From: Agromyces aureus
GTDB lineage: Bacteria > Actinomycetota > Actinomycetes > Actinomycetales > Microbacteriaceae
Assembly: GCF_001660485.1 (NCBI RefSeq)
Contig: NZ_CP013979.1
Coordinates: forward strand, 3,658,001-3,722,000
DNA: 64,000 bases
Direction: 5' to 3'
Part shown: one piece after another, positions 1 to 64,000 of the stretch
How positions within the stretch are numbered: the stretch's first letter is position 1
Layout: each line of letters opens with the position of its first letter
The notes under the pieces: model-generated
What the model was told of the DNA's origin: nothing
The model's input: the letters and a program-made list of their open reading frames with translations, nothing else
The model's database searches: none
Position numbers and translations under genes: made by a program

Positions 1-212
1 AGCAGCGTGGTCTTGCCCGCTCCGTTCGCTCCGAGCAGGGCGAGGATCGTGCCGGCCGGCACGCGCACGTCGACGCCGCGCAGCACGGGCGCGCCGCCGT
101 AGCCGGCGGTCAGGCCGTCGAGGTGCAGCTCGGCGCCGGCGCGCTCCGCGACGCGGAGGGCGTCGCGCGCACTGCGAACGGCAGCTGCGGTGGCGTGCGG
201 TTGCGCGCTCAT
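1..212 (-). CDS. livF: Branched-chain amino acid ABC transporter ATPase LivF (partial)
   Basis: Only the first ~70 codons are inside the window; the gene runs off the left edge. The translation starts MSAQPHATAA, continues with a typical LivF strand (LHLDGLTAGYGGAPVLRGVD) and reaches the Walker A motif GANGAGKTT at the edge. LivF and LivG are the paired cytoplasmic ATPases of HAAT-family importers for branched-chain amino acids or related amides and acids. Its ATG overlaps the livG stop codon by 4 bp (ATGA), so the two are translationally coupled and expressed from the promoter upstream of livG. The N-terminal extension before the ABC fold is about 25 residues. The substrate cannot be told from the ATPase. 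Confidence 0.85.
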   Translation of the reverse strand, partial: MSAQPHATAAAVRSARDALRVAERAGAELHLDGLTAGYGGAPVLRGVDVRVPAGTILALLGANGAGKTTL

Positions 213-1003
213 GCGGCCGGCTCGATCCCGAGGTACGCCTCTTCGACGCGGGGGTCGGCACGCACCTCGTCGGGCGTGCCGCAAGCGATGACGCGTCCGA
301 AGTCGAGCACGACGATGCGGTCGGCGACGCCCATCACGAAGTCCACGTGGTGTTCGACGAGCAGCACCGAGCATCCGGATGCCGCGACCGCGCGCACGAC
401 GTCGGCGAGCGCGTCGATGTCCTCTTCGCCGAGTCCGCCGGCCGGCTCGTCGAGCAGCAGCAGGGTCGGACCCGTCACGAGGGCGCGTGCGAGTGCGACG
501 CGCTTGCGCTCGGGGTAGGGCAGGGCGGCGACCGGCCGTGACGCGAGGTGGGCGATGCCGAGCCGCTCGAGGCATCCGCTCGCCTGCGTCGTGGCGTCGG
601 CGCGCGACGTACGACCGACCGCTCGACCGCTCGCACCCGATTCGAGTGGCACGAGCACGTTCTCGAGCACGCTCATCGAGTCGAAGAGGCCGAGGCCCTG
701 GAGCGTGCGGGCGACGCGCCGGGTGACGAGCCCGGTCGGACGACTCGGCGCGGAGACGCCGTCGATGCGGATCTCGCCGGCGGCCCGCCGCACGAGACCG
801 CACACGGCGTTGAACACCGTGGTCTTGCCCGCGCCGTTGGGGCCGATGAGGGCGACGACCTCGCCCGCGCCGACCTCGAACGAGACGTCGTCGAGCGCGG
901 TGAGCCCGCCGAAGCGCACGGTCAGCTGGTCGACCCGCAATCGCGGTTCGGGAACGGATGCAGCGGCGGAGGTCTGCTCCGCGCCGCTCGGCGTGTGGTT
1001 CAT
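209..1003 (-). CDS. livG: Branched-chain amino acid ABC transporter ATPase LivG
   Basis: ABC ATPase of the LivG type (264 aa): Walker A GPNGAGKTT, a degenerate signature region (LPYPERKRVALARAL, where most members have LSxGQ), Walker B LLLLDEPAGG and H-loop VEHHVDFVM. The chosen ATG at 1003 has GAGG about 5 nt upstream; a GTG two codons earlier is possible but lacks spacing. Family knowledge: partners LivF, LivH/M permeases and a periplasmic-type binding protein. The permeases must lie beyond the left edge. The gene is first in its operon, and an 18-bp palindrome (1045-1062) lies 42 bp upstream, shared in sequence with one at 5654-5671. Control by the TetR encoded at 4135-4734 is inferred. 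The weak signature motif is a mild oddity. Confidence 0.88.
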   Translation of the reverse strand: MNHTPSGAEQTSAAASVPEPRLRVDQLTVRFGGLTALDDVSFEVGAGEVVALIGPNGAGKTTVFNAVCGLVRRAAGEIRIDGVSAPSRPTGLVTRRVARTLQGLGLFDSMSVLENVLVPLESGASGRAVGRTSRADATTQASGCLERLGIAHLASRPVAALPYPERKRVALARALVTGPTLLLLDEPAGGLGEEDIDALADVVRAVAASGCSVLLVEHHVDFVMGVADRIVVLDFGRVIACGTPDEVRADPRVEEAYLGIEPAA

Positions 1004-1044
1004 CGGCACCTCTTCGTGTCGGTTGCAAGGTCACTGTACAACAG

Positions 1045-1062
1045 ATACCGACCAGACGGTAT
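1045..1062. promoter_or_regulatory. Putative TetR-family operator (copy 1)
   Basis: The palindrome ATACCGACCAGACGGTAT has 6-bp arms ATACCG/CGGTAT. It lies in the divergent gap between livG (start 1003) and the DUF1254 gene (start 1143). The sequence ATACCGAC-YAGACGGTAT recurs with a single difference at 5654-5671, and no third close copy was found in the window. TetR-family operators are commonly 15-20 bp palindromes of this type, and a TetR gene lies at 4135-4734. Confidence 0.7.
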
Positions 1063-1142
1063 GCCCGAGTTCCGCACTCGCGCGACGCGCCGCCCACCGC
1101 CGCCTCGACCTCCCGTGCGAGGGTGCGTGCGACGATCGGACG

Positions 1143-2084
1143 GTGAGCATCCACGTGAACGTCGACAACTTCGCCCGCGCCGAGACCGACCGCATGTTCC
1201 ACGACCTGCAGCGAAATGCCGGCGGCGTCGGCCGGTTCCTGCACAATCGCGAGCCCGCGTCGGTCGAGGAGCAGGCCGTGATCCGCATGAACCGCGACAC
1301 GCTCTACAGCTTCGCGGTGGTCGATGCCACGGCCGGCGCCACGCTGACGCTCCCCGAGCACGGCGATCGCTACCTCTCGGCGATGGTCGTCAACGAGGAC
1401 CACTACATCGACGCCGTCTTCCACGATCCGGGCGAGTACGAGATCACCGCCGAGCGCTTCGGCACGCCGTACGTCGTGGTCGCCGTGCGCACGCTCGTCG
1501 ACCCCGCCGACCCGGCCGACATCGCCGCGGTCGCCGCGATCCAGGACGCCATCTCACTCGCCACCGGCGCCGACGCGACCCCGTTCGAGTCCCCCGAGTA
1601 CGACACCGCCTCGCTCGACGAGACCCGCGACGCACTGCTCGCCCTCGCCCGCAACCTCACGGGCTTCGACCGCACGTTCGGCGCGAAGCACGAGGTCGAC
1701 CCGGTGCGTCACCTCATCGGCACCGCCGCGGGCTGGGGCGGCCTCCCGAGCAGCGAGGCGTCGTACCTCGGCGTCGACCCGCGACTGCCGGTCGGCACCT
1801 ACGAACTCACGGTGGCGGATGTCCCGGTCGACGGCTTCTGGTCGATCTCGGTCTACAACGCGAAGGGGTTCTTCGAGCCCAACGAGCGCGGTGCGTACAC
1901 GGTGAACAACATCACCGGCGTGCGCAATGCCGACGGATCGACGACCGTGCGCTTCGGCGACTATCCGGCCGACGTGCCGAACGCGATCCCGATCACCGAG
2001 GGCTGGAACTACCTCGTGCGGCTCTACCGCCCGCGCGCCGAGATCGCCGACGGCAGCTGGACCTTCCCGACGCTGAACGTGTAG
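1143..2084 (+). CDS. DUF1254/DUF1214 domain protein
   Basis: 313-aa protein whose C-terminus carries the DUF1214 hallmark (GWNYLVRLYRPRAEI, then DGSWTFP) and whose N-terminal half fits DUF1254 (RMNRDTLYSFAVVD). No signal peptide is visible, unlike many secreted members, so it is probably cytoplasmic. The reading frame is open for about 590 nt upstream, but that part is antisense to livG; GTG 1143 is the first start downstream of the operator palindrome and gives the normal domain start. The biochemical function of the family is unknown. It is divergent from livG across the putative TetR operator, which suggests co-regulation with the transport cluster. Confidence 0.8.
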   Translation: MSIHVNVDNFARAETDRMFHDLQRNAGGVGRFLHNREPASVEEQAVIRMNRDTLYSFAVVDATAGATLTLPEHGDRYLSAMVVNEDHYIDAVFHDPGEYEITAERFGTPYVVVAVRTLVDPADPADIAAVAAIQDAISLATGADATPFESPEYDTASLDETRDALLALARNLTGFDRTFGAKHEVDPVRHLIGTAAGWGGLPSSEASYLGVDPRLPVGTYELTVADVPVDGFWSISVYNAKGFFEPNERGAYTVNNITGVRNADGSTTVRFGDYPADVPNAIPITEGWNYLVRLYRPRAEIADGSWTFPTLNV

Positions 2085-2144
2085 CCGACCGTCACTGCGT
2101 CACGGGGCGCGCCGCAGCTCCGACACGCGGCGTGCGTTCGCCGG

Positions 2145-2196
2145 GGGGTCACGAAGTGCGGCATCCGGATGCCGGGAGTCGACGCATCGTGACCCC
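2145..2196. terminator. Hairpin between convergent genes
   Basis: Outer arms GGGGTCACGA (2145-2154) and TCGTGACCCC (2187-2196) enclose a perfect 16-bp palindrome CGGCATCCGGATGCCG (2159-2174). It lies between the convergent DUF1254 and SDR genes and probably terminates transcription in both directions. There is no clear T-tract, which is common in high-GC actinobacteria. Confidence 0.5.
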
Positions 2197-2264
2197 TCGG
2201 CGCACTCGATCGGCGCGGCGCAGCCGGGCGCGGGGCGGCGCGGCGCGGCGCGCACACCACGCGA

Positions 2265-3044
2265 TCAGTGGTGCGGGATGCCCGCGATCATGCCGCCGTC
2301 GACGACGAACTCCGCGCCGCTCGTGAACGACGACGCGTCGCTCGCGAGGAACACGATCGTGCCGGCGACCTCGTCGGGCATCGCCGGGCGCCCGAGCGGG
2401 ATGTCGAGCTTCGACGGGTCGATGCGGGAGGTCATGTCGGTGAGGATCAGCCCCGGATGCACCGAGTTCACCCGGATGCCGGAGGCCCCGAGCTCGACCG
2501 CGAGCGACTGGCTGAGCCCGCGCACGCCAAACTTCGACGCCGTGTAGCCGTGCAGCCCGGGAGATCCGCGCATGCCCTCGACCGAGGAGATGTTGATGAT
2601 CGAGCCCGAGCCCTGCGCCTTCATCGCGGGCACGACAGCGCGGCATCCGAGGAACACGCCCGTGAGGTTCACTGCGATCACGGCGTCCCATTTGGCGAGG
2701 GTGAGGTGCTCGATGGGCGCGGCGTTCGCGATGCCGGCGTTGTTCACGAGCACGTCGATCGAGCCGAAGGCGTCGATCGACGCCGCGACGGCCGACGCCC
2801 ACGAATCCTCGTCGGTCACGTCGAGGTGCACGAACCGCGCCCGCTCGCCGAGCTCGGCGGCGAGCGCGCGACCCTCGTCGTCGAGCAGGTCGGCGGCGAC
2901 CACCCGGGCGCCCGCCGCGTGCAGGGCGCGCACGTAGGCCGCGCCGAGTCCGCGCGCGCCGCCGGTCACGAGGGCGACACGGCCGCCGAGGTCGAGATCG
3001 ACGCGAGCAGCGGATGCCGCGACCGCCGTCGACACCTCGTTCAC
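2265..3044 (-). CDS. Short-chain dehydrogenase/reductase (SDR)
   Basis: Classical SDR of 259 aa: cofactor motif TGGARGLG, NNAG motif (VNNAGIAN), catalytic Ser in NISSVEG, and YTASK carrying Tyr and Lys. An acidic residue (AADLLDDEG) at the end of beta-2 suggests NAD(H) preference. The closest general type is 3-alpha/20-beta-hydroxysteroid or glucose dehydrogenase-like enzymes; the substrate is unknown. GTG 3044 overlaps the stop of the MDR gene by 4 bp (GTGA), so it is the last gene of the coupled tetR-MDR-SDR operon. The much longer frame extending upstream is antisense-type noise over the MDR gene. The context suggests oxidation or reduction of a ketone, alcohol or acyl intermediate of the imported substrate. 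Confidence 0.85.
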   Translation of the reverse strand: MNEVSTAVAASAARVDLDLGGRVALVTGGARGLGAAYVRALHAAGARVVAADLLDDEGRALAAELGERARFVHLDVTDEDSWASAVAASIDAFGSIDVLVNNAGIANAAPIEHLTLAKWDAVIAVNLTGVFLGCRAVVPAMKAQGSGSIINISSVEGMRGSPGLHGYTASKFGVRGLSQSLAVELGASGIRVNSVHPGLILTDMTSRIDPSKLDIPLGRPAMPDEVAGTIVFLASDASSFTSGAEFVVDGGMIAGIPHH

Positions 3045-4138
3045 GCCCGGTCCCCCGACCCGCCGACGCGCACGACGAGCCGCCCGACGGTGGCCCCGCC
3101 CGCGAGCTCCTGGATCGCCGAGGGCGCGTCCGCGAAGTCGACGACCCCGCCCGCGACGGGCGAGATCGCCCCGGCATCCGCGAGCCGCACGAGCTCGGCA
3201 TGCGCCTCTCGCACGAGTTCGGGCCGGATCTGCTGGTAGAGCGCCCAGTGCAGCCCGAGCACCGAGTAGTTCTTGACGAGCGCGTGGTTCGCGCGCACGG
3301 GCGGGATCTCGCCGCTCGCGAAGCCCACCACGACGATGCGACCCTCGAACGCGATGCACTTCGTCGTGCGCGTGAAGGCGTCGCCGCCCACCGGGTCGAA
3401 CACGACGTCGGCGCCGCGCCCGTTCGTGAGCTCGTTGACGACGGCGGCGAAGTCCTCGGTCTCGGCGCGCACGATGACGGTCTCGGCGCCAGCGGCGCGG
3501 GCGGTCTCGGCCTTGGCGGCGGATCCGACGACGGCGATCACTCGGGCGCCGGCCGCGACGCCGAGCTGCACGGCCGCGGTGCCGACCCCGCCGGCCGCCG
3601 CGTGCACGAGCAGCGTCTCGCCCGGCTGCAGCGCGGCCCGACGGTGCAGCCCGAACCACGCCGTCTGGTAGGCGATGACGAGCCCGGCCGCCTGCACGTC
3701 GTCGAGCGACGCGGGCGCGAGGTGCGCGGCATCCGCCTTCACGATCGCGTACTCCGAGAGCACGCCGATGTGCGAGGCGACGACCCGGTCGCCCGGCTCG
3801 AACGCGCGCAGGCCGGCCGCAGCTGCGGATGCGGTGACGCCGTCGCCCACCGCGACGACCTCGCCGACGAGCTCGATGCCCGGCACGAACGGCAGCTCCG
3901 GACGCACCTGGTACTCGCCACGGCAGAGCAGCACGTCGGGGAAGTTCACCGCGACCGCACCCGTGCGCAGCAGCAGTTCGCCCGGTCCTGGCGTCGGCAC
4001 CGGCACGTCGTGCAGTTCGAGCACGTCGACGGGCTCGCCGTGGCGCACGACCCGCCACGCGCGCATGGCGTCCGGCAGTGCGCCAGCCTCGACGGCGACG
4101 GTCGCCGCGGCGCTCGCCTGCGGCATCCGCTCGCTCAT
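3041..4138 (-). CDS. Zinc-independent MDR quinone oxidoreductase-like enzyme
   Basis: 365-aa medium-chain reductase with an N-terminal GroES-like fold (PGPGELLLRTGAVAVNFPD) and a Rossmann domain with AAAGGVGTAAVQLG, the NADPH-binding signature of the quinone oxidoreductase/QorA group. The zinc-binding cysteines of alcohol dehydrogenases are absent. Expected reaction: NADPH-dependent reduction of quinones or alpha,beta-unsaturated carbonyls such as an enoyl thioester; the true substrate is unknown. The N-terminus has about 25 extra residues. Its ATG overlaps the tetR stop (ATGA) and its stop overlaps the SDR start (GTGA), so all three genes are coupled and made in similar amounts. Confidence 0.85.
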   Translation of the reverse strand: MSERMPQASAAATVAVEAGALPDAMRAWRVVRHGEPVDVLELHDVPVPTPGPGELLLRTGAVAVNFPDVLLCRGEYQVRPELPFVPGIELVGEVVAVGDGVTASAAAAGLRAFEPGDRVVASHIGVLSEYAIVKADAAHLAPASLDDVQAAGLVIAYQTAWFGLHRRAALQPGETLLVHAAAGGVGTAAVQLGVAAGARVIAVVGSAAKAETARAAGAETVIVRAETEDFAAVVNELTNGRGADVVFDPVGGDAFTRTTKCIAFEGRIVVVGFASGEIPPVRANHALVKNYSVLGLHWALYQQIRPELVREAHAELVRLADAGAISPVAGGVVDFADAPSAIQELAGGATVGRLVVRVGGSGDRA

Positions 4139-4734
4139 CGCGCGCCGCCGTTCGCCGCCCGCGCATCGATGCCGGCGAGGTACAGGTCGGTCAGCTGCTC
4201 GGCGAGGAGCGTCTTGCCCTCTGGCCCCTCGGGCGAGTACCAGTGCGAGAGGTAGTGCACGTCGGCGAAGAAGTTCGCGATGAGCACCGGGCGCGGGATG
4301 TCGCTGCGGTACAGCCCCTCGGCCTGCCCCTGCTCGATGAGCGCCGCGAACGTGTCGTTGTAGTCGCGCCGCCGGCGGGTGACCTCGGACTGCCTGGGCG
4401 CCGTGAGCATGTGCATGCTGCGGAAGAACACGGTGCCCTCAGGCAGGAAGTCGATCGACGTCTCGATGACGTCGACGCACACGGCCCGCACGACGTCGCC
4501 GACCGCTCCCCCGCGCTCGATGATGGCGTCGAGGTGCTCCTTCTGCAGCGAGAGCATGCGGTCGTAGATGCCGAAGAGCAGGTCGTCCTTCGACTGGAAG
4601 TAGTGGTACATCGCGCCCTTGGTGACGCCGGCCGCCTCGACGACCTGCTGCACGCTCGTGTTCGCGTACCCGTTCGCGGCGAACAACTCGACGGCCGCTC
4701 GCATCACGTCGTCGGCGACGTTGGTGTCCTTCAT
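4135..4734 (-). CDS. TetR/AcrR-family transcriptional regulator
   Basis: 199-aa repressor. The N-terminal helix-turn-helix is clear (AAVELFAANGYANTSVQQVV, then GVTKGAMYHYFQSKDDLLF), and the C-terminal ligand domain resembles acyl-CoA-responsive TetR_C types (VLIANFFADVHYLSHWY). It heads an operon with the MDR and SDR genes and is therefore likely an autoregulated local regulator. Two matching palindromes, at 1045-1062 and 5654-5671, lie in the flanking divergent promoters and are the obvious target candidates. No copy is seen in its own leader (4735-4860), which instead holds a 13-bp tandem repeat. The ligand is unknown; an acyl-CoA or aromatic-CoA intermediate would fit the gene content. Confidence 0.85.
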   Translation of the reverse strand: MKDTNVADDVMRAAVELFAANGYANTSVQQVVEAAGVTKGAMYHYFQSKDDLLFGIYDRMLSLQKEHLDAIIERGGAVGDVVRAVCVDVIETSIDFLPEGTVFFRSMHMLTAPRQSEVTRRRRDYNDTFAALIEQGQAEGLYRSDIPRPVLIANFFADVHYLSHWYSPEGPEGKTLLAEQLTDLYLAGIDARAANGGAR

Positions 4735-4761
4735 GTGGTTCTCGTCTCTGTGTCGGGTTCG

Positions 4762-4813
4762 GGATGTCGGTGGCGGATGTCAGTGGCGGATGTCGGTGGC
4801 GGATGTCGCGAGC
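4762..4813. repeat. 13-bp tandem repeat in the tetR leader
   Basis: Four consecutive 13-mers: GGATGTCGGTGGC, GGATGTCAGTGGC, GGATGTCGGTGGC and the degenerate GGATGTCGCGAGC, with a fifth weaker unit starting at 4814. They lie between the tetR start (4734) and the stop of the upstream SDR (4860), i.e. in the 5' region of the tetR transcript. They could arise from slippage or serve as a regulatory array; nothing in the sequence decides. Confidence 0.75.
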
Positions 4814-4859
4814 GGAGGTCGCGGGCCGGCGCCGGGCGTCGTCGTCGGGTGGGCCGGCT

Positions 4860-5612
4860 TCAGCCGATCGGCCGCAGGCTCGCGCCGCCGTCGATGAGGA
4901 TCGTCTGCCCGGTGATCCACGCGGCATCCTCGGAGAGGAGGAACGCAACGGGACCCGCCACGTCGTCGGGAACGCCGAGGCGCTGCAGCGGGTACTCGGC
5001 GGCGACCTCGGTCTCGCGGCCTTCGTAGAGCGCCCGGGCGAACGCGGTCTTGACGACCGCGGGCGCGACGGCGTTGACGCGGATGCCGGGCGCGAGCTCG
5101 TGCGCGAGCTGGATCGTGAGGTTCACGAGCGCCGCCTTCGAGACGCCGTAGAACGCGATGCCGGGCGCCGCGGACACCGCGGAGATCGACGAGAGGTTCA
5201 CGATCGAACGGGTGAGCCCCGCGGCGACCGCGTCTCGGGTCCACTCGAGCGCGGCGATGACGTTGACCTCGAGGATCTTGCGGATCGCGGACGGCTCGAC
5301 CTCGAGCACCGGCCCGTACACCGGGTTGATGCCCGCGTTGTTCACGAGATGGTCGATCCGGCCGTGCTCGTCGGCGATGCGGGCGAAGACCGCCGCGCGA
5401 TGCGCCGGATCGTCGGCCTTGCCCGCGATGCCGGTGGCGCGCCCGGCCCCGGCGGCCGCGTCGATCTCGGCGACGGCCGTTTCGAGCGACTCCTCGGAGC
5501 GGCCCGTGATCACGACCTTCGCCCCCTCGGTCGCGAGGCGTTTCGCGATCGCGAGGCCGATGCCCCGGCTGCCGCCCGTGATGAGCGCTACGCTGCTCTC
5601 GAACCTCTGCAC
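4860..5612 (-). CDS. Short-chain dehydrogenase/reductase (FabG-like)
   Basis: 250-aa classical SDR with TGGSRGIG, VNNAGIN, catalytic Ser in NLSSIS, and the YGVSKA Tyr/Lys motif. The C-terminal end DGGASLRPIG is typical of the FabG/3-oxoacyl-reductase branch. An Arg after beta-2 (VITGRSEES) suggests NADP(H). The physiological substrate is unknown. The promoter region 5613-5730 is shared with the divergent MFS transporter and contains palindrome copy 2 at 5654-5671, so it is likely controlled by the adjacent TetR. Confidence 0.85.
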   Translation of the reverse strand: MQRFESSVALITGGSRGIGLAIAKRLATEGAKVVITGRSEESLETAVAEIDAAAGAGRATGIAGKADDPAHRAAVFARIADEHGRIDHLVNNAGINPVYGPVLEVEPSAIRKILEVNVIAALEWTRDAVAAGLTRSIVNLSSISAVSAAPGIAFYGVSKAALVNLTIQLAHELAPGIRVNAVAPAVVKTAFARALYEGRETEVAAEYPLQRLGVPDDVAGPVAFLLSEDAAWITGQTILIDGGASLRPIG

Positions 5613-5653
5613 GCGTCTCCCCTTCGAGTTCGCGGTCGTGTGATGGAGCCAGC

Positions 5654-5671
5654 ATACCGACTAGACGGTAT
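5654..5671. promoter_or_regulatory. Putative TetR-family operator (copy 2)
   Basis: ATACCGACTAGACGGTAT, flanked by GC on both sides, so the palindrome extends to GCATACCG...CGGTATGC with a central CTAG. It is nearly identical to 1045-1062 and is placed between the divergent SDR (start 5612) and MFS (start 5731) genes. Confidence 0.72.
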
Positions 5672-5730
5672 GCGACCAAGCCAACGTCACCGTGTTCGAG
5701 ACTTCCACTCGACGGGGTGAAGATGGACGG

Positions 5731-7125
5731 GTGAGCATTCCCACCCCCGCGGCATCCCCGTTCTCCACGGTGCCGCCGTGGCGGCTGTGGTTGATCTGGG
5801 GCGTCGGCGTCGCCGCGTACATGCTCTCGATCACGAACCGTACCTCGCTCTCGGCGGTCGGCGTCGACGCCGCCGTGCGATTCGACGCCGACGCGTCGAC
5901 GCTGTCGATGTTCGCCGTGATCCAGCTCGCGGTGTACGGCGGCATGCAGATCCCGGTCGGCGTGCTGCTCGACCGCATCGGCGCTCGACCGATGATCACC
6001 ATCGGCATGGCGCTCATGGCGATCGGGCAGGCCGTGCTCGCGTTCGCGCCCGATGTCGGCTGGGCGATCGTCGCCCGCATGCTCGTCGGCGCCGGTGACG
6101 CGGCCGTGTTCCCGAGCGTGCTGCGCGTGGTCGCCGTGTGGTTCCCGGCCAGGCAGGCGCCGTTCCTCGTGCAGATGACCGGCATCCTCGGCCAGTTCGG
6201 TCAGCTCGCCGCGATCTTCCCGCTCGCCGCGCTGCTGCACGCGACCACCTGGACGATCGCGTTCGGCAGCCTCGCCGGCCTCGGGGTGCTGTTCACCGTG
6301 CTGACCTTCGCCGTGATCCGCAACCGTCCGCCCGATCGTGCCGAGGACGTCTCGGTCGACACCCAGACCGGCGCGATCCAGATCGTGCGGTCGTCGGTCG
6401 ACTTCCGCGAGGGGTTCCGCCAGTCGTGGGCGCACCCGGCGACGCGGCTCGCGTTCTGGTCGCACTTCACGACGCCGTTCTCGGGCACGGCGTTCATGCT
6501 GCTCTGGGGGTTCCCGTTCCTCACGGTCGGCCAGGGGCTCACCGCGCCGGTCGCGTCGCTCGTGTTCAGCGTCTACGTCGTGTGCGGCATGCTCTCGGGG
6601 CCGGTCATCGGCGCACTCTCGAGCCGGCACCCGATGCGTCGCTCACGCATGCTCGTGCTGCCGATCATCGCGCTGCAGGCCGTGATCTGGCTCGTCGTGA
6701 TCGGCTGGCCCGGGCAGGCGCCGCTCTGGCTGCTGTTCGTGCTCGCGTTCGCGATGAGCACGGGTGGGCCCGCGTCGATGATCGGCTTCGACCACGCGCG
6801 CACGTTCAACCCGGCGCATCGCCTCAGCACGGCGACGGGCATCGTGAACGTCGGCGGGTTCCTCGCGGCGTTGCTCGCGATCCTCTTCATCGGTCTCGCG
6901 ATGGACTTCCAGGGTGCCGGCACGCCCGCCTCGTACACGCTCGAGGCGTTCCGCATCGCGTTCCTCACGCAGGTGCCGCTCTGGGTGCTCGGCGCGACCT
7001 TCATCGTGATCGAGCGCCGGCGCACGCGCGTGCACCTCGGACTCGACGAGCCGCGGGTTCGGCGTCGCCGCCGGGGCGTCGCAGCCGCGGGCGACACCCC
7101 GGGCGACGAACTCCCGCTCGACTGA
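5731..7125 (+). CDS. MFS transporter
   Basis: 464-aa polytopic protein with about 12 hydrophobic segments. The A-loop after TM2 is visible (PVGVLLDRIGARPMITIG) and a central cytoplasmic loop (IRNRPPDRAEDVS) separates the two halves. It resembles the anion/organic-acid or nitrate-like MFS groups; substrate unknown. GTG 5731 is chosen because a GATGGA-type ribosome site lies just upstream; a GTG at 5692 would add 13 residues. The C-terminus is basic, then acidic. It is divergent from the SDR across palindrome copy 2, so it may import or export the compound handled by the tetR-MDR-SDR cluster. Confidence 0.85.
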   Translation: MSIPTPAASPFSTVPPWRLWLIWGVGVAAYMLSITNRTSLSAVGVDAAVRFDADASTLSMFAVIQLAVYGGMQIPVGVLLDRIGARPMITIGMALMAIGQAVLAFAPDVGWAIVARMLVGAGDAAVFPSVLRVVAVWFPARQAPFLVQMTGILGQFGQLAAIFPLAALLHATTWTIAFGSLAGLGVLFTVLTFAVIRNRPPDRAEDVSVDTQTGAIQIVRSSVDFREGFRQSWAHPATRLAFWSHFTTPFSGTAFMLLWGFPFLTVGQGLTAPVASLVFSVYVVCGMLSGPVIGALSSRHPMRRSRMLVLPIIALQAVIWLVVIGWPGQAPLWLLFVLAFAMSTGGPASMIGFDHARTFNPAHRLSTATGIVNVGGFLAALLAILFIGLAMDFQGAGTPASYTLEAFRIAFLTQVPLWVLGATFIVIERRRTRVHLGLDEPRVRRRRRGVAAAGDTPGDELPLD

Positions 7126-7150
7126 ACGTTCGGGAGGATCCCGCACGGAA

Positions 7151-7182
7151 GGGAGGACCGAACCCGCAGGTCCGGTCCTCCC
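7151..7182. terminator. Hairpin terminator
   Basis: Arms GGGAGGACCG (7151-7160) and CGGTCCTCCC (7173-7182) with a 12-nt loop, placed between the convergent MFS and subtilase genes. It is probably bidirectional. Confidence 0.65.
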
Positions 7183-7208
7183 GATCGCGCGATCGCCTCC
7201 CGATCAGG

Positions 7209-10200
7209 TCAGGGGTGGCCGCCACCGTGCCAGCCGGGCCAGCCCCAGCCGCCGTGACCGCCGCCGCCGTTCCCGCCGTGACCTCCGCCGCCGTGCCCAC
7301 CGCCGCCGTTCCCGGGGTGGCCGCCGTTCCCGCCGCCCTTCTTCGCGGGTGCGACCTCGAACGCCCGCTCGATCTCCTGGCTGAAGGTCGCGCCCGCGGC
7401 ATCCGTCGCCGTCACCCGCAGGTCGACCCACGCGCCGGCGTCGGGCACGGCCAGCTTGGCCGCGTACGCCGTGACGAGGTCGCGCCCCTCGGAGAACATC
7501 GGCGCACCGTCGGGCGACGGCGCATCGACCTCCGTGTCGGCCGAGGTCTTCTTGAGCGCGACCGTCTTCCAGGCGCCGCCGGCGACCCGCGCCTCGAGCG
7601 TCGCGCCGGAGACCGCCGCGATGCCGGATGCCTCGGCGACGTGTCCGACTTCGAGCCCGAGCTCGACCGAGCCGCCGCGCTTGCGCTCGGCGCCCGCCTT
7701 GCCCGAGTCGTCGAGGTCGACGTCGTAGACGGCCTGCAGCATCGGCAGCAGCTGCCGACTGGAGTCGCTCGCCGTGCCCGTGGACCGGAACGTCCACTCG
7801 GTCGTGGTCGAGGTCGAGGATGCCAGGTACGTGCCGTCGTGGGTCGCGGTGTTCACGACCCGCCACTCGGATTCGCCGTCGGGCAGGTCCCAGACGGTCG
7901 CACCCTGGAACGGCGCCGATGCTGCGAGCTCGCCGTCGAGGTAGACCTCGGTGAGCTGCGACCGGTCGGCGGCGCCGGAGTACGTGTCGAAGGCACCCGT
8001 GTGATCGGCATTCGCGCCGTCGGCCCACGACGGCAGGTTGACCTGCGCGTAGTCGCCGGTGCGGTTCGGCGCCCAGTACCCGGGCCCGACGTACGGACGC
8101 ACGATCGAGCCGAAGTAGCTCGTCTCGACCTTCTGTCCGGGCTCGTACGCCCGCTGGATGTCGCGGACCTCCCACCCGGCGTCGACGACCGACGCGTCCT
8201 GGTACCACTCGACCTGGTCGGTGTTGACCCACTCGGTGCGCTCGAGGCCACGCGTCGTGCGCATCGGGAAGCCCGATCCGTACTCGGTTCCCGGCACGAA
8301 GTCGTACCGGTACTCGCCGACCGTGGCCGGGTCGCCGTAGTAGGTCGTGTCGATGCGGGCGAGCTTCTTCGGCCGGTAGTCGAGCTTCTGGGGCACCGAG
8401 CCGTCGCTGTAGCGGGCGATGTCCCAGATCTCGTCGGCGTTCGGGATTCCCGTGCCGCTCACGGTGACCGGCTTCTTCGCGATCGCGTCGAGCACCCGGC
8501 GTCCCTGCACGCCGCTGACCGCGGCGACCGGGATGGGGGTGTCGGCGGTGTAGTCGTCGGAGCCGACCCACTCGCTGAGCTCCCCGTCGCCGTCGTTGAC
8601 GGTGAGCAGCAACGCAGCACCCGCGGCGACGGCGTTCGCCGAACGCTCGGGCGCCGAGACGACGTCGGAACGGGTCACGACCGCGACCTTGCCCTTCACG
8701 TCGACCGCGGCGAACTCCTCGACGCTGCCGAGGCCCACGGCGACCGCGCCGGCGCGGATCCGGCCGTCGAGCAGGGTCGAGCCGACCTGCGGGATGAGGT
8801 CGAGCTGCTCCTTGCCCGCCGTCAGCGACAGCGTCGGCTCCTGCAGGCGCCACCGCGTGGTGAAGTCGAAGCTCTCGGCCTCTGGCGCATCCATCGGCTG
8901 GGCGTAGAGCTCATCGACCCAGACCGGCGCGAGGGCGCTGCCCGTGAAGCCGTCGACCTTGTAGTCCATGCGGCGCACCGTGGCCTCGAGCCCCTTCTCG
9001 CCGACGTCGACGGTCACGGGCTTCGTGGCCCGCGCGTCGAACGCGACGCTCGCCGCACCGTCGAGCACGACGTCGGGGTCGCCGACGAGCGCGATCGCCT
9101 GGGTGTCGGCGTCGCGGGCGACGTCCATGAACGACATCACCGAGTAGAGACCGGCGGGCAGGCGCAGCGTGGTCTCGCCGGGAACGCCGAAGGAGGTGTA
9201 CCAGCCGGTCGCGGCGTTCCAGATCCACCCGGAGGTCTCGAGCGGCTCGCCCGCGAAGTCGGTCGCCGTGACGGTGAGGTCGTAGCGTTCCGCCTCCGCG
9301 ATGATGCCGAGCGCGGTGCGGGTGACCGGGTCGCCGGCGACGGCGGCGGTGAGCACGCCCGAGAGCTGCACTCCGGCCGGCACCTTCGCCGGGTCGGCCG
9401 TGAGCACGACCGATCGGGTCTCGCCCGCCGGGATCGTGAGCGAGGCGGCATCCATCGTGAGCACGTCGGATGCTTCGGCGGTGCCGGATGCGTCGGCCGC
9501 GCGACCGGCCTCGATGCCGCCGCCCGCGCCGGGCGTGGTGTCGGTGAGCGTCGCCGCCAGGTCGACCGTGACCTCGGCGGCGCCGCGGTTCGCGTACTCG
9601 ATCGTGCGGGTGACCGGCGTCGCGTCCTCGCCCCACGTCAGCATGCCGAAGTCGCCAGACCCGGATGCCACGACGTCGGCCTCGGTCGCCGCGGCGACGT
9701 CGACGACGCCGGAGCCGACCTGGTAGGGCGTGAGCCCGACATCCGTCGCCGTGCTCGTGAGCGCCGCCCGCAGTTGCGCGCCGGTGTACTCCGGATGCTG
9801 CTGCTTCACGATCGCCGCGGCGCCCGCGACGTGCGGGGTCGCCATCGACGTGCCGCTCATGCCGATGTACGACCCCTCGCCGGGGCTGTCCGCCGAGCGG
9901 GCGGCCGTGACGTCGTTGCCCGGACCGGCGAGGTCGGGCTTCAGCGCGCCGGAGCGCACGAGCGGCCCCTGGCTCGAGAACCACGAGAGCTCGCCGCTGG
10001 GGTCGTCGACCGAACCGATGGTGAGGGCGCTCGCAGCGGAACCGGGCGAGCCGACCGTCTCCGGCGCGCTCGAGTTTCCGGCGGCGACGATGAAGAGCGC
10101 GTCGGTCTCGGCCGAGATCACGTTCAGGGCCTGCGACATGAGGTCGGTGCCGTCGTCGCCGTAGCGGGTGCCGAGGCTCATCGAGACGATGTCGGCGCGG

Positions 10201-11231
10201 TCCGCGGCCCACTCCATGGCGGAGATGATCCACGAGTCCTGGCCCTCGCCGGTGGCGCTCAGCACCTTGCCGACGAGCAGGTTCGCGCCGTCGGCGACAC
10301 CGCGGTGGGTTCCGCCGCTCGCGGCTCCCGTGCCGGCGATCGTCGAGGCGACATGCGTGCCGTGGCCGTTCGGGTCGTCGGAGACGGACTCGTCGGGAAC
10401 GAAGCTGGTCGAGTCGGCGAGCACGCGGCCCGCGAGGTCGGGGTGGGTGTCGTCGTATCCGGTGTCGAGCACGGCGACGGTCACGCCGTCTCCGGTGTAT
10501 CCGGCCGCCCACGCCGCGGGCGCACCGATGTAGGGCACGCTCGAGTCGAGCGTCGCCTGCACCTTGCCGTCGAGGTGGATCGCGGCGACGCCGCCGCCGA
10601 GGCTCACCGCGCCTGGTGCGCTGAAGCTACGGGCATCGGAGGCCGCGGCATCCGTCAGCGCGGCCCAGGTCGACTCCGCACTCGCGTGCTCGGCCGACGC
10701 GGCCGCACCGCCGATGCTCGCGAGCGGCGCGCCGACGTCGATGCCCGGCACGGGCGCCGAGAAGCTGCGGGCCGATGACGCGTCGTCGAGCTCGAGGATC
10801 ACCGGGGTTGCGTCGACGGAGGCGTCGTCGTAGCCGTACTCGATGAGGCGGCTGACGTTGAACAGGTCGCCGTCGACGACGCCCGCCGTGACGAAGGGCA
10901 TGGCCGACCTCGGCAGCACGTGCAACTCGCCCTCGACCTCGATGGTCTGGAAGGCCTCTCCCGGGTCGACGGCGTCGATCGCGACCGCGTGCGTGCCGCC
11001 CGCGAGGTCGGTCACGGTGACGCGGTCGCCGGTGATGAGGGTGACGGTGTGCGTGCCGCCCGCGGCGGCCGGTGCTGCGGCCGAAGCGGCCGGCGGCGGG
11101 GTGCCGCCTCGGGCTGGATCGGCGGTGGCCGGAAGGGCGGCTGCGCCGACCCCGGCGACGCCGATCACGAGGCCGCTGATGGCGGCCGCGAACGATCGGC
11201 GATGTGCGAATGGACTCGTGCTTCGTGGCAT
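7209..11231 (-). CDS. Secreted S8 (subtilisin-like) serine protease
   Basis: 1340-aa exported protease. A Sec signal peptide (AAAISGLVIGVAGVGAAALP, cleavage near ATADP) is followed by a prodomain, then the S8 catalytic domain. Catalytic residues by my count are Asp256 (VAVLDTG), His290 (NGHGTHVAS) and Ser462 (SGTSMATPH), with oxyanion Asn386 (AAGNSS). After that come a long beta-rich region, a PA-like segment around GKVAVVTRSDV, and a short Gly/His/Trp-rich tail (GGGGHGGGGHGG type, ending GWHGGGHP) that may bind metal or cell wall. It probably degrades extracellular protein or peptides. It is divergent from a TrmB/LuxR-like regulator at 11310, which plausibly controls it. Confidence 0.92.
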   Translation of the reverse strand: MPRSTSPFAHRRSFAAAISGLVIGVAGVGAAALPATADPARGGTPPPAASAAAPAAAGGTHTVTLITGDRVTVTDLAGGTHAVAIDAVDPGEAFQTIEVEGELHVLPRSAMPFVTAGVVDGDLFNVSRLIEYGYDDASVDATPVILELDDASSARSFSAPVPGIDVGAPLASIGGAAASAEHASAESTWAALTDAAASDARSFSAPGAVSLGGGVAAIHLDGKVQATLDSSVPYIGAPAAWAAGYTGDGVTVAVLDTGYDDTHPDLAGRVLADSTSFVPDESVSDDPNGHGTHVASTIAGTGAASGGTHRGVADGANLLVGKVLSATGEGQDSWIISAMEWAADRADIVSMSLGTRYGDDGTDLMSQALNVISAETDALFIVAAGNSSAPETVGSPGSAASALTIGSVDDPSGELSWFSSQGPLVRSGALKPDLAGPGNDVTAARSADSPGEGSYIGMSGTSMATPHVAGAAAIVKQQHPEYTGAQLRAALTSTATDVGLTPYQVGSGVVDVAAATEADVVASGSGDFGMLTWGEDATPVTRTIEYANRGAAEVTVDLAATLTDTTPGAGGGIEAGRAADASGTAEASDVLTMDAASLTIPAGETRSVVLTADPAKVPAGVQLSGVLTAAVAGDPVTRTALGIIAEAERYDLTVTATDFAGEPLETSGWIWNAATGWYTSFGVPGETTLRLPAGLYSVMSFMDVARDADTQAIALVGDPDVVLDGAASVAFDARATKPVTVDVGEKGLEATVRRMDYKVDGFTGSALAPVWVDELYAQPMDAPEAESFDFTTRWRLQEPTLSLTAGKEQLDLIPQVGSTLLDGRIRAGAVAVGLGSVEEFAAVDVKGKVAVVTRSDVVSAPERSANAVAAGAALLLTVNDGDGELSEWVGSDDYTADTPIPVAAVSGVQGRRVLDAIAKKPVTVSGTGIPNADEIWDIARYSDGSVPQKLDYRPKKLARIDTTYYGDPATVGEYRYDFVPGTEYGSGFPMRTTRGLERTEWVNTDQVEWYQDASVVDAGWEVRDIQRAYEPGQKVETSYFGSIVRPYVGPGYWAPNRTGDYAQVNLPSWADGANADHTGAFDTYSGAADRSQLTEVYLDGELAASAPFQGATVWDLPDGESEWRVVNTATHDGTYLASSTSTTTEWTFRSTGTASDSSRQLLPMLQAVYDVDLDDSGKAGAERKRGGSVELGLEVGHVAEASGIAAVSGATLEARVAGGAWKTVALKKTSADTEVDAPSPDGAPMFSEGRDLVTAYAAKLAVPDAGAWVDLRVTATDAAGATFSQEIERAFEVAPAKKGGGNGGHPGNGGGGHGGGGHGGNGGGGHGGWGWPGWHGGGHP

Positions 11232-11309
11232 TAGGGATACCTCTCACGCGTTCGGACTGGCTTGCCAAGCAACCTCTCACGGCGCGTTGGCTAGGGTGGT
11301 GGCGGAGAG

Positions 11310-12332
11310 ATGCCATGGCTTCGATCCGCCATGACGGCGGTCGGCGGGGCGAGGGAACGGAAGGCGCTCGTGCTCGAGGCGATCGGACTGGACGATGAGC
11401 ACACCGCGCTCTATCGGCTCGTCCTGCAGGCGCCCTCGTCGAGCATCGACGAGCTCGCGGAATCCGCGGCGAAGCCGAGGTCCGAGGTGCGCGCGATCGT
11501 CGCCGAGCTCGAGCGTCTCGGCCTGCTCGCGCGGCAGGCCTCCGCGCCCGACCGCGTCGTCGCCTCGCCGCCGTCGCTCGCCCTGCGGCCGATGCTCCTC
11601 GACCGCGAGCGCCGGCTGACCCAGGCGCACGAGGTGCTCGTCGAGCTGAGCGAGATCTACCGCAGCGGGGCCGCGCAGCGCACGGCGCCCGACGTCGTCG
11701 ACGTCGTGCTCGGAGCGGATGCCGTGCGCCAGCGCTTCGCCCAGCTGCAGGCCTCGGCGACGGAGCAGGTTCGCGTGCTCATGCTGAGCGACGTGGCATT
11801 CCTCGACGCCACCGAGAACACGGCTGAAGACGAAGCACTGCGGAGGGGGGTGCGCTACCGCGTGATCGTCGAGAAGGCCGTGCTCGAGTGGCCGGGCTTC
11901 ATCGACGCGGCCCGCGAGTCCGCGCCGTTCGGCGAGGAGGTGCGCGTGCTGCCGACCCTGCCGACGCGCCTCATCATCGCCGACGACGACGTGGCGATGC
12001 TGCCGATGCGTTCGCACGGCGAGGAGCGGTCGTCGGGCGCGCTGCTCGTGAACCCGAGCGGCCTGCTCGACCTCGTGATCGCGACCTTCGAGGAGTACTG
12101 GGCGACCTCGACGGAGTTCATCTCGACCGGCGAGCTGCCCGGCGCGCACGACGCGGTCGACCGCGACCTGCTGAAGCTGCTGCTGCTGGGGCTCACGGAT
12201 GCCGCGGCCGGCGCGCAGCTCGGCATCTCGGTGCGCACGGTGCAGCGGCGGGTCGCCGAGCTCATGGAGACGGCCGGCGTCACGACCAGGTTGCAGCTCG
12301 GCGCCGAGGCCGTGCGGCGGGCCTGGGTGTAG
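11310..12332 (+). CDS. TrmB/LuxR-like helix-turn-helix regulator
   Basis: 340-aa regulator. The N-terminal winged helix resembles TrmB (IGLDDEHTALYRLVLQAPSS, then SEVRAIVAELERLGLL). A PLD-like/TrmB middle region follows (VRVLMLSDVAFLD, RYRVIVEKAVLE), and a C-terminal HTH of LuxR/GerE character ends the protein (AAGAQLGISVRTVQRRVAEL). Proteins of this architecture are common in actinobacteria, often next to secreted enzymes; no ligand is known to me. It is divergent from the S8 protease with only about 78 bp between starts. ATG 11310 follows GGAGAG almost directly; ATG 11331 is an alternative start 7 codons later. Confidence 0.75.
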   Translation: MPWLRSAMTAVGGARERKALVLEAIGLDDEHTALYRLVLQAPSSSIDELAESAAKPRSEVRAIVAELERLGLLARQASAPDRVVASPPSLALRPMLLDRERRLTQAHEVLVELSEIYRSGAAQRTAPDVVDVVLGADAVRQRFAQLQASATEQVRVLMLSDVAFLDATENTAEDEALRRGVRYRVIVEKAVLEWPGFIDAARESAPFGEEVRVLPTLPTRLIIADDDVAMLPMRSHGEERSSGALLVNPSGLLDLVIATFEEYWATSTEFISTGELPGAHDAVDRDLLKLLLLGLTDAAAGAQLGISVRTVQRRVAELMETAGVTTRLQLGAEAVRRAWV

Positions 12333-12384
12333 GCGCACCGGCGAGGCGTGCGCAAGCGTTCGCGGAGCGGGTGGGCTGAGACGA

Positions 12385-12420
12385 CGGATGCCGCGACGAG
12401 GCGTCTCGTCGCGGCATCCG
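12385..12420. terminator. Strong bidirectional hairpin
   Basis: A perfect 16-bp stem CGGATGCCGCGACGAG / CTCGTCGCGGCATCCG with a GCGT loop, located between the convergent regulator (ends 12332) and hydroxyacyl-CoA dehydrogenase (ends 12457). Confidence 0.8.
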
Positions 12421-12456
12421 CTCGGCTCGGAAGGGGTGGGGCGAAACCCGCGCGGA

Positions 12457-13317
12457 TCAGGCCTTCGAGTAGGAGTAGAAGCCCTCGCCCGTGGCGACGC
12501 CGAGCTTGCCCTGGTCGATGTAGCGCTCCTTGAGGAGGTCGGCGAACGCCTGCTGCTTCGCACCGCCGGCCTTGGAGATGTTGTAGGCCGTGGTGAGGCC
12601 GACGATGTCGTAGATCTGGAACGGGCCCATGGGCGCGCCGGTGCCGATGCGCCAGGTCTTGTCGATGGCGTCGGGCTCGGCGATGCCGTCGACGAGCAGC
12701 TCGCCCGCGGCCGAGAGGAACGGCACGAGGAGGGAGTTCAGCAGGTAGCCGGCCTTCTCCTTCTTGATCTCGATCGGGACCATGCCGATCTTCGCCGCGA
12801 AGTCGACCACGGTCGCGTACACGGCGGGGTCGGTGGCCTCGGTGCCCATGACCTCGGCGGTGTTGTGCGCCCACACGCGGTTCGCGAAGTGCAGCGCGAG
12901 GAACCGGTCGGCGCGGCCGGTGAACGGCGCGAGGTCGCTCGGCAGCAGGGTCGACGAGTTCGTGGCGAAGATCGTGCGCTCGGGGGCGAGTGCGGAGAGC
13001 TTCTCGTAGGTCGACTGCTTGAGCGAGAGCTGCTCGGGGATCGCCTCGATGATCAGGTCGGCGTTCGCGACGGCGTCGGCGAGGTCGGCGGTCGTCCGGA
13101 TGCGGCCGAGTGCGGCCTCCGCGCCGTCGGCGGCACCCGCGACGTTCTCGGTCACGTAGGTCTGGGCGAGCCCGGCGAAGCGCTGCTTCGCGGCCTCGAG
13201 TGCGGCGTCGTCGATGTCGTAGGCGACGACGTCGAACCCGCTGAACGCGGTCTGGTAGGCGATCTGCGAGCCGAGCACTCCGGTGCCCAGGACGGTGACG
13301 TTCGCGATGGCGGTCAT
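12457..13317 (-). CDS. 3-hydroxyacyl-CoA dehydrogenase family protein
   Basis: 286-aa enzyme of the short 3-hydroxybutyryl/3-hydroxyacyl-CoA dehydrogenase type. The N-terminal Rossmann fold has GTGVLGSQIA and the acidic NAD determinant AYDIDD. The catalytic region includes TNSSTLLPSDLA and HFANRVWAHNTAEV, supplying the His/Glu pair. The C-terminal helical domain has RIGTGAPMGPFQIYD. It oxidises L-3-hydroxyacyl-CoA with NAD+ in beta-oxidation or butanoate metabolism. The ATG at 13317 overlaps the marR stop by 4 bp, so it is expressed with and probably regulated by that MarR. The longer open frame upstream is a shadow over marR. Confidence 0.88.
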   Translation of the reverse strand: MTAIANVTVLGTGVLGSQIAYQTAFSGFDVVAYDIDDAALEAAKQRFAGLAQTYVTENVAGAADGAEAALGRIRTTADLADAVANADLIIEAIPEQLSLKQSTYEKLSALAPERTIFATNSSTLLPSDLAPFTGRADRFLALHFANRVWAHNTAEVMGTEATDPAVYATVVDFAAKIGMVPIEIKKEKAGYLLNSLLVPFLSAAGELLVDGIAEPDAIDKTWRIGTGAPMGPFQIYDIVGLTTAYNISKAGGAKQQAFADLLKERYIDQGKLGVATGEGFYSYSKA

Positions 13318-13841
13318 TGCTGTTCCTTCTTCTCTTCTTCTGCGCCCTGTGGGGCGTTCTCGTGAGGCCCGTCGGGGGTCTCGAGCGGATGCCGCGGGCG
13401 GGTCTCGCCCGGGCGTCCGACGTTGAATCGCTGCAGGTCGCGCGCGAAGCGGGCGACCTCGTCGTCGCTCCAGCCGTCGAGCTGGCCGGCGACGATGCCG
13501 TGCAGGATGGCGATGGCCTCGTCGTAGGCGGCCCGCCCCGACGCCGTGAGCTCGAGGGGTGTACCGCGGCCCGCGGCATCCGCCACTTCGCGGACGACCC
13601 CGAGCGCGACGAGCCCGGCGAGCTGACGCGAGACCGTGGAGCGGTTGAGCCGGTACGCCTGCGCGATGTCGACCGAGCGGCAGCCGGGGTGGTCGACGAT
13701 GAAGCCGAGGATCGACTGGTCGGTCATGCTCAGGCTGAGGTTCGCGGTGCGAGCATCGGCGACGCCCCTGCGGCTCACGACGATGAGGGCGCCGAGGATG
13801 TCGGAGGTCGCGGTCTCGCGCGATGTCGTCGTACCGGTCAT
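13314..13841 (-). CDS. MarR-family transcriptional regulator
   Basis: 175-aa winged-helix regulator: LSMTDQSILGFIVDHPGCRS, then the recognition helix RLNRSTVSRQLAGLVALGVV and wing (RGTPLELTASGRAAY). The C-terminal ~30 residues are low-complexity and Glu-rich (GAEEEKKEQQ). The start ATG 13841 is preceded by AGGAGG with ideal spacing. It is first in a two-gene coupled operon with the hydroxyacyl-CoA dehydrogenase. A 17-bp palindrome at 13897-13913, 56 bp upstream, is a good autoregulatory operator candidate. Confidence 0.88.
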   Translation of the reverse strand: MTGTTTSRETATSDILGALIVVSRRGVADARTANLSLSMTDQSILGFIVDHPGCRSVDIAQAYRLNRSTVSRQLAGLVALGVVREVADAAGRGTPLELTASGRAAYDEAIAILHGIVAGQLDGWSDDEVARFARDLQRFNVGRPGETRPRHPLETPDGPHENAPQGAEEEKKEQQ

Positions 13842-13896
13842 GGCGTCCTCCTGTTGCTGCCCTGTTGCCGCTGCTTGATGCAACGCTACGCCGCTG

Positions 13897-13913
13897 TGTT
13901 GCATTCCGCAACA
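13897..13913. promoter_or_regulatory. Putative MarR operator
   Basis: Perfect inverted repeat TGTTGC-ATTCC-GCAACA upstream of marR. An additional GTTGCA-type half site lies immediately toward the gene (TGCAAC near 13880). Length and position match typical autoregulatory MarR sites. Confidence 0.65.
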
Positions 13914-14201
13914 TAGCGACCGGCGTCCCGGCGATCGAACCGCGGACGTCGCAGCCTGCGTCGATCGCGTCGAAACCGTGACCTCTCGCGCCCGGCTCGG
14001 CATGGCGAATACTCGGCTTCGCGTGATAGTAAAGAAACCTGACGAACTCGCGTCATGATTCGCGGGTTCTGTCGTCTCTCGTTGTGAGGGCCGTTCGCTC
14101 GCGCGAACCGCGCCCCACGGAGCACGAAGCTGCTCCAACCGCGGATCCCTTCGACGGGTACCCAGCCGCGGAGTACCGCCCCGACCCGAACGGAGTTCCA
14201 C
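13914..14201 (+). other. Intergenic leader of the surface protein gene
   Basis: About 290 bp between the MarR operator and the choice-of-anchor A gene. It has a locally A-rich stretch (near 14025-14040) that may contain the promoter, a weak TGACG...CGTCA inverted repeat at 14040-14055, and GGAG ahead of GTG 14202. I see no gene and no recognisable riboswitch. Confidence 0.4.
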
Positions 14202-15587
14202 GTGCCCACCCCCGCGCCCCGACGCGCCCGCCTGCGCAAGAGCCTCAGCCTGCTCGCCATCACCGGCCTCGCCGCCTCCGGCGCTGCCGCGATCTCGGTC
14301 ATCGGCGCCGCGCCGGCGACCGCAGCCACTGCGCCGGCACTCACCTGCCCGCCGAGCGGCGAGATGCCGCCCCTCGGGCACCTCCCCGTCTTCACCGACT
14401 CGAGCGTCGCGGTCTTCGCCGGCGGCGACTACCGCGCCCAGGGCGGCGCGGCGGAGTCCGAGGGCCTGCTGCTCGTCGCGGGCGACGCGACCTTCGCCAA
14501 GACCGGCGGCGGCGTCTTCAACATCGGCTCGGCCGGCTACGGCTCGGGCATCACGCCCGCGGGCGGCACCCAGATGCTCGCCGTCGGCGGCGACCTGTCG
14601 ACCGTGAACGGCACGCAGCTGCACGTCGGCGCGAACCTCGCCGGTGGCGGCGACGTCACGGTCGGCGGCTCGATCGCCGCGGGCACGACGTTCGACCTCT
14701 GGGGCGGCGACGCCACCGGCGAACTCGGCGCCGCGAAGGCGATGAGCCCGAACGCGGGCTTCGCCTCGGTGCTCGACGACGCCTCCGACGACCTCGCGGC
14801 GCTGCCGGCGACCGACTCGGCGTCCACCGACGGCAACCAGGTGCGCTTCGCGAGCGCGGTCGACCGCGACCTCTACGTCTTCACGATCTCGGGCTCCGTG
14901 CTCGGCTCCAAGCCCGAGGTCGTCTTCGACCTCGCCTCCGACTCGGCGCCCGTGCTGATCAACGTGACCGGCGCGAAGCTCGACTGGGCCCCGAACTACT
15001 TCGCCGACGGCACCGTGCGCTTCGACGACCCGTCGGGTGCGGACTTCGGCACCTGGTCGTCGCGGCTCGCGTGGAACATCGCCGACGCGACGAAGGTCGA
15101 GCTCGGCCTCAACGGCCAGCTGATCGGCACCGTGCTCGCGCCCGACGCCGATGCGCAGGTCACCACGTCGACCAACGGCCGCCTCCTCGTCGGCGGCGAT
15201 CTCACGGTCAGCGGCAGCGGTGTCGAGCACCACAACTACCCGTGGATCGGCGGCAAGGGCCTCGACTGCACGCCCGAACCCGCCGAGCCGACCGATCCCG
15301 TCGAGCCGACCGACCCGCCCACCCCGCTGGTTCCGATCGAGCCCGCGGATCCCGTCGGCCCCACCGACCCGACCGACCCCGCCGAACCGGCGCAGCCCGG
15401 CGGCGACGACTCGTCGACCGTGACGACGCCCGGCGCGACGCCGACCCCGACGCCGGCCGCGAACACCGTCGAGAAGCCCGGCCTCGCCTCGACCGGCTTC
15501 GACGCGCTCCCGCTTGCGATCGGCGCGGGCGCACTGCTCGCCGTCGCAGGCACCCTGCTCGTGATCGCGCGTCGCCGACGGGCCTGA
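14202..15587 (+). CDS. Choice-of-anchor A surface protein with LAxTG sorting signal
   Basis: 461-aa exported protein. A Sec signal (LLAITGLAASGAAAISVIG) is followed by a choice-of-anchor A domain (SEGLLLVAGDATF, LAVGGDLS, DVTVGGSIAA, then GGKGLDC). Next comes a Pro/Thr/Asp/Glu-rich wall-spanning linker built on PTDP/EPTDP repeats. The C-terminus is a sortase signal, LASTG (about residues 428-432), a hydrophobic segment and RRRRA. LAxTG is typical of class E/F sortase substrates in high-GC actinobacteria. The role is probably adhesion or a structural surface function; no catalytic motif is visible. GTG 14202 has GGAG upstream. A strong hairpin follows. Confidence 0.85.
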   Translation: MPTPAPRRARLRKSLSLLAITGLAASGAAAISVIGAAPATAATAPALTCPPSGEMPPLGHLPVFTDSSVAVFAGGDYRAQGGAAESEGLLLVAGDATFAKTGGGVFNIGSAGYGSGITPAGGTQMLAVGGDLSTVNGTQLHVGANLAGGGDVTVGGSIAAGTTFDLWGGDATGELGAAKAMSPNAGFASVLDDASDDLAALPATDSASTDGNQVRFASAVDRDLYVFTISGSVLGSKPEVVFDLASDSAPVLINVTGAKLDWAPNYFADGTVRFDDPSGADFGTWSSRLAWNIADATKVELGLNGQLIGTVLAPDADAQVTTSTNGRLLVGGDLTVSGSGVEHHNYPWIGGKGLDCTPEPAEPTDPVEPTDPPTPLVPIEPADPVGPTDPTDPAEPAQPGGDDSSTVTTPGATPTPTPAANTVEKPGLASTGFDALPLAIGAGALLAVAGTLLVIARRRRA

Positions 15588-15615
15588 TCGGTCACGGCGA
15601 GATCACCCGAGCGGT

Positions 15616-15651
15616 GACGGATGCCCCGGGCTTCGGCTCGGGGCATCCGTC
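15616..15651. terminator. Hairpin terminator
   Basis: Stem GACGGATGCCCCG / CGGGGCATCCGTC around a short loop, between the convergent surface-protein and SNF2 helicase genes. Confidence 0.75.
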
Positions 15652-15665
15652 GTCTTCGGCGCGAC

Positions 15666-18600
15666 TCACGCCTCGAGCAGCCCCCGGAGGTCGTCGGCCG
15701 TGAGCGCCTCTGCTGCACGCGGGTCTGCGGCATCCGTTCCCTCGTCGAGGATCGACGCGACGAGCTCGCCCTTGCGGGCCTTGAGCGCCATGACCTTCTG
15801 CTCGATGGTGTCGGCCGCGACGAGCCGATAGACCATGACCTGCTTGGTCTGCCCGATGCGGTGCGCGCGGTCGACGGCCTGCGCCTCGCTCGCGGGGTTC
15901 CACCACGGGTCGAGCAGGAACACGTAGTCGGCCTCGGTGAGGTTCAGCCCGAATCCGCCGGCCTTCAGGCTGATCAGGAACACGGATGCCTCGCCCGACC
16001 GGAACCGTTCGATCTCGGCGTCGCGGCGGCCGGCCGGGGTCGAGCCGTCGAGGTAGGCGTACGGCACGCCGGCGGTGTCGAGCCGCGAGCGCGCCCGACC
16101 GAGGAACGTCGTGAACTGGCTGAACACGAGCGCTCGATGCCCCTCGGCGAGCACGTCGTCGAGCTGCTCGAACAGCGCGTCGAGCTTGGCCGACGGCACG
16201 CTCCGGTAGGCATCGTCATCGATGAGCGTCGCGTCGAGCGCGAGCATGCGCAGCAGCGTGAGCGAGCGGTAGACGATGAAGCGGTTGCGGTCGAGGTCGT
16301 CGATGAGGCCGAGGAGCTTCTGCCGTTCGCGCTGCAGCACGGTGTCGTAGAGCCGCCGGTGCGACGGCGCGAGCGTCACCTCGAGCACCTGCTCCTGCTT
16401 CGCGGGCAACTCGGGCTCGACGCCGGCTTTCGTGCGTCGCAGCATGAGCGGGCGGATGCGTCGGCGCAGGCGGTCGCGACGCTCGAGGTTGCGATCGAGT
16501 TCGATCGGGCGGCGGTACTGCTCGTCGAAGCGGCGACGCGACGGGAACAGCCCCGGCGCCACGATCTGCAGGATCGCCCACAGCTCGCCGAGGTCGTTCT
16601 CGATCGGGGTGCCCGTGACCGCGAGCCGGAAGGGAGCACGGATGCCGCGGGCCGCCGCATGCACCTTGGTCGCCGCGTTCTTCACGAACTGCGCCTCGTC
16701 GAGCACGAGCCCGCCCCACTCGAGCGCGCCGAACGCCTCGGCCTCGAGGCGCAGCACCGCGTACGTCGTGATGACGAGGTCGGCGTCGGCCGCGGCCTCC
16801 GCGATGCTGCCCCGACGCTTCGCCTGGGTCGCGGTGACGGATGCCACGCGCAGGCCGGGCGTGAACCGAGCCGCCTCGCGGGCCCAGTTCGATGCGACCG
16901 AGGTCGGCGCGACGACGAGGAACGGCGCGTGGCCGTCCGCCGGTCGAGGAGGCGCGCCACCTTCCGCCGGTCGAGGAGGCGCGCCAGCGCCGTCTCGAGA
17001 CCCACCCCGCTCCTGGTCTCGAGACGCTCCTCCGTCGCTCCTCGACCGACGGAGCTCGACGGCATGCGCGACGAGCGCGAGCGTCTGCGCGGTCTTGCCG
17101 AGGCCCATGTCGTCGGCGAGGATGCCGCCGAGCCGGCCCTGCCAGAGGTAGGCGAGCCATCGGAAGCCGGCGAGCTGATAGGGCCGCAGCGGCAGCGCGA
17201 GTCCGGCGGGCTCGGGCAGCGCCTCGACCTGCCCGTGCTCGAGGGCTTCGACGCTGCGGCGCCATGACACCGCGGGTTCGGCGATGTCGGCCAGGTCTTC
17301 GAAGTCGGCCCAGAGGCTCGTGCGGCTCGCATGGATGCGCACGCCCGTCTCCCACTCGGCGAGCGTGCCGGCCTCCTCGATGAGCTCGCGCAGCGGGTCG
17401 AAGATCGACTGGTTGAGCATGAGGTACGTCTTGTCGACGAGCAGCAGTCGGCGCTGCCCCTTCGCGAGCGCCCGGAACAGCGGCATGAACGGCACCATGC
17501 GACCGTCGATCGTGATGACGACGCCGAGGTCGAACCAGTCGGTCTTGCGCGACTCGACCGTGGTGACGCGCACCTTCGGCGGCTCGGTGAGCAGCCGGTA
17601 GTCGGGTCGGTCGCCGCGCTCGTCGATGCGCAGCGGATGCCGCGCGGCCAACGCCTCGATGCCCGGCAGGCGCTCGGCGACGAACTCCGCCGCGTCGACG
17701 CCCCGCAGCAGCACGGTGTCGAGCGGCACCCAGCCGAGCAGGTCGGACACCCGGGCGAGCAGGTCGTCGTCGAGATCGGGGTCGAGCACGGCGGCGGCGA
17801 TGATCGCCGCGTGCGCCGCTCGCTCGCCGAGCCTGCCGGCGGCCACGATCGGGATCGTGCGCCCGTCGGCGCGCTGCCAGTGCCACTCGAGTCGGAGCAC
17901 GTCGTGCGGCTCGAACCGCAGGTCGAGCACGAGCATGGTCGGCGCCGGAGGGGGCGGCTCGAACGACCCGTCGCGGCTCGTCACGTCGACCGACCCGGCG
18001 AGGGCCGGGTACGCGCGCAGGAACTCGGGCACGTCGCCAGCCGGCACGTGCACTGCGGCCGGGGCCGCGAGCAGGCCTCGCGCCGCCTCGGTGGGCGGCG
18101 CGGCGAACGGCGCGAGCTCGAGGCATCCGTCGTCGAAGTCGAAGCGGTAGACCCCGTGCGAGCCCACCGCGCGCACGTCGGCGAGCGCGCGCGGCGAACC
18201 GTCGAACGCGAGCTCGGGGGTGAGCGTCAGCGCGCCGTCGGCGGCCTCGTGCACGTCGAGCGCGATCGTCGCGGCAGCGTGCACGACGACGTCGGGCGTG
18301 GCTTCCGACCCGACGAGCCCGATGCCGAGCCTCGCGGCCTCGGCGAGCAGCGCCCACAGCAGCGGGCTCTCGAACTCGTCGAGCGTGACCCACTCGGACC
18401 CGTAGGTCGTGAACACGCTCGGCGAGCTGCCCTTCAGCAGCGCGAACTGCGCGAACCATCGCGCGTGCGCCGGGTCGAAGCCGCCGGCCTCGCCCTGGTA
18501 GGCGATGTTCTGCCAGGTCAGCGCGCCCTTGATCCACGCGCCGCGTGCACCCTGCGTGACCGGTCGAACCGCGAGACGGTCGACGGATGTCGCGCGCCGG

Positions 18601-18824
18601 GCGGGTTCGTCGCGCGGGCCCTGCCACTCACCGCTGCGACGCTGCACCTTGCGCCGCAACTCGAACTGCAGCCCCAAGCGCTTGGTCGGCCCGCCTTCGG
18701 CGCCGCGGGCGTCGGCGCCGGATCTCGGGTCACTCGCAGCCGGGGGTGCCGCGCCCAGCGGGGCGAGCACCGCGCGCCAATCGCCCGCGCGCCAATCGGG
18801 GGTGGGCGGCGGCGAGTCGGTCAC
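15666..18824 (-). CDS. SNF2-family DEAD/DEAH-box helicase
   Basis: About 1052-aa SWI2/SNF2-type ATPase. An N-terminal non-catalytic half (SWIM/bacterial-SNF2-associated type) is followed by the helicase core: motif I ADDMGLGKTAQT (~residue 573), motif II DEAQ (~707), motif III TGTPIEND, and the C-terminal RecA lobe with FSQFTTFLG, SLKAGGFGLNL and motif VI QAVDRAHRIGQ (~980). It is an ATP-driven DNA translocase, possibly assisting RNA polymerase recycling or repair. Between motifs I and Ia, residues ~593-630 are encoded by a dispersed palindromic repeat, inserted in frame as an Ala/Pro/Arg-rich surface loop. GTG 18824 is preferred; an ATG at 18866 would add 14 residues. No obvious operon partner is present. 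Confidence 0.88.
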   Translation of the reverse strand: MTDSPPPTPDWRAGDWRAVLAPLGAAPPAASDPRSGADARGAEGGPTKRLGLQFELRRKVQRRSGEWQGPRDEPARRATSVDRLAVRPVTQGARGAWIKGALTWQNIAYQGEAGGFDPAHARWFAQFALLKGSSPSVFTTYGSEWVTLDEFESPLLWALLAEAARLGIGLVGSEATPDVVVHAAATIALDVHEAADGALTLTPELAFDGSPRALADVRAVGSHGVYRFDFDDGCLELAPFAAPPTEAARGLLAAPAAVHVPAGDVPEFLRAYPALAGSVDVTSRDGSFEPPPPAPTMLVLDLRFEPHDVLRLEWHWQRADGRTIPIVAAGRLGERAAHAAIIAAAVLDPDLDDDLLARVSDLLGWVPLDTVLLRGVDAAEFVAERLPGIEALAARHPLRIDERGDRPDYRLLTEPPKVRVTTVESRKTDWFDLGVVITIDGRMVPFMPLFRALAKGQRRLLLVDKTYLMLNQSIFDPLRELIEEAGTLAEWETGVRIHASRTSLWADFEDLADIAEPAVSWRRSVEALEHGQVEALPEPAGLALPLRPYQLAGFRWLAYLWQGRLGGILADDMGLGKTAQTLALVAHAVELRRSRSDGGASRDQERGGSRDGAGAPPRPAEGGAPPRPADGHAPFLVVAPTSVASNWAREAARFTPGLRVASVTATQAKRRGSIAEAAADADLVITTYAVLRLEAEAFGALEWGGLVLDEAQFVKNAATKVHAAARGIRAPFRLAVTGTPIENDLGELWAILQIVAPGLFPSRRRFDEQYRRPIELDRNLERRDRLRRRIRPLMLRRTKAGVEPELPAKQEQVLEVTLAPSHRRLYDTVLQRERQKLLGLIDDLDRNRFIVYRSLTLLRMLALDATLIDDDAYRSVPSAKLDALFEQLDDVLAEGHRALVFSQFTTFLGRARSRLDTAGVPYAYLDGSTPAGRRDAEIERFRSGEASVFLISLKAGGFGLNLTEADYVFLLDPWWNPASEAQAVDRAHRIGQTKQVMVYRLVAADTIEQKVMALKARKGELVASILDEGTDAADPRAAEALTADDLRGLLEA
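16936..17047. repeat. Dispersed palindromic repeat inserted in the SNF2 gene
   Basis: Two tandem copies of the left arm (CCGCCGGTCGAGGAGGCGCG) are followed by GTCTCGAGACC, a short spacer, then the right arm GGTCTCGAGACG...CTCCTCGACC. Members of the same family are at 33972-34059, 37042-37083, 41321-41366 and 54686-54798. On the coding (minus) strand this copy encodes GAGAPPRPAEGGAPPRPADG. Confidence 0.85.
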
Positions 18825-19112
18825 CCGTTCATGCTCGCACGTGCCGCCGACCCCCGCCCTCGGCATCCGCTCGCCTCATCCGCCCGGATCATTCGCCCGC
18901 GCGTCCGTCACACGGCGTCATCGACCCTGCGTCACGAAGCGCAACATCCGCACCCTCGAACTGCCCTGGATCCCGGATTCACGGTCATTCCGTGTCGCAT
19001 GACGTAACCGGCATTCACACCGCGACATGCTCCGGCACCGGCCTCCCGGGTTTCACTACGTTCACGTCATGCCCTGCCGCACCACGCTCAACGCCGACCC
19101 GAACACGACCCG

Positions 19113-20603
19113 ATGATCGACCTCGACTGGCTCTCATTGGCGGCACTCGCCGCGACCGCCGCACTCTTCGTCGGCGTCTACTTCCTGCGACGCGCCGGCG
19201 CCTCGTTCACCCTGCTCACCGTCATCGCGCTCGTGGTGGGCATCGGCGTCGGCCTGCTGTTCCAGGGGCACCTCGACTACGTCGACGTGATCGGCACCGT
19301 GTACGTGAACGTCATCACCGCGATCGTCGCGCCGCTCATCATCGTGTCGGTGCTCGCGAGCATCACGTCGCTCGGCAGCCTCGCGAAGCTGCGCACCATC
19401 GGCCTCAGCTCGGTGTTCTGGCTGCTGCTCACGAACCTCATCGCGATCCTGCTGACGCTGGGCCTCGCCCTGGCCACCGGCATCGGCACCGGCGCGCAGC
19501 TCGAACTCGCGGGCGTCGACGGCTCGACCCTGACCGGTCTGCTGCGACCCCTCGACGAGGTGATCGTCGGGCTCTTCCCGTCGAACGTCGTCGGCGACAT
19601 CGCGTCGAACAACATCATCGGCATCATCCTCTTCACGCTGCTGATCGCCGTGTCGTACCTGCTCGTCGCCGATCGCAAGCCCGAGAAGGTGCGTGCGTTC
19701 AAAGACGTGGTCGACGCGACCAAGCGCGTGTTCTTCAAGGCCGTCGGCTTCATCATCGCGCTCACCCCGTATGCGGTGCTCGCGCTCGTCGCCTCGACCA
19801 CGTCGACCGCGGTCGCCCGTCTCGAGACGGCGCTCTCGCTCATCGGCGTCCTCGTCATCGCCATGGTCGCCTGCTTCGTCGACGCCTACCTCGTGAACGG
19901 CGTGCTCGTGAAGGTCTTCGCGGACCTCTCGCCGCTGCGCTTCTTCAAGCTCATCACGCCGCCGCAATACACGGCCTTCACGACCCAGTCGAGCATCGGC
20001 ACGCTGCCGCTGACGATCTCGACCCTGGTGCGCAAGGTCGGCGTCAGCGAGGAGGTCGCCGGCTTCACCGCTCCCATCGGCACCACCATCGGCATGCCGG
20101 GCTGCGCGGGCATCTGGCCCACGCTCGTCGCGGTGTTCACGGTCAACGCGCTCGGCATCGAGTACACGGTGCTCGACTACGTCGTGCTCGTCGTGCTCGG
20201 GCTGCTCGTGAGCCTCGGCACGGCCGGCGTCCCCGGCACCGCGATCATCACGGCCACCGCGGTGCTCACCGCCGTCGGGCTCCCGATCGAGGTGCTCGTG
20301 CTGCTCATCCCGATCAGCGCGATCGCGGGCACCGCCAGCACCATGGCCAACGTGACCGCCGCGGCCACCAGCGCAGCGATCGTGGCGCGTCGCGCCGGAG
20401 CCCTCGACGACGAGATCTTCGCGGGCCGTCGTCACGCGCCCGACGACGAGGACGACGCCGACGCGAGCACGACCCCCACGGCCGCGCCCGCCGCCGCGCC
20501 AGCGCCCGCCGCCGCACCCACGCCCGCCGCCCACGCTGCTGCCACCGACTCCGCCACCACCGCAGACGACACCGCCACCGCTCGACTCACGCCGGTCCCG
20601 TGA
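19113..20603 (+). CDS. Dicarboxylate/amino acid:cation symporter (DAACS)
   Basis: 496-aa membrane transporter of the DAACS/GltP-TcyP fold, with about 8-10 hydrophobic segments. The helical-hairpin and substrate regions show FTTQSSIGTLPLTI, the family Ser-rich hairpin (ssIgTLP), and PIGTTIGMPGCAGIWPT, followed by GTAGVPGTAIITATAVL. The motif set is closer to L-cystine/TcyP-like members than to plain glutamate carriers, but the substrate cannot be fixed. The last ~60 residues are a cytoplasmic Ala/Pro/Thr/Asp-rich tail. It is first in an apparent operon with two sortase-anchored proteins (gaps 23 and 44 bp). The ribosome-binding site before ATG 19113 is weak. The ~290-bp upstream region has no recognisable element. 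Confidence 0.85.
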   Translation: MIDLDWLSLAALAATAALFVGVYFLRRAGASFTLLTVIALVVGIGVGLLFQGHLDYVDVIGTVYVNVITAIVAPLIIVSVLASITSLGSLAKLRTIGLSSVFWLLLTNLIAILLTLGLALATGIGTGAQLELAGVDGSTLTGLLRPLDEVIVGLFPSNVVGDIASNNIIGIILFTLLIAVSYLLVADRKPEKVRAFKDVVDATKRVFFKAVGFIIALTPYAVLALVASTTSTAVARLETALSLIGVLVIAMVACFVDAYLVNGVLVKVFADLSPLRFFKLITPPQYTAFTTQSSIGTLPLTISTLVRKVGVSEEVAGFTAPIGTTIGMPGCAGIWPTLVAVFTVNALGIEYTVLDYVVLVVLGLLVSLGTAGVPGTAIITATAVLTAVGLPIEVLVLLIPISAIAGTASTMANVTAAATSAAIVARRAGALDDEIFAGRRHAPDDEDDADASTTPTAAPAAAPAPAAAPTPAAHAAATDSATTADDTATARLTPVP

Positions 20604-20626
20604 CCGGTCGAACCGAAGGACAGCCC

Positions 20627-21517
20627 ATGCCCAAGACCGCGCGCTCCAGACTGCGCACCCTCGCCGCGACGATCGTCTTCACGATCTCGGTGCCGACGTT
20701 CCTCCTCATCTGGAGCGCGCCGGCCCAGGCCGCCGGGGACGTCTGCGACCTCTGCTCCATCAACTTCGACCTCGGCGCGTGCGACGGGCTCGGCGGGTAT
20801 CCGTACGACAGCACGCAGGAGGATCCGCCCCCCGCCATCAGCGGCGGCGGCGCTCCTGCCCCGGCACCCGCCCCTGCTCCGGCTCCCGCCCCGGCACCTG
20901 CTCCGGCCCCCGCACCCAGCACCGGCGGCGGCACCGCCACGGGCTCGGCGGGCACCTCGACGGGCACGTCCGGGTCGACCGCGACCTCCGGAACGACGGA
21001 TGCCGCGGCCACCGCGAACCAGCCCGCCGCCGTCGTGCAGACGGCGCCGCTGGCGCCCACCGCTCCCACGCTCGCCGCCAAGGGCGCCTCGCTGACGGTC
21101 ACTTGGGCCGCGCCGGCCGACGGCGGCTCGCCCGTCACGGGCTACAAGCTGTCGCTCAACAACGGCACCCCGATCCAGATCGCCGCCGGAACGACCACGT
21201 ACACGTTCCCCAAGCTCGGCGCCGGGGCCTACACGGCCACGATCATCGCGACGAACGCCGTCGGCGACGGCGTCGTGTCACCCGCGTCGACCTCGGTGAA
21301 GATCGCGGGCGCGACGGCCGCGCCCACCGCCGAGGCCGTCGAGCGCACCGCCGCCTCGACCGAGACGGGCGCCCCGAGCTGGCTCGCCGGCACGGGCCTG
21401 CTCATCGCCCTCGTCGCCGTCGGCGCGCTCGCGCTGCTCGGCCAGCGCCTCCTGCGCCGTCGCAAGGCCGACGCCGCAACCGCGACCGACGGCGTCCCGC
21501 CGACCGACGCTCCCTGA
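20627..21517 (+). CDS. Surface protein with fibronectin type III domain and LAGTG signal
   Basis: 296-aa exported protein: a signal peptide ending in SAPAQAAG, a small Cys-containing segment (DVCDLCSINFDLGAC) and a pure (AP)n rod of about 20 residues. A Gly/Ser/Thr-rich linker leads to one fibronectin type III domain (PTAPTLAAKGASLTVTW ... GDGVVSPAST). It ends with the sortase signal LAGTG, a hydrophobic helix and RRRK. The three Cys near the mature N-terminus (CDLC and C) could form disulfides or bind metal. It is in an operon with the symporter and the thioredoxin-like surface protein, so a substrate-capture or scaffold role on the cell surface is inferred. ATG 20627 follows GAAGGA. The function is not established. 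Confidence 0.75.
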   Translation: MPKTARSRLRTLAATIVFTISVPTFLLIWSAPAQAAGDVCDLCSINFDLGACDGLGGYPYDSTQEDPPPAISGGGAPAPAPAPAPAPAPAPAPAPAPSTGGGTATGSAGTSTGTSGSTATSGTTDAAATANQPAAVVQTAPLAPTAPTLAAKGASLTVTWAAPADGGSPVTGYKLSLNNGTPIQIAAGTTTYTFPKLGAGAYTATIIATNAVGDGVVSPASTSVKIAGATAAPTAEAVERTAASTETGAPSWLAGTGLLIALVAVGALALLGQRLLRRRKADAATATDGVPPTDAP

Positions 21518-21561
21518 CCACCCGGTACCTGTTCGCCTGCATGCTCCCCGAAAGGAAGCCC

Positions 21562-23442
21562 ATGTCCGACCACACCCACCCGCCGAGACGCCGCCACCGC
21601 GGCGTGGCGATCACCACGACGCTCGCGCTCGGCGGTGCCGCGCTGTTCGGCGCGGCCGCGTTCGCCTCGCCGGCCGCCGCCGCCCCCAGCGGCGCCGCCA
21701 TCGACACCGTCGACTACATCGAGGAGACGTACGGCGTCGCCGACAGCGTCGTCGAGACCGTGACGTTCGAGCGCTTCGAATGGCTGCTCGGCCAGGAGGG
21801 CCGCTTCGCGTTCCTCGTCGGCGGCGCCGCGGACGAGACCACGACCGCGAGCCTCGCGACGATCGATGCCGCTGCCAAGGCCGCGGGCGTCGATCAGGTG
21901 TTCACGTTCGACCCGAAGCTCGACGGCCACAGCCTCGACATCCGCACCACGACGAACCCCGACGTCGCACCGCTGTGGACGCGCGTCGTCGCCAACGCCC
22001 TCTCGAAGGACACGCAGACGCCGTTCGACGGCACCGACGACCCGTACTTCTTCGTGTACGACAAGTCGCACACCGAGGGCGGTGTCGAGGACCGCATCGT
22101 GAGCGCCCTGACCGCGCCCGTGACCAGCGCCCAGCTGGCCGACCCGGCGGCCCTCGCCGCGTACCGGACCGCCGTCGCGGGCGTCTTCACCGCGGCCGGC
22201 ACGCTCTCCGAGAGCAGCCAGTTCGCCTTCACCTCCTCGGCCGTGAACGCGAAGCACTTCAAGGACTACAAGGGCGCCGACGCCTACGGCGGACCGACGA
22301 TCCTCACGGATGCCGACTCCGACTGGCGCGTGCAGACCGTCACCTACCCCGAGCTCGTGAACCTGCTCGAGAGCGACGGCGACTTCGTGCTCTTCTTCGG
22401 TGGAACGTGGTGCCACAACACGCGCGCCGTCCTGCAGCACGTGAACGCCGAAGCGGTCGAGAACGACGTCGAGAAGGTCTACTTCTTCGACCTCCGCCTC
22501 GACGGCGCATCGTCGAACGACCTGCACATCCGCGACACGGGCTCCGAGTACGCCGACTTCTACGGCGACCTCGTCACGAAGCACCTGCCGAACCTGGTCA
22601 CCCAGTACGTGCCCAAGGTGTCGGGCCAGGTCGACTACTACCCGGGCGGCGACCGCGGCCAGGCGCTCGCGACCGCGAAGAAGCTCCAGGTGCCCTACGT
22701 GCTCGAGTACGAGCGCGGCCGCATCGTCGACGGCAAGGCGGCTCCGGTCGTGCGCCAGTGGATCCACGACAACGGCGACGGCACCTACAAGGAGTACATG
22801 ACCGAGTGGTGGTACGTCATCGACAAGCCCGGTCGCTACACGTCGCCCACCGACCCCGGACTCGCGAATCAGCTCGCCTTCGCCGACGAGGCGATCGCCG
22901 CGCTCGACACGTTCTTCGGCGACCTCGGCAAGGACACCACGGTCGACCCGACCACGCCGCCCACCACGCCGCCGGCCACCACGCCGCCCGCGACCACGCC
23001 GCCGACGACTCCCCCCACGGGCGAGAAGCCGTCCGACGTGCTGGGCACCGTCGCGGTCTCGGGCGACCTGCGCCCCGGCGGAACCATCACCGTCAAGGGC
23101 AGCGGCTTGGCCGAGGGCACGAGCGGCTTCACCGTGGAGATCCGCTCGACGCCGCAGACGCTCGGAACCGTGAGCACCGACGCGTCCGGCGCGTTCACCT
23201 TCACCGGCAAGATCCCGACCTCGATCCCCGCGGGTGCGCACACCATCGCGGTCACGATCGACGGGGTGACCGTGGCATCCGCCGCCGTCACGGTGCAGGA
23301 GGCCGCCGCGGCCTCGCAGGCCGGCCTCGCCGACACCGGCGCGGGCTTCGTCGGCCCGCTGACCTGGGCGGCGATCGCCCTGCTGCTCGCCGCAGCGGCC
23401 GTCATCACGATCGCCCGCGTCCGGTCGCGATCGGCGGCCTAG
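21562..23442 (+). CDS. Sortase-anchored protein with duplicated thioredoxin-like domains
   Basis: 626-aa surface protein. The signal peptide (TTTLALGGAALFGAAAFASP) is followed by two homologous thioredoxin-fold modules. Module 1 (~residues 60-180) has FAFLVGGAADETT ... VFTFDPKLDGHSLDIR; module 2 (~265-430) has FVLFFGGTWCHNTR ... VYFFDLRLDGASSNDLHIR. Module 2 keeps one Cys (WCHNT, ~residue 283) where CxxC is usual; module 1 has lost both. A Thr/Pro linker (TTPPTTPPATTPP), an Ig-like domain and the sorting signal LADTG-hydrophobic-RVRSR follow. With a single Cys it is more likely a thiol/disulfide binder than an oxidoreductase. It is last in the operon with the DAACS symporter. RBS AAAGGAAG sits before ATG 21562. 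Confidence 0.75.
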   Translation: MSDHTHPPRRRHRGVAITTTLALGGAALFGAAAFASPAAAAPSGAAIDTVDYIEETYGVADSVVETVTFERFEWLLGQEGRFAFLVGGAADETTTASLATIDAAAKAAGVDQVFTFDPKLDGHSLDIRTTTNPDVAPLWTRVVANALSKDTQTPFDGTDDPYFFVYDKSHTEGGVEDRIVSALTAPVTSAQLADPAALAAYRTAVAGVFTAAGTLSESSQFAFTSSAVNAKHFKDYKGADAYGGPTILTDADSDWRVQTVTYPELVNLLESDGDFVLFFGGTWCHNTRAVLQHVNAEAVENDVEKVYFFDLRLDGASSNDLHIRDTGSEYADFYGDLVTKHLPNLVTQYVPKVSGQVDYYPGGDRGQALATAKKLQVPYVLEYERGRIVDGKAAPVVRQWIHDNGDGTYKEYMTEWWYVIDKPGRYTSPTDPGLANQLAFADEAIAALDTFFGDLGKDTTVDPTTPPTTPPATTPPATTPPTTPPTGEKPSDVLGTVAVSGDLRPGGTITVKGSGLAEGTSGFTVEIRSTPQTLGTVSTDASGAFTFTGKIPTSIPAGAHTIAVTIDGVTVASAAVTVQEAAAASQAGLADTGAGFVGPLTWAAIALLLAAAAVITIARVRSRSAA

Positions 23443-23476
23443 TCACGAGCCCCGACCGGGGCGGACGCCGAACCTG

Positions 23477-23510
23477 AACGGGTGCGGATGCGAAGGCATC
23501 CGCACCCGTT
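23477..23510. terminator. Strong hairpin terminator
   Basis: Perfect 15-bp stem AACGGGTGCGGATGC / GCATCCGCACCCGTT with a GAAG loop. It ends the symporter/surface-protein operon and faces the convergent deoR gene. Confidence 0.85.
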
Positions 23511-23573
23511 CCGCGTTGCTGCGACGGATCGAACCGGCCGGGCCTACCGCTGCGGCGCCGACGACGACGAGCC

Positions 23574-24329
23574 TCAGCCCGACTCGACGATGCGCACGCC
23601 CGTCTCGCGGAGGCGCGCGAGCGAGATCGCGTCGGACCGGGCGTCGAGCACGAGGCCCGTGACGGCGTCGAGCGGCAGCACCTGGTGCGGAGAGGCGGCG
23701 CCGACCTTCTCGGCGCTGCCGAGTGCGTACGTCTCGGCCGCGCGAGCAGCGAGCACGCGCTTCATGGCGGCCTCGTCGGCGTCGCCCGTCGTGAGGCCGG
23801 TGGTCGGGTGGATGCCGGTCACGCCGAGCAGGAACAGGTCGGCGTTGATGCGGTTCGCCGCCTCGACCGCAGCGGCGCCCGACGCGACCATCGAGTGCCG
23901 GAAGAGGCGGCCTCCGATGAGGATCACCTCGGCGGCGTGGTCGACGAGCGCCACGGCGATCGTCGGGCTGTGCGTGACGATCGTGCACTCGAGCGAGCGC
24001 GGCAGCCGCCCGACGACGGCGAGCGTGGTCGTGCCGCCGTCGAGGATCACCGTCGAGCCGGGCTGCACGAGCTTGGCCGCGGCCGCGGCCACGCGCTCCT
24101 TGCTGTCGGAGGCGATCGAGGTGCGGGCACCGTAGTCGGCGACGGCCGGCGACGCGGGAACGGCTCCCCCGTAGACGCGCGTGAGCAGGCCCTCGGCGGC
24201 GAGCTCGCGGAGGTCGCGCCTGATGCTGTCTTCGGAGAGGTCGAGCTCGGCCGCGATCTCCTTGGCGACGATGCGCCGATCCCGGGTCAGTCGGTCGAGC
24301 AGGAGCTCTCGTCGCGCAGCCGCCAGCAT
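23574..24329 (-). CDS. DeoR/GlpR-family transcriptional regulator
   Basis: 251-aa regulator with the DeoR HTH (RRIVAKEIAAELDLSEDSIR, then RDLRELAAEGLLTRVYGG) and the C-terminal phosphosugar-isomerase-like effector domain (ILDGGTTTLAVVGRL, then TIVTHSPTIAVAL, GGRLFRHSM). DeoR proteins usually repress sugar or nucleoside catabolism in response to a phosphorylated sugar. The start ATG 24329 is set by AAGGAG 5 nt upstream; a start 12 codons earlier lacks one. It is divergent from the DUF4406 gene, and the 56-bp gap contains four phased direct repeats (24346-24381), the likely operator. Confidence 0.85.
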   Translation of the reverse strand: MLAAARRELLLDRLTRDRRIVAKEIAAELDLSEDSIRRDLRELAAEGLLTRVYGGAVPASPAVADYGARTSIASDSKERVAAAAAKLVQPGSTVILDGGTTTLAVVGRLPRSLECTIVTHSPTIAVALVDHAAEVILIGGRLFRHSMVASGAAAVEAANRINADLFLLGVTGIHPTTGLTTGDADEAAMKRVLAARAAETYALGSAEKVGAASPHQVLPLDAVTGLVLDARSDAISLARLRETGVRIVESG

Positions 24330-24345
24330 TCGCACTCCTTCACGT

Positions 24346-24381
24346 TGTTGCACGTTTCTACACATTCTGCACTATTCTGCA
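24346..24381. promoter_or_regulatory. Putative DeoR operator, phased direct repeats
   Basis: Direct repeats TGTTGCA (24346), TTCTACA (24356), TTCTGCA (24365) and TTCTGCA (24375), spaced 9-10 bp, so on one face of the helix. They fill most of the gap between divergent deoR and the DUF4406 gene. DeoR-family operators are often tandem direct repeats. Confidence 0.6.
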
Positions 24382-24385
24382 GAAC

Positions 24386-24757
24386 ATGACCACCTCGATG
24401 ATGATCCTGATCGCCGGCCCGTACGCCTCGGGCACGAACGGCGACCCCGCCCGCATGCAGCAGAACCTCGAACGCCTCGAAGAGGCCGCGTGGCCGCTCT
24501 TCCGGGCCGGACACGTGCCGATGATCGGCGAATGGGTCGCGCTGCCCGTGCTCTCGAGCGCCGGCGCCAGCGGCCCCACCGACCCCCTCGCCGAGCAGGT
24601 CATGTACCCGACCGCCGAGCGCCTGCTGCAGCGCTGCGACGCGGTGCTGCGCCTGCCCGGCGAATCCCGCGGCGCCGACCAGGACGTCGCGATCGCCCGC
24701 TCCCGCAACCTGCCCGTCTACTTCAGCCTCGACGAGGTGCCCGGCATCGCGGCCTGA
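24386..24757 (+). CDS. DUF4406 / nucleoside 2-deoxyribosyltransferase-like protein
   Basis: 123-aa protein with the N-terminal motif ILIAGPYASG and the loop CDAVLRLPGESRGADQDVAIAR, matching DUF4406 and the nucleoside deoxyribosyltransferase-like fold. These proteins bind nucleotides or nucleosides; the enzymatic reaction is not established for this subgroup. The ATG lies immediately downstream of the DeoR-type repeats and is divergent from deoR, so expression is probably repressed by that regulator. This suggests a nucleoside or deoxyribose-linked role. No coupled gene follows; a hairpin terminates it. Confidence 0.7.
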   Translation: MTTSMMILIAGPYASGTNGDPARMQQNLERLEEAAWPLFRAGHVPMIGEWVALPVLSSAGASGPTDPLAEQVMYPTAERLLQRCDAVLRLPGESRGADQDVAIARSRNLPVYFSLDEVPGIAA

Positions 24758-24769
24758 GCCCCGACGGTC

Positions 24770-24831
24770 GGGCGAGCGGATGCCGCGGCTCGAGCACGCC
24801 GAATGCGGCCGCCCGCGGCATCCGCTCGCCC
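24770..24831. terminator. Hairpin between convergent genes
   Basis: Arms GGGCGAGCGGATGCCGCGG and CCGCGGCATCCGCTCGCCC with a 24-nt loop; a third partial arm (CCGCGGCATCCGC) follows at about 24830-24842. It separates the DUF4406 gene from the convergent SDR. Confidence 0.7.
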
Positions 24832-24845
24832 GCGGCATCCGCATG

Positions 24846-25688
24846 TCAGCGCCCGGCGGGCTCCTGCTGCAGCATCGCGACCGACCGGTCCCAGAGCTCG
24901 CGCGCGAGCTCGACATCGGCGGCGTGCCGGCTGGCGCGGGCCGGACGCGACTTCGTGTAGTACTCGCCCGTCGGGTAGTCGACCCCGGGCTCTCCCTCGG
25001 CGAGGAAGACCAGCGTCGAGGCGCCCTGCTCGGGCGTCTGCAGCACGAGGTCGCGCAGGCGCCACCGGTAGAGCCCGGCCATGCCCGACCCGTGCTCGGC
25101 CGAGAAGTTCGTGGCGATCGCGCCCGGATGGAACGCGGTCGACGTGACGCCGTCGCCCCCGTACCGGCGCTCGAGCTCCTTCGTGAAGAGCACCTGGGCG
25201 AGCTTCGCGTTGCCGTAGGCGCGCACCGGCCGATAGCGGCGCTCGGACTCGAGGTCGTCGAGGTCGAAGCGCGAGAAGATGCGGTTCGCGAGGCTCGACG
25301 TGTTGATGACGGTCGCCCGCGAAGCGACGAGCGTCGGCATGAGCTGCTGGGTCAGCAGGAACGGCGCGAGGTAGTCGACCTGGAACGTCGTCTCGTGGCC
25401 GTCGCGCGTGACCTCGCGGTGCTTGCCGAAGACGCCGCCCGCGTTGTTCGCGAGCACGTCGATCTTCGGATGCCGCGCCGCGAGGTCGTCGGCCAGCGCG
25501 CGCACCGAGTCCAGGTCGGCGAAGTCGGCGAGGTGGTGCTCGACGCCGAGTTCATCGGCCAGCGCCTGCGTCTTCTGCGGCGAGCGCCCCACGATGACGA
25601 CCTCGTGCCCGTCGGCGTGCAGCCGTCGTGCGGCGGCCCGGCCGATGCCGTCGCTCGCGCCGGTGATGACGATGACCTTGCCCGCCAC
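24846..25688 (-). CDS. SDR-family oxidoreductase (retinol dehydrogenase-like)
   Basis: 280-aa SDR with TGASDGIG, an Arg NADP determinant (IVGRSPQK), ANNAGGVFG, catalytic Ser in NTSSLANR and the Tyr-Lys motif YGNAKLAQ. The sequence resembles the WWOX/retinol-dehydrogenase-like branch (FHPGAIATNF). The substrate is unknown. It is downstream of the SnoaL-like gene on the same strand with a ~48-bp gap and could be cotranscribed with it. Confidence 0.85.
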   Translation of the reverse strand: MAGKVIVITGASDGIGRAAARRLHADGHEVVIVGRSPQKTQALADELGVEHHLADFADLDSVRALADDLAARHPKIDVLANNAGGVFGKHREVTRDGHETTFQVDYLAPFLLTQQLMPTLVASRATVINTSSLANRIFSRFDLDDLESERRYRPVRAYGNAKLAQVLFTKELERRYGGDGVTSTAFHPGAIATNFSAEHGSGMAGLYRWRLRDLVLQTPEQGASTLVFLAEGEPGVDYPTGEYYTKSRPARASRHAADVELARELWDRSVAMLQQEPAGR

Positions 25689-25736
25689 GGTGCCTCCTGA
25701 ATTCGAGGACCTCAGCCTAGGCGCAGCATCCGGCCT

Positions 25737-26171
25737 TCATGCACCGATCGCGATCTCCCACTCGATGCGCCAACCGTCGGGGTGACGCCGGAGCCCGATC
25801 GTGGTCGCGAGCTCCAGGCGCACGCGTCGATGGGCGAGGGCGCGGTACGAGACGTGCTCGCGCGTGCGGCAGACGGCGAGGTCGCCGTCGAGGCGCACGT
25901 CCGCGATGCCGACCGTCCAGCGGATGCGCCCCTGCAGCAGTTCGAACCATTCCCAGATGCGCACGGCGTCGATGGTCGGATCCGCGATGCGCGTGATCGG
26001 AGGGGTGGGGCCGACGACCCGGGCGCCCGGTTCGTAGCGTGCGGCGAGCCAGTCGGCGTCGCGCGAGCGCATCGCGGCGCCGCGCTTCGAGGCGATCCAG
26101 GCGATCTCGGCCTCGTCGATGCGGGCCTCGCGGGCCCGCGCGAATGCGGTGTGAACGTTGTTCGTGGTCAT
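25737..26171 (-). CDS. SnoaL-like/NTF2-fold protein
   Basis: 144-aa protein with the NTF2-like pattern of DUF4440/SnoaL_3 proteins (YEPGARVVGPTPPITR ... WTVGIADVRLDGDLAVCR ... WRIEWEIAIGA). These small alpha+beta barrels act as isomerases, hydrolases or ligand binders; no catalytic set can be assigned here. ATG 26171 is used. The very long frame running upstream belongs to antisense noise over the next gene. It is divergent from a DoxX-like membrane protein. Confidence 0.65.
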   Translation of the reverse strand: MTTNNVHTAFARAREARIDEAEIAWIASKRGAAMRSRDADWLAARYEPGARVVGPTPPITRIADPTIDAVRIWEWFELLQGRIRWTVGIADVRLDGDLAVCRTREHVSYRALAHRRVRLELATTIGLRRHPDGWRIEWEIAIGA

Positions 26172-26264
26172 ATCCCCACGACGAACGGGCCGCTGCCGAA
26201 TCGACCGTGCTGCGACATCCACGAAAGATCCGTGCTCCGGATGCCGCGGTGCGACACTGGGTCG

Positions 26265-26726
26265 ATGCGCCGACGCCCGAACGAGAACGCGACCCGCCCG
26301 CTCACCGTCATCCGCTCGCTCACCCGATGGCTGCTGGCGGCGCTGCTCGTCTTCGCAGGGCTGTCGCACCTGTTCTGGGCCCGCAAGGGCTACCGCATCG
26401 TCGTGCCCGACTGGGTCGAGCAGGTCGCGCCGATCGACAAGGACGGGGTGGTCGTCGCATCGGGTGCAGCAGAGGTGCTGCTCGGCACGGCGGTGATCGC
26501 GCTGCCCCGCGAGCGTCGCCGCGTTGGCGTGCTCATCGCCGCGTTCTTCGTCGCGGTGTTCCCCGGCAACGTGCATCAGTGGCGAACGGGCCGGCCCGCA
26601 CCGCTCATGCGCACCGACCGGGCCCGGTTCGTGCGGCTCTTCCTGCAGCCCGTGCTCGTGGCGTGGGCGCTCTGGAGCACGGCGCCCGACGACCGTGCGG
26701 GGCGCGGCGGTCGCCGAGCACGCTGA
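26265..26726 (+). CDS. DoxX-like small membrane protein
   Basis: 153-aa integral membrane protein with about four hydrophobic stretches. The first carries LLAALLVFAGLSHLFWARKG followed by IVVPDWV, a DoxX-family-like pattern; GNVHQWRTGR is in the third loop. A redox or respiratory role is known only for some DoxX relatives, so the function here is open. The frame is open further upstream but ATG 26265 begins right before a basic N-terminus (MRRRPNEN) as expected. It is divergent from the SnoaL-like gene. Confidence 0.65.
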   Translation: MRRRPNENATRPLTVIRSLTRWLLAALLVFAGLSHLFWARKGYRIVVPDWVEQVAPIDKDGVVVASGAAEVLLGTAVIALPRERRRVGVLIAAFFVAVFPGNVHQWRTGRPAPLMRTDRARFVRLFLQPVLVAWALWSTAPDDRAGRGGRRAR

Positions 26727-26758
26727 CGCCGGCCGGCCGGGTAGCGCCCGACGCCGGC

Positions 26759-28819
26759 TCAGGTCTCGGGCCGCGGCCGCGCGAGCACCCCGCCGACGAA
26801 TCCGAGCACGCACCCGATCCAGACGAGCACGAGTCCGAGTCCGAGCGCGGGCACGAACGCGACGACCGCGAGGAAGATCAGCCAGGCGACGGTGAGCAGC
26901 ACGATGAAGACCGCGCACGCCCGGGTCATCCGGCCGTGCTTGCCGATCATGCCGAGCAGCATGAGGGCCCCGAAGAGCACCACGAGCACGCGCATCCCCG
27001 GTTCCGACAGGAACGGGTCGGCGAGGTTCAGTTGCCCGCGCACGAAGGCCCCGATGAGGTCGACCGAGGGCAGGAACGGCGGGAACCCGGCGAACCACTC
27101 GGCCAGTGCTCCGATGATCACGAGCAGGCCGCCGATCGTCACGAGCACGCGGCTCGCGATCGGCCGCCGGTTCGAGGTCTCCTGCGTGAGCGCGGCATCG
27201 ACCTCGATCGAGCGCACGCCGTCGGTCGCGATGACGCGGAACCGTCGGGTCGCCGACTCCGACGGCTCCGGACGCGGGGCGTCGACGACGAGTCGGGTGC
27301 TGCCGACCTGACCCGGCGGGATGACCAGTTCGTGCGGCGTGAATCCGAGGCGGGCCGTGCCGTCTTCGGAGGCCCCCTCGAAGCGCACGCCGAGCGGCTC
27401 GACGCCCCTGCGGTTGTCGACCGAGACCTGGAACGCGGCCTGGCGTTCGTTCACGACGAGCTGCGAGGGGGGATCGACGCGGATCGCCGCCGTGAGGATC
27501 GGCTCGGGCGGTGACGTGAGCTCGACCGAGCCCATCGCCTCGACGTCGTGCACCCCGTCGGAGGCGATGACCGAGAACGCGTGCTGCAGGGTGCCGCCCC
27601 GCGGCGGCGGGGCGGCGGCGAGCCGTCCGCGCACGTGCGCGACCGCACCGGGCTCGAGCACGACCTGCTCGGAGCTGAACGCGAAGCCGATCGCGCGCCC
27701 CGGGTCGCGCCCGACGAGGTTCAGCGTGACCTGGCGCTGGCCCCCACGGTGGTCGAGGAGCACGTCGAAGTCGGCGGTGGTGCCCCGCTCGATGCGCAGC
27801 GAGCTCGGCTCGATGCGCACGCGCACGGGCTGGTCGACGGGCTCGGCGGCCGTGCGCTGCACGAGCGTCAGGGGTGCGGCCGCGCGTCCGGCGTCGTTGC
27901 CGGCCTCGACCGTGATCTGGCGGTTGAGCTCGCGACCCGCCTCGGGCTCGGGCGCGCTGAACGACACCGGGAGCTCGACCACCTGACCCGCGGGCACGGT
28001 GACGACGTCGGGCGCGAACGCGAAGCGCACGACCCCCTCGGCGTCGCTCGCCGAGAGGCGCACCGTCTGCGGGAAGTTCGCCGCGCGGTTGTCGAGGCGC
28101 ACCGTGAACTCCCCCGCGGCGTGGTCCTCGAGCCGGATCAGGCTCGGCCGCACCTCGAGCGTCGCACTCGGCCCGAGCGGCGGCACGGTGAGCTGCAGCG
28201 CGACCTCCGCCGTGCGTTCCGGGTCGGCCTGCGACGAGATCCGCAGCGTCAGGGCCACGCGTTGGGCGAGCACGAGCACGCCTTCGCGCAGCCCGAGCTC
28301 GAGCGGCACGGCGAGCTCCTGGTCGGGCATGAGGTGCACGTCGCCGTGCGAGAACGAGAGCCACTGCGGCGGAGCGACCGGCTCGATCTCGTAGCCGTCG
28401 ACGATCGACGACGGGTTCGTGAGCCGCAGCAGCACGGTCGCGGGCAGCGCGGGCCCGACCGTCGCCTCGGTCGTCTCGAGCACGGCCTCTGGCGTCTCGA
28501 TGCGCGCGGCCGCGGCGACCCGCGGATGGGTCGACGACGACGGCGCCGACGGGCCCGGCTCGCGCGCCGGGGCGATGTCCGCTGTCTCGGGCTCGACGGG
28601 CGCGGGCTCGACGGGCGCGGGCTCGACGGGCAAAGGCTCGACGGGCGATGGTTCGACGGCCTCCACCGACTCGACGACGGTCGGGATCGTTCCGGTCAGC
28701 GGCTCCCCGTCGAGCGTCGCGGCGCCGGAATCCCAGCCGAGGTAGGCGTCGCAGACGCGGCAGAACCGCGCGGACGGCTCGTTGGCCTCCCCGCACACCT
28801 CGCAGACGCGAACCGCCAT
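26759..28819 (-). CDS. Zinc-ribbon, Ig-like repeat membrane protein
   Basis: 686-aa protein of unusual architecture. The N-terminus is a zinc ribbon with two CxxC pairs (CEVCGEANEPSARFCRVC). A Pro/Glu/Val linker of VEPAP repeats follows, encoded by a 15-bp tandem DNA repeat. Then come four to five Ig-like beta modules, each with a hydrolytic-protein-type signature (SLIRLEDHAAGEFTVRLDN; SSLRIERGTTADFDVLLDH; SQLVVNERQAAFQVSVDN). About four C-terminal transmembrane helices finish the protein. A zinc ribbon at the N-terminus without a signal peptide implies a cytoplasmic end, which leaves the topology of the Ig repeats unclear. The function is unknown; a scaffold or secretion-related role is only a guess. 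Confidence 0.65.
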   Translation of the reverse strand: MAVRVCEVCGEANEPSARFCRVCDAYLGWDSGAATLDGEPLTGTIPTVVESVEAVEPSPVEPLPVEPAPVEPAPVEPETADIAPAREPGPSAPSSSTHPRVAAAARIETPEAVLETTEATVGPALPATVLLRLTNPSSIVDGYEIEPVAPPQWLSFSHGDVHLMPDQELAVPLELGLREGVLVLAQRVALTLRISSQADPERTAEVALQLTVPPLGPSATLEVRPSLIRLEDHAAGEFTVRLDNRAANFPQTVRLSASDAEGVVRFAFAPDVVTVPAGQVVELPVSFSAPEPEAGRELNRQITVEAGNDAGRAAAPLTLVQRTAAEPVDQPVRVRIEPSSLRIERGTTADFDVLLDHRGGQRQVTLNLVGRDPGRAIGFAFSSEQVVLEPGAVAHVRGRLAAAPPPRGGTLQHAFSVIASDGVHDVEAMGSVELTSPPEPILTAAIRVDPPSQLVVNERQAAFQVSVDNRRGVEPLGVRFEGASEDGTARLGFTPHELVIPPGQVGSTRLVVDAPRPEPSESATRRFRVIATDGVRSIEVDAALTQETSNRRPIASRVLVTIGGLLVIIGALAEWFAGFPPFLPSVDLIGAFVRGQLNLADPFLSEPGMRVLVVLFGALMLLGMIGKHGRMTRACAVFIVLLTVAWLIFLAVVAFVPALGLGLVLVWIGCVLGFVGGVLARPRPET
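28590..28659. repeat. 15-bp tandem repeat inside the linker
   Basis: About 4.7 units of GGCTCGACGGGCGCG with minor variants. In the minus-strand gene they encode the VEPAP/VEPLP linker, and unit number could vary by slippage without changing frame. Confidence 0.8.
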
Positions 28820-29004
28820 CGACGCTCCCTCCGCGCAGCAACCTAGCCCCGTGGCGGCCGTGCGGCCACCGAACTGCCCGAACGGGTACGCAGGCCTGCC
28901 CCGCGGCATCCGCGCCTCGGAAGCGACGCATTTCGACCTCTCGCGACACATGGGCAGCGTGTCGCCGGCCCGACGTAGGGTCGAACGTGACGGAAGGATC
29001 ACCG

Positions 29005-29475
29005 ATGACCGACACCGCGAGCTCAGCCGCGACATCCGCAACGCCCTTCGCCTTCGACCTCGACAACGAGGTGCACGCCCGCGCACTCGGGCGCCTCGCG
29101 AGCGAGCGCATCGCGTGGTTCGGCTCGATCAGCCGCAGCGGGTACCCGCACGCAGTGCCGGTGTGGTTCGTCTGGCACGAGGGCGCCGTGATCATCCTGA
29201 GCGAGCCGGGCGCGGTCAAGGTGCGCAACGCGACGCGCGACCCGCACGTGCTCGTGCACCTCGAATCAGGCCACGACGAGGAGCAGCTCACCGTTCTGCA
29301 GGGCACCGTCGAGGTGCTGAACGACGCCGCGACCTCGTGGCTGCCGGCGATCGGCGAGGCCTACTTCGCGAAGTACGAGCACGACCTGCCGCCGCTGAAG
29401 CTCACGCTCGAGTCGATGGCCGCGAAGTACAGCACGATCCTGCGCGTGACGCCCGAGAAGCTCATCGCCTGGTGA
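29005..29475 (+). CDS. Pyridoxamine 5'-phosphate oxidase-fold (PPOX) protein
   Basis: 156-aa split-barrel flavin/F420-binding-type protein: AWFGSISRSGYPHAVPVWFVWHE and IILSEPGAVKVRNATRDPHV are the usual PPOX beta strands with the Arg-Asn cofactor-contact pattern. Family members are F420H2-, FMN- or heme-dependent reductases; which cofactor is used here cannot be read. ATG 29005 is preceded by GGAAGG at good spacing. Single gene followed by a hairpin. Confidence 0.78.
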   Translation: MTDTASSAATSATPFAFDLDNEVHARALGRLASERIAWFGSISRSGYPHAVPVWFVWHEGAVIILSEPGAVKVRNATRDPHVLVHLESGHDEEQLTVLQGTVEVLNDAATSWLPAIGEAYFAKYEHDLPPLKLTLESMAAKYSTILRVTPEKLIAW

Positions 29476-29562
29476 CGCAGGGCTGAACGAGGCCGAGCGG
29501 ATGCCGCGGCATCCCGTCGACCGTCGAGCCGCCGCCTTGACGGCGACCCCCCGAAACCCAGA

Positions 29563-29593
29563 GCGGCGGCCCCCGTCATCCGGGAGCCGCCGC
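29563..29593. terminator. Hairpin terminator
   Basis: Arms GCGGCGGC (29563-29570) and GCCGCCGC (29586-29593) with additional CCC/GGG pairing inside, located between the convergent PPOX gene and the large secreted-protein gene. Confidence 0.55.
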
Positions 29594-29630
29594 CTGCCTG
29601 ATTCGGGTCGTCAGGTCTTGGATCGCAGAA

Positions 29631-31085
29631 CTACGCGGTCAGAGCCGTGTTGCAGTCCGCGTTGTCGAGGTACACCAGCCACACGGCCTTGCCGTCGACG
29701 ACGAAGCCGTCACCGGGCAGCGAGGCGGGCAGCACCTCCGTGGGGGTGAAGACCACGCGGTAGCGGGTCGTGCCCTCACGGTCGGGGGCGTCGGCGACGC
29801 GGCTGGCGATCTTCCAGGTGCCACCGGTCGACTCGCCGAACTGCACGCCGTCGAGGTCGACGCCGCACTGGTCCAGCTTGGCGGGTGCCGTGGTGATCGA
29901 CGAGACGTGGTTGAAGCACGGCTCGGCCGCGACCACGTCGAAGCCCTTCGAGACCTTGAACGTGACGCCGTCCTTCGCGAAGACCGTCCAGCCCGCGGGA
30001 ACCGTCGTGAACGCGTCGGCGCTCTCGTTCTTCACGGTCGCGATGACGTCGTAGTGACCGGGCGTCAGCGCCGAGAGGTTCGTGATGGCGGCGCCGTCGG
30101 ACTTGCGCTTGACGAGCACCTTGACGCCGTCGGGGTTCGCGATGCCGAGGCTCGCGGCCGTGATGACGCCTGCGCCGTAGCCCGCGGGCGGGGTGCAGAC
30201 CTCATTGGTGAACACGACCGTCGGAACCGTCTGGTCGCAGCGGTCGTTGTTCTGGGTCGCGGTCCACTGCTTGCGCACGCCGGCATTGAACACGTAGCCG
30301 TCGGTCGCGGTGGCGACGACGCCGATCTTGCCGTTCAGCAGCGAGTGGTCGGTCACGGCGTACGTGTAGCCGACGACGGCCGGGAGCACCCAGTGCCCGT
30401 TGTTCACGGGGCCGCACTCGTCGACCCAGGTCGGCGCTGCGGGCGTGATGCACGCGGTGCTGGTGCCCTCGCGGGTGGTGGCCTCGCCGTTCCAGGGGGT
30501 CACGACGACCGACCACGTGTTGCGCACCGACCTGTCGGCGAACGCGATGGCGTCGCTGAATGCTGCGCCGAACTCGACGTCGCGCACGACGGAGCCGTTC
30601 ACGGTCACGACGACCGAGTTGGGCACCTCGTCGGCGGCGACGTGGTCGGGGTTCGCGACGAGGATCGTCGGCGAGCCGACGGCGGGCTTCGCGGCGACGC
30701 CCGCGACCTCGACGTGCTTCGTGGTCTTTCCGGTGGCGGCCCAGATCTGCCAGTCGTAGAGCACAGCAGCGCCGCTGTACTTGTGCGCCGTGCGGTACGT
30801 CCACTTGGTCGGGAACAGCCCGGCGAGCGTCTTGTACTCGTAGTCGGTGTGGCTCACCTCGGCGACCGCGGGCACCGCGGCCACGAAGTCGGGGTTCGCG
30901 ACCTCGAGCTGCGGCTCGCCGACGGCCGGCTTCGTGTCGTACCCGGTGAGGTCGACGGTCAACACCTCGCAGGTGGCGGATGCCGCGGGCGCGACCTCTG
31001 CGGATGCCGGCGCCGCGGCGGCGAGCACCGCGAGGCCTCCGGCCAGCATCGCCGTGGCGGCGACGCTCGCGATGAGCTTCTTCAA
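29631..31085 (-). CDS. Large secreted protein of unknown function
   Basis: 484-aa exported protein. The start is assigned to TTG 31085, because GAAGGAG lies about 5 nt upstream and the translation opens directly with a signal peptide (KKLIASVAATAMLAGG ... ASAEVAP); upstream starts have neither. The mature part has repeated Tyr/Trp-rich segments, for example paired phrases KPAVGEPQLEVANPD and KPAVGSPTILVANPD, suggesting internal duplication, and several Cys. No sortase signal or transmembrane anchor is visible at the C-terminus (DNADCNTALTA). The function is not recognised; it may be a secreted adhesin or a lineage-specific cell-envelope protein. Confidence 0.65.
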   Translation of the reverse strand: MKKLIASVAATAMLAGGLAVLAAAAPASAEVAPAASATCEVLTVDLTGYDTKPAVGEPQLEVANPDFVAAVPAVAEVSHTDYEYKTLAGLFPTKWTYRTAHKYSGAAVLYDWQIWAATGKTTKHVEVAGVAAKPAVGSPTILVANPDHVAADEVPNSVVVTVNGSVVRDVEFGAAFSDAIAFADRSVRNTWSVVVTPWNGEATTREGTSTACITPAAPTWVDECGPVNNGHWVLPAVVGYTYAVTDHSLLNGKIGVVATATDGYVFNAGVRKQWTATQNNDRCDQTVPTVVFTNEVCTPPAGYGAGVITAASLGIANPDGVKVLVKRKSDGAAITNLSALTPGHYDVIATVKNESADAFTTVPAGWTVFAKDGVTFKVSKGFDVVAAEPCFNHVSSITTAPAKLDQCGVDLDGVQFGESTGGTWKIASRVADAPDREGTTRYRVVFTPTEVLPASLPGDGFVVDGKAVWLVYLDNADCNTALTA

Positions 31086-31527
31086 CTGGACTCCTTCGTT
31101 GGTGGTCGTTCGTGGTCGTTCGTCCCGAGTCGAATCGCTCTCGCACGCCGGGCCGCCTTCGGGTCGGGCGAGCAGGCGAAGCCGGAGCAGCGAGTCATCG
31201 CCGACGACCGTCGAGCGGGCGCGACGGAATCGCGGCTCGAGGTTCGCCGGGGCGGCACCGACCTCGGGTCTCGCGGGCGGCATGGATGCCGGATGCGAGG
31301 GTCGGTATGTATTCGAAGCTATACGTCGGAACGGGTCGGGAAGGCGCTTCCATGCCCCCAGTACGGGTGCATTCGGCGGGCATCCGGCGGGCATCCGTGC
31401 GTGCGGCCGGCGCCGACCACGGACTGTCGGCCGACGTCGCCCGTGACGTGCTCAGACGGTTACCCGAGACATCCGCGAACCGGCTCGGATGGTTTCGGAT
31501 GTCGGTCGCACCGGTTACGTTCGGCGC
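31086..31527. other. Gene-free divergent region
   Basis: About 440 bp between the divergent secreted-protein and epoxide-hydrolase genes. It contains a 10-bp direct repeat GGTCGTTCGT twice (around 31104-31123), a GGCGGGCATCC duplication near 31377-31398, and an inverted repeat GACATCCG...CGGATGTC at about 31468-31503 just before the epoxide-hydrolase start. It presumably carries both promoters. No gene is supported here. Confidence 0.4.
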
Positions 31528-32664
31528 ATGGACGCACCGCATCCGTTCGAACTCCACGTCGCCGACGGGGTGGTCGACGACCTCCGTGCCCGGCTGGCGC
31601 GGAGTCGACTGCTCGACGACTCGCCGCGCACCCCGGCGTCGGGCCTGAACAGCGCCTACCTCCGAGAGCTGGTCGAGGCGTGGGGTGCGTTCGACTGGCG
31701 GGCCCGAGAGGCGTGGCTCAACCGGCATCCGCAGTTCATCGCCCAGATCGACGACGCGGCCGTGCACTTCGCGCACCTGCGTTCGACGCAGGCCCGACCC
31801 GGTGGCGGTGAGGCCCCCGCCCTGCTCGTCATGCACGGCTGGCCGCACACGTTCGCGCTGCAGCTCGACTTCGCCGACCGGCTGCCCGACTTCGACGTCG
31901 TGGTCGCCAGCCTGCCCGGGTTCGCGTTCTCGTCGCCGTACGCCGATGGCGAGATGAGCGAGACGCGGCTCGCGGCCACCATGCACGCGCTCATGACCGA
32001 CGTGCTCGGCTACGCCCGCTTCTTCACCTACGGCGAAGACGTGACGGCGAACGTGAGCGACCTCATCGCCGCGACCTACCCCGATCAGGTCGCCGGCATC
32101 ATCGCGACGCACGCGCACTTTCCGAACGCCGACGAACGGGCCGCGCTGACGGATGCCGGTGAGCGGGCGTTCTTCGACGGCATCGCCGCCTTCCACGAGA
32201 CGAACGGGGCCTACGGGCACGTGCAGTCAACCCGGCCCGATACGCTCGCGGTCGCGCTCAACGACTCGCCGGCAGGCCTATTGGCGTGGCTCGTCGAGAA
32301 GCTCGTGGAGTGGAGCGACACCCCGGCGGGCGACCCTCGGGCCGTCGAGCGGCGCATCGCGCGCGAACGCATCCTCACCGAGGCGATGATCTACTGGGTC
32401 ACCCAGTCGATCGGCACGTCGTTCCGCCCGTACTACGAGGGTGCCGACCAGCCCGCGCCGATCCCGCCGACCTCGGTGCCCGCGGCCGTGCACATCCAGC
32501 GCCACGAGTCGACCTACCCCGAGTCGCTCGCCCGCCGGCACTACCTCGACCTGCGCGTGTTCGACCGCCTCGACGAGGGCGGGCACTTCACGGCCGCCGA
32601 GGTGCCCGACGCCCTCGCCGAGCGGGTGCGGGCGTTCGCGACCTCGATCGGCGCGTTCGACTGA
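31528..32664 (+). CDS. Epoxide hydrolase, EHN-type alpha/beta hydrolase
   Basis: 378-aa protein with the N-terminal epoxide-hydrolase (EHN) domain (HVADGVVDDLRARLARSRL) and an alpha/beta-hydrolase core: oxyanion motif MHGWPHTF, nucleophile region FFTYGEDVTANV, and the terminal catalytic His in DEGGHFTAAEVPD. Most EHN enzymes have GGDWG at the nucleophile; here it is GEDVT, keeping the Asp but changing its surroundings, so substrate range may differ. The expected reaction is epoxide to diol. ATG 31528 begins the normal domain. The next gene encodes a SnoaL-like protein. Confidence 0.75.
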   Translation: MDAPHPFELHVADGVVDDLRARLARSRLLDDSPRTPASGLNSAYLRELVEAWGAFDWRAREAWLNRHPQFIAQIDDAAVHFAHLRSTQARPGGGEAPALLVMHGWPHTFALQLDFADRLPDFDVVVASLPGFAFSSPYADGEMSETRLAATMHALMTDVLGYARFFTYGEDVTANVSDLIAATYPDQVAGIIATHAHFPNADERAALTDAGERAFFDGIAAFHETNGAYGHVQSTRPDTLAVALNDSPAGLLAWLVEKLVEWSDTPAGDPRAVERRIARERILTEAMIYWVTQSIGTSFRPYYEGADQPAPIPPTSVPAAVHIQRHESTYPESLARRHYLDLRVFDRLDEGGHFTAAEVPDALAERVRAFATSIGAFD

Positions 32665-32721
32665 GGCGCACCGCTGCGCGAATCGCACGCCCGCGCGCAC
32701 CCCGCTGCTAGCGTGTGCGGC

Positions 32722-33174
32722 ATGTCAGCACCGGTGCAGCAGCTCGTGGAGTCGATGTTCGCGGGCGTCCAGGCGCTCGATATCGAGAGGGCCACGGCCG
32801 GGATGGCCGACGACATCGTGCTCTTCGACCCCCACTACCCGTACCCCGACATGGTCGGCATCGTCGCCGTGCGCGAGGGGCTGACGTGGGCGTTCACCCA
32901 GATGGCGAGCATGCGCTTCGACGTCGACCGGTGGTTCTTCGGCGCCGACGGCACCTCGGCCGTCGTCGAGACCTCGACGCACCACGTGCTGAAGATGGGC
33001 TCGAAGCGGCTCGACTTTCCGCAGGTCTTCGTGATCGACACCCGCACGGAGGCCTCAGGCGAGCGTCGCATCACGAAGATGCGTGCGTACGAGCCCTACG
33101 GACCGCACGGCTCGACCGGCTTCGGCCTGAAGATCGGGCATGCCGTCTACCGCCTCACGCACCGGCGCCGCTAG
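32722..33174 (+). CDS. SnoaL-like / NTF2-fold protein
   Basis: 150-aa protein from ATG 32722 (MSAPVQQLVESMF) with SnoaL_2-like features: ATAGMADDIVLFDPHYPYPD, GLTWAFTQM and FGLKIGHAVY at the C-terminus. Similar folds include limonene-1,2-epoxide hydrolase, but the catalytic Asp/Arg/Asp triad cannot be confirmed by eye. It is 57 bp downstream of the epoxide hydrolase on the same strand, perhaps in one transcript. The substrate is unknown. Confidence 0.65.
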   Translation: MSAPVQQLVESMFAGVQALDIERATAGMADDIVLFDPHYPYPDMVGIVAVREGLTWAFTQMASMRFDVDRWFFGADGTSAVVETSTHHVLKMGSKRLDFPQVFVIDTRTEASGERRITKMRAYEPYGPHGSTGFGLKIGHAVYRLTHRRR

Positions 33175-33191
33175 GCCGCCGGACGCGAGAT

Positions 33192-33218
33192 CGGGCCGAG
33201 CGCACTGCGCCCGGCCCG
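33192..33218. terminator. Possible hairpin
   Basis: Arms CGGGCCG and CGGCCCG separated by 13 nt, between the convergent SnoaL-like and reductase genes. The short stem makes this weak. Confidence 0.4.
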
Positions 33219-33242
33219 GTCCGTCGGTGTACGGCCTGCGGG

Positions 33243-33890
33243 TTACGCGGCCTCGGCGCGCTCGGCCTTCGCGAGGTTCGCGACGAGCTCGTCCCTGGTC
33301 TGCACGGTGACGTAGGCGGGCTGGTCGCGCTCGACGCGCCAGCTCTCCGAGAGCGGGCCGACGTTCACGGTGTCGAAGCCGATCTGGTCGTAGAGGTCGG
33401 TCACGAACTGCGCGGCCTCGTCGAAGTCGCTCGAGGTCGCCAGCGCGCGGCGTCCGGGCGTGCCCGCGGGGGTGCCCGTCGTGGTGATGTCGGCGGCGGT
33501 GATGTGGTTGAAGCCCTTGGCGACGCGGCTCGCGGGCAGGTGCGCCTGCAGCAGGCCGCTCACGGTGGCGCGGCCCTCGTCGAGCACGGGCACGTGGCCG
33601 TCGCGCTCCCAGTAGTAGTTGTTCGTGTCGATCACGATCTTGCCGGCGAGCGGCTCGACCGGCACGGACTCGTAGGCCTTGAACGGCACGGTGACGACCG
33701 CGACATCCGCCGCCTTCGCTGTGCCCTCGGCGGTCGCCGCGGTGGCGTTCGGGCCGAGTTCCTCGATCAGGTCTGCGAGCGTCTCGGGCCCGCGCGAGTT
33801 GGCGATGACCACCTCGTAGCCGTTCGCCACGGCCGCGCGTGCGACCTGGCTGCCGATGTGTCCTGCTCCGATGATTCCGATCGTTGTCAT
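33243..33890 (-). CDS. NADPH-dependent F420 reductase-like protein
   Basis: 215-aa single-domain Rossmann protein: GIIGAGHIGSQVARA at the N-terminus, then NSRGPETL (an NADP-type Ser-Arg), VPFKAYESVP and IDTNNYYWERDGH. It matches the NADP oxidoreductase coenzyme-F420-dependent family (FNO-like, pfam F420_oxidored). Many members do not use F420, so the substrate is uncertain. ATG 33890 starts exactly at the nucleotide-binding strand. It is a stand-alone gene, convergent with the SnoaL-like gene, with a dispersed palindromic repeat upstream. Confidence 0.75.
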   Translation of the reverse strand: MTTIGIIGAGHIGSQVARAAVANGYEVVIANSRGPETLADLIEELGPNATAATAEGTAKAADVAVVTVPFKAYESVPVEPLAGKIVIDTNNYYWERDGHVPVLDEGRATVSGLLQAHLPASRVAKGFNHITAADITTTGTPAGTPGRRALATSSDFDEAAQFVTDLYDQIGFDTVNVGPLSESWRVERDQPAYVTVQTRDELVANLAKAERAEAA

Positions 33891-33971
33891 GCTGAGTGAC
33901 AACGGATGCCTCGCCGCCGGCATTCCCATTCGCGTTGCATCCTGCAACATTTCGTCACGAGTGCCCTGCAC

Positions 33972-34059
33972 GCCGGTCGAGGAGGCACGCCAGCGCCGTC
34001 TCGAGACCAGCGCACCGGCCCGAAACGCTGGTCTCGAGACGCTTCGCTCCTCGACCGGC
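33972..34059. repeat. Complete dispersed palindromic repeat
   Basis: The best copy of the family. The left arm GCCGGTCGAGGAGGC runs into CGTCTCGAGACCAGCG (33997-34012), the loop is 13 nt, and the right arm CGCTGGTCTCGAGACG (34026-34041) ends with CTCCTCGACCGGC. The inner stem is a perfect 16 bp. It lies between the upstream ends of the reductase and monooxygenase genes. It could act as a terminator or structural RNA element when transcribed. Confidence 0.85.
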
Positions 34060-34083
34060 GGACGGGCGCGACCGACCACCGCC

Positions 34084-35406
34084 CTAGAAGTCGCGCAGGT
34101 TGCCCTGGATGCCGCCGTCGCCGAACGAGTCGCGCAGCACGCCGCGGCGGCGCAGGATCGGCACGAGCTCGTCGAGGTACTTGTGCACGGTGACGGGGTG
34201 CAGGTCGCCCGAGAAGATGAAGCCGTCGTTGTCGGCCTCCTCGCCGAACTCCTCGATGAAGTCGGCGACCTGCTCGGCGGTGCCGACGAACCCGGCGTGG
34301 TCGCTGATGCGACCCTTGCGGGCCTTGGCCACGAGCAGTTCGCGCAGCGTGGCATCCGCGAACGACGGCGCCGTCTTGCCGAGCAGCCCCTTGATGGTGC
34401 CCTGCGACACGTGCTCGCCGAAGATCGACGGGTCGAGCGGCCGGTCGAGCGGCAGCCCGGTGAGGTCGGTCTCGAGGTCGCTGGACTGCCCCTCGAGAAT
34501 GGCGGCGAGCACCTCGTCGCTCGGGTCGAGCGAGGCGGCGACGACCCGGTCGACCTCGTCTTGGCTCGAGACGATCTCGGGCTTGAACACGAACAGCGTC
34601 TTGACGGCGTTCGCGGCGCGGCCGTGCGCGAGCGACGCGTCGATGATCTTCTGCCGGTAGGCGCGCACGACGTCGAGGTCGAGCGGCGCGTAGGCGAGCT
34701 GCACGTCGGAGTGCGTGCCGGCGAACGCGAGTCCCTTCGGCGAGCCGCCGGGCGAGACGATCGCCGGGTCGCCGTCGGTGAACGGGATCGCGTTGAGCGG
34801 CCCCGGCACGTCGAAGTACTCCCCCGTGAACCGGTTCTCGCGGATCTTCGAGCCGTCGGCGAACCGCCACGTCTCGGTGTCCTCGATGAGCGCGCCGTCG
34901 TCCCAGCTATGCCAGAGGCCGCGCACCGCGGTGAGCCATTCGCTCGCGCGGTCGTAGGCCTGGTCGTGCGTCACGGGCGGCAGGCCGTTGTGACGGGTGC
35001 TCGAGACATCCGTCACCACGTTGATGCCCACGCGGTGCCCGCTCAGGTGATGCAGCGACGCGAACTGGCGCGCCGCGAGGTAGGGCGGCCAGATGCCCGC
35101 GTTGACCGTGGGCGCGATGCCGATGTGCTCGGTCGCACCGAGCAGGTACGGCGTGAGGGCGACGGGGTCGTGCTTGGGCCCGCCGTACGCCTTGCGCACG
35201 CGCAGCTCGATGGTATCGGGCGTGCCGATCGACGGACCGTCTTCGATGATGACGAGGTCGAGGCCGGCCTGTTCGAGTTCGCGCACCGACTGCTGGTAGA
35301 GCTTCGGCTCGGTCCAGCGATAGTTCCACCGGTGGTACTCGTGGCCCCAGCCCTGCGGTCCGAAGCCGCGCGAGAAGAACCAGCCGAAGTGCTGCAGTCG
35401 GGTCAT
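34084..35406 (-). CDS. Flavin-dependent monooxygenase, NtaA/SnaA/DszA-type
   Basis: 440-aa luciferase-like monooxygenase: LDLVIIEDGPSIG, APTVNAGIWPPYLAARQFASL, SGHRVGINVVTD and FRFADGS-type region features of the NtaA/SnaA/DszA (two-component FMNH2) group. It probably cleaves C-S or C-N bonds of organosulfur or amine compounds using FMNH2 and O2. Its ATG overlaps by 4 bp the stop of the upstream MetY-like gene, so the pair is coupled, consistent with releasing sulfite or sulfide that the sulfhydrylase can fix. The required flavin reductase is not seen in the window. A dispersed palindromic repeat lies just beyond its 3' end. Confidence 0.82.
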   Translation of the reverse strand: MTRLQHFGWFFSRGFGPQGWGHEYHRWNYRWTEPKLYQQSVRELEQAGLDLVIIEDGPSIGTPDTIELRVRKAYGGPKHDPVALTPYLLGATEHIGIAPTVNAGIWPPYLAARQFASLHHLSGHRVGINVVTDVSSTRHNGLPPVTHDQAYDRASEWLTAVRGLWHSWDDGALIEDTETWRFADGSKIRENRFTGEYFDVPGPLNAIPFTDGDPAIVSPGGSPKGLAFAGTHSDVQLAYAPLDLDVVRAYRQKIIDASLAHGRAANAVKTLFVFKPEIVSSQDEVDRVVAASLDPSDEVLAAILEGQSSDLETDLTGLPLDRPLDPSIFGEHVSQGTIKGLLGKTAPSFADATLRELLVAKARKGRISDHAGFVGTAEQVADFIEEFGEEADNDGFIFSGDLHPVTVHKYLDELVPILRRRGVLRDSFGDGGIQGNLRDF

Positions 35407-36920
35407 CGGGTGCTCCCTTCGAGCACGGATGCCGCGGCATCCGTCGTCGTGATCGTGCCCGGCACGGCGACCGAGGTCGCGACCGTGGTGTCGATCAGCA
35501 CGAGGTCGGATGCCGCGGGCGCGCGCCGAGCGGATGCCGCCCGCACGGCGGCGAGGCCCCGCTCGAGGTCGCGCAACAGGTCTTCGGGCTCCTCGAGTCC
35601 GACCGAGAGGCGCAGCAGGCCGCCCGAGATGCGCCCGCGGGTGCGGGTCTCGGCGTCGAGGTGGGCGTGCGTGGTCGTCGCCGGATGCAGGATCAGCGAG
35701 CGCGTGTCGCCGATGTGGCTCATGCGGCTGAACAGCTCGACGGCGTCGTAGAAGGGCTCGGCCGCGGCCTCGCCGCCGTCGAGCACGAACGAGAGCACGG
35801 CGCCCTGACCGCGCGGCAGGTACCGCTCGGCGAGGTCGTGCGACGGGTTCGAGGGCAGGCCCGCGTAGTTGACCGAGAGCACCTCGGGCTGGTCCTCGAG
35901 CCAGGTGGCGAGCGCGGCGGCGTTCGAGGACTGGCGGCCGACGCGGAGCGACAGCGTCTCGATGCCCTGCTGGATGAGGAACGCGTTGAACGGGGAGAGC
36001 ACCGGACCGAAGAGCGCGCCCGTGACCCCGCGGAGGTACGCCGTGTACGCGCCGGCTCCGTGGGCTTGGAGGTAGCTCGCGCCCTGCAGGCCCGTGTCGG
36101 GCTCGGTCAGGTGCGGGAACGCACCGGGCGCGGCCGACCAGTCGAAGGTTCCGGCGTCGACGACGACACCGCCGAGCGCGGCGCCGTGGCCCGAGAGGAA
36201 CTTGCTCGCGGAGTGCACGACGAGGTCGGCGCCGTGCTCGATCGGGCGCACGAGGTAGGGCGTGGCGAGCGTGTTGTCGACGATGAACGGCACGCCCGCG
36301 GCCTGCGCGACCTCGGAGACGCCCGCCAGGTCGATGACGTCGTTCGTCGGGTTCGCGATGGACTCGGCGTAGAGCACGCGCGTGTTCGGGCGGATGCGGC
36401 GGCGCCACTCGTCGAGGTCGCGGGCGTCGTCGACGAACTCGACCTCGATGCCGAACCGGCCGAAGCCCTGCGTGAAGAGCGAGCGGGTGCCCGAGTAGAC
36501 GCTCTGCGCCGAGAGGATGTGGTCGCCGGCCTTGGCGATCGCGAGCACCGCGACCGTGAGCGCCGCCTGACCGCTGGCGACGACGACCGCGTCGCGTCCG
36601 CGCTCGAGCTCGGCGAGCTTGCGCTCGAGGGCCGAGTTCGTGGGGTTGCCGGCGCGCGTGTAGACGTAGCCCTGGTCGTCGCCCGCGAACCGGTCGCGCG
36701 CCTGGGCGAAGTTCTCGAAGCGGAATCCCGCGCTCAGGTAGATCGGCGTGATGCGGGCCCCGAACGCGGCCTCGTCGTGCTCGCCCGCGTGCACCTGCTG
36801 GGTGGCGAAGCCCGGCTCCTGCGCGTCGACGCCGTCGTCGTACGCGGCGAACTCGTGCGCGGCGGAGCCGTGGTGGGAAGCGGCGAAGCCCGGCTCGTCG
36901 TGCGCTGGTCGGAATGGCAT
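35403..36920 (-). CDS. metY: O-acetylhomoserine sulfhydrylase-like PLP enzyme
   Basis: 505-aa Cys/Met-metabolism PLP enzyme. Motifs: [47 protein letters not shown] and the Schiff-base lysine in [11 protein letters not shown]. It is longer than usual MetY (~430-445 aa) by an N-terminal ~40-residue extension and a C-terminal ~40-residue Thr/Ala-rich tail after the normal end LERGLAAVR. Predicted reaction: O-acetyl-L-homoserine + sulfide to homocysteine + acetate. It is the first gene of a coupled pair with the flavin monooxygenase, suggesting organosulfur scavenging. No SAM riboswitch is recognisable in the ~265 bp upstream. Confidence 0.82.
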
Positions 36921-37041
36921 GCCCCATCTTCGGCCGCACGTTCTCCAGCGCCGAATGGAGCGCGACGCGCGATGTCACCGGCGGTCATGCGCCGTCACGT
37001 TCGCCCGCCCGCCGCCGCATCTGCCGCCCCCGCCGCCGCAT

Positions 37042-37083
37042 CCGCCGGTCGAGGAGGCGCGCGCCAGCGCCGTCTCGAGACCC
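37042..37083. repeat. Partial dispersed palindromic repeat (left arm only)
   Basis: CCGCCGGTCGAGGAGGCGCG followed by GCCAGCGCCGTCTCGAGACCC; no matching right arm follows. It lies in the gap between the metY-like gene and the YTETDF-repeat gene. Confidence 0.75.
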
Positions 37084-37186
37084 GCCCCGCGACATCCGCC
37101 GGCCTCGGCCAGCCCCTTGCCGATGGCTCGCCTGAGCGGAAGAGTGGGGTCACGCGCTGGATCGCGCGGCGACGGATGGAGCGATG

Positions 37187-37453
37187 ATGACCAACCCCGA
37201 GAACACCCCCGCCGGCGATCGCGGCGACTACACCGAGACGGACTTCCGCGACGGCGACGAGAAGCCGAACGTCGGCGTTCCCGGCGACTACACCGAGACG
37301 GACTTCCGTGACGGCGACGAGAAGCCGAACGTCGGCGAGGGCGAGTACACCGAGACCGACTTCGGCGACGGCGCGGCGCCGCCCACCGGGGGCGAGGGCG
37401 AGTTCACCGACACCGACTTCGGGCACCACGCGAAGGGCGACTCCGCCGACTGA
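37187..37453 (+). CDS. Small acidic YTETDF-repeat protein 1
   Basis: 88-aa very acidic soluble protein. It consists almost entirely of a repeat: DYTETDFRDGDEKPNVG twice, then EYTETDFGDG, then EFTDTDFGHH. The first two units are a 60-bp DNA tandem duplication with one silent difference. No signal peptide, hydrophobic segment or known domain is present; it is probably intrinsically disordered. A start at 37184 (one Met earlier) is also possible; both follow GGATGGAG. A paralogue with the same motif is at 37667. The function is not recognised. Confidence 0.65.
   Translation: MTNPENTPAGDRGDYTETDFRDGDEKPNVGVPGDYTETDFRDGDEKPNVGEGEYTETDFGDGAAPPTGGEGEFTDTDFGHHAKGDSAD
37222..37337. repeat. 60-bp period tandem duplication
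   Basis: Two copies of a ~56-bp segment (37222-37277 and 37282-37337) differ at one silent position (CCGCG versus CCGTG). The near identity shows a recent duplication inside the YTETDF gene. Confidence 0.85.
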
Positions 37454-37520
37454 GCGTTCGGGCCGAACGGCTCGCCCGCACGACCGCCCGGCGCCGGTCC
37501 GGCGGGCCGGTCTGCGTCAA

Positions 37521-37547
37521 GCCTGCCTGCCTGCCTACCTGCCTGCC
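37521..37547. repeat. GCCT tetranucleotide microsatellite
   Basis: About six GCCT units, with one interruption by an A. It sits between the two YTETDF genes and could vary in length by slippage; no reading frame crosses it. Confidence 0.7.
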
Positions 37548-37666
37548 GAGCGGATGCCGCGGCCTCCGTCGTTCGCACCTCACTGTCAAGCCCCTCGCCA
37601 CCGACCGGGCCCGGGGTGAGAGTGGAGGTCCTGCGTCGGTCGGCGCGGCGAACGGACGGAGCGACC

Positions 37667-37966
37667 ATGACGGATCCCCAGAACACCAAGCCCTTCTTCC
37701 CCGACGCCGACGCGCCCGACGGCGACGGCGAGTACACCGAGACGGACTTCGGCGGCGGCAGCCGTCCGAGCACCGACGACGTCGAAGGCGAGTACACCGA
37801 GAGCGACCTCGGCGGGACCGGCCGCGAGGACGCGGAGCACGCCGAGGGCACGGCGGGCGGCGACCGCCGCGACCATGACGGACCTGGAGCGCCCGGCAAC
37901 GCCGAGCCGATGTCGGAGTCGACCGAGGGCGGCCTCCGCGCCGGAGACCCGGGCGTCGAGGAATGA
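37667..37966 (+). CDS. Small acidic YTETDF-repeat protein 2
   Basis: 99-aa acidic protein with the same short motif as its upstream neighbour: GEYTETDFGGGS and GEYTESDLGGTG, flanked by Asp/Gly/Glu-rich, probably disordered sequence. The leader before ATG 37667 (GGCGCGGCGAACGGACGGAGCG) closely resembles the leader of protein 1, supporting duplication of gene plus control region. It ends with a 4-bp ATGA overlap with the next small gene, so the two are translationally coupled. The function is unknown. Confidence 0.65.
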   Translation: MTDPQNTKPFFPDADAPDGDGEYTETDFGGGSRPSTDDVEGEYTESDLGGTGREDAEHAEGTAGGDRRDHDGPGAPGNAEPMSESTEGGLRAGDPGVEE

Positions 37967-38193
37967 CCGCCGATCGCGCGAACGCGCCGGGCGACGAGGC
38001 TGCGGAGGCCGCCGAGCACGCCCAGGCGGTCGAGGAGCAGCCCGCACGCCCGAAGCCCGCCGACCGGCGCCAGCCCGATGGCGCGCCGGGCTACGTCGAG
38101 GTGCCCGCCGAGGTTCAGACCGTCGATGAGGGGCTGCCGAACGACGAACTGCCCGACGACGAGACGATCGTCCGAGACGAGCCGAGCGCGTAG
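37963..38193 (+). CDS. Small acidic protein coupled to YTETDF protein 2
   Basis: 76-aa, highly charged, low-complexity protein: Ala/Glu-rich N-terminus, PGYVEVPAEVQTVDEG in the middle and LPNDELPDDETIVRDEP at the end. No known domain, signal peptide or transmembrane segment. It starts inside the stop of the preceding gene (ATGA), which is the best evidence that it is real. Composition resembles the acidic mini-protein at 48111-48329. Confidence 0.6.
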   Translation: MTADRANAPGDEAAEAAEHAQAVEEQPARPKPADRRQPDGAPGYVEVPAEVQTVDEGLPNDELPDDETIVRDEPSA

Positions 38194-38200
38194 GTCGGCT

Positions 38201-38292
38201 CGCTCGACGGTTCGCGCCGCTCGACGGTTCGTGCCGCTCGACGCGGGATGACACGTATCGGAGCTCTCGACGGGGTCCCGATGCGTGTCATC
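38201..38292. terminator. 17-bp tandem repeats and long hairpin
   Basis: A 17-bp unit CGCTCGACGGTTCGCGC occurs twice (38201-38234) and begins a third time. Then GATGACACGTATCGG (38247-38261) pairs with CCGATGCGTGTCATC (38278-38292), 15 bp with one G-U-type mismatch. This hairpin lies between the small-protein operon and the convergent alkyltransferase gene. A 17-bp direct repeat (CAGACCGAACTCGCGT type) follows at ~38342-38374. Confidence 0.55.
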
Positions 38293-38380
38293 GCATTTCG
38301 AGCGACGGATGCCGCGGCATCCGCCCCGCCGATCTGCGCAGCAGACCGAACTCGCGTCAGACCGAACCCGCGTCAAGCTG

Positions 38381-38905
38381 TCAGAACAACCGGGACTGCG
38401 CGACGACCGGTGCGCCCTCGAGCTCGAGCAGGAACCGCTTGCGCTCGAGCCCGCCCGCGTAGCCCGTGAGCGAGCCGCCTGCGCCGACCACGCGGTGGCA
38501 CGGCACGACGATGCTGATCGGGTTGCGGCCGACGGCGTTGCCGACGCGCCGCGCGAGGTTGCGGTCGCCGAGCCGCGTGGCGAGCTCTCCGTACGTGACC
38601 GTCTCGCCGTAGGGGATCTCGCGCAGCATCGTCCAGACGGCGTGCTGGAACTCGTCGCCGCTCGGCGCCAGCGGTAGGTCGAAGCTCGTGCGTTCCCCCG
38701 TGAGGTACTCGGCGAGCTGCGCGCCGAACGCGACGACCACCGGGTCGGTCGCCGCGTCGACCTCGTCGCCGAGCATGTCGGCCGCGAGCGGATGCCAGTG
38801 CCCCGGGAACGTCACGCCCGCGAGCGCCGCGCCGTCGGCCATTTGCTCGACGACGACCAGCAGGTCGCCGAGCTCGGTCGGCAGCGTCGCATGTCGCCTG
38901 GTCAT
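38381..38905 (-). CDS. ogt: Methylated-DNA--protein-cysteine methyltransferase
   Basis: 174-aa O6-alkylguanine-DNA alkyltransferase. The active-site motif VPCHRVVGAGG is intact, as are the DNA-binding helix (VGNAVGRNPISIVV) and YGETVTYGELA. An N-terminal ~60-residue ribonuclease-like domain is present. It transfers methyl or alkyl groups from O6-guanine to its own Cys (suicide repair). It is a single gene, without the Ada N-terminal domain, so not itself a transcriptional regulator. Confidence 0.9.
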   Translation of the reverse strand: MTRRHATLPTELGDLLVVVEQMADGAALAGVTFPGHWHPLAADMLGDEVDAATDPVVVAFGAQLAEYLTGERTSFDLPLAPSGDEFQHAVWTMLREIPYGETVTYGELATRLGDRNLARRVGNAVGRNPISIVVPCHRVVGAGGSLTGYAGGLERKRFLLELEGAPVVAQSRLF

Positions 38906-39001
38906 GTCTCCATGATCTCGCCTCCGCGGCGCGAGCTGGCCGTTCCGCGCAGCGGAAAACGGACCTCATGCCACGCCCGCACATTCCTGGGCGTCCGCGC
39001 C

Positions 39002-39634
39002 TCAGCAGAACGGCTCGCCGACCCAGTTCAGGATCGCGGTCACCTGAAGGTGCCGCGGATCCTCCGCGGTCGACGCGGCTGAAACGGCGAACTCGCGCCG
39101 CACCGGCACGACCGGAGACTCGGTCGCCGTCTCGACGCGGCAGAACGCGAAGTCCACGATGGCGCCGTGGGCATCCTCCGTGCGCCGGACGATGAACGCG
39201 TTCTCGACATCGACCCGAGTCTCGACCGCCGAAGTACTGAACACTTCCGCGGCGAGGAGCTGCTGGATGTCCAGTCCCATCGGGGGCACCGGGATGCTGT
39301 GCAGATGTCGACCGCTCACGTCGCCTTTTCTCGGCGCGGAGGTCTGCTCGTCGAGGTGGGCCTCGAGCGTCGCCACCGCAACGGCGAGCGCATCCTCGTC
39401 GTCGGCGAAGTAGCCGTCGGTCAGCTCGATGTCGGCGTCGTCTCCAGTCGTGACGTCGAGCCCATCGTCGTAGTCATCAAACCCATCGACGACGGGTCTC
39501 GACTGTGCGGCGGGATCAGGGCCGGGAGTCGGCGCGCATCCGACGAGGACCACGGCGAGCAGAGCGGCGGCCGCGGCAGCCGCTATCGCGCTGACGCGCA
39601 GCGTAGGGCCGGAAATCTGGGATACACGATGCAT
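39002..39634 (-). CDS. Lipoprotein, WxGxxFC family (paralogue A)
   Basis: 210-aa putative lipoprotein: signal peptide AAAAAAALLAVVLVGC with lipobox Cys at about residue 33, an acidic linker (DDYDDGLDVTTGDDADIE), then a conserved core beginning DDEDALAVAVATLEAHLD and ending VGEPFC. The gene at 39787 shares DEEALAAAVA...LD and ends SGADFC, so the two divergent genes are paralogues. The function is unknown; cell-surface location is inferred from the lipobox. Confidence 0.7.
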   Translation of the reverse strand: MHRVSQISGPTLRVSAIAAAAAAALLAVVLVGCAPTPGPDPAAQSRPVVDGFDDYDDGLDVTTGDDADIELTDGYFADDEDALAVAVATLEAHLDEQTSAPRKGDVSGRHLHSIPVPPMGLDIQQLLAAEVFSTSAVETRVDVENAFIVRRTEDAHGAIVDFAFCRVETATESPVVPVRREFAVSAASTAEDPRHLQVTAILNWVGEPFC

Positions 39635-39786
39635 GGGCCGAACGTATGCGGCGCGGTGCGACCTTCTTCAGGCGCGACGGGCGAACCACCAGCGGATCGC
39701 CGAGGCGCCGCACTGTGGAGGAGCAGTCGGACTTGCATGTGGACAAGCGCGCGGGCAAGTCGAGCAGCCCCTTTATGGTGGTCTGC

Positions 39787-40341
39787 ATGCCCATCCCCCG
39801 TGCGCGTCACCTCGCGCTCGTCGCCACCGCCGCGGCCCTCGCATTCACCCTGAGCGGATGCGGCGCTGACGCCGACCCGACCCCGTCGGCGACCCCCTCC
39901 CCGACCGAGGCCGCGCCGATCTTCGCGTCCGACGAGGAGGCGCTCGCAGCGGCGGTTGCGTCGTACGACCGCTACCTAGACGTCACGCAACAAGTGGGGG
40001 AAGACGGTGGCGCTGATGCTGACCGCATATTCGAGGTAGCAACCGAGGACTACGCGAACCAAGAGATTCCCAACTACAAAAGCCTCGCCGAGCAGCAGTA
40101 CCGAGTAGTCGGACGCGGAACACTCGACGCAACGCGATTGATGGAGCGGTCAGAAACCACAGTTCGAATCTATGGATGCGTCGGAGTTGGCACGAGCAAG
40201 GTACTCGATGCCGATGGTGTCGACATCACGTCGGCCGATAGACCGGCCGTCGTTCCACTCGAAATCTCGTTTCAGGCAACGGACAATGGCGCTTTGCTAG
40301 TCGCCGGAAGTGATGTATGGTCCGGGGCCGATTTCTGTTAG
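39787..40341 (+). CDS. Lipoprotein, WxGxxFC family (paralogue B)
   Basis: 184-aa putative lipoprotein with lipobox TLSGCG and a Pro/Thr linker (TPSATPSPTEAAP). The core shows SDEEALAAAVASYDRYLDV, PAVVPLEISFQATD and the terminal VWSGADFC. It is divergent from paralogue A at 39002. From about 39970 onward the DNA has visibly more A/T in third positions than any neighbour (for example GCAACCGAGGACTACGCG), suggesting recombination with a lower-GC allele. The next gene starts 25 bp before its stop. ATG 39787 is chosen; ATG 39775 would add four residues. Confidence 0.7.
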   Translation: MPIPRARHLALVATAAALAFTLSGCGADADPTPSATPSPTEAAPIFASDEEALAAAVASYDRYLDVTQQVGEDGGADADRIFEVATEDYANQEIPNYKSLAEQQYRVVGRGTLDATRLMERSETTVRIYGCVGVGTSKVLDADGVDITSADRPAVVPLEISFQATDNGALLVAGSDVWSGADFC

Positions 40342-41171
40342 CTACCGGCGCCGCCATCTTCATTACGGCGGCGCTCGTAGCAGTTCCAACCGCCGCTATT
40401 GCTTGTCCGATCTCGTTGATCATCGCCGGGAAGTGCGAATCCGGCTCAGGCGGTGCTGTCGGTGAGGGCACAGCACACGTTTGGACAACCGAGCACTCGT
40501 CCGCGCCCGAAAATGGATCTTCCGATTCGCAATCGGATGATCTCACGGACTCAACCGATGGGTCAGGAGGACCCAAACGCGTCCCCGATCCGTGGACCGA
40601 GGTGTGCCAGGCCGGGCACATCGAGTGCGTCGACGTCCTCGTGCCTCCGGGGCCTCCCGTGGATCCGGCACCCGGGGCAGCGCCGACCATCGTGTCGCTC
40701 CGGGACATCGCCTCGTTCCGTCCGGCGGCGCCCGGCAACGGCATGGAACCCGGCGGATGGGCCGTGGTCGGGCTTCCGGCGAACTTCGTGGCTGCGGCAT
40801 CCGCTCAGGTCGTGGCGGGGACGCTGCTCGGTCAGCCGGCCGACGTCCGCTTCACGCCCGTCGGCTATCGCTGGACGCACAGCGACGGCGGCTCGACCAC
40901 GAGCAGCACCCCCGGTGCCACGTGGTCCGCGCTCGGCAAGCGCGAGTTCAGCGCGACCGACACGAGCCACGTCTACGCCGCGTCGGGCGAGTACACCGTG
41001 ACGCTCGAGGTCGCACTCGCGGCGGAGTACCGCTTCGCCGGCTCGGGCTGGCTCCCCATCGCCGGCACGCTCAGCGTCGCGAGCGAGCCCCGAACCGTGG
41101 TCGTCGGCGAACTCGACACCGTGCTCACCCGCGGTGACTGCGTCGCGGCTCCGGGTGATCCGGGCTGCTGA
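40317..41171 (+). CDS. Secreted PKD-like domain protein
   Basis: 284-aa exported protein: signal peptide FLLATGAAIFITAALVAVP ending TAAIAC, a disordered Ser/Asp-rich region, then a PKD/Ig-like module with the characteristic FSATDTSHVYAASGEYTVTLEV. Pairs of Cys (C...C near the start and GDCVAAPGDPGC at the end) may form disulfides. Its ATG lies inside the lipoprotein gene (25-bp overlap), implying coupled expression. The first ~250 bp share the lower GC of the upstream lipoprotein's 3' half, then composition returns to normal. The role is unknown; PKD modules usually mediate extracellular protein or polysaccharide contacts. Confidence 0.7.
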   Translation: MVRGRFLLATGAAIFITAALVAVPTAAIACPISLIIAGKCESGSGGAVGEGTAHVWTTEHSSAPENGSSDSQSDDLTDSTDGSGGPKRVPDPWTEVCQAGHIECVDVLVPPGPPVDPAPGAAPTIVSLRDIASFRPAAPGNGMEPGGWAVVGLPANFVAAASAQVVAGTLLGQPADVRFTPVGYRWTHSDGGSTTSSTPGATWSALGKREFSATDTSHVYAASGEYTVTLEVALAAEYRFAGSGWLPIAGTLSVASEPRTVVVGELDTVLTRGDCVAAPGDPGC

Positions 41172-41231
41172 CGCGCACTACTCTGTAACCCTGCAACTCG
41201 TTCTGCGGGGCGAGGTCACGGGCCGAGCCTC

Positions 41232-41293
41232 GGTACTCCGGTACTCCGGTACTCCGGTACTCCGGCACTCCGGCACTCCGGCACTCCGGCACT
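41232..41293. repeat. 8-bp tandem repeat (minisatellite)
   Basis: Units GGTACTCC x4 followed by GGCACTCC x3 and a partial GGCACT, about 7.75 copies. It is non-coding, downstream of the PKD-protein gene. The block change from GGTA to GGCA units shows expansion of two variants, so copy number may be variable between strains. Confidence 0.9.
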
Positions 41294-41320
41294 GAATCGA
41301 GCACGCGATCACCCGAGCGG

Positions 41321-41366
41321 GAGGTCTCGATACGCGGCCTCCTTCGTCGGGCGCTACTCGACCGGC
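41321..41366. repeat. Dispersed palindromic repeat, right-arm type
   Basis: GAGGTCTCGATACGCGGCCT...CTACTCGACCGGC matches the right arm of the repeat family (GGTCTCGAGACG...CTCGACC) with divergence. It lies directly after the 8-bp minisatellite. Confidence 0.65.
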
Positions 41367-41424
41367 AGGTGGCAGGCCAAGGGCCGCGGGCCAGCAGGCC
41401 GGCGCCGGGCCGGGCCGGCGGCGG

Positions 41425-41790
41425 CTACCGCTCGCCGAGCAGGAGGCCGCGCTGCGCGGTCTCGCGGCGCATGGCGTCGATGAACTCGGCGTAGGCGTTC
41501 TTGCTCTTCGCGTAGCCGATCGCACCGCCCTTGACCGCGCCGAGCGCGCCGTCCTGGTCGAAGCGCAGCCAGGTGTTTCCCTGCTCGTCGACCGCGATGT
41601 CGAACGTGAACGAGATGTGGAAGTTCTTGCCCGCCATCGCGCCGAGCAGCATCGTCTTGGAGAGGTTGCCGCGCTCGAGCTTGATGCTGTGCGCCGTCGG
41701 CTGCGTCGCCTCGTACCCGAGACCCTGCGCGATCGAGATCACGACCGGCACGGTCTGCTGCTCGGCGCCGGAGAGGATGAGTTCGGGCAT
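41425..41790 (-). CDS. Conserved small protein of unknown function
   Basis: 121-aa soluble protein (MPELILSGAEQQTVPVVISI ... LLLGER). It contains a beta-rich middle with KNFHISFTFDIAVDEQGN and a Gly-rich turn GAVKGGAIGYAKSKNAY. I do not recognise the family. ATG 41790 has AAGGAG at good distance; a frame 20 codons longer exists but lacks it. It is a single gene, preceded by the terminator of the XRE regulator. Confidence 0.6.
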   Translation of the reverse strand: MPELILSGAEQQTVPVVISIAQGLGYEATQPTAHSIKLERGNLSKTMLLGAMAGKNFHISFTFDIAVDEQGNTWLRFDQDGALGAVKGGAIGYAKSKNAYAEFIDAMRRETAQRGLLLGER

Positions 41791-41883
41791 GGATCGGGCT
41801 CCTTCGAGGTATACGGCCACACGACGATACCCCGGCCGCGCGGCGATCACCGACGCGGCGAGCCCGCCGGGTGAGTTCGCCGG

Positions 41884-41908
41884 GGAGCACGCCGTGACGG
41901 CGTGCTCC
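41884..41908. terminator. Perfect hairpin
   Basis: GGAGCACGCCG-TGA-CGGCGTGCTCC, 11-bp stem with a 3-nt loop, just downstream of the XRE regulator gene on the minus strand. Confidence 0.8.
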
Positions 41909-41944
41909 GGGCCGAGGGCCGCGCCGCGGCATCCGCCCCTCGTC

Positions 41945-42787
41945 TCAGCGCAGCACCTGCGCGCCGAGCACCGAGAGCAACGCCAGCTTCTCCGCGCTCT
42001 CGCTGCCGGGCACCGCCGTGTAGACGAGCAGCGAATGCGACTGCGCCGGGTCGAGCAGGGTCTGGCAACTCAGTTCGAGGTCGCCGAGTTCGGGGTGCCT
42101 GAAGTGCTTGGTCTCACGGGGGCGGATGCCGACCTCGTGCAGGTTCCAGGCCTGCCGGAACTCCTCGCTCTGCGCGAGGAGCGACTCGGCGAGGTGGGCC
42201 GCCTTCGAGCCGGGCCCACGCAGGGTCGCGACCTCGCGCAGCCCCGACACCCACAGCCTCGTGAGGAACGCGTGGTCCTCGGGGGCGTAGAGCTCGCGCG
42301 CGGCGGGGTCGGTGAACCAGCGGTAGCCGATGCTGCGGGCCGGGCCGGTGTACGCGGTGAGGTCGCCCGTGAGCGCGACCGCAAGCGGCGTCTGGCGCAG
42401 GCTCTCGCCGAGCTCGGTGACGATCTCGGCGGGCGTGTCCTGCAGGCGGTCGAAGATGCGCAGCATGCCCGGGCTGACGTAGTCGCCTGACGCGCCGCGG
42501 ATGGGCGGGGTGTGGCCGGCGAGCCGGAAGACGTGGTCGCGCTCGTCGAGCGAGAGGTGCAGGCCCTGCGCGATCGCGGCGATCATCTGCTCCGACGGCT
42601 GCGGCCCGCGCTCCCGCTCGATGCGCGAGTAGTAGTCGGTCGACATGTGGCAGAGCGCCGCGACCTCCTCGCGACGGAGTCCGCTCGTACGTCGTCGCTG
42701 CCCGCGCGGGAGCCCGACGTCCTCTGGCTGCAGGGACTCGCGGCGATGGCGCAGGAACTCCGCCAGCCCTGCTCGGTCGATCTCCAT
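41945..42787 (-). CDS. XRE-family regulator with MmyB-like ligand domain
   Basis: 280-aa regulator. The N-terminal helix-turn-helix has [20 protein letters not shown], the signature of the MmyB/XRE group, preceded by [13 protein letters not shown]. The C-terminal PAS-like MmyB domain carries [19 protein letters not shown] and [18 protein letters not shown] residues. MmyB domains are thought to bind fatty acids or similar ligands. It is divergent from an SDR gene. A 13-bp inverted repeat at 42852-42896 lies between them and is the likely operator for control of the SDR, a common arrangement for this family. Confidence 0.85.
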
Positions 42788-42851
42788 GCGTCCCCCTCGT
42801 TGCTGCCGCTTCCTTTCTACCCCGCGCGCCGCCACGCAGCCACGGACTCCG

Positions 42852-42896
42852 GATCCCCCGATACCGGCGCACCCTCGCCCTGCGTATCGGGGGATC
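42852..42896. promoter_or_regulatory. 13-bp inverted repeat between divergent genes
   Basis: Perfect arms GATCCCCCGATAC (42852-42864) and GTATCGGGGGATC (42884-42896), centres 32 bp apart, i.e. three helical turns. It is a strong candidate binding site for the adjacent XRE/MmyB regulator and may overlap the SDR promoter. Confidence 0.7.
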
Positions 42897-43023
42897 GACG
42901 GGCCCTGAATACGGCGGGCGATCTCGACGAGGGTGGAAGCACGACGCGAACCACCGCGAGAACGACCGCGTGAGACATCCGCGATCCACGTACCAACCAC
43001 CGACGCCCGATCAGGAGCAGCAC

Positions 43024-43968
43024 ATGCCACGCAAGACCCCCGACCTCACCATCCCCGACCTCACCGGCCGGCGCGCCGTCGTCACAGGCGCCAGCGACGG
43101 CATGGGCCTCGGCATCGCGGCACGCCTCGCAGCGGCCGGCGCCGAGGTGATCATGCCGGTGCGCAACCGTGCCAAGGGCGAGCGCGCGATCGCGAGCATC
43201 CGGCAGTCGAACGCGGGGGCGGATGTCTCGCTGCGCGATCTCGACCTGGCCTCGCTCGCGTCGGTGGAGGCCCTCGCCGAGACCCTGCGGGGCGAGGGCG
43301 CGCCGATCCACCTGCTGATCAACAACGCCGGGGTGATGACCCCGCCCGAACGGCAGACCACCGCCGACGGGTTCGAGCTGCAGTTCGGCTCGAACCACCT
43401 CGGACACTTCGCGCTCGTGGCCGGGCTGCTGCCACTGCTGATCGAGGGTCGGGCCAGGGTGACCACGCAGATCAGCATCGCCGCGAACCAGGGCGCCATC
43501 AACTGGGACGACCTGAACTGGGAGCGCTCGTACGACGGCATGAAGGCCTACAGCCAGTCGAAGATCGCGTTCGGCCTGTTCGGCCTCGAACTCGACCGCC
43601 GCAGCACCGCGGAAGGCTGGGGCATCACGAGCAACCTCTCGCACCCGGGCATCGCCCCGACGAGCCTGCTCGCGGCCCGCCCCGAGCTCGGCCGCGACGA
43701 GGAGGTGTCGGGCCGTCGGCTCATCACGGCGCTCTCCAAGCGGGGCATCCTGCTCGGAACGGTCGAGTCCGCGAAGCAGCCCGCCCTCATGGCCGCGACC
43801 GATCCGGCCGCGAAGCCGGGCGCGCTCTACGGCCCGCGCGGCCTCGGTCACCTCGGCGGCGCCCCGGCCGAGCAGCGGATGTACTCGCGCCTCCGCAGCG
43901 TCGACGATGCGCGACGCATCTGGGAGGTCTCGGAGCGGCTGACGAGGACCTCGATCCCGGCGGGCTGA
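43024..43968 (+). CDS. SDR-family oxidoreductase
   Basis: 314-aa [11 protein letters not shown], Arg determinant PVRNRAKG (NADP), [21 protein letters not shown] and a YSQSK Tyr/Lys motif. It resembles the retinol dehydrogenase-like branch often paired with MmyB-type XRE regulators in actinobacteria. The C-terminal part carries an extended loop ([15 protein letters not shown]). ATG 43024 has AGGAG at 7 nt. It is divergent from the XRE regulator across the 13-bp inverted repeat, so it is the obvious target. The substrate is unknown. Confidence 0.85.
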
Positions 43969-43990
43969 ACCGGGCCAGCGCGCCGGGCCG

Positions 43991-44013
43991 CGGCGGCTCA
44001 AGCCGGGCCGCCG
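43991..44013. terminator. Short hairpin
   Basis: CGGCGGC (43991-43997) and GCCGCCG (44007-44013) with a 9-nt loop, between the convergent SDR and PCD-VOC genes. Confidence 0.45.
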
Positions 44014-44019
44014 AGCCCC

Positions 44020-44709
44020 CTACGGCTCCCGCTCCTCTTCGAGCCGCACCGACTCGCGCCCCCACCAGGTCGTGATGTCGACGCCGTGATTCTCGGCATC
44101 GGCGAGCGTCCACCACTCGGGCGCCTCCGAGTCATCCGCCATGCGGCCCCCGGCGGCGAGCATCGCGGCGATGCGCGCGTGCACCTGGTCGTGCGGCACC
44201 GCCACGTCGACGTGCATGCGGCCCCGGCGGGGACGATCCTCGGGCATCTCGTCTTGCAGGAACACCGACGAGCCGCGGCGCAGCGGGTCCGCGAGGTGCC
44301 GCTCACCGGGTCGCACATAGCCGAGCGCCGCCTGCCAGAACGGCAGCACGTCGGCAGACGGCACCGACGCCACGGCCACCTGCACGACCTGCAACTGCGA
44401 GGCATCCGCACGCAGTCCGAGTCGCGACGCGAGCGCCGAGATCGCACGCGCGAGCTCGACATCGTGCACGCTCAGCTCGCGGATGTCGCGCGTGATGAGC
44501 TTCACCGCCACGCCCTCGCGCCGCAGATCGACATCGGGGTCGTGCCGCGTGTCGGCGACGAGCTCGGCGATGCCCGCGACGAACGACGCACCCTGCGCGA
44601 ACGAGTCCGCCCGGAAGAACGCGTGCGCGCCCCAGTAGAGCACCCGCCAGTCATCGACCCCGTCTGCGTCATGGAACTGCTTCGGCGTGATCTTCTCGCT
44701 GGCGGTCAT
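44020..44709 (-). CDS. PCD-VOC fusion protein
   Basis: 229-aa two-domain protein. Residues ~1-110 resemble pterin-4a-carbinolamine dehydratase (LRREGVAVKLITRDIRELSVHDVELARAIS, the PCD strand-helix motif). Residues ~115-229 are a VOC/glyoxalase-like domain (VAVASVPSADVLPFWQAALG ... GRMHVDVAVPHDQV ... WWTLADAENHGVDITTW). The canonical PCD His-His-Pro motif is not seen, so the first half may be non-catalytic. ATG 44709 is chosen over an upstream ATG 18 codons earlier. The biological role is unknown; metal-dependent modification of a small molecule is the usual VOC function. Confidence 0.7.
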   Translation of the reverse strand: MTASEKITPKQFHDADGVDDWRVLYWGAHAFFRADSFAQGASFVAGIAELVADTRHDPDVDLRREGVAVKLITRDIRELSVHDVELARAISALASRLGLRADASQLQVVQVAVASVPSADVLPFWQAALGYVRPGERHLADPLRRGSSVFLQDEMPEDRPRRGRMHVDVAVPHDQVHARIAAMLAAGGRMADDSEAPEWWTLADAENHGVDITTWWGRESVRLEEEREP

Positions 44710-44853
44710 GCCGACCATGCTGTCGCCGAGCGGATGCCGCGGGCAACCCTCCCCGAAGGTCACAACTGGGTCACTTGTCCCACTTTGGCCTTGACCGGAG
44801 CGGGCGCAGTCCCGATGCTGATCTGACCCGAACCCCCGTCACGATGGAGTGTC

Positions 44854-47274
44854 ATGCGTCAGGTCCGCCGTCCGATCGTCGCTGTCGCCGCGACATCCGC
44901 TCTCCTGCTCCTCCAAGCGGTGATCGATCCGACGGGACTTCTCGTGCTCGTCGGCTGGCCCGGCGGCACCCCGCAGGTCGAGCTCGGCTGGCCGCTCACG
45001 CGCTACCTCGTGTTCGTGCCGGTCATGCTGGCCGTCGTCTGGTGGGCAGCCGCCCGCGCCGGCGAACGCTTCTGGACCATGACCGCGGGAACCGTGCTCG
45101 CGGCCCTGCTCGCGCAGGCGGCGACGTGCTTCGCGATGACCGGCGACCTCGCGCTCGCGGCGTGGGCCGGCGGCTTCATCACGGCCAAGGCCGTGCCGTC
45201 GGCGCTCATCGTGGCGGCCGTCGTGCGGTTCGCGGGCGGCCCGCGCGACCTCAGCCTGCACGAGCGCGGCTCGGTCTGGCCCGGCGCGATCGCGTTCGGC
45301 GCCGTCGCACCGCTGCTCGCCGGCACCTGGTGGACGGGTGCGGCGTACGCACCCCTCATCCCGTCGCCGAGGCCCGACGACGGGCCGGTGCTCATGCTCC
45401 TCGGCATCGCGCTGCTCGTCGGAGCCGCATGGCTCGGCCTCCGCTGGATGCGCCGCCGCGTGCCCGGATTCCTCGGCGGCTGGCTCGCCGCGCTCGTCGC
45501 GGGCGGGCTGTTCGGTCTCGTGCAGGCGCTCGTCGGGCTCGTCGTCGACGACGGGTTCCGAGGCGACCTCTGGCCGCTGCTGGCGGCGTACATCCATGTG
45601 GCCGACGGGCTCGCCTTCGGCGCGTGCACCGGCTGGATCGTCGGACTCGTCGTGATCGTCGCCGACCGACTCCAGGCGCGGCGCAGGGCGACGGATGCCG
45701 CGGCGGGAACGCCCGACGCAGCCGAAGCGTCCGCGGCAACCGCGACGCCCGCGAAGGTCGCGGCCGCCGCCGGCGTCGCCGTGGCCGTGATCGCCGCGAC
45801 CGCCCTGACCGCCGCGCTCCTCACCCCGGCACCGGCAGGCGCGAGCGCGACCGATCGCGCCGCGGCATCCGTGCCGGTCGACGTGCTGCGCGTGGAAGCC
45901 GGGCGCATCGCCGACGGCGAGGGCCGCCAGGTGCTCCTGCGCGGCGTCAACGTGAACCAGCTCGTCGACTTCTACCAGCCCCGCTCCGAGGTGCCGGCGA
46001 CTCGCCCGCTCACCGAGGCCGACTTCGCCGACATGGCGACGTACGGGTTCAACGTCGTGCGCCTGAACCTGTCGTGGTCGGCGCTCGAGCCCGAGCGCGG
46101 CGAGCTCGACGCCGAGTACCTCGCCACGGTCAAGGAGGCGGTCGGCTGGGCGAAGGCGCACGGCATCCGCACGGTGCTCGACATGCACCAGGACGGCTGG
46201 TCGAACGCACCGACCGCCGAGGGCGCCGAGTGCCGCCCCGGCACCGATCCGATGTGGGGCTACGACGGCGCGCCCGAATGGGCCACCCACTTCGACGGAG
46301 CGCCGCGCTGCTCGTTCACCGGCCGCGACATCTCCCCGGCCGGCGACCGCGCGTTCGAGCACTTCTACTTCGACACCGACGGCGTGCAGCGGGCGCTCGT
46401 GCGCACCTGGGGCGAGCTCGCGGGCGAGTTCCGCGACGAGCCGGCGGTCGCCGGCTTCGACCTGCTCAACGAGCCCGGCTTCGGCGAGACGGCGCCCGTG
46501 ACGACGTCGCTGAAACTCGGCGAGTTCTCGGATGCCGCGATCGACGCGATCCGCGAGGCGGGCGCCCCGCAGATCGTGTTCGTCGAGCCGAGCATCCTGT
46601 GGTCGGGCCTCGGCATCGACAGCGGACCCTCGCTCGGCTTCACCGATGACCCGAACGTCGTCTTCTCGCCGCACCTCTATGCCGAGTCGATCACGATGGA
46701 CCGCTCCCTCGGCATTCCGACGATCGTGAGCACCGAGCGCCAGTTCGAACTCGCGCAGCGTGTGGCTGACGAGCACGGCATGCCGATGTGGTCGGGCGAG
46801 TACGGCTACTGGGGCGACATGGACTCCCGCATCGAGCGCCTCGAGCGGTACGCCGCCGAGGAGGACCGGCGCATGCAAGCCAGCGCCTACTGGGTGTGGA
46901 AGCAGTCGTGCGGCGACCCGCAGAACGGCATCGGCGAGTTCGGCAACGCGCTCGTTCCCGAGGACTGCGCGACCGGCGAGGACGCCTCCCGCCCCGAGCA
47001 GCTGCTCGGCATCCTGAGTCGCGCCTACCCGCAGGCCGCACCCGGCATGCTCACGAGCCTCACCGCCGGCACCGCGGGCGATGACGGCGAGCGGATGTCG
47101 CTCACCGGCGTCGTCGACGAGCCGACGTGCGGGCTTATGGTCTGGGTGCCGGGCGCGGCCGAGCCGACGATCGACGCGAGCGGGCTCACCCGCCTCGAGG
47201 TCGAGGAGCAGCCCGGCGGATGGCGCCTCACCGCCTGCGCCGACGGGGAGTACGCGCTGACGACCGACGGCTGA
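44854..47274 (+). CDS. Membrane-anchored GH5 endoglycoceramidase-like hydrolase
   Basis: 806-aa fusion. Residues ~1-330 form a polytopic membrane region with about eight hydrophobic segments. After an Ala-rich stretch (LTPAPAGASATDR), residues ~345-806 are a GH5-type (beta/alpha)8 catalytic domain: LLRGVNVNQLVDF, LNLSWSALEP, VLDMHQDGWS, the acid/base Glu in DLLNEPGF (~538) and nucleophile Glu in WSGEYGYWG (~648). The DMHQ and NEP motifs match endoglycoceramidase/EGCase-related GH5 enzymes that cleave glycolipids. A short beta-sandwich completes the C-terminus. The membrane fusion would place the catalytic domain on the outer face. No cotranscribed gene is clear. Confidence 0.8.
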   Translation: MRQVRRPIVAVAATSALLLLQAVIDPTGLLVLVGWPGGTPQVELGWPLTRYLVFVPVMLAVVWWAAARAGERFWTMTAGTVLAALLAQAATCFAMTGDLALAAWAGGFITAKAVPSALIVAAVVRFAGGPRDLSLHERGSVWPGAIAFGAVAPLLAGTWWTGAAYAPLIPSPRPDDGPVLMLLGIALLVGAAWLGLRWMRRRVPGFLGGWLAALVAGGLFGLVQALVGLVVDDGFRGDLWPLLAAYIHVADGLAFGACTGWIVGLVVIVADRLQARRRATDAAAGTPDAAEASAATATPAKVAAAAGVAVAVIAATALTAALLTPAPAGASATDRAAASVPVDVLRVEAGRIADGEGRQVLLRGVNVNQLVDFYQPRSEVPATRPLTEADFADMATYGFNVVRLNLSWSALEPERGELDAEYLATVKEAVGWAKAHGIRTVLDMHQDGWSNAPTAEGAECRPGTDPMWGYDGAPEWATHFDGAPRCSFTGRDISPAGDRAFEHFYFDTDGVQRALVRTWGELAGEFRDEPAVAGFDLLNEPGFGETAPVTTSLKLGEFSDAAIDAIREAGAPQIVFVEPSILWSGLGIDSGPSLGFTDDPNVVFSPHLYAESITMDRSLGIPTIVSTERQFELAQRVADEHGMPMWSGEYGYWGDMDSRIERLERYAAEEDRRMQASAYWVWKQSCGDPQNGIGEFGNALVPEDCATGEDASRPEQLLGILSRAYPQAAPGMLTSLTAGTAGDDGERMSLTGVVDEPTCGLMVWVPGAAEPTIDASGLTRLEVEEQPGGWRLTACADGEYALTTDG

Positions 47275-47328
47275 GCGCGGCGCGGGGTGCTGGAGTGGCG
47301 CTCACGGCCGGGCGTAGGCTGCGCCGCA

Positions 47329-47505
47329 TGGCCGCCACCGAGGTTCGCGATCCGGTCCGTTCCGCCCTCGAGTCCGTGCTCGACGAGGTGCGCTCGAAGA
47401 CCTCCGGGGAGGTGGCGTCGTACGTCCCCGAGCTGGCCCGCTGGATCCCGATCCGCTCGGCGTCGCGCTCGTGAGCGTGCACGAGGCCGGGCCGACGGCG
47501 GTGGC
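47329..47505 (+). pseudogene. Decayed glutaminase N-terminal remnant
   Basis: An ATG opens a frame reading VLDEVRSKTSGEVASYVPEL, very similar in pattern to the start of bacterial glutaminase A (GxVAxYIPELA). The frame ends after 48 codons (stop at 47474). One frame over, LDPDPLGVALVSVHEAG continues exactly the expected GlsA sequence (DPDxxGIALVTVDG). The remainder (serine active site SVSK, etc.) is missing before the next gene at 47676. So the region holds a frameshifted, truncated glutaminase. This is by-eye family recognition, not an alignment. Confidence 0.6.
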
Positions 47506-47675
47506 GAGAAGGTGGTCGTGCGAGACCCCGAGGGGGTGCTCGGCCACTGAGTACGCCCGGTCGAACACGCGAACACGCGAACACGGATCACGGGCTCGTG
47601 TCGATCCGGCCGGTTCCCGTTCGATGCATGAGTAAGAGGGGCTCCCAACAGCCCCCGACGACGAAAGGTTCGATC

Positions 47676-48053
47676 ATGACGCAGTACTTCCTCACCGTTC
47701 CGCACGACTCCGCCGACGAGCCGACCATGGCCTCGATGCAGGAGGCCGACCCGGCCGAGCTCGCCGCCGTGATCGCCGCGGTCGACGAGTTCAACACCGC
47801 GCTCAAGGAGGCGGGCGCGTTCGTGTTCGCCGGCGGCCTCTACCCGCCGTCGACCGCCAAGACCGTCGACCCGACGTCGGGCGAGCCCCGCGTGCTCGAC
47901 GAGCCCTTCGTCGAGGCGCCGCAGTACGTCGGCGGCTTCTGGATCATCGAGGCGGCCGACGAGGCCGCGGCCGTCGAATGGACGACGCGGGCCGCGCTGG
48001 CGCTGCAGGGCCGCATCGAGGTCCGGGCCTTCCAGGAGCCGCCCGCCGCCTGA
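47676..48053 (+). CDS. YCII/DGPF-domain protein
   Basis: 125-aa protein of the YCII-related DGPFAETKE group: QYFLTVPHDSADEP at the N-terminus, the loop LKEAGAFVFAGGLYPPS, then VLDEPFVEAPQYVGGFWIIEA. Such proteins are often adjacent to ECF sigma factors, but none is seen here. The fold is a dimeric ferredoxin-like alpha+beta barrel; a catalytic function is not established. ATG 47676 has GAAAGG upstream. Confidence 0.8.
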   Translation: MTQYFLTVPHDSADEPTMASMQEADPAELAAVIAAVDEFNTALKEAGAFVFAGGLYPPSTAKTVDPTSGEPRVLDEPFVEAPQYVGGFWIIEAADEAAAVEWTTRAALALQGRIEVRAFQEPPAA

Positions 48054-48110
48054 CGTCCGGTGATGACGTCGGCCGGCATTCCGTGCACGGCCGCGCCGGC
48101 GCGGCGCGAT

Positions 48111-48329
48111 TCACTCCCGCGGGGTGCGGTGCCCTCCGCCGGTGTCGAGATCGTCGCCGGACTCGAGGTCGGGTCCGTCGCTCTCGGTGATGTTCGCCCC
48201 CTCGAAGAACGGATCGACGCCGAGCTCACGGGCGTGCTCCGCGCGCAGGCGCCGCTGCTCGTTCGCATCGTCGGCGAAGTCCCGGTCGTCGGGCAGGTCC
48301 TGGTCGTCGCGTCCGGTGGTATCGCTCAT
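48111..48329 (-). CDS. Small acidic protein
   Basis: 72-aa acidic hydrophilic protein ([20 protein letters not shown] ... [19 protein letters not shown]). It contains no hydrophobic segment. The start ATG 48329 is preceded by a textbook AGGAGG. Composition and length resemble the small acidic proteins at 37187-38193, but there is no YTETDF motif. The function is not recognised. Confidence 0.65.
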
Positions 48330-48435
48330 GTCGTCCTCCTCGGTCGATGCGTTCAGGCTAGTTCGAGCGGGGTGCGACCGCAGGGGGTTGCGAAACGAGA
48401 TCGCACGGCGGAAGTCGCGAGCGGCCCGCGCACGG

Positions 48436-48470
48436 CGAAGGGGCCGGAAGCATCCGCTCCCGACCCCTCG
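48436..48470. terminator. Imperfect hairpin
   Basis: AAGGGGCCGGAAGC...GCTCCCGACCCCT with G-U pairs and a 4-nt loop, immediately downstream of the rhamnogalacturonan-lyase-like gene (which ends at 48485 on the minus strand). Confidence 0.6.
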
Positions 48471-48484
48471 CCCCGCGAACTCCG

Positions 48485-51400
48485 CTACTTCACCGTCACC
48501 TGCACCGGCTTCGACGCGGTCTCGCCGTTGGCGTTGGCGAACACGACGACGAGCGAGTGCGTGCCCGGCGCGACATCCGTCAGCTTCACCTTGGCGACCT
48601 GGGCGCCGGGCGTCGCCGCGACGAGCGAGCCCGATCCGCCGGCAGCCGTGACCGGCACCCCGTCGAGCTCGAACCGGTACGACGTCGCGTTCGTGCCCCA
48701 CCAGAGGTTGGCGGTCGCGGTGAAGGCTCCATCGCGATCCCAGTTGTCGTGCGAGACGACCGGCACCGCGGGCGCGGCCTGCGTGACCTTCACGGTCGTC
48801 GAGGTCGTCGCCGTCGTTCCGAACGCGTTGATGAGCTCGCCCGTGTAGACGTACGTGCCATTGGGCTTGCCCGTGAACGTGACGCCGGTCGTCTGCGAGA
48901 GACCGCCGGTCGAACCGAGCACCTTCGTCGCCACCAGCGCCCCGTTCTCGTAGAGGCGGAAGATGCTGCCCGGCGTGCCGTACCAGAGGTTCATGACCAC
49001 GTCGTAGTCGCCGTTGTGCAGGCCGTTCAGCCATCCGCTCGTGTTCGAGAGCGTGCCCTTGCCCGGCGCGGACTTCGCCCCGGTCGCCGGCACCACGAGC
49101 AGCGTCGACGACGCCGTCGAAACGAGCCCGGCGTGGTTCGTCGCGGTCACGAGCACCTCGACGTCACCCGCGAGCCCGAGGGCCGCGAGGTCGACCGCGG
49201 CATCCGCTTCGACCGTCTCGCCACCCACGGTCACGACCAGTGAACGGATGCCGCTCTCGGCGTCGTCCGCGGTGATCGCGAGCTGCAGCGGCTCGTCGTC
49301 GACGACCGTGCCCGAGGGCAGGCCGGCGATGACCGGCGCCGTCTCGTCGGCGGCCGGAGCCCCGACGTAGGCGATCGACGCCGCGGGCGGCTCCGCCATG
49401 TCGGCCCCGATGAAGAACGACGGGTTCGGCGGCTGGTTGTACGCCGAGTTCTGCCCGGCGACGCCGACGCGGTACTGCGAGTCGTGCATCAGGGTCGGGA
49501 TGCGCGCGTCCGTGACATCCGTCGTCGTGGAGATGCGGATGCCGCTGCCGTCGTCGAGCCGAACCGCGAGCTCTTCGCGCCAGTCGCCGAACAGGTCGGC
49601 CTGCACGACCGGGTTGCCCTTGGTCGTGTTGTTCGTGAGCGTGCCGTCGAGGCGCTTCAGCAGCACCTGCTTCTGTGCCGCCGGATCCCACTTCGAGATC
49701 GTCGGCACGCCCGTGGCGCTGACGGTGTCGTAGTCGTGGTCGGTGATCTCGCGGGTGAGGTCGCCGTCCCACCAGGTGACGAAGTTCGCCGCCGGGATGT
49801 CGGTCGACAGCACCTCGCCGTCGGCGGATTTGAGTGTGCCGACGGGCGAGTTCCACGCGGCATCCCCGCCGATGTTCCATGCCTCGGCACCGGGGTGACT
49901 CGGGTCGATGTCGGCGGCGACGCCACGACCGGTGTCCTTCGTCGCCTTCGTGGTCCAGAGCACCTCGCCGGTCTCGGCGTCGCGGAAGCTCGCGCCGATG
50001 CCGCCGTTGCCCGAGACATCCTCGTGCACGCCATAGACCTCGAGGCCCGCGCGGTCGGTGTCGAAGTCGCCCACGTGCAGCGCGTCGCCGTGGAAGAGGC
50101 GCGTGTTGTAGAGCGGCGTGCCGTCGTCGTCGATGGTCATGGCGCCGAACACGATCTCGTCGAGTCCGTCGCGGTCGACGTCGGCGGGCACGAACTGGTG
50201 GTTGCCCTGCCCGGTGTAGGCCGACCCGGCCTCGTTCGAGTCGAAGGTCCAGCGCTCGACGAGCTCGCCGTCGACGAGGTCCCACGCCACGATCACGGTG
50301 CGCGTGTAGTAGCCACGGCTCGTGATGAGCGAGGGGTGCTCGCCGTCGAGGTAGGCCACGCCCGCGAGGAACCGGTCGACGCGGTTGCCGTAGGCGTCGC
50401 CCCAGGAGCTCACGTTGCCGCGGCCCGGGTTGTAGTCGACGGTGTCGATGGCGGCACCCGTTGCGCCGTCGAAGACCGTGAGGTACTCGGGGCCGCTCAG
50501 GATGTAGCCGCTCGCGTTGCGGTAGTCGGCTGCCGCATCGCCGATGACGGTTCCGACGCCGTCGACCGTGCCATCCGCCGTCTTGAACGCGACCTCGGAG
50601 CGCCCGTCGCCGTCGAAGTCGAAGACCTCGAGCTGCGTGTAGTGCGCGCCGGCGCGGATGTTCACGCCCATGTCGATGCGCCACAGGCTCGTGCCGTCGA
50701 ACTTCACGGCCTCGGCGTAGACCTTGCCGGTGTAGCCCGACTGCGAGTTGTCCTTCGAGATCGACGGGTTCCAGAGGAACACGAGTTCGTACTCGCCGTC
50801 GCCGTCGAGGTCGCCGACCGTGCCGTCGCCGGGTGCGTAGGTGACGGTCTTGCCGTCGGGCAGCACGTCGTCGGCCGGCTTGTCGAGCGGGATGTCGAGG
50901 TACTGGTCATCCCACACGCCGAAGTCGTCGGCGACGGTGACCTCGCGGGTAGCGCCGTCGGCGCTCGGCACCAGCGCCGTCACGAGGTACGTCGACTCGG
51001 CCGTACCGTCGGGGTCGACGAGGTTCGTCGCGCCCGTGATCGGCTCGTCGTTCACGAGCGCGCCATCGCGGTACACGTTGAACCCGAGGTCGCGCGCGTC
51101 GAGTCCGAGCAGGCGCCAGCCGACGTACACGCCGCCGCCGTCCGCTTCGGTGCGGGCCACGGCGACGGGCGCCCGGTCGAGGTACTCGGCCTGGCGCACG
51201 AGGGTCGTCGCGACATCCGTGGCGAAGGTCTCGGATGCCGCGGACGCCCCGCCCGCGTTCTGCGCGACGACCTGGTACAGGTAGGGGCGCGTGGTGAGCA
51301 CGTCGGTGTCGGTGAACGTGGGCTCGGTGACCGTGGCCACCTGCTCGAACGCGATGTCGGCGCGCGTGGAGCGGAACACCTTCCACTGGATCACGTCGTC

Positions 51401-52336
51401 GGCGTCGCCCCATCCGATCGTCACGCTGTTGCGCTCGATGGCGGAGGTCGCGAGCCCGGTCGGTGTTGCGGGTGCCGCGACGTCAGGGTCGACGACGGAT
51501 GCCGCGAGCCGGCCGCTCTGCCGTGAAACCCGGTCGCCCTTCACCGTGGCGATGGCGTAGTCGTAGCTCTCGCCGAGCTCCACGTCGGTGTCGTCGAAGC
51601 TCGTGGTTGCGGCATCCGTCACCTGACCGATGGCGACGAGCTCGCCACCGGGTGCCGAGCGGAAGACCGCGTAGCCCGTGGCATCCGCCACCGGTTGCCA
51701 GCCGAGCGTGACGGCGAGGTCTCCGTCGGCGGCGACATCCGTGACCGCGAGGCCCGTGGGCGACGCGAGCGGGGTCTGCACCTTGATGCCGTTGAGGCGG
51801 CCGTCGCCGCCCGTGACGCGGATGTTCAGCTGCCCGTCGGCGACCTGGATCGCCGGGAAGTACGCCTCGTGCACGTTGCCCGTGGTCGTGCGCGGACCCG
51901 AGTAGGCGGTGCCCTCGATGTCGAAGTTCGTGCCGTTGCTGGCGATGAGGTCGCCCGCGAAGGTCGTGACCTCGTAGGCGCCGTTCGGCACGTCGACCGC
52001 GAACGCCTGGTTGTTAGCGATGGTGAAGTCGCGCGCCATGAGGTCGTCGCCGCCGCGGTCTCTGAAGCCCGCGGTGGGCGGCGCGGTCGTGAAGCCGTAG
52101 CCCCTCGTGGCGTCGTAGGCGGTGCCGGGGTTCACGCCGAGCCAGCCGACGGCGACCGGGGTGGACGGGCCGCCGAAGTCGAAGGCGAGGTCGATGTTGC
52201 CGGCTTCGGCAGCTTCGGCAGCTTCGGCAGCGGATGCCGGCGCCACGGCGGTGAGGGCTGCTCCGGCGGCGAGGGCCGTTCCGGTCAGCAGTGCGATGAG
52301 CGGCCGTGATCGGCCGCGGCGTACGTTCGGACCCAC
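48485..52336 (-). CDS. Secreted rhamnogalacturonan lyase-like enzyme (PL11 type)
   Basis: 1283-aa secreted enzyme. The GTG at 52336 has GAAGGAG about 7 nt upstream and begins directly with a signal peptide ([20 protein letters not shown]). An N-terminal carbohydrate-binding-like beta domain ([16 protein letters not shown]) and two fibronectin-type modules ([39 protein letters not shown]) precede the PL11 catalytic beta-propeller. That propeller contains [53 protein letters not shown] and [10 protein letters not shown], with Asp-rich Ca-binding blades typical of rhamnogalacturonan lyase. Two C-terminal repeats ([36 protein letters not shown]) may bind carbohydrate. It degrades rhamnogalacturonan-I of pectin. 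LacI-type operators lie upstream, but no LacI gene is in the window. Confidence 0.88.
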
Positions 52337-52402
52337 AGGATCTCCTTCGATCGAGTACTGGTGCTGGGCCGCAGCGTCCGTGTCGCCGCGCGTGATCCAT
52401 CG

Positions 52403-52429
52403 TTTCCCAGGTTGGGAAAGCGATTTCCC
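52403..52429. promoter_or_regulatory. LacI-type operator candidates upstream of the lyase gene
   Basis: TTTCCC-AGGTT-GGGAAA (52403-52419) overlaps GGGAAA-GCGA-TTTCCC (52414-52429). Both are inverted repeats of the GGGAAA/TTTCCC half site seen in many LacI/GalR-family operators of actinobacterial carbohydrate genes. Position about 70-95 bp upstream of the GTG start is consistent with repression of the lyase by sugar availability. Confidence 0.6.
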
Positions 52430-52496
52430 TTGAATCGTGTCAATCCTCGCCCGCGGGGATCGGGGAGTCAAGTGGCGGATAAAATCAGGGGCCACC

Positions 52497-52532
52497 GTCC
52501 CAAATTTGGGTCATATGTACTAAAATTGGGAC
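52497..52532 (+). promoter_or_regulatory. A/T-rich palindromic promoter of the MNT-wHTH gene
   Basis: The palindrome CCCAAATTTGGG (52499-52510) lies within GTCCCAA...TTGGGAC (52497-52503 and 52526-52532). The ATG follows one base later, so transcript initiation is probably near the start codon. The composition (A/T-rich) is unlike the surrounding DNA, and the gene product carries a winged helix, so autoregulation at this site is plausible. Confidence 0.55.
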
Positions 52533-53150
52533 ATGGACCTTTCGCATCCGGCGGCCGACCTCCTCGGGCCGGGCCCCGCTCGCATCCTCCAACGGCTCGG
52601 CGACGTGAGCGGTGGCCTCACGGGTCGCCGCGTCGCTGAGTTGGCCGGGGTGCCGACCTCGACGAGCCAGCGCATCCTCGCCGAGCTCGAGGAAATCGGC
52701 CTCGTCGAAGCCCGTGAGGCCGGAGCCGCGAGGCTCTACACGGTCAACCGCGACCACGTGCTGTGGGATCCGGTGCAGCGCATGTTCGCAGCCCCCTCCC
52801 GCATCGAGCAGATCATCAGGGCGTCAGCGGCCGAGATCGTCGGAGACGCCGCCAGCGTGTCGCTCTTCGGCTCGACATCACGCGGGCACGCCGGGCGCGC
52901 GAGTGATGTCGACATCGTCGTGGTCTGGGGTGACGAGATCGAGCCGAGCGATCGCGCGACCGTGCTCGCCTCGATCGGCGAACGGGTGTCGAACGCCACC
53001 GGCAACCGAGCGGAGATCATCGACCTCAGCCGCGCGGAGCTGCGCGACCTGGCGGAGCATGACGATCCACTCATCGAGTCCTGGCGAGCCGAGGCGAAGA
53101 CCGTCGTCGGCTCCGACCTCAAGCGCCTGATCGCGTCCGTCACAGCATGA
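52533..53150 (+). CDS. Winged-helix protein with nucleotidyltransferase (MNT) domain
   Basis: 205-aa two-domain protein. The N-terminal ~80 residues form a winged helix (LTGRRVAELAGVPTSTSQRI, LEEIGLVEAREAGAARLY). The C-terminal part is a minimal nucleotidyltransferase: SLFGSTSRGHAGRASDVDIVVVW, with the GSxxR and DxD catalytic features (~residues 112-130). MNT proteins often act as antitoxins of HEPN toxins or as AMPylases, but no HEPN or other toxin gene follows; the next gene is convergent. ATG 52533 is placed immediately after a palindrome, suggesting self-binding. It is therefore an orphan wHTH-MNT candidate of uncertain function, possibly defence or stress related. Confidence 0.7.
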   Translation: MDLSHPAADLLGPGPARILQRLGDVSGGLTGRRVAELAGVPTSTSQRILAELEEIGLVEAREAGAARLYTVNRDHVLWDPVQRMFAAPSRIEQIIRASAAEIVGDAASVSLFGSTSRGHAGRASDVDIVVVWGDEIEPSDRATVLASIGERVSNATGNRAEIIDLSRAELRDLAEHDDPLIESWRAEAKTVVGSDLKRLIASVTA

Positions 53151-53211
53151 GCCCACGAGTCCAGCGGATGAGCCCGTCCGACGTGACCACCCGAGCCGCG
53201 CTTGCCGCCCT

Positions 53212-54813
53212 TCAGGCACCGTCGACGTCGAGCGCCCCCGGGTAGAGCTCGTCGAGCAGCCCGAGCGCCATCTCCCGCAGCAGTTCCTCCAGCTCCCGCT
53301 CCAGCCGCTGCACGCGCTCCTCGCCGTCTCCTCGCCACGCCCAGATCGCGGCGAGCCGATCCTGCTCCGCCACGACCGCGTCGACCACCATCGGCCGCCA
53401 GTGCGCCGGGTACTCGCCCTCGCGCCAGGCGCCGCGCCCGCGGCCGTAGTGCGCGACCGCCAGGTAGCGCAGCAGCGCCGAGGTCACGAGCCCGTCGAGG
53501 AACGCCTCCTCCCAGCGCAGGCTCGACTCGGTGCGACCGCGCACGACGTTGACGCCCTGTGCGACGCCCGCGCCGCCGAGCGCCCCGATGATCGCGCCGG
53601 CGACCATGCCCGCGCCGAACGTGAGCCCGCCGGCCAGAAGGTCGGCGCCGAGTCCCGTGAGCGCGCCAGAGACGACGCCGCCCAGCGCGGCGGTGCGGGT
53701 GCCGTCGAGCGGCGCGTCGAGGTGCACGCCGTCGGCCACGCGCTCCAGCACCTCGTCGGCGGCCCGCCCCTCGAGCCGGTGGATCGCGATGAGCCGTTCC
53801 ATGCCCCGCCGCAGGTCGGCCTGCAGTCGGGCAGCCATCTCGTCGGTGGCAACCGATCGCGCCTTCGTGCGTGCCGCGTTCGGCAGCCCGAACGATCCGG
53901 TGACCCGGTTCGTGAGCGGTTCGGCCGGCAGCGTGACCCGGTCGGCGGCGGCGCGGGCGATCGGCCCGGCGAGCGCAGCCATCGACGCGTCGAACTCGCC
54001 CATGCGGAGGTCGCGCCACGCGGCCGACAGCCGCGAGAAGGCCCGCCCCGAGGCATCCGGAACCAGCGGTTCGATCGCGGCGAACAACGTGAACTCCTGC
54101 ACCCAGCAGCGCGCGAACGCGTCGAAGGCGAGCACGTCGCGCACGTTCGTGGTGGGGCCGAGCGCGGCACGCCAGCGCGCGGCATCCGCTTCTTCAGCAG
54201 CCCGCTCGCGCGGTGGACCGGTCTGGTTGAGCAGCACGAGCACGGGCTTGCCGATCCACTCGAGCACCTCGAGCTCGGGGGCGAGGTAGCCGGCGTCGGC
54301 GGGCGCCTCGGCGGCGTTCACGAGGTAGAGCACGACGTCGGCCTGCTCGGCGACGTTGCGCACGGCGAGCTGGCTGAGCCACAGCGCGCGATCCTGGTAG
54401 CGGTCCCACACCTGCGTCAGGAACCAGCCGATGGGGTTGCGGTCCTGCCGCAGCCGACGCGCGAGGCGCACGCTGTCGCCGAAGCCCGGGGTGTCCCACA
54501 GCGTCAGCAGGTCGCCGTCGGAGGTCTGCACGAGCGGGAACGGCGTCGCCTCGGCGGTGACGTGCGGGGCGTCGCGCACCTCGCCGACGTCGCGTCCGAG
54601 CAGCGTGCGCGCGAGCGTCGTCTTGCCCGCGTTGGTGTGCGAGATGAGCGAGAGCGACACGGCGCCGGCGTCGAGGCCCGGGATGCCCGCCGGTTGAGGA
54701 GGCGCGCCAGCGCTGTCTCGAAACCCGCCCCCCGCGCTCCTGCTCGCCGGTCCCCCATCCGCCGGTCGAGGAGGCCGCGAAGCAGCCGTCTCGAGACCCT
54801 CCCCGTCGCTCAT
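53212..54813 (-). CDS. P-loop GTPase with DUF3482-type C-terminus
   Basis: 533-aa GTPase: P-loop SHTNAGKTTLARTLLG (~residues 58-73), G3 LWDTPGFGDSVR, G4 LLNQTG, and a long C-terminal part with membrane-prone Gly-rich segments (LLAGGLTFGAGMVAGAIIG, LGGAGVAQG) similar to DUF3482 GTPases. Its first ~40 residues (RPPRPADGGPASRSAGGG, then GAPPQPAG) are encoded by two copies of the dispersed repeat family. Its ATG overlaps the stop of the DUF2868 gene by 4 bp. DUF2868 and DUF3482 are known neighbours, probably a membrane-associated GTPase complex of unknown role. Confidence 0.78.
   Translation of the reverse strand: MSDGEGLETAASRPPRPADGGPASRSAGGGFRDSAGAPPQPAGIPGLDAGAVSLSLISHTNAGKTTLARTLLGRDVGEVRDAPHVTAEATPFPLVQTSDGDLLTLWDTPGFGDSVRLARRLRQDRNPIGWFLTQVWDRYQDRALWLSQLAVRNVAEQADVVLYLVNAAEAPADAGYLAPELEVLEWIGKPVLVLLNQTGPPRERAAEEADAARWRAALGPTTNVRDVLAFDAFARCWVQEFTLFAAIEPLVPDASGRAFSRLSAAWRDLRMGEFDASMAALAGPIARAAADRVTLPAEPLTNRVTGSFGLPNAARTKARSVATDEMAARLQADLRRGMERLIAIHRLEGRAADEVLERVADGVHLDAPLDGTRTAALGGVVSGALTGLGADLLAGGLTFGAGMVAGAIIGALGGAGVAQGVNVVRGRTESSLRWEEAFLDGLVTSALLRYLAVAHYGRGRGAWREGEYPAHWRPMVVDAVVAEQDRLAAIWAWRGDGEERVQRLERELEELLREMALGLLDELYPGALDVDGA
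54686..54798. repeat. Double dispersed palindromic repeat at the GTPase N-terminus
   Basis: Two left-arm-type copies in direct orientation: a diverged one at 54686-54724 (CCGCCGGTTGAGGAGGCGCG) and a good one at 54761-54798 (GCCGGTCGAGGAGG ... GTCTCGAGACC). Both are translated in the minus-strand GTPase gene as Pro/Ala/Gly/Arg-rich peptide. Confidence 0.8.
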
Positions 54814-56237
54814 CGGCCGTTCCCCTCATGAGCGGATGCCGCATCCGCAAGCTCCGCCTCCACCCCCGGCAGGTCGGGGTCGGCCAGATTCACGAACACC
54901 GGGATGCCGCCGTGCGCCTCGATCAGCTCGCGCCACCCCGCACGCCGCTCTTCACGACGCTCGGCATCGCTGCCCCACCGCGCGAGGAACGCCGACTCGT
55001 CCACCAGCACGACCCTCGCACCGGATGCCGCGAGGAACCCTCCTTGCGCATCGTCCTCGGGCGTGGCCGTGAGATTGAACAGCGGCAGTACGGTCTCAGC
55101 GGCGCCATCGCCCGGCCGCACCCATTCGTCGTCGCCCCACCCGACGGGCTCGTCGATCGTCGCGGCGGCGTTGCCGTACGCCCGCGCGACGATGGCCTCG
55201 AGCCCCGCGCGCGCCTCGGGCTCGAGCGCGTAGCTGTACGGGATCACGCGCACGCGCGTCGGCTCGCCCACCCACCCGGCGATGAGACGGCGGTAGTACG
55301 GCTCGTCGAGCGGCAGCGCGACCTTCTTGGCGCGGCGCCGCTCGACCAGCCCCGCGACGAGCGCGAGCACCAGCCGCGGAATGATGACGACGACCGCGAC
55401 CGTGCCGGCCATGAGGTGCATCCAGATCGCGGCGTTCTCGCTCGCGGGCGCCCGGATCGCCGCGATCGCGGCCAAGTCGGGCACCGGGATGCCGGTGAGC
55501 CACGATCCCGGCGCGAGCGTCACGGCGAGCAGGGCGTGCACCTGCTCTGCCCCGAGGAACGTGCTCTCCCACGACGCGCGATACTCGAACGCGAGCCCGC
55601 GCAGGTAGAGCCCGGCGATCAGGCCGAGCGCGGTGGCCGCCGCCGCGAGGTGCAGCACGCGCGCGGCGCGCGCTCCGTAGAGCGGTGCGGCGACGCGCGC
55701 CCACTCGCGGGGCAGCGCGGCGAGCACGGTGCGCCTGGCGGCGGTCGCGGCATCCGCTCGGCTGCTGTCGCCGGATGCCCGCACCGACGCGACCCGGATC
55801 AGCACCGACCGCACCGGCCCGGCCGCGCCACGCCGGAGCACCAGCGGACGTACCAGCAGCCAGACGTACACGACGAGGTTCCACGCGACGAGCGCAAACA
55901 CGGGCGGTGCGAGCAGGTTGATGCTGGACCCGCCGCCGATGCGGTCGATGAGCAGGCCCAGCACGAACGCCGCGATCACCGTCACGACGCCCACCCACGG
56001 ACGCCAGCGGATGCCGCGCACCGTGCGCGTCACGGCCGGCTGGCGCGTGCCGACGCGTTCGAGCACGAGCTGCGCACGCCGCCCGAGGAACTCCTCGGCG
56101 CTCGCCCGCTCCCCCACGATCGCCGCCGCCGCGCGGCTCGCCCACTCCCGGTCGGCATCGGACCACAGCACGCGATCCCGGTCAGCCGTCTCGACGGCGC
56201 GCGCCGCGGTCGTCTCGAGAGCGACCGACTCGTCCAT
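54810..56237 (-). CDS. DUF2868 membrane protein
   Basis: 475-aa protein with four to six hydrophobic segments (VVTVIAAFVLGLLIDRIGG; LAPPVFALVAWNLVVYVWLL; VLHLAAAATALGLIAGLYLR; LMAGTVAVVVIIPRLVLALV) and a cytoplasmic C-terminal domain rich in Asp/Glu (WGDDEWVRPGDG, LTATPEDDAQGG). It fits DUF2868, whose genes are typically adjacent to DUF3482 GTPases. ATG 56237 is chosen; the upstream in-frame extension has no support. It overlaps the GTPase start by 4 bp. The function is unknown; possibly a membrane-stress or trafficking-like GTPase receptor. Confidence 0.8.
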   Translation of the reverse strand: MDESVALETTAARAVETADRDRVLWSDADREWASRAAAAIVGERASAEEFLGRRAQLVLERVGTRQPAVTRTVRGIRWRPWVGVVTVIAAFVLGLLIDRIGGGSSINLLAPPVFALVAWNLVVYVWLLVRPLVLRRGAAGPVRSVLIRVASVRASGDSSRADAATAARRTVLAALPREWARVAAPLYGARAARVLHLAAAATALGLIAGLYLRGLAFEYRASWESTFLGAEQVHALLAVTLAPGSWLTGIPVPDLAAIAAIRAPASENAAIWMHLMAGTVAVVVIIPRLVLALVAGLVERRRAKKVALPLDEPYYRRLIAGWVGEPTRVRVIPYSYALEPEARAGLEAIVARAYGNAAATIDEPVGWGDDEWVRPGDGAAETVLPLFNLTATPEDDAQGGFLAASGARVVLVDESAFLARWGSDAERREERRAGWRELIEAHGGIPVFVNLADPDLPGVEAELADAASAHEGNGR

Positions 56238-56488
56238 ATGGCGACCATACCGGCGCGCGAGGGCAGGGTGGGCGGAGCTGCGATGGCGCTTCCGGCACGT
56301 TGGGGATTCGTTCGGCGAAGGCCAGCCGGCGAACGGAGGTCGCGCGCCAGGCATGCATAGAGCGCCCGGGCGCGGAATTACTTCGGGACTCTGTGGTCAA
56401 GGGGTCGCGAAGTCGCCGCGACTATGGCTGGCTGGCAAACATCTCCCGGCCGCACCCGGGGTGACGCGACCAGGAGTGCCACAACCCC

Positions 56489-57412
56489 TCAGGCGAAGAA
56501 GTCCTCATCGATCTCGACGACCTTGTATGTCTCTCGCACCTGGACGCCCACGCCGTATCGGATCATCAAGCTAGTGAGCCGCTTCCCGTCAATCAGGATG
56601 ACGCGCGTTGGGACGCCGTCGGCGTATGCTCGCGCGCCCTCCGAGAAGCGGCTGGTCGTGATGAAGACGCCGCTGTCGGCCTTGCCGCTGAGCGCACCCA
56701 CGAATCCCTGAAGGTCAGGTCGCTGCACGACGTTTGTGTTGGCGTACCGTTTCGCCTGGATGTAGACGCGGCTGAGGCCGAGAACGTCCTGGTCGATCAC
56801 GCCATCGATTCCGCCGTCGTTGCTCAGCTGCGTGACACTCCCACTGCCCGTAGCTCCGCCGTAGCCCATTGCAAGAAGCAATTGAACGACCGCCTGCTCG
56901 AAAAACCCAGGCTCCTTCCCCTGGAGCCGCTCGAGCAGCTCGACCGCCACCTCCTCATGGATGCGTTCGATACCACTCTGAACCTGCTCGATCGGCGTCA
57001 TCGAATCACCATCGATCCCGACACCTGGCTCACTGGCCTTCGTGCGTTCGGTCTTCTGGTACACGCGGATCGGGGAGTTCGGATCTTCGCCCAGCGCCCG
57101 GATATCACGCTCGTGCACACCGTTTGGAAACATCTCGATGAGTTGCTTTCCAGCCGCGGTAATCGTGTAATGGCCGCGCTTCGGTCGGGAAAGCGCACCA
57201 ACGTTGGTCAGAAACGAGACACCCCAACCGATGCGGTTCTCGTACTTGACCTGGGTCCCGGACGGCAACAACTCCTGCTTCTGTGCTTCCGAGAGTTTCA
57301 CCTGCTCCGCGACTAGCGGCTGGAACTCCCGCCAGTGGCGGACCACTCCGTCGCTCAGCACCTGGAGCGTTGGAAGCATGAAACCTTCCCAATTGGGCAT
57401 CTGCTCAGTCAC
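56489..57412 (-). CDS. mrr: Mrr-type restriction endonuclease
   Basis: 307-aa protein. An N-terminal winged-helix Mrr_N region (MLPTLQVLSDGVVRHWREFQ) precedes a PD-(D/E)xK catalytic domain: LLAMGYGGATGSGSV, then SNDGGIDGVID and IQAKRYANT (D...QxK, the typical Mrr variant). Mrr cleaves methylated foreign DNA. It lies beside a type I system with the same orientation, about 200 bp downstream of hsdR. Base composition is somewhat lower in GC than the housekeeping part of the window, as expected for a mobile defence module. No adjacent methylase of its own is present. Confidence 0.85.
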   Translation of the reverse strand: MTEQMPNWEGFMLPTLQVLSDGVVRHWREFQPLVAEQVKLSEAQKQELLPSGTQVKYENRIGWGVSFLTNVGALSRPKRGHYTITAAGKQLIEMFPNGVHERDIRALGEDPNSPIRVYQKTERTKASEPGVGIDGDSMTPIEQVQSGIERIHEEVAVELLERLQGKEPGFFEQAVVQLLLAMGYGGATGSGSVTQLSNDGGIDGVIDQDVLGLSRVYIQAKRYANTNVVQRPDLQGFVGALSGKADSGVFITTSRFSEGARAYADGVPTRVILIDGKRLTSLMIRYGVGVQVRETYKVVEIDEDFFA

Positions 57413-57615
57413 TTAGCATCCTTCAGTCGATTCGTCCCGGGTTTCAATCTCGTATATGAGCCCAAAAGGGCCGTTTTACCCTCGAGGTCAGCGGCTGTCG
57501 AGCTCATCTGCCAGCCAGCTCCGTCGCTTCGCCATCAGCCCGAGCCACCCATCAGAGCCGAGGAGCTCACCGCCGAAGGACCCAAAGCGTGGACCACCGA
57601 ACGCCGACACGTGCC

Positions 57616-60600
57616 TCACTGGCCCTTCAAGAACTCGTACAACATCGCCGGCAGCGCCTTGCTCAGTTCGGCGTACAGCCCGGCGTCGCTATAGACGTCG
57701 TCCACGATCTGCGGCGTCTCATCCCGGGTGCCGAGCATCGCCTTGTTGAATGCCTTCACGAGTGCCGGTGACTCGGCGAACTGCTCGGGAGTGTTCGCTT
57801 CGGCCTGCTTGACGAGCTCGATATCGATTGCAAGACGCCCGAGCACCCCACCGATCGTGATGTCGACGGCGCCGGGCGTGTACTTGTCGCCGAAGCGTTC
57901 GTTGAGTTTCGCGATGATCGCTTCGAGCGCGCTGCGGTGCTTCTCGTGCACGGCACCCGAGCCGATCGCGGAGATCGGGTCGAGCCCCGCACCAGCACCG
58001 AGCGTGAGTTGCACGGCCTCGCCTGCCGAGATCTGCACCCCGACGAGCTTGACCTGCGAAATGTCCACCGGCTCCGCGAACGTCGCGGTCGAGAGCTGGG
58101 GCAGGATGCGGCGGAAGAAATAGTGCCGGCGCGGCAAATCGGTGTCCTCGAGATTGCGCGCCTGAGAGATGAAGTCGTAGAACTTCACGAACGCCGCGGC
58201 ATCCGACTTGAACAGTTGCAGTTCCGCCTGCTCCGCGACATCCGCATCAAGCACCGAAGCAACCCAGCGATGCGAGAACCGATCAACCGCGGGCGCGGTC
58301 GCCGCCGATACCTTCGAGTTCGCGTTCGTGCCGCCCATCAACGCGGCGTCGAACGCCTGCTCGACCTCCTGCATCGTGTAGATGCCGGCGGAGTCCAGCT
58401 TCGTGACGAGGTCGTAAATGATGTTCGGGTCGGTCGTCGCCGTTAGTTCTGCACCACGGAAGAACGGCAAGAACGCCTCGAGCACGGCTTCGGGCTCGTT
58501 CACGAAGTCGAGCACGTACGTCTTGTCCTTGCCGGGGTACGTGCGGTTCAACCGTGAGAGCGTCTGCACCGCCTGAACACCACCGAGCCGCTTGTCGACG
58601 TACATCGCGACCAGGCGCGGCTGATCGAACCCGGTCTGGAACTTCTCCGCGACGATCATCACGTTGTACGTCGAGGGCTTGAACGCCTCCGCGAGATCCG
58701 ACGTGTGCAGGCCCGGATTCTGCGTCTTCTCGGTCAGCCCATCACCGACATCCTCAGGATCATCGACCGTCCCCGAGAACGCCACCAAGGCACGAACGCC
58801 CTGCGCCTGCGAGTCGGCGAGATACTTGTCGAGGTACTTCTTCCACCGCACCGCTTCTTTCCGCGACCCAGTGACGACCATTGCCTTCGCCTTACCGCCG
58901 AGCTCGCTCTGCACGTAGGTGCGGAAGTGATCGACGACGATCTTCACCTTCTGGCTGATGTTCGTCGGGTGCAACCGCACGTACTGCACGAGCGCTTTCA
59001 CCGCGGTCGACTCGTCGACCTCATCGAGACCGTCGTAGTCAGCGCCAGGGTGCTGCAACTGCCACGCAACCTTGTACGGCGTATAGTTCGCGAGCACGTC
59101 GAGGATGAAGCCCTCCTCGATCGCCTGCTGCATCGAGTACAGGTCAAACGGTTCCGGCAGCGCATCGGATGCCCCATCCGGTACCCGCCCGAACAGCTCT
59201 AGGGTCTTCGCCTTCGGCGTCGCCGTGAACGCGAAGTACGAGATGTTCGGCGCGGCCGCGGTGACTTCCATCGCCCACTGCAAGTACGCATCCGAATCGA
59301 TCGGTGCCCCCTCAGCGACCGCGGCCTGCTCGGCCGGCGAGAGCACCTTCGTCAACGCGCCCGCGGTCGACCCGGTCTGCGAGGAGTGCGCCTCATCCGC
59401 GATCACCGCGAAGCGGCGTCCCTGCAGCTCGGGCAGATCCCGAATCGCGGTGATCAGTGCCTCGAACGACTGGATCGTGACGATCACGATGTTCTTGCCA
59501 CCGGTCAACGCGGCCGCGAGTTGCTTCGACTTCGACTCGCCTGCATCCTTCGTGATCGACTGAACGACCCCGGCCTGTTTCTCGAACTGCGCGATCGCGT
59601 CCTGCAACTGCTTATCGAGCACCGTGCGGTCGGTCACCACGACGACCGTGTCGAACACCCGCTCGTTCGCGTCGTCATGCAACTGCGACAGGCGATGCGC
59701 GAGCCACGAGATCGAGTTCGTCTTGCCCGACCCCGCCGAATGCTGCACCAGATACCGGTTGCCCGGCCCCTCCGAACGTGCCGCTTCGACAAGCCTCGTC
59801 ACTGCCCGCCATTGGTGAAACCTCGGGAACAGTACCTTTTCAGTGCGGGTCTTCTTGCCCGTGTCAGGGTCCACGTCGATCTCGACCTGCAAGTGTACGA
59901 ACGAGCCCAGCAGTTGCAACCACGTGTCGCGCTGCAGGGTCTCTTCCCAGAAGTACGCCGATGCCGACCCGTTCGGGTTCAACGGGTTCCCCGCGCCCTG
60001 ATCGGCACCCTGGTTGAATGGCAGGAACCGGGTACTCGAACCGGCGAGCTTCGTCGTCATCCGAACCTCAGAATTCGACACCACGAAATGCACCAACGAC
60101 CGCTTCGCGAACGCGAACAACGGCTCACCGACCGTGCTGCGGTCGAACTGATACTGCGCGACCGCGTTGCCGATCGATTGCGTGAAATCGGTCTTCAACT
60201 CCACGGTCGAGACCGGGATGCCATTCACGAACAACACTAGATCAAGCGCCTTGTTCGGATGCTTCGCCGAGTAATGCACCTGCCGCATCACCCGCACCCG
60301 CACCTTTTCGTACGCGTCGAGCGTCGCCGGGTTGTTCGTCGTCGCCGGCCGGAACTGTGCCATCCGGAACTTCACCGCCCCACCCGTACTCGGCACCATC
60401 GAGAAACCGTCGTGCAGAATGCGAATCGTCCCGCCGCTCTTCAACGGGTCGTTGTCGAGCGCCTTCGAAAGACGGTTCAGGATGCCACGAGCCGCCGCAT
60501 CCCGCTGTGCCTCGGTATCCCCGGGCCGAACGACCTTTGCGAGCTCCGTCGCCTGTGAATCAGCAAGCCACCCGAGCACATCCTCAGGGAACAGCGCGAG

Positions 60601-60714
60601 CTCACGGTCGTAGTCGGCGTCGGCCGGTGAGTAGAGCCACCCGTTCGCGGCCAGATGCTCCGCGATCTCGTTCTCAAGCACTAGCTCCAGATGCGCGCCA
60701 GTAGGTCCGGTCAT
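57616..60714 (-). CDS. hsdR: Type I restriction enzyme HsdR
   Basis: 1032-aa motor/nuclease subunit. The N-terminal PD-(D/E)xK nuclease carries Asp and ELK: NKALDLVLF and VSTVELKTDF (~residues 155-178). Walker A is SAGSGKTNS (~326), Walker B/DEAH is VIADEAHSSQ (~440), followed by helicase motif III/IV regions (AFTATPKAKTLELFG; GFDQPRLVAMYVDK; LSRLNRTYPGKD). It translocates DNA and cuts unmethylated targets when bound to M2S. Its ATG overlaps the hsdS stop by 4 bp, giving the order hsdM-hsdS-hsdR. Length is normal for HsdR. The mrr gene follows. Confidence 0.93.
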   Translation of the reverse strand: MTGPTGAHLELVLENEIAEHLAANGWLYSPADADYDRELALFPEDVLGWLADSQATELAKVVRPGDTEAQRDAAARGILNRLSKALDNDPLKSGGTIRILHDGFSMVPSTGGAVKFRMAQFRPATTNNPATLDAYEKVRVRVMRQVHYSAKHPNKALDLVLFVNGIPVSTVELKTDFTQSIGNAVAQYQFDRSTVGEPLFAFAKRSLVHFVVSNSEVRMTTKLAGSSTRFLPFNQGADQGAGNPLNPNGSASAYFWEETLQRDTWLQLLGSFVHLQVEIDVDPDTGKKTRTEKVLFPRFHQWRAVTRLVEAARSEGPGNRYLVQHSAGSGKTNSISWLAHRLSQLHDDANERVFDTVVVVTDRTVLDKQLQDAIAQFEKQAGVVQSITKDAGESKSKQLAAALTGGKNIVIVTIQSFEALITAIRDLPELQGRRFAVIADEAHSSQTGSTAGALTKVLSPAEQAAVAEGAPIDSDAYLQWAMEVTAAAPNISYFAFTATPKAKTLELFGRVPDGASDALPEPFDLYSMQQAIEEGFILDVLANYTPYKVAWQLQHPGADYDGLDEVDESTAVKALVQYVRLHPTNISQKVKIVVDHFRTYVQSELGGKAKAMVVTGSRKEAVRWKKYLDKYLADSQAQGVRALVAFSGTVDDPEDVGDGLTEKTQNPGLHTSDLAEAFKPSTYNVMIVAEKFQTGFDQPRLVAMYVDKRLGGVQAVQTLSRLNRTYPGKDKTYVLDFVNEPEAVLEAFLPFFRGAELTATTDPNIIYDLVTKLDSAGIYTMQEVEQAFDAALMGGTNANSKVSAATAPAVDRFSHRWVASVLDADVAEQAELQLFKSDAAAFVKFYDFISQARNLEDTDLPRRHYFFRRILPQLSTATFAEPVDISQVKLVGVQISAGEAVQLTLGAGAGLDPISAIGSGAVHEKHRSALEAIIAKLNERFGDKYTPGAVDITIGGVLGRLAIDIELVKQAEANTPEQFAESPALVKAFNKAMLGTRDETPQIVDDVYSDAGLYAELSKALPAMLYEFLKGQ

Positions 60715-61913
60715 GCAGCCACCCCCACATCGATCTTGCCCGTCACTGCGGCGGAGATAAGCGCTGCGCGGCGCTCACGGGCCAACCCAACGCTCCGTCG
60801 AGCCACTTCTATCGCCCTATCGATCTCGGCCACAGCTACCGCAATACGATCTGCGATCCGCTTCTGCTTTGCGACTAGCGGATATGGAATCGGCGTCTCA
60901 CCAAGTGTTCCGAGATTAAGTCGCCGGAAAGTTGCTCCGAGGATTTCGTAGTCCCAGAAGTCGTCTGCGATGCGCGAACTCAGAACCCAAACGAGGTACT
61001 GAGAGTCGACTAGTTCCGGAACAGTTGCGACACGAACGGTGTCCTGTGTGAGGTTCGCGCCCTCGAGGTCTTCCGATAACAGCCCGACGCGACCGAAGGC
61101 GGGACCGATCGAGACGACTATGTCACCACCTCTAAGAACCGACCGCCCGTATGCGGCCGCGATCTCCGGCGTTGTCTTACGAAGAGAACTGAGCTGCGGC
61201 GAGGCACCCTCGCCGAGGAGATCCGACGGACCGATGTAGGGGATCCCGCTCTCTACGGGTTCCCCGCATTGCAGGATCCCGTAAGTCAGCGGACGCTGTG
61301 GCGAGACCAATCGCTTGAGCGGAATGGTCTCGTGCGCCCCAATGAGTTCCACGATCGAAGACGCACGGCGTTCGGTGAGGAGGGCGATGAGTTCCTCGTT
61401 TTTCGCGATGAACGCGTCGATCTGCGCCGTCTCTCGATCCAGATAGCCCGCAATCGCCCGCTGCTGCTCGTAACTGTGAGCAGGGACCCGTATTGCCCGC
61501 ACACTCCCCGCCGAAAGATGCTTGACGGTCGTGGACCATGTCAGCTCATTAATCCTCTGCAAATGGGGAGGAATCGCGTAGGCCAGATACCTGGGGTCGA
61601 CCCGCCCGCGGGCGCGGAGCAGACACACCCGCTGATTCAGCGCGGCCTCGCCCCTGCTCCAGAGTGCGGAATTAAAGTCACCATCCATGCCGATCACGAC
61701 ATCGCCGTCCTGCACAAACGCAGAGGCAGGAACCGCCTCGCGCGGCACGAACGTCTCAAACTCCCGGGCGGTAAGGTCCCGAATTCGGAGGAGAGGGACG
61801 TCAGCATCGCTGCTGAAGTCAGCGGAATCGAACGGGAAGCCATTGATAAGCGTCGCGAGCTGCGAAACACGATGTTGGTCGGTCTCAGTATCCGCCTCAA
61901 GGAAAGTGGTCAT
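60711..61913 (-). CDS. hsdS: Type I restriction enzyme specificity subunit HsdS
   Basis: 400-aa specificity subunit with two target-recognition domains and two conserved helical regions. TRD1 is about residues 15-160 (VSQLATLINGFPFD ... YLAYAIPPHLQRINE). The first spacer helix is YEQQRAIAGYLDRETAQIDAF, TRD2 is about residues 205-355 (LTYGILQCGEPVESGIPYIG ... LGATFRRLNLGTLGE), and the second spacer helix is LVAKQKRIADRIAVAVAEID. The second half is noticeably less GC-rich than its neighbours, suggesting TRD exchange. ATG 61913 overlaps the hsdM stop. The recognition sequence cannot be read from the protein. Confidence 0.9.
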   Translation of the reverse strand: MTTFLEADTETDQHRVSQLATLINGFPFDSADFSSDADVPLLRIRDLTAREFETFVPREAVPASAFVQDGDVVIGMDGDFNSALWSRGEAALNQRVCLLRARGRVDPRYLAYAIPPHLQRINELTWSTTVKHLSAGSVRAIRVPAHSYEQQRAIAGYLDRETAQIDAFIAKNEELIALLTERRASSIVELIGAHETIPLKRLVSPQRPLTYGILQCGEPVESGIPYIGPSDLLGEGASPQLSSLRKTTPEIAAAYGRSVLRGGDIVVSIGPAFGRVGLLSEDLEGANLTQDTVRVATVPELVDSQYLVWVLSSRIADDFWDYEILGATFRRLNLGTLGETPIPYPLVAKQKRIADRIAVAVAEIDRAIEVARRSVGLARERRAALISAAVTGKIDVGVAA

Positions 61914-63922
61914 GATTCGACCGCCACGAGCATCGCCCGAAGCTGGTCCATAACCTCTTCGAGGTCGCGGTCGATCTCTTCGAGCGGGCGGGGCGGCACG
62001 TACTGGTAGAAGTGCCGGGTGAAGGGAATCTCGGCACCTTCCTTGGTCTTCGCATGATCGACCCACGCGTCGGGCGCGTACGGCAGCACCTCGCGGGTGA
62101 TGTAGTCATCTACGTCTTCGTTCCAGGGCACGTTCTCGGTGTCGCGGAGCGAGGCGTCCGGTTCCGGGTTGCCCTTCGCGTCGGTGCACGCGACAGCAGT
62201 GTCATCCCGTTCGCCGAGCGCGCTCGTGATCACCTTGAGCAGCGGCGCAGGCAGGGTGAACCCCTCGGCCTTCGCGGCATCCTTCAGCGCCTTCAGGAAC
62301 AAGGGCCGGTCACGCCACGCGCGCTCGGGGTCGAGGCGGTCGAGTGTGGCGCGCAGCGCCGTAGCATCCGCTTCGCTGAGCTTCTGAACGGGCTTGGTCT
62401 CGAAAACGGCGTCGATGCGTACGGGAGTTGCCTGCCAGATGAGCTTGAGGGGGCGTTCGACGGTGATGGTGCGGTAGAGGAAGTCCCCGTTGCGGAGGAT
62501 CTTCGAGTGCTCATTGTCTTCGAAGCCGGCATAGAGGCCGACGATGTTCTCGATGTTCTTCGGGGAGAGTTCGTTGCGCTTGGACCCGAGCCCCTTGCGG
62601 AGCTTGGTGAACATCTCGCGGCAGTCGATGAGCTGCACACGGCCCTTGCGGTCCTCCGTCTTACGGTTGCTCAGCACCCAGACATACGTCGAGATGCCGG
62701 TGTTGTAGAACATGTCCTTCGGCAGCCCAATGATCGCCTCGACGAGGTCGTTGTCGAGCATCCATTTGCGGATGTTCGACTCGCCGCCGCCGGCGCCACC
62801 GGAGAACAACGGCGACCCGTTGAGCACGATCGCCATGCGCGAGCCGCCGTCTTCAGGCTTGCGCATCTTCGACACCAGGTGCAGCAGGAACAACATGGCG
62901 CCGTCGCTGACGGTCGGGGTGCCGGGGCCGAAGCGACCGTTGAAGCCGAGCTTGCTGTACTCGTCGTCGACTGCGGTGCGCTGGTCCTTCCAGTCGACGC
63001 CGAAGGGCGGGTTCGAGAGACCGTAGTCGAACTTCTTGTCTTCGAAGTGGTCTTCGGTAAGGGTGTCGCCCAGGCGGATATTGTCGACATCCTGACCCTT
63101 GATGACCATGTCGGCCTTGCAGATCGCGTAGGAGCCGTCGTTGATGTCCTGCCCGTACAGGGAAAGCTGGATGCCGGGATTCACCGAGTGCAGGTACTCG
63201 TCGGCAACCGACAGCATGCCGCCCGTACCTGCGGTGGGGTCGTAGATCGAGCGGACCGTGCCCGGTTTGGTCAGCGCGTCGTCATCGAGGGCGAAGAGGA
63301 GCTGCACCATGAGCGCAATGACCTCGCGGGGCGTGTAGTGGTCGCCTGCGGTCTCGTTCGAGCGCTCGTTCGCCCACCGGATGAGTTCCTCGAACACGAG
63401 CCCCATCTGGATGTTGCTCACGACGCTCGGGTGGAAGTTCGCCTGCGCGAACTTCTCGGTCACCGAAAACAGCTTGTTCTTCTCCGCGAGCTTATTGATC
63501 GTCTCGTCGAACTTGAACCGGTCGAAAATGTCCCGCACGTTCTCGGAGAAGCCTGCAAGGTACGACGCGAGGTTCTCCCGGAGGTCGGCCGGGTCGGCCG
63601 TGAGCTTGGCCATCGTGAACTGGCTCGTGTTGTAAAACTCGTGACCAGATGCCTCGCGCAGCTGAAGATCGCGGATCTTCTCCGGAAGGGAGTCGGGCTG
63701 GCCCGCGGTGGTCTCGAGCACCTGCGCCTTCGTGCTCGCGAGGACGGCGTCGAGTCGGCGCAGCACGGTGAACGGCAACACCACCGACCCGTACTCGGAG
63801 GGCTTGAACGGGCCGCGTAGGGATTCGGCGATGTTCCAAATGAAGGAGACGTGGTTCACCACTGGGAAGGCAACTCTCGGTCGGATCGGGTAGAGCGCGA
63901 GTCGGCGTCGACTCAGGTTCAT
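61910..63922 (-). CDS. hsdM: Type I restriction enzyme methyltransferase HsdM
   Basis: 670-aa N6-adenine methyltransferase. It has the HsdM N-terminal helical domain (VNHVSFIWNIAESLRGPFKP), SAM-binding motif I DPTAGTGGMLSVADEYL (~residue 230), catalytic motif IV NPPF in LSNPPFGVDW (~305), and a C-terminal coiled region (EEIDRDLEEVMDQL). With HsdS it modifies the target sequence. ATG 63922 is used because it is the first ATG, but GAAAGG abuts it; a GTG at 63862 immediately before the conserved domain is a credible alternative. It is the first gene of the coupled hsdM-S-R operon; its promoter lies at the right window edge. Confidence 0.93.
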   Translation of the reverse strand: MNLSRRRLALYPIRPRVAFPVVNHVSFIWNIAESLRGPFKPSEYGSVVLPFTVLRRLDAVLASTKAQVLETTAGQPDSLPEKIRDLQLREASGHEFYNTSQFTMAKLTADPADLRENLASYLAGFSENVRDIFDRFKFDETINKLAEKNKLFSVTEKFAQANFHPSVVSNIQMGLVFEELIRWANERSNETAGDHYTPREVIALMVQLLFALDDDALTKPGTVRSIYDPTAGTGGMLSVADEYLHSVNPGIQLSLYGQDINDGSYAICKADMVIKGQDVDNIRLGDTLTEDHFEDKKFDYGLSNPPFGVDWKDQRTAVDDEYSKLGFNGRFGPGTPTVSDGAMLFLLHLVSKMRKPEDGGSRMAIVLNGSPLFSGGAGGGESNIRKWMLDNDLVEAIIGLPKDMFYNTGISTYVWVLSNRKTEDRKGRVQLIDCREMFTKLRKGLGSKRNELSPKNIENIVGLYAGFEDNEHSKILRNGDFLYRTITVERPLKLIWQATPVRIDAVFETKPVQKLSEADATALRATLDRLDPERAWRDRPLFLKALKDAAKAEGFTLPAPLLKVITSALGERDDTAVACTDAKGNPEPDASLRDTENVPWNEDVDDYITREVLPYAPDAWVDHAKTKEGAEIPFTRHFYQYVPPRPLEEIDRDLEEVMDQLRAMLVAVES

Positions 63923-64000
63923 CCTTTCGTACCGGGTGTGGGGTGTGGGGGCCAGACACGGGTGGCGATGCCACCAGAACGGGGGTCGCGGGACCTCGGG

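Follow-up and report, generated by a model that had tools for sequence, protein, structure and literature searches.

Repeat copies in the window

The window (the whole 64-kb stretch of DNA that we analysed) comes from the complete 4.37 Mb genome of Agromyces aureus. It includes a gene for an SNF2-family helicase, a gene for a GTPase, and copies of a short palindromic repeat, two of which are protein-coding (Table 1). A sequence-only reading of the window had placed repeats at 16936-17047, 33972-34059, 37042-37083, 41321-41366, and 54686-54798, and the repeat is present at all five sites. The perfect 16-bp stem reported for the intergenic copy at 33972 was borne out. The peptides RDGAGAPPRPA (SNF2) and RDSAGAPPQPA (GTPase) are both found in the translations. 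The SNF2 segment was said to lie between helicase motifs I and Ia, and it is indeed flanked by GLGKT and VVAPTS, which we take to be those two motifs of SNF2 helicases. That reading also claimed a shared orientation and frame for the SNF2 and GTPase copies. This is correct for one GTPase unit, but the frame of the other (GLETAASRPPRPA) differs.

Table 1. Features of the window, with positions numbered from its first nucleotide
Feature	Position	Strand	Evidence or comment
SNF2-family helicase gene with in-frame insert	15666..18866	-	Pfam SNF2-rel_dom and Helicase_C; translation
REP insert in SNF2, within the motif I-Ia loop; encodes RRSRSDGGASRDQERGGSRDGAGAPPRPAEGGAPPRPADG	16937..17047	.	absent in A. 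allii
SNF2 insert: partial arm	16937-16963		
SNF2 insert: unit	16969-17002	+	
SNF2 insert: unit	17015-17047	-	
Two inverted REP units with an inner stem of 16 bp, in the gap between two minus-strand genes	33975..34056	.	
One REP unit in the gap between divergent genes	37047..37082	+	
Single REP unit, GTAG/GTATC sister type	41323..41363	-	
GTPase gene, MMR_HSR1 and DUF3482; N-terminus mostly REP units	53212..54813	-	Pfam, translation
Second REP unit of the GTPase N-terminus, read FRDSAGAPPQPAG	54692..54725	+	none at this site in nine relatives
First REP unit of the GTPase N-terminus, read GLETAASRPPRPA	54764..54798	+	

Neither coding copy has a stop codon in any of the three coding-strand frames. 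For the SNF2, 33975, and 37047 copies, all six frames are open; the GTPase and 41323 copies have one stopped frame each.

The window has other repetitive features. A tandem array of TACTCCGG/CACTCCGG octamers lies at 41230-41290, upstream of the sister-type REP unit. At 37198-37880, segments of about 20 codons are repeated and have a common YTETDF-like core. Also, GGATGCC/GGCATCC is found 105 times across the window, versus 12.3 expected from dinucleotide shuffles.

A hairpin with two types of arms

In the window and 65 fetched stretches, the repeat unit consists of GGTCGA, the tag GGAG or GTAG, a variable stem-loop, and GT[C/A]TCGAGACC. After the stem-loop, units end in GTCTCGAGACC or GTATCGAGACC. 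In a sister type of unit, GATAC/TACTCGACC replaces GAGAC/TCCTCGACC. Units are about 27-41 nt long and pairs are about 70-90 nt. With up to 3 mismatches, these sequences contain 108 units (76 match the GGAG form exactly) and 0 units of the backward-read pattern. (The stretches were picked around GTCTCGAGAC and BLAST hits, so copies of the sister type are under-sampled.) The most frequent linkers are CGAAGC (34) and GCGCGCCAGCGCC (18). The 108 units form 78 elements: 51 with one unit, 25 with two, 1 with three, and 1 with four. In 23 of the 25 two-unit elements, the units are oriented head to head.

GTCTCGAGAC occurs 93 times in the genome, and its reversed control occurs 0 times. Within the window alone, GGTCGAGGAG is enriched at up to 1 mismatch (48 occurrences vs. 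14.3 expected), and the short core TCTCGAGAC, also at up to 1 mismatch, is not (34 vs. 38.3 expected). The core GTCTCGAGAC can also be found without any unit (in stretches L105, L116, and L118 and at window position 19819). The proof of the repeat rests on whole units; short fuzzy cores by themselves carry none.

We then examined whether the arms covary, using 161 units collected from the loci fetched by then with the two arm positions unconstrained. In 156 of these, one position is G or T and the other is C or A. The pairing is G-C or T-A in 142 of the 156 and mixed in 14 (p = 1.9e-27, Fisher exact test; such values overstate independence because the units share descent). In other genera (17 genomes), 56 of 57 distinct units are G-C or T-A, among the matches listed. 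Linker stems are stronger than in shuffled controls and, again among the matches listed, the folding energy of the linker is below the mean of its own shuffles for 55 of 57 units from outside the genus. The hairpin is structurally constrained.

The tag is GTAG in 60 units and GGAG in 95. A perfect stem of at least 4 bp directly follows the tag in 38 of the GTAG units and 30 of the GGAG units. In the T-A type, GTAG appears to sit immediately before the stem-loop; the dominant type in the A. aureus genome has GGAG. No Rfam family reached its gathering score in the 64-kb window. Overall, the repeat is a REP-like hairpin that often forms head-to-head pairs, like a REPIN. As in REPs, it is a short imperfect palindrome with a high copy number and is mainly intergenic, and as in REPINs, the paired units are inverted and separated by a short spacer.

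In-frame copies in SNF2 and the GTPase

The SNF2 loop was readable at 79 of 80 loci. In A. allii, it lacks the insert. Judged by eye, the same loop holds a degenerate copy in A. bauzanensis, a full T-A pair in A. bracchium, and a single copy in A. salentinus. In A. aureus, residues 603-646, which hold the repeat, lie opposite 6 residues of a solved structure (PDB:1z63). Arms with up to 1 mismatch are present in 4 of 12 Agromyces loops, one of which (L017) looks like chance; the controls gave a mean of 0.1 for shuffles (maximum 2) and 1.5 for gene segments (maximum 6). With up to 2 mismatches, there are 8 of 12, versus 5.9 for gene segments. Because the gene-segment control overlaps the arm counts, the case for SNF2 rests on the sequences themselves. 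Outside Agromyces, an arm is present in 2 of 66 SNF2 loops, which is not above controls. (The loop in Humibacter, L053, has a different repeat-like segment, SERSESKG.) The segment was proposed to be a repeat insertion rather than ancient protein sequence, and for SNF2 the ancient origin fails because orthologues either lack the segment or hold another REP copy at that loop.

For the GTPase, we searched 41 genomes and found strong matches in ten others. Among the N-termini of nine of these ten relatives, four have a unit of the T-A (GATAC) type, one has a degenerate unit, and four have no clear unit. The four T-A units are read in the same frame (as GLDTAASLPTRPP or alike). The first unit of A. 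aureus has the odd linker of its relatives, along with the arms that are dominant in its own genome. This mixture suggests that the unit may have undergone conversion or parallel change. The second unit was not seen in the nine relatives, and the first is an older insertion that also occurs, with other arms, in relatives.

Captures in other proteins

Among the 78 elements, 51 are intergenic, 20 are inside genes, and 7 are at gene edges. (Genes were called with a purpose-written script that excludes repeat bases from scoring. It replaced a first gene-state model, which placed 63 of 78 elements in genes and which we judged to be unsound.) There are 23 elements that lie wholly within a called gene, and 13 of these are at least 100 nt from both ends. 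(The in-gene match L128:3822, with 3 mismatches, was considered chance and is left out of the coding counts.) The hosts of the 13 deep elements are an alpha-mannosidase, a penicillin amidase, two GntR regulators, DNA ligase D (LigD), a zinc-ribbon protein (with four tandem copies), a PspC protein, an ABC exporter, an acyltransferase, HrpA, a MobA-like protein, an AcrB-like pump, and SNF2. All 13 elements are in frame. In four of these hosts (LigD, the ABC exporter, and the two GntR regulators), the element is located between Pfam domains. More broadly, these unrelated proteins have captured copies in linkers between domains, at N- and C-termini, and in some loops within domains.

LigD has matches in 59 genomes, and we read 31 loci, with the linkers located by tblastn. 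An arm with up to 1 mismatch is present in 21 of the 31 linkers, although some lone hits (e.g., L204 and L224) may be chance; the mean is 0.9 for shuffles (maximum 4) and 3.7 for gene segments (maximum 9). With up to 2 mismatches, the count is 26 of 31, versus 10.1 for shuffles and 23.5 for gene segments. Because the gene-segment control comes close to it at 2 mismatches, only the stricter count is informative. The arrangement varies among near species: G043 is empty, A. aureus has '-+', and G059 has '+-'. On the LigD tree, parsimony gives 10 changes (with states assigned by eye). Both the length and the sequence of the linker vary freely, and some species have none. (In the LigD linkers of L216, L218, and L212, from other Agromyces, we saw a second, unrelated-looking repeat with VEPVETE/STRSVRQAH-like peptides.)

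The insert in the ABC exporter is found only in A. aureus among the 18 loops listed of 30 loci. It is missing from G004 (96% identical) and G043, and G054 has another insertion. The MobA unit is common to A. aureus, G043, and G004, is degenerate in G054 and G039, and is missing in G059. The penicillin amidase and GntR inserts are missing in some relatives; in others, including A. terreus, they are present or have expanded in tandem. Two GntR proteins in the database, both labelled A. terreus, differ by 2 residues and a single 13-residue unit. For HrpA, we found no clean empty site, and the linkers of relatives are equally long and variable.

Thus, in SNF2, the ABC exporter, LigD, penicillin amidase, and GntR, the repeat lies in frame in unrelated genes and is missing from orthologues, as described for the palindromic elements of Rickettsia (RPEs). 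The host loops of SNF2 and the ABC exporter have diverged too far for a clean junction or target duplication to be defined. Not every copy is recent, as the MobA unit and one GTPase unit are common to several relatives.

Choice of reading frame

All three frames are in use among 33 coding units. In reverse-oriented coding units, the outer arm is in the PRPA frame in 12 of 14 cases and in the LLDRR frame in 0 of 14, a bias that we recognised post hoc. Among forward coding units, the VEE frame is used in 1 of 16 (with the array counted once); VEE is used in the LigD of other species. The counts do not support a simple hydropathy rule for frame choice: of the three frames on the same strand, the gene uses the least hydropathic one in just 15 of 33 units.

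The sharing of one frame by two genes had been viewed as special, but the 13 deep in-gene elements are in several frames. The peptide that is common to SNF2 and the GTPase is best explained by bias in the tolerated frame. The SRD...APPRPA peptide would recur because this open frame is the best tolerated, and it need not have any special function.

Origin and spread of the copies

We propose that the repeat is a REP/REPIN-type miniature hairpin that is dispersed, is captured in frame where it is tolerated, decays, and yields a frame-biased peptide. We put the probability of this explanation at roughly 0.87. Copies would arise by hairpin transfer, as for REPINs, via some enzyme or process. Insertions with a length divisible by three can be read through, giving about 10-40 extra residues, and selection would purge out-of-frame insertions as well as those that disrupt the core of the protein. 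The surviving inserts would be tolerated, would decay, and would at times grow in tandem by slippage. The presence or absence of copies in orthologues and the variation in copy number agree with the sequence-only reading's proposal of a small mobile or expanding element that is tolerated in frame.

Of 60 Agromyces genomes, 55 contain the G-C core (CGTCTCGAGACC) and 48 contain the T-A core (CGTATCGAGACC). The strand counts for the G-C core are 44+44 in A. aureus and 132+135 in G059; for the T-A core, they are 12+12 in A. aureus and 177+177 in G040. Copy number differs widely among species, from 0 to hundreds. Whole units with one class of linker are found in 50 of 249 genomes from the family and in 29 of 85 sampled genera, including Agromyces; these are lower bounds, as the search pattern misses the 13-base linker. 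We also considered a strand polarity linked to replication. In G005, the first places listed are all on the plus strand, but the fetched stretches are arrays of inverted pairs, so we rejected this idea. The single units of the A. aureus genome have no strand polarity.

What moves the repeat? A RAYT or transposase-like gene had been suggested, but PF01797 (RAYT, Y1 transposase) is present in 0 of the 60 Agromyces genomes (E ≤ 0.001), and none is found in the A. aureus genome even at E up to 10. The repeat might instead spread with no transposase, through gene conversion, through slippage, or when hairpin DNA is captured in the course of repair. Besides the missing RAYT, this would fit the tandem arrays (in L097 and A. 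terreus), the REP arrays in G005, and the first GTPase unit, which combines its own genome's arm type with its relatives' odd linker. However, the scattered presence and absence of copies at unrelated sites needs transfer to new places. We consider spread without a transposase to be a serious possibility, if a somewhat doubtful one.

Another possibility is that the intergenic copies act mainly as bidirectional terminators of transcription, selected at gene ends, with the coding copies as by-products. For 44 of the 51 intergenic elements, a gene end faces the element, and in 40 of these 44 it is within 60 nt. The median distance between elements and gene ends is 22.5 nt (66 distances). Convergent gaps are enriched (21/50 vs. 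42/171, p = 0.02). At three elements, the flanking genes end in PVE-stop, so the copies provide stop codons. These positions near stop codons would suit terminators. But other REPs are placed likewise, according to parts of PMC3733652, and insertion followed by purifying selection predicts the same placement. Copy numbers that range from 0 to hundreds between species also argue against a terminator role, and we think it rather unlikely. (On a larger scale, the region from 1.54-3.46 Mb, which is 44% of the chromosome and lies opposite the record start, holds just 3 of the 78 elements.)

We think it less likely still that, in Agromyces and its family, a RAYT-less population of REPs acts as a standing source of protein linkers. 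Permissive loops (SNF2 motif I-Ia, LigD, ABC, MobA, GntR, and penicillin amidase) would capture copies recurrently, the arms would be homogenised to the type current in the genome, copies would grow in tandem, some would be maintained as part of the protein, and a novel single-strand mechanism would move the hairpin.

Exaptation was also raised for the SNF2 and GTPase loops: the repeats could be useful disordered linkers that are under selection, for example between the domains of LigD. The same LigD linker has been hit repeatedly (21 of 31 loci), the GTPase unit stays in frame across several species, and the Pro/Ala-rich frame is preferred. But the LigD linker is free to vary in length and sequence and some species do without it, the MobA copies are decaying, and insert-free orthologues are common. 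As the linkers are not conserved and the copies decay, tolerance is a better fit, and exaptation seems improbable. Finally, it is very improbable that these segments are ancient protein sequence whose DNA looks repetitive through codon bias: relatives do share the MobA unit and one of the GTPase units, but the same DNA lies between genes in 51 of the 78 elements, it is read in different frames and in both orientations, and orthologous loops without the repeat contradict this for SNF2, the ABC exporter, and LigD.

Comparison to known repeats

The comparisons below draw on parts of the cited papers. In-frame intragenic REPs were described by Di Nocera 2013 (PMC3733652), with DNA-repair genes frequently hit. 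The same paper reports that REPs supply stop codons and sit near 3' ends, and that recB of two Xanthomonas species has different REPs at about one site. It mentions untagged REP-like sequences in Mycobacterium tuberculosis, and the word actinobacteria is absent from the portion of its text used here.

The Agromyces repeat resembles GTAG REPs and REPINs (PMC3733652; Bertels and Rainey 2011, PMC3116915) in its short hairpins, head-to-head pairs, and arrays. Like them, it lies near 3' ends and convergent genes, supplies stop codons, and has in-frame intragenic copies, and in its T-A type GTAG appears to sit right before the stem-loop. It differs in that the dominant type has GGAG with a compensating change, and in its longer outer arms (GGTCGA/TCGAGACC). 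Also, unlike RAYT-linked REPs, it occurs in a genus with no RAYT found in 60 genomes. RAYT-free E. coli genomes also hold REPINs, according to parts of PMC8049555.

CGTC-tagged REPs, including RPE-4 and RPE-6 of Rickettsia (PMC3733652), are similar in being dispersed hairpins without a dedicated transposase and in having in-frame copies. In a comparison by eye, CGTC can be found after the stem-loop of the Agromyces G-C type, and we did not see the AT-starting 8-9 bp stem, 4-5 base loop, or CCA tail of these REPs. RPEs such as RPE-1 (~150 bp; reviewed in PMC10969869, on Ogata 2000 and 2002) are likewise palindromic selfish DNA that lies in frame in unrelated genes. In contrast to RPEs, the Agromyces units are ~27-41 nt, the host is a GC-rich actinobacterium, and the same loops capture the repeat again and again across species. 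Like MITEs, the repeats are small, non-autonomous, dispersed inverted repeats, but single units exceed pairs, 51 to 25.

In the open-licence literature, we found no paper on this actinobacterial repeat family, its paired arm types, or recurrent genus-wide capture by loops. (In the part of the Agromyces genome paper PMC5217419 that we used, "palindromic" appears just to spell out CRISPR.) REPs that lie in frame within genes have been known in Proteobacteria and Rickettsia; the new aspects here are that the family is actinobacterial, with no RAYT detected, and that capture recurs on this scale.

This makes Agromyces a dense natural experiment in how selfish DNA becomes protein, with many in-frame captures in one genus. 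The system offers empty sites, repeated captures by one loop, and a difference in copy number between two proteins of one species. The expansion of a REP family in Agromyces, where our search found no Y1 transposase, is also relevant to the question of how these repeats spread.
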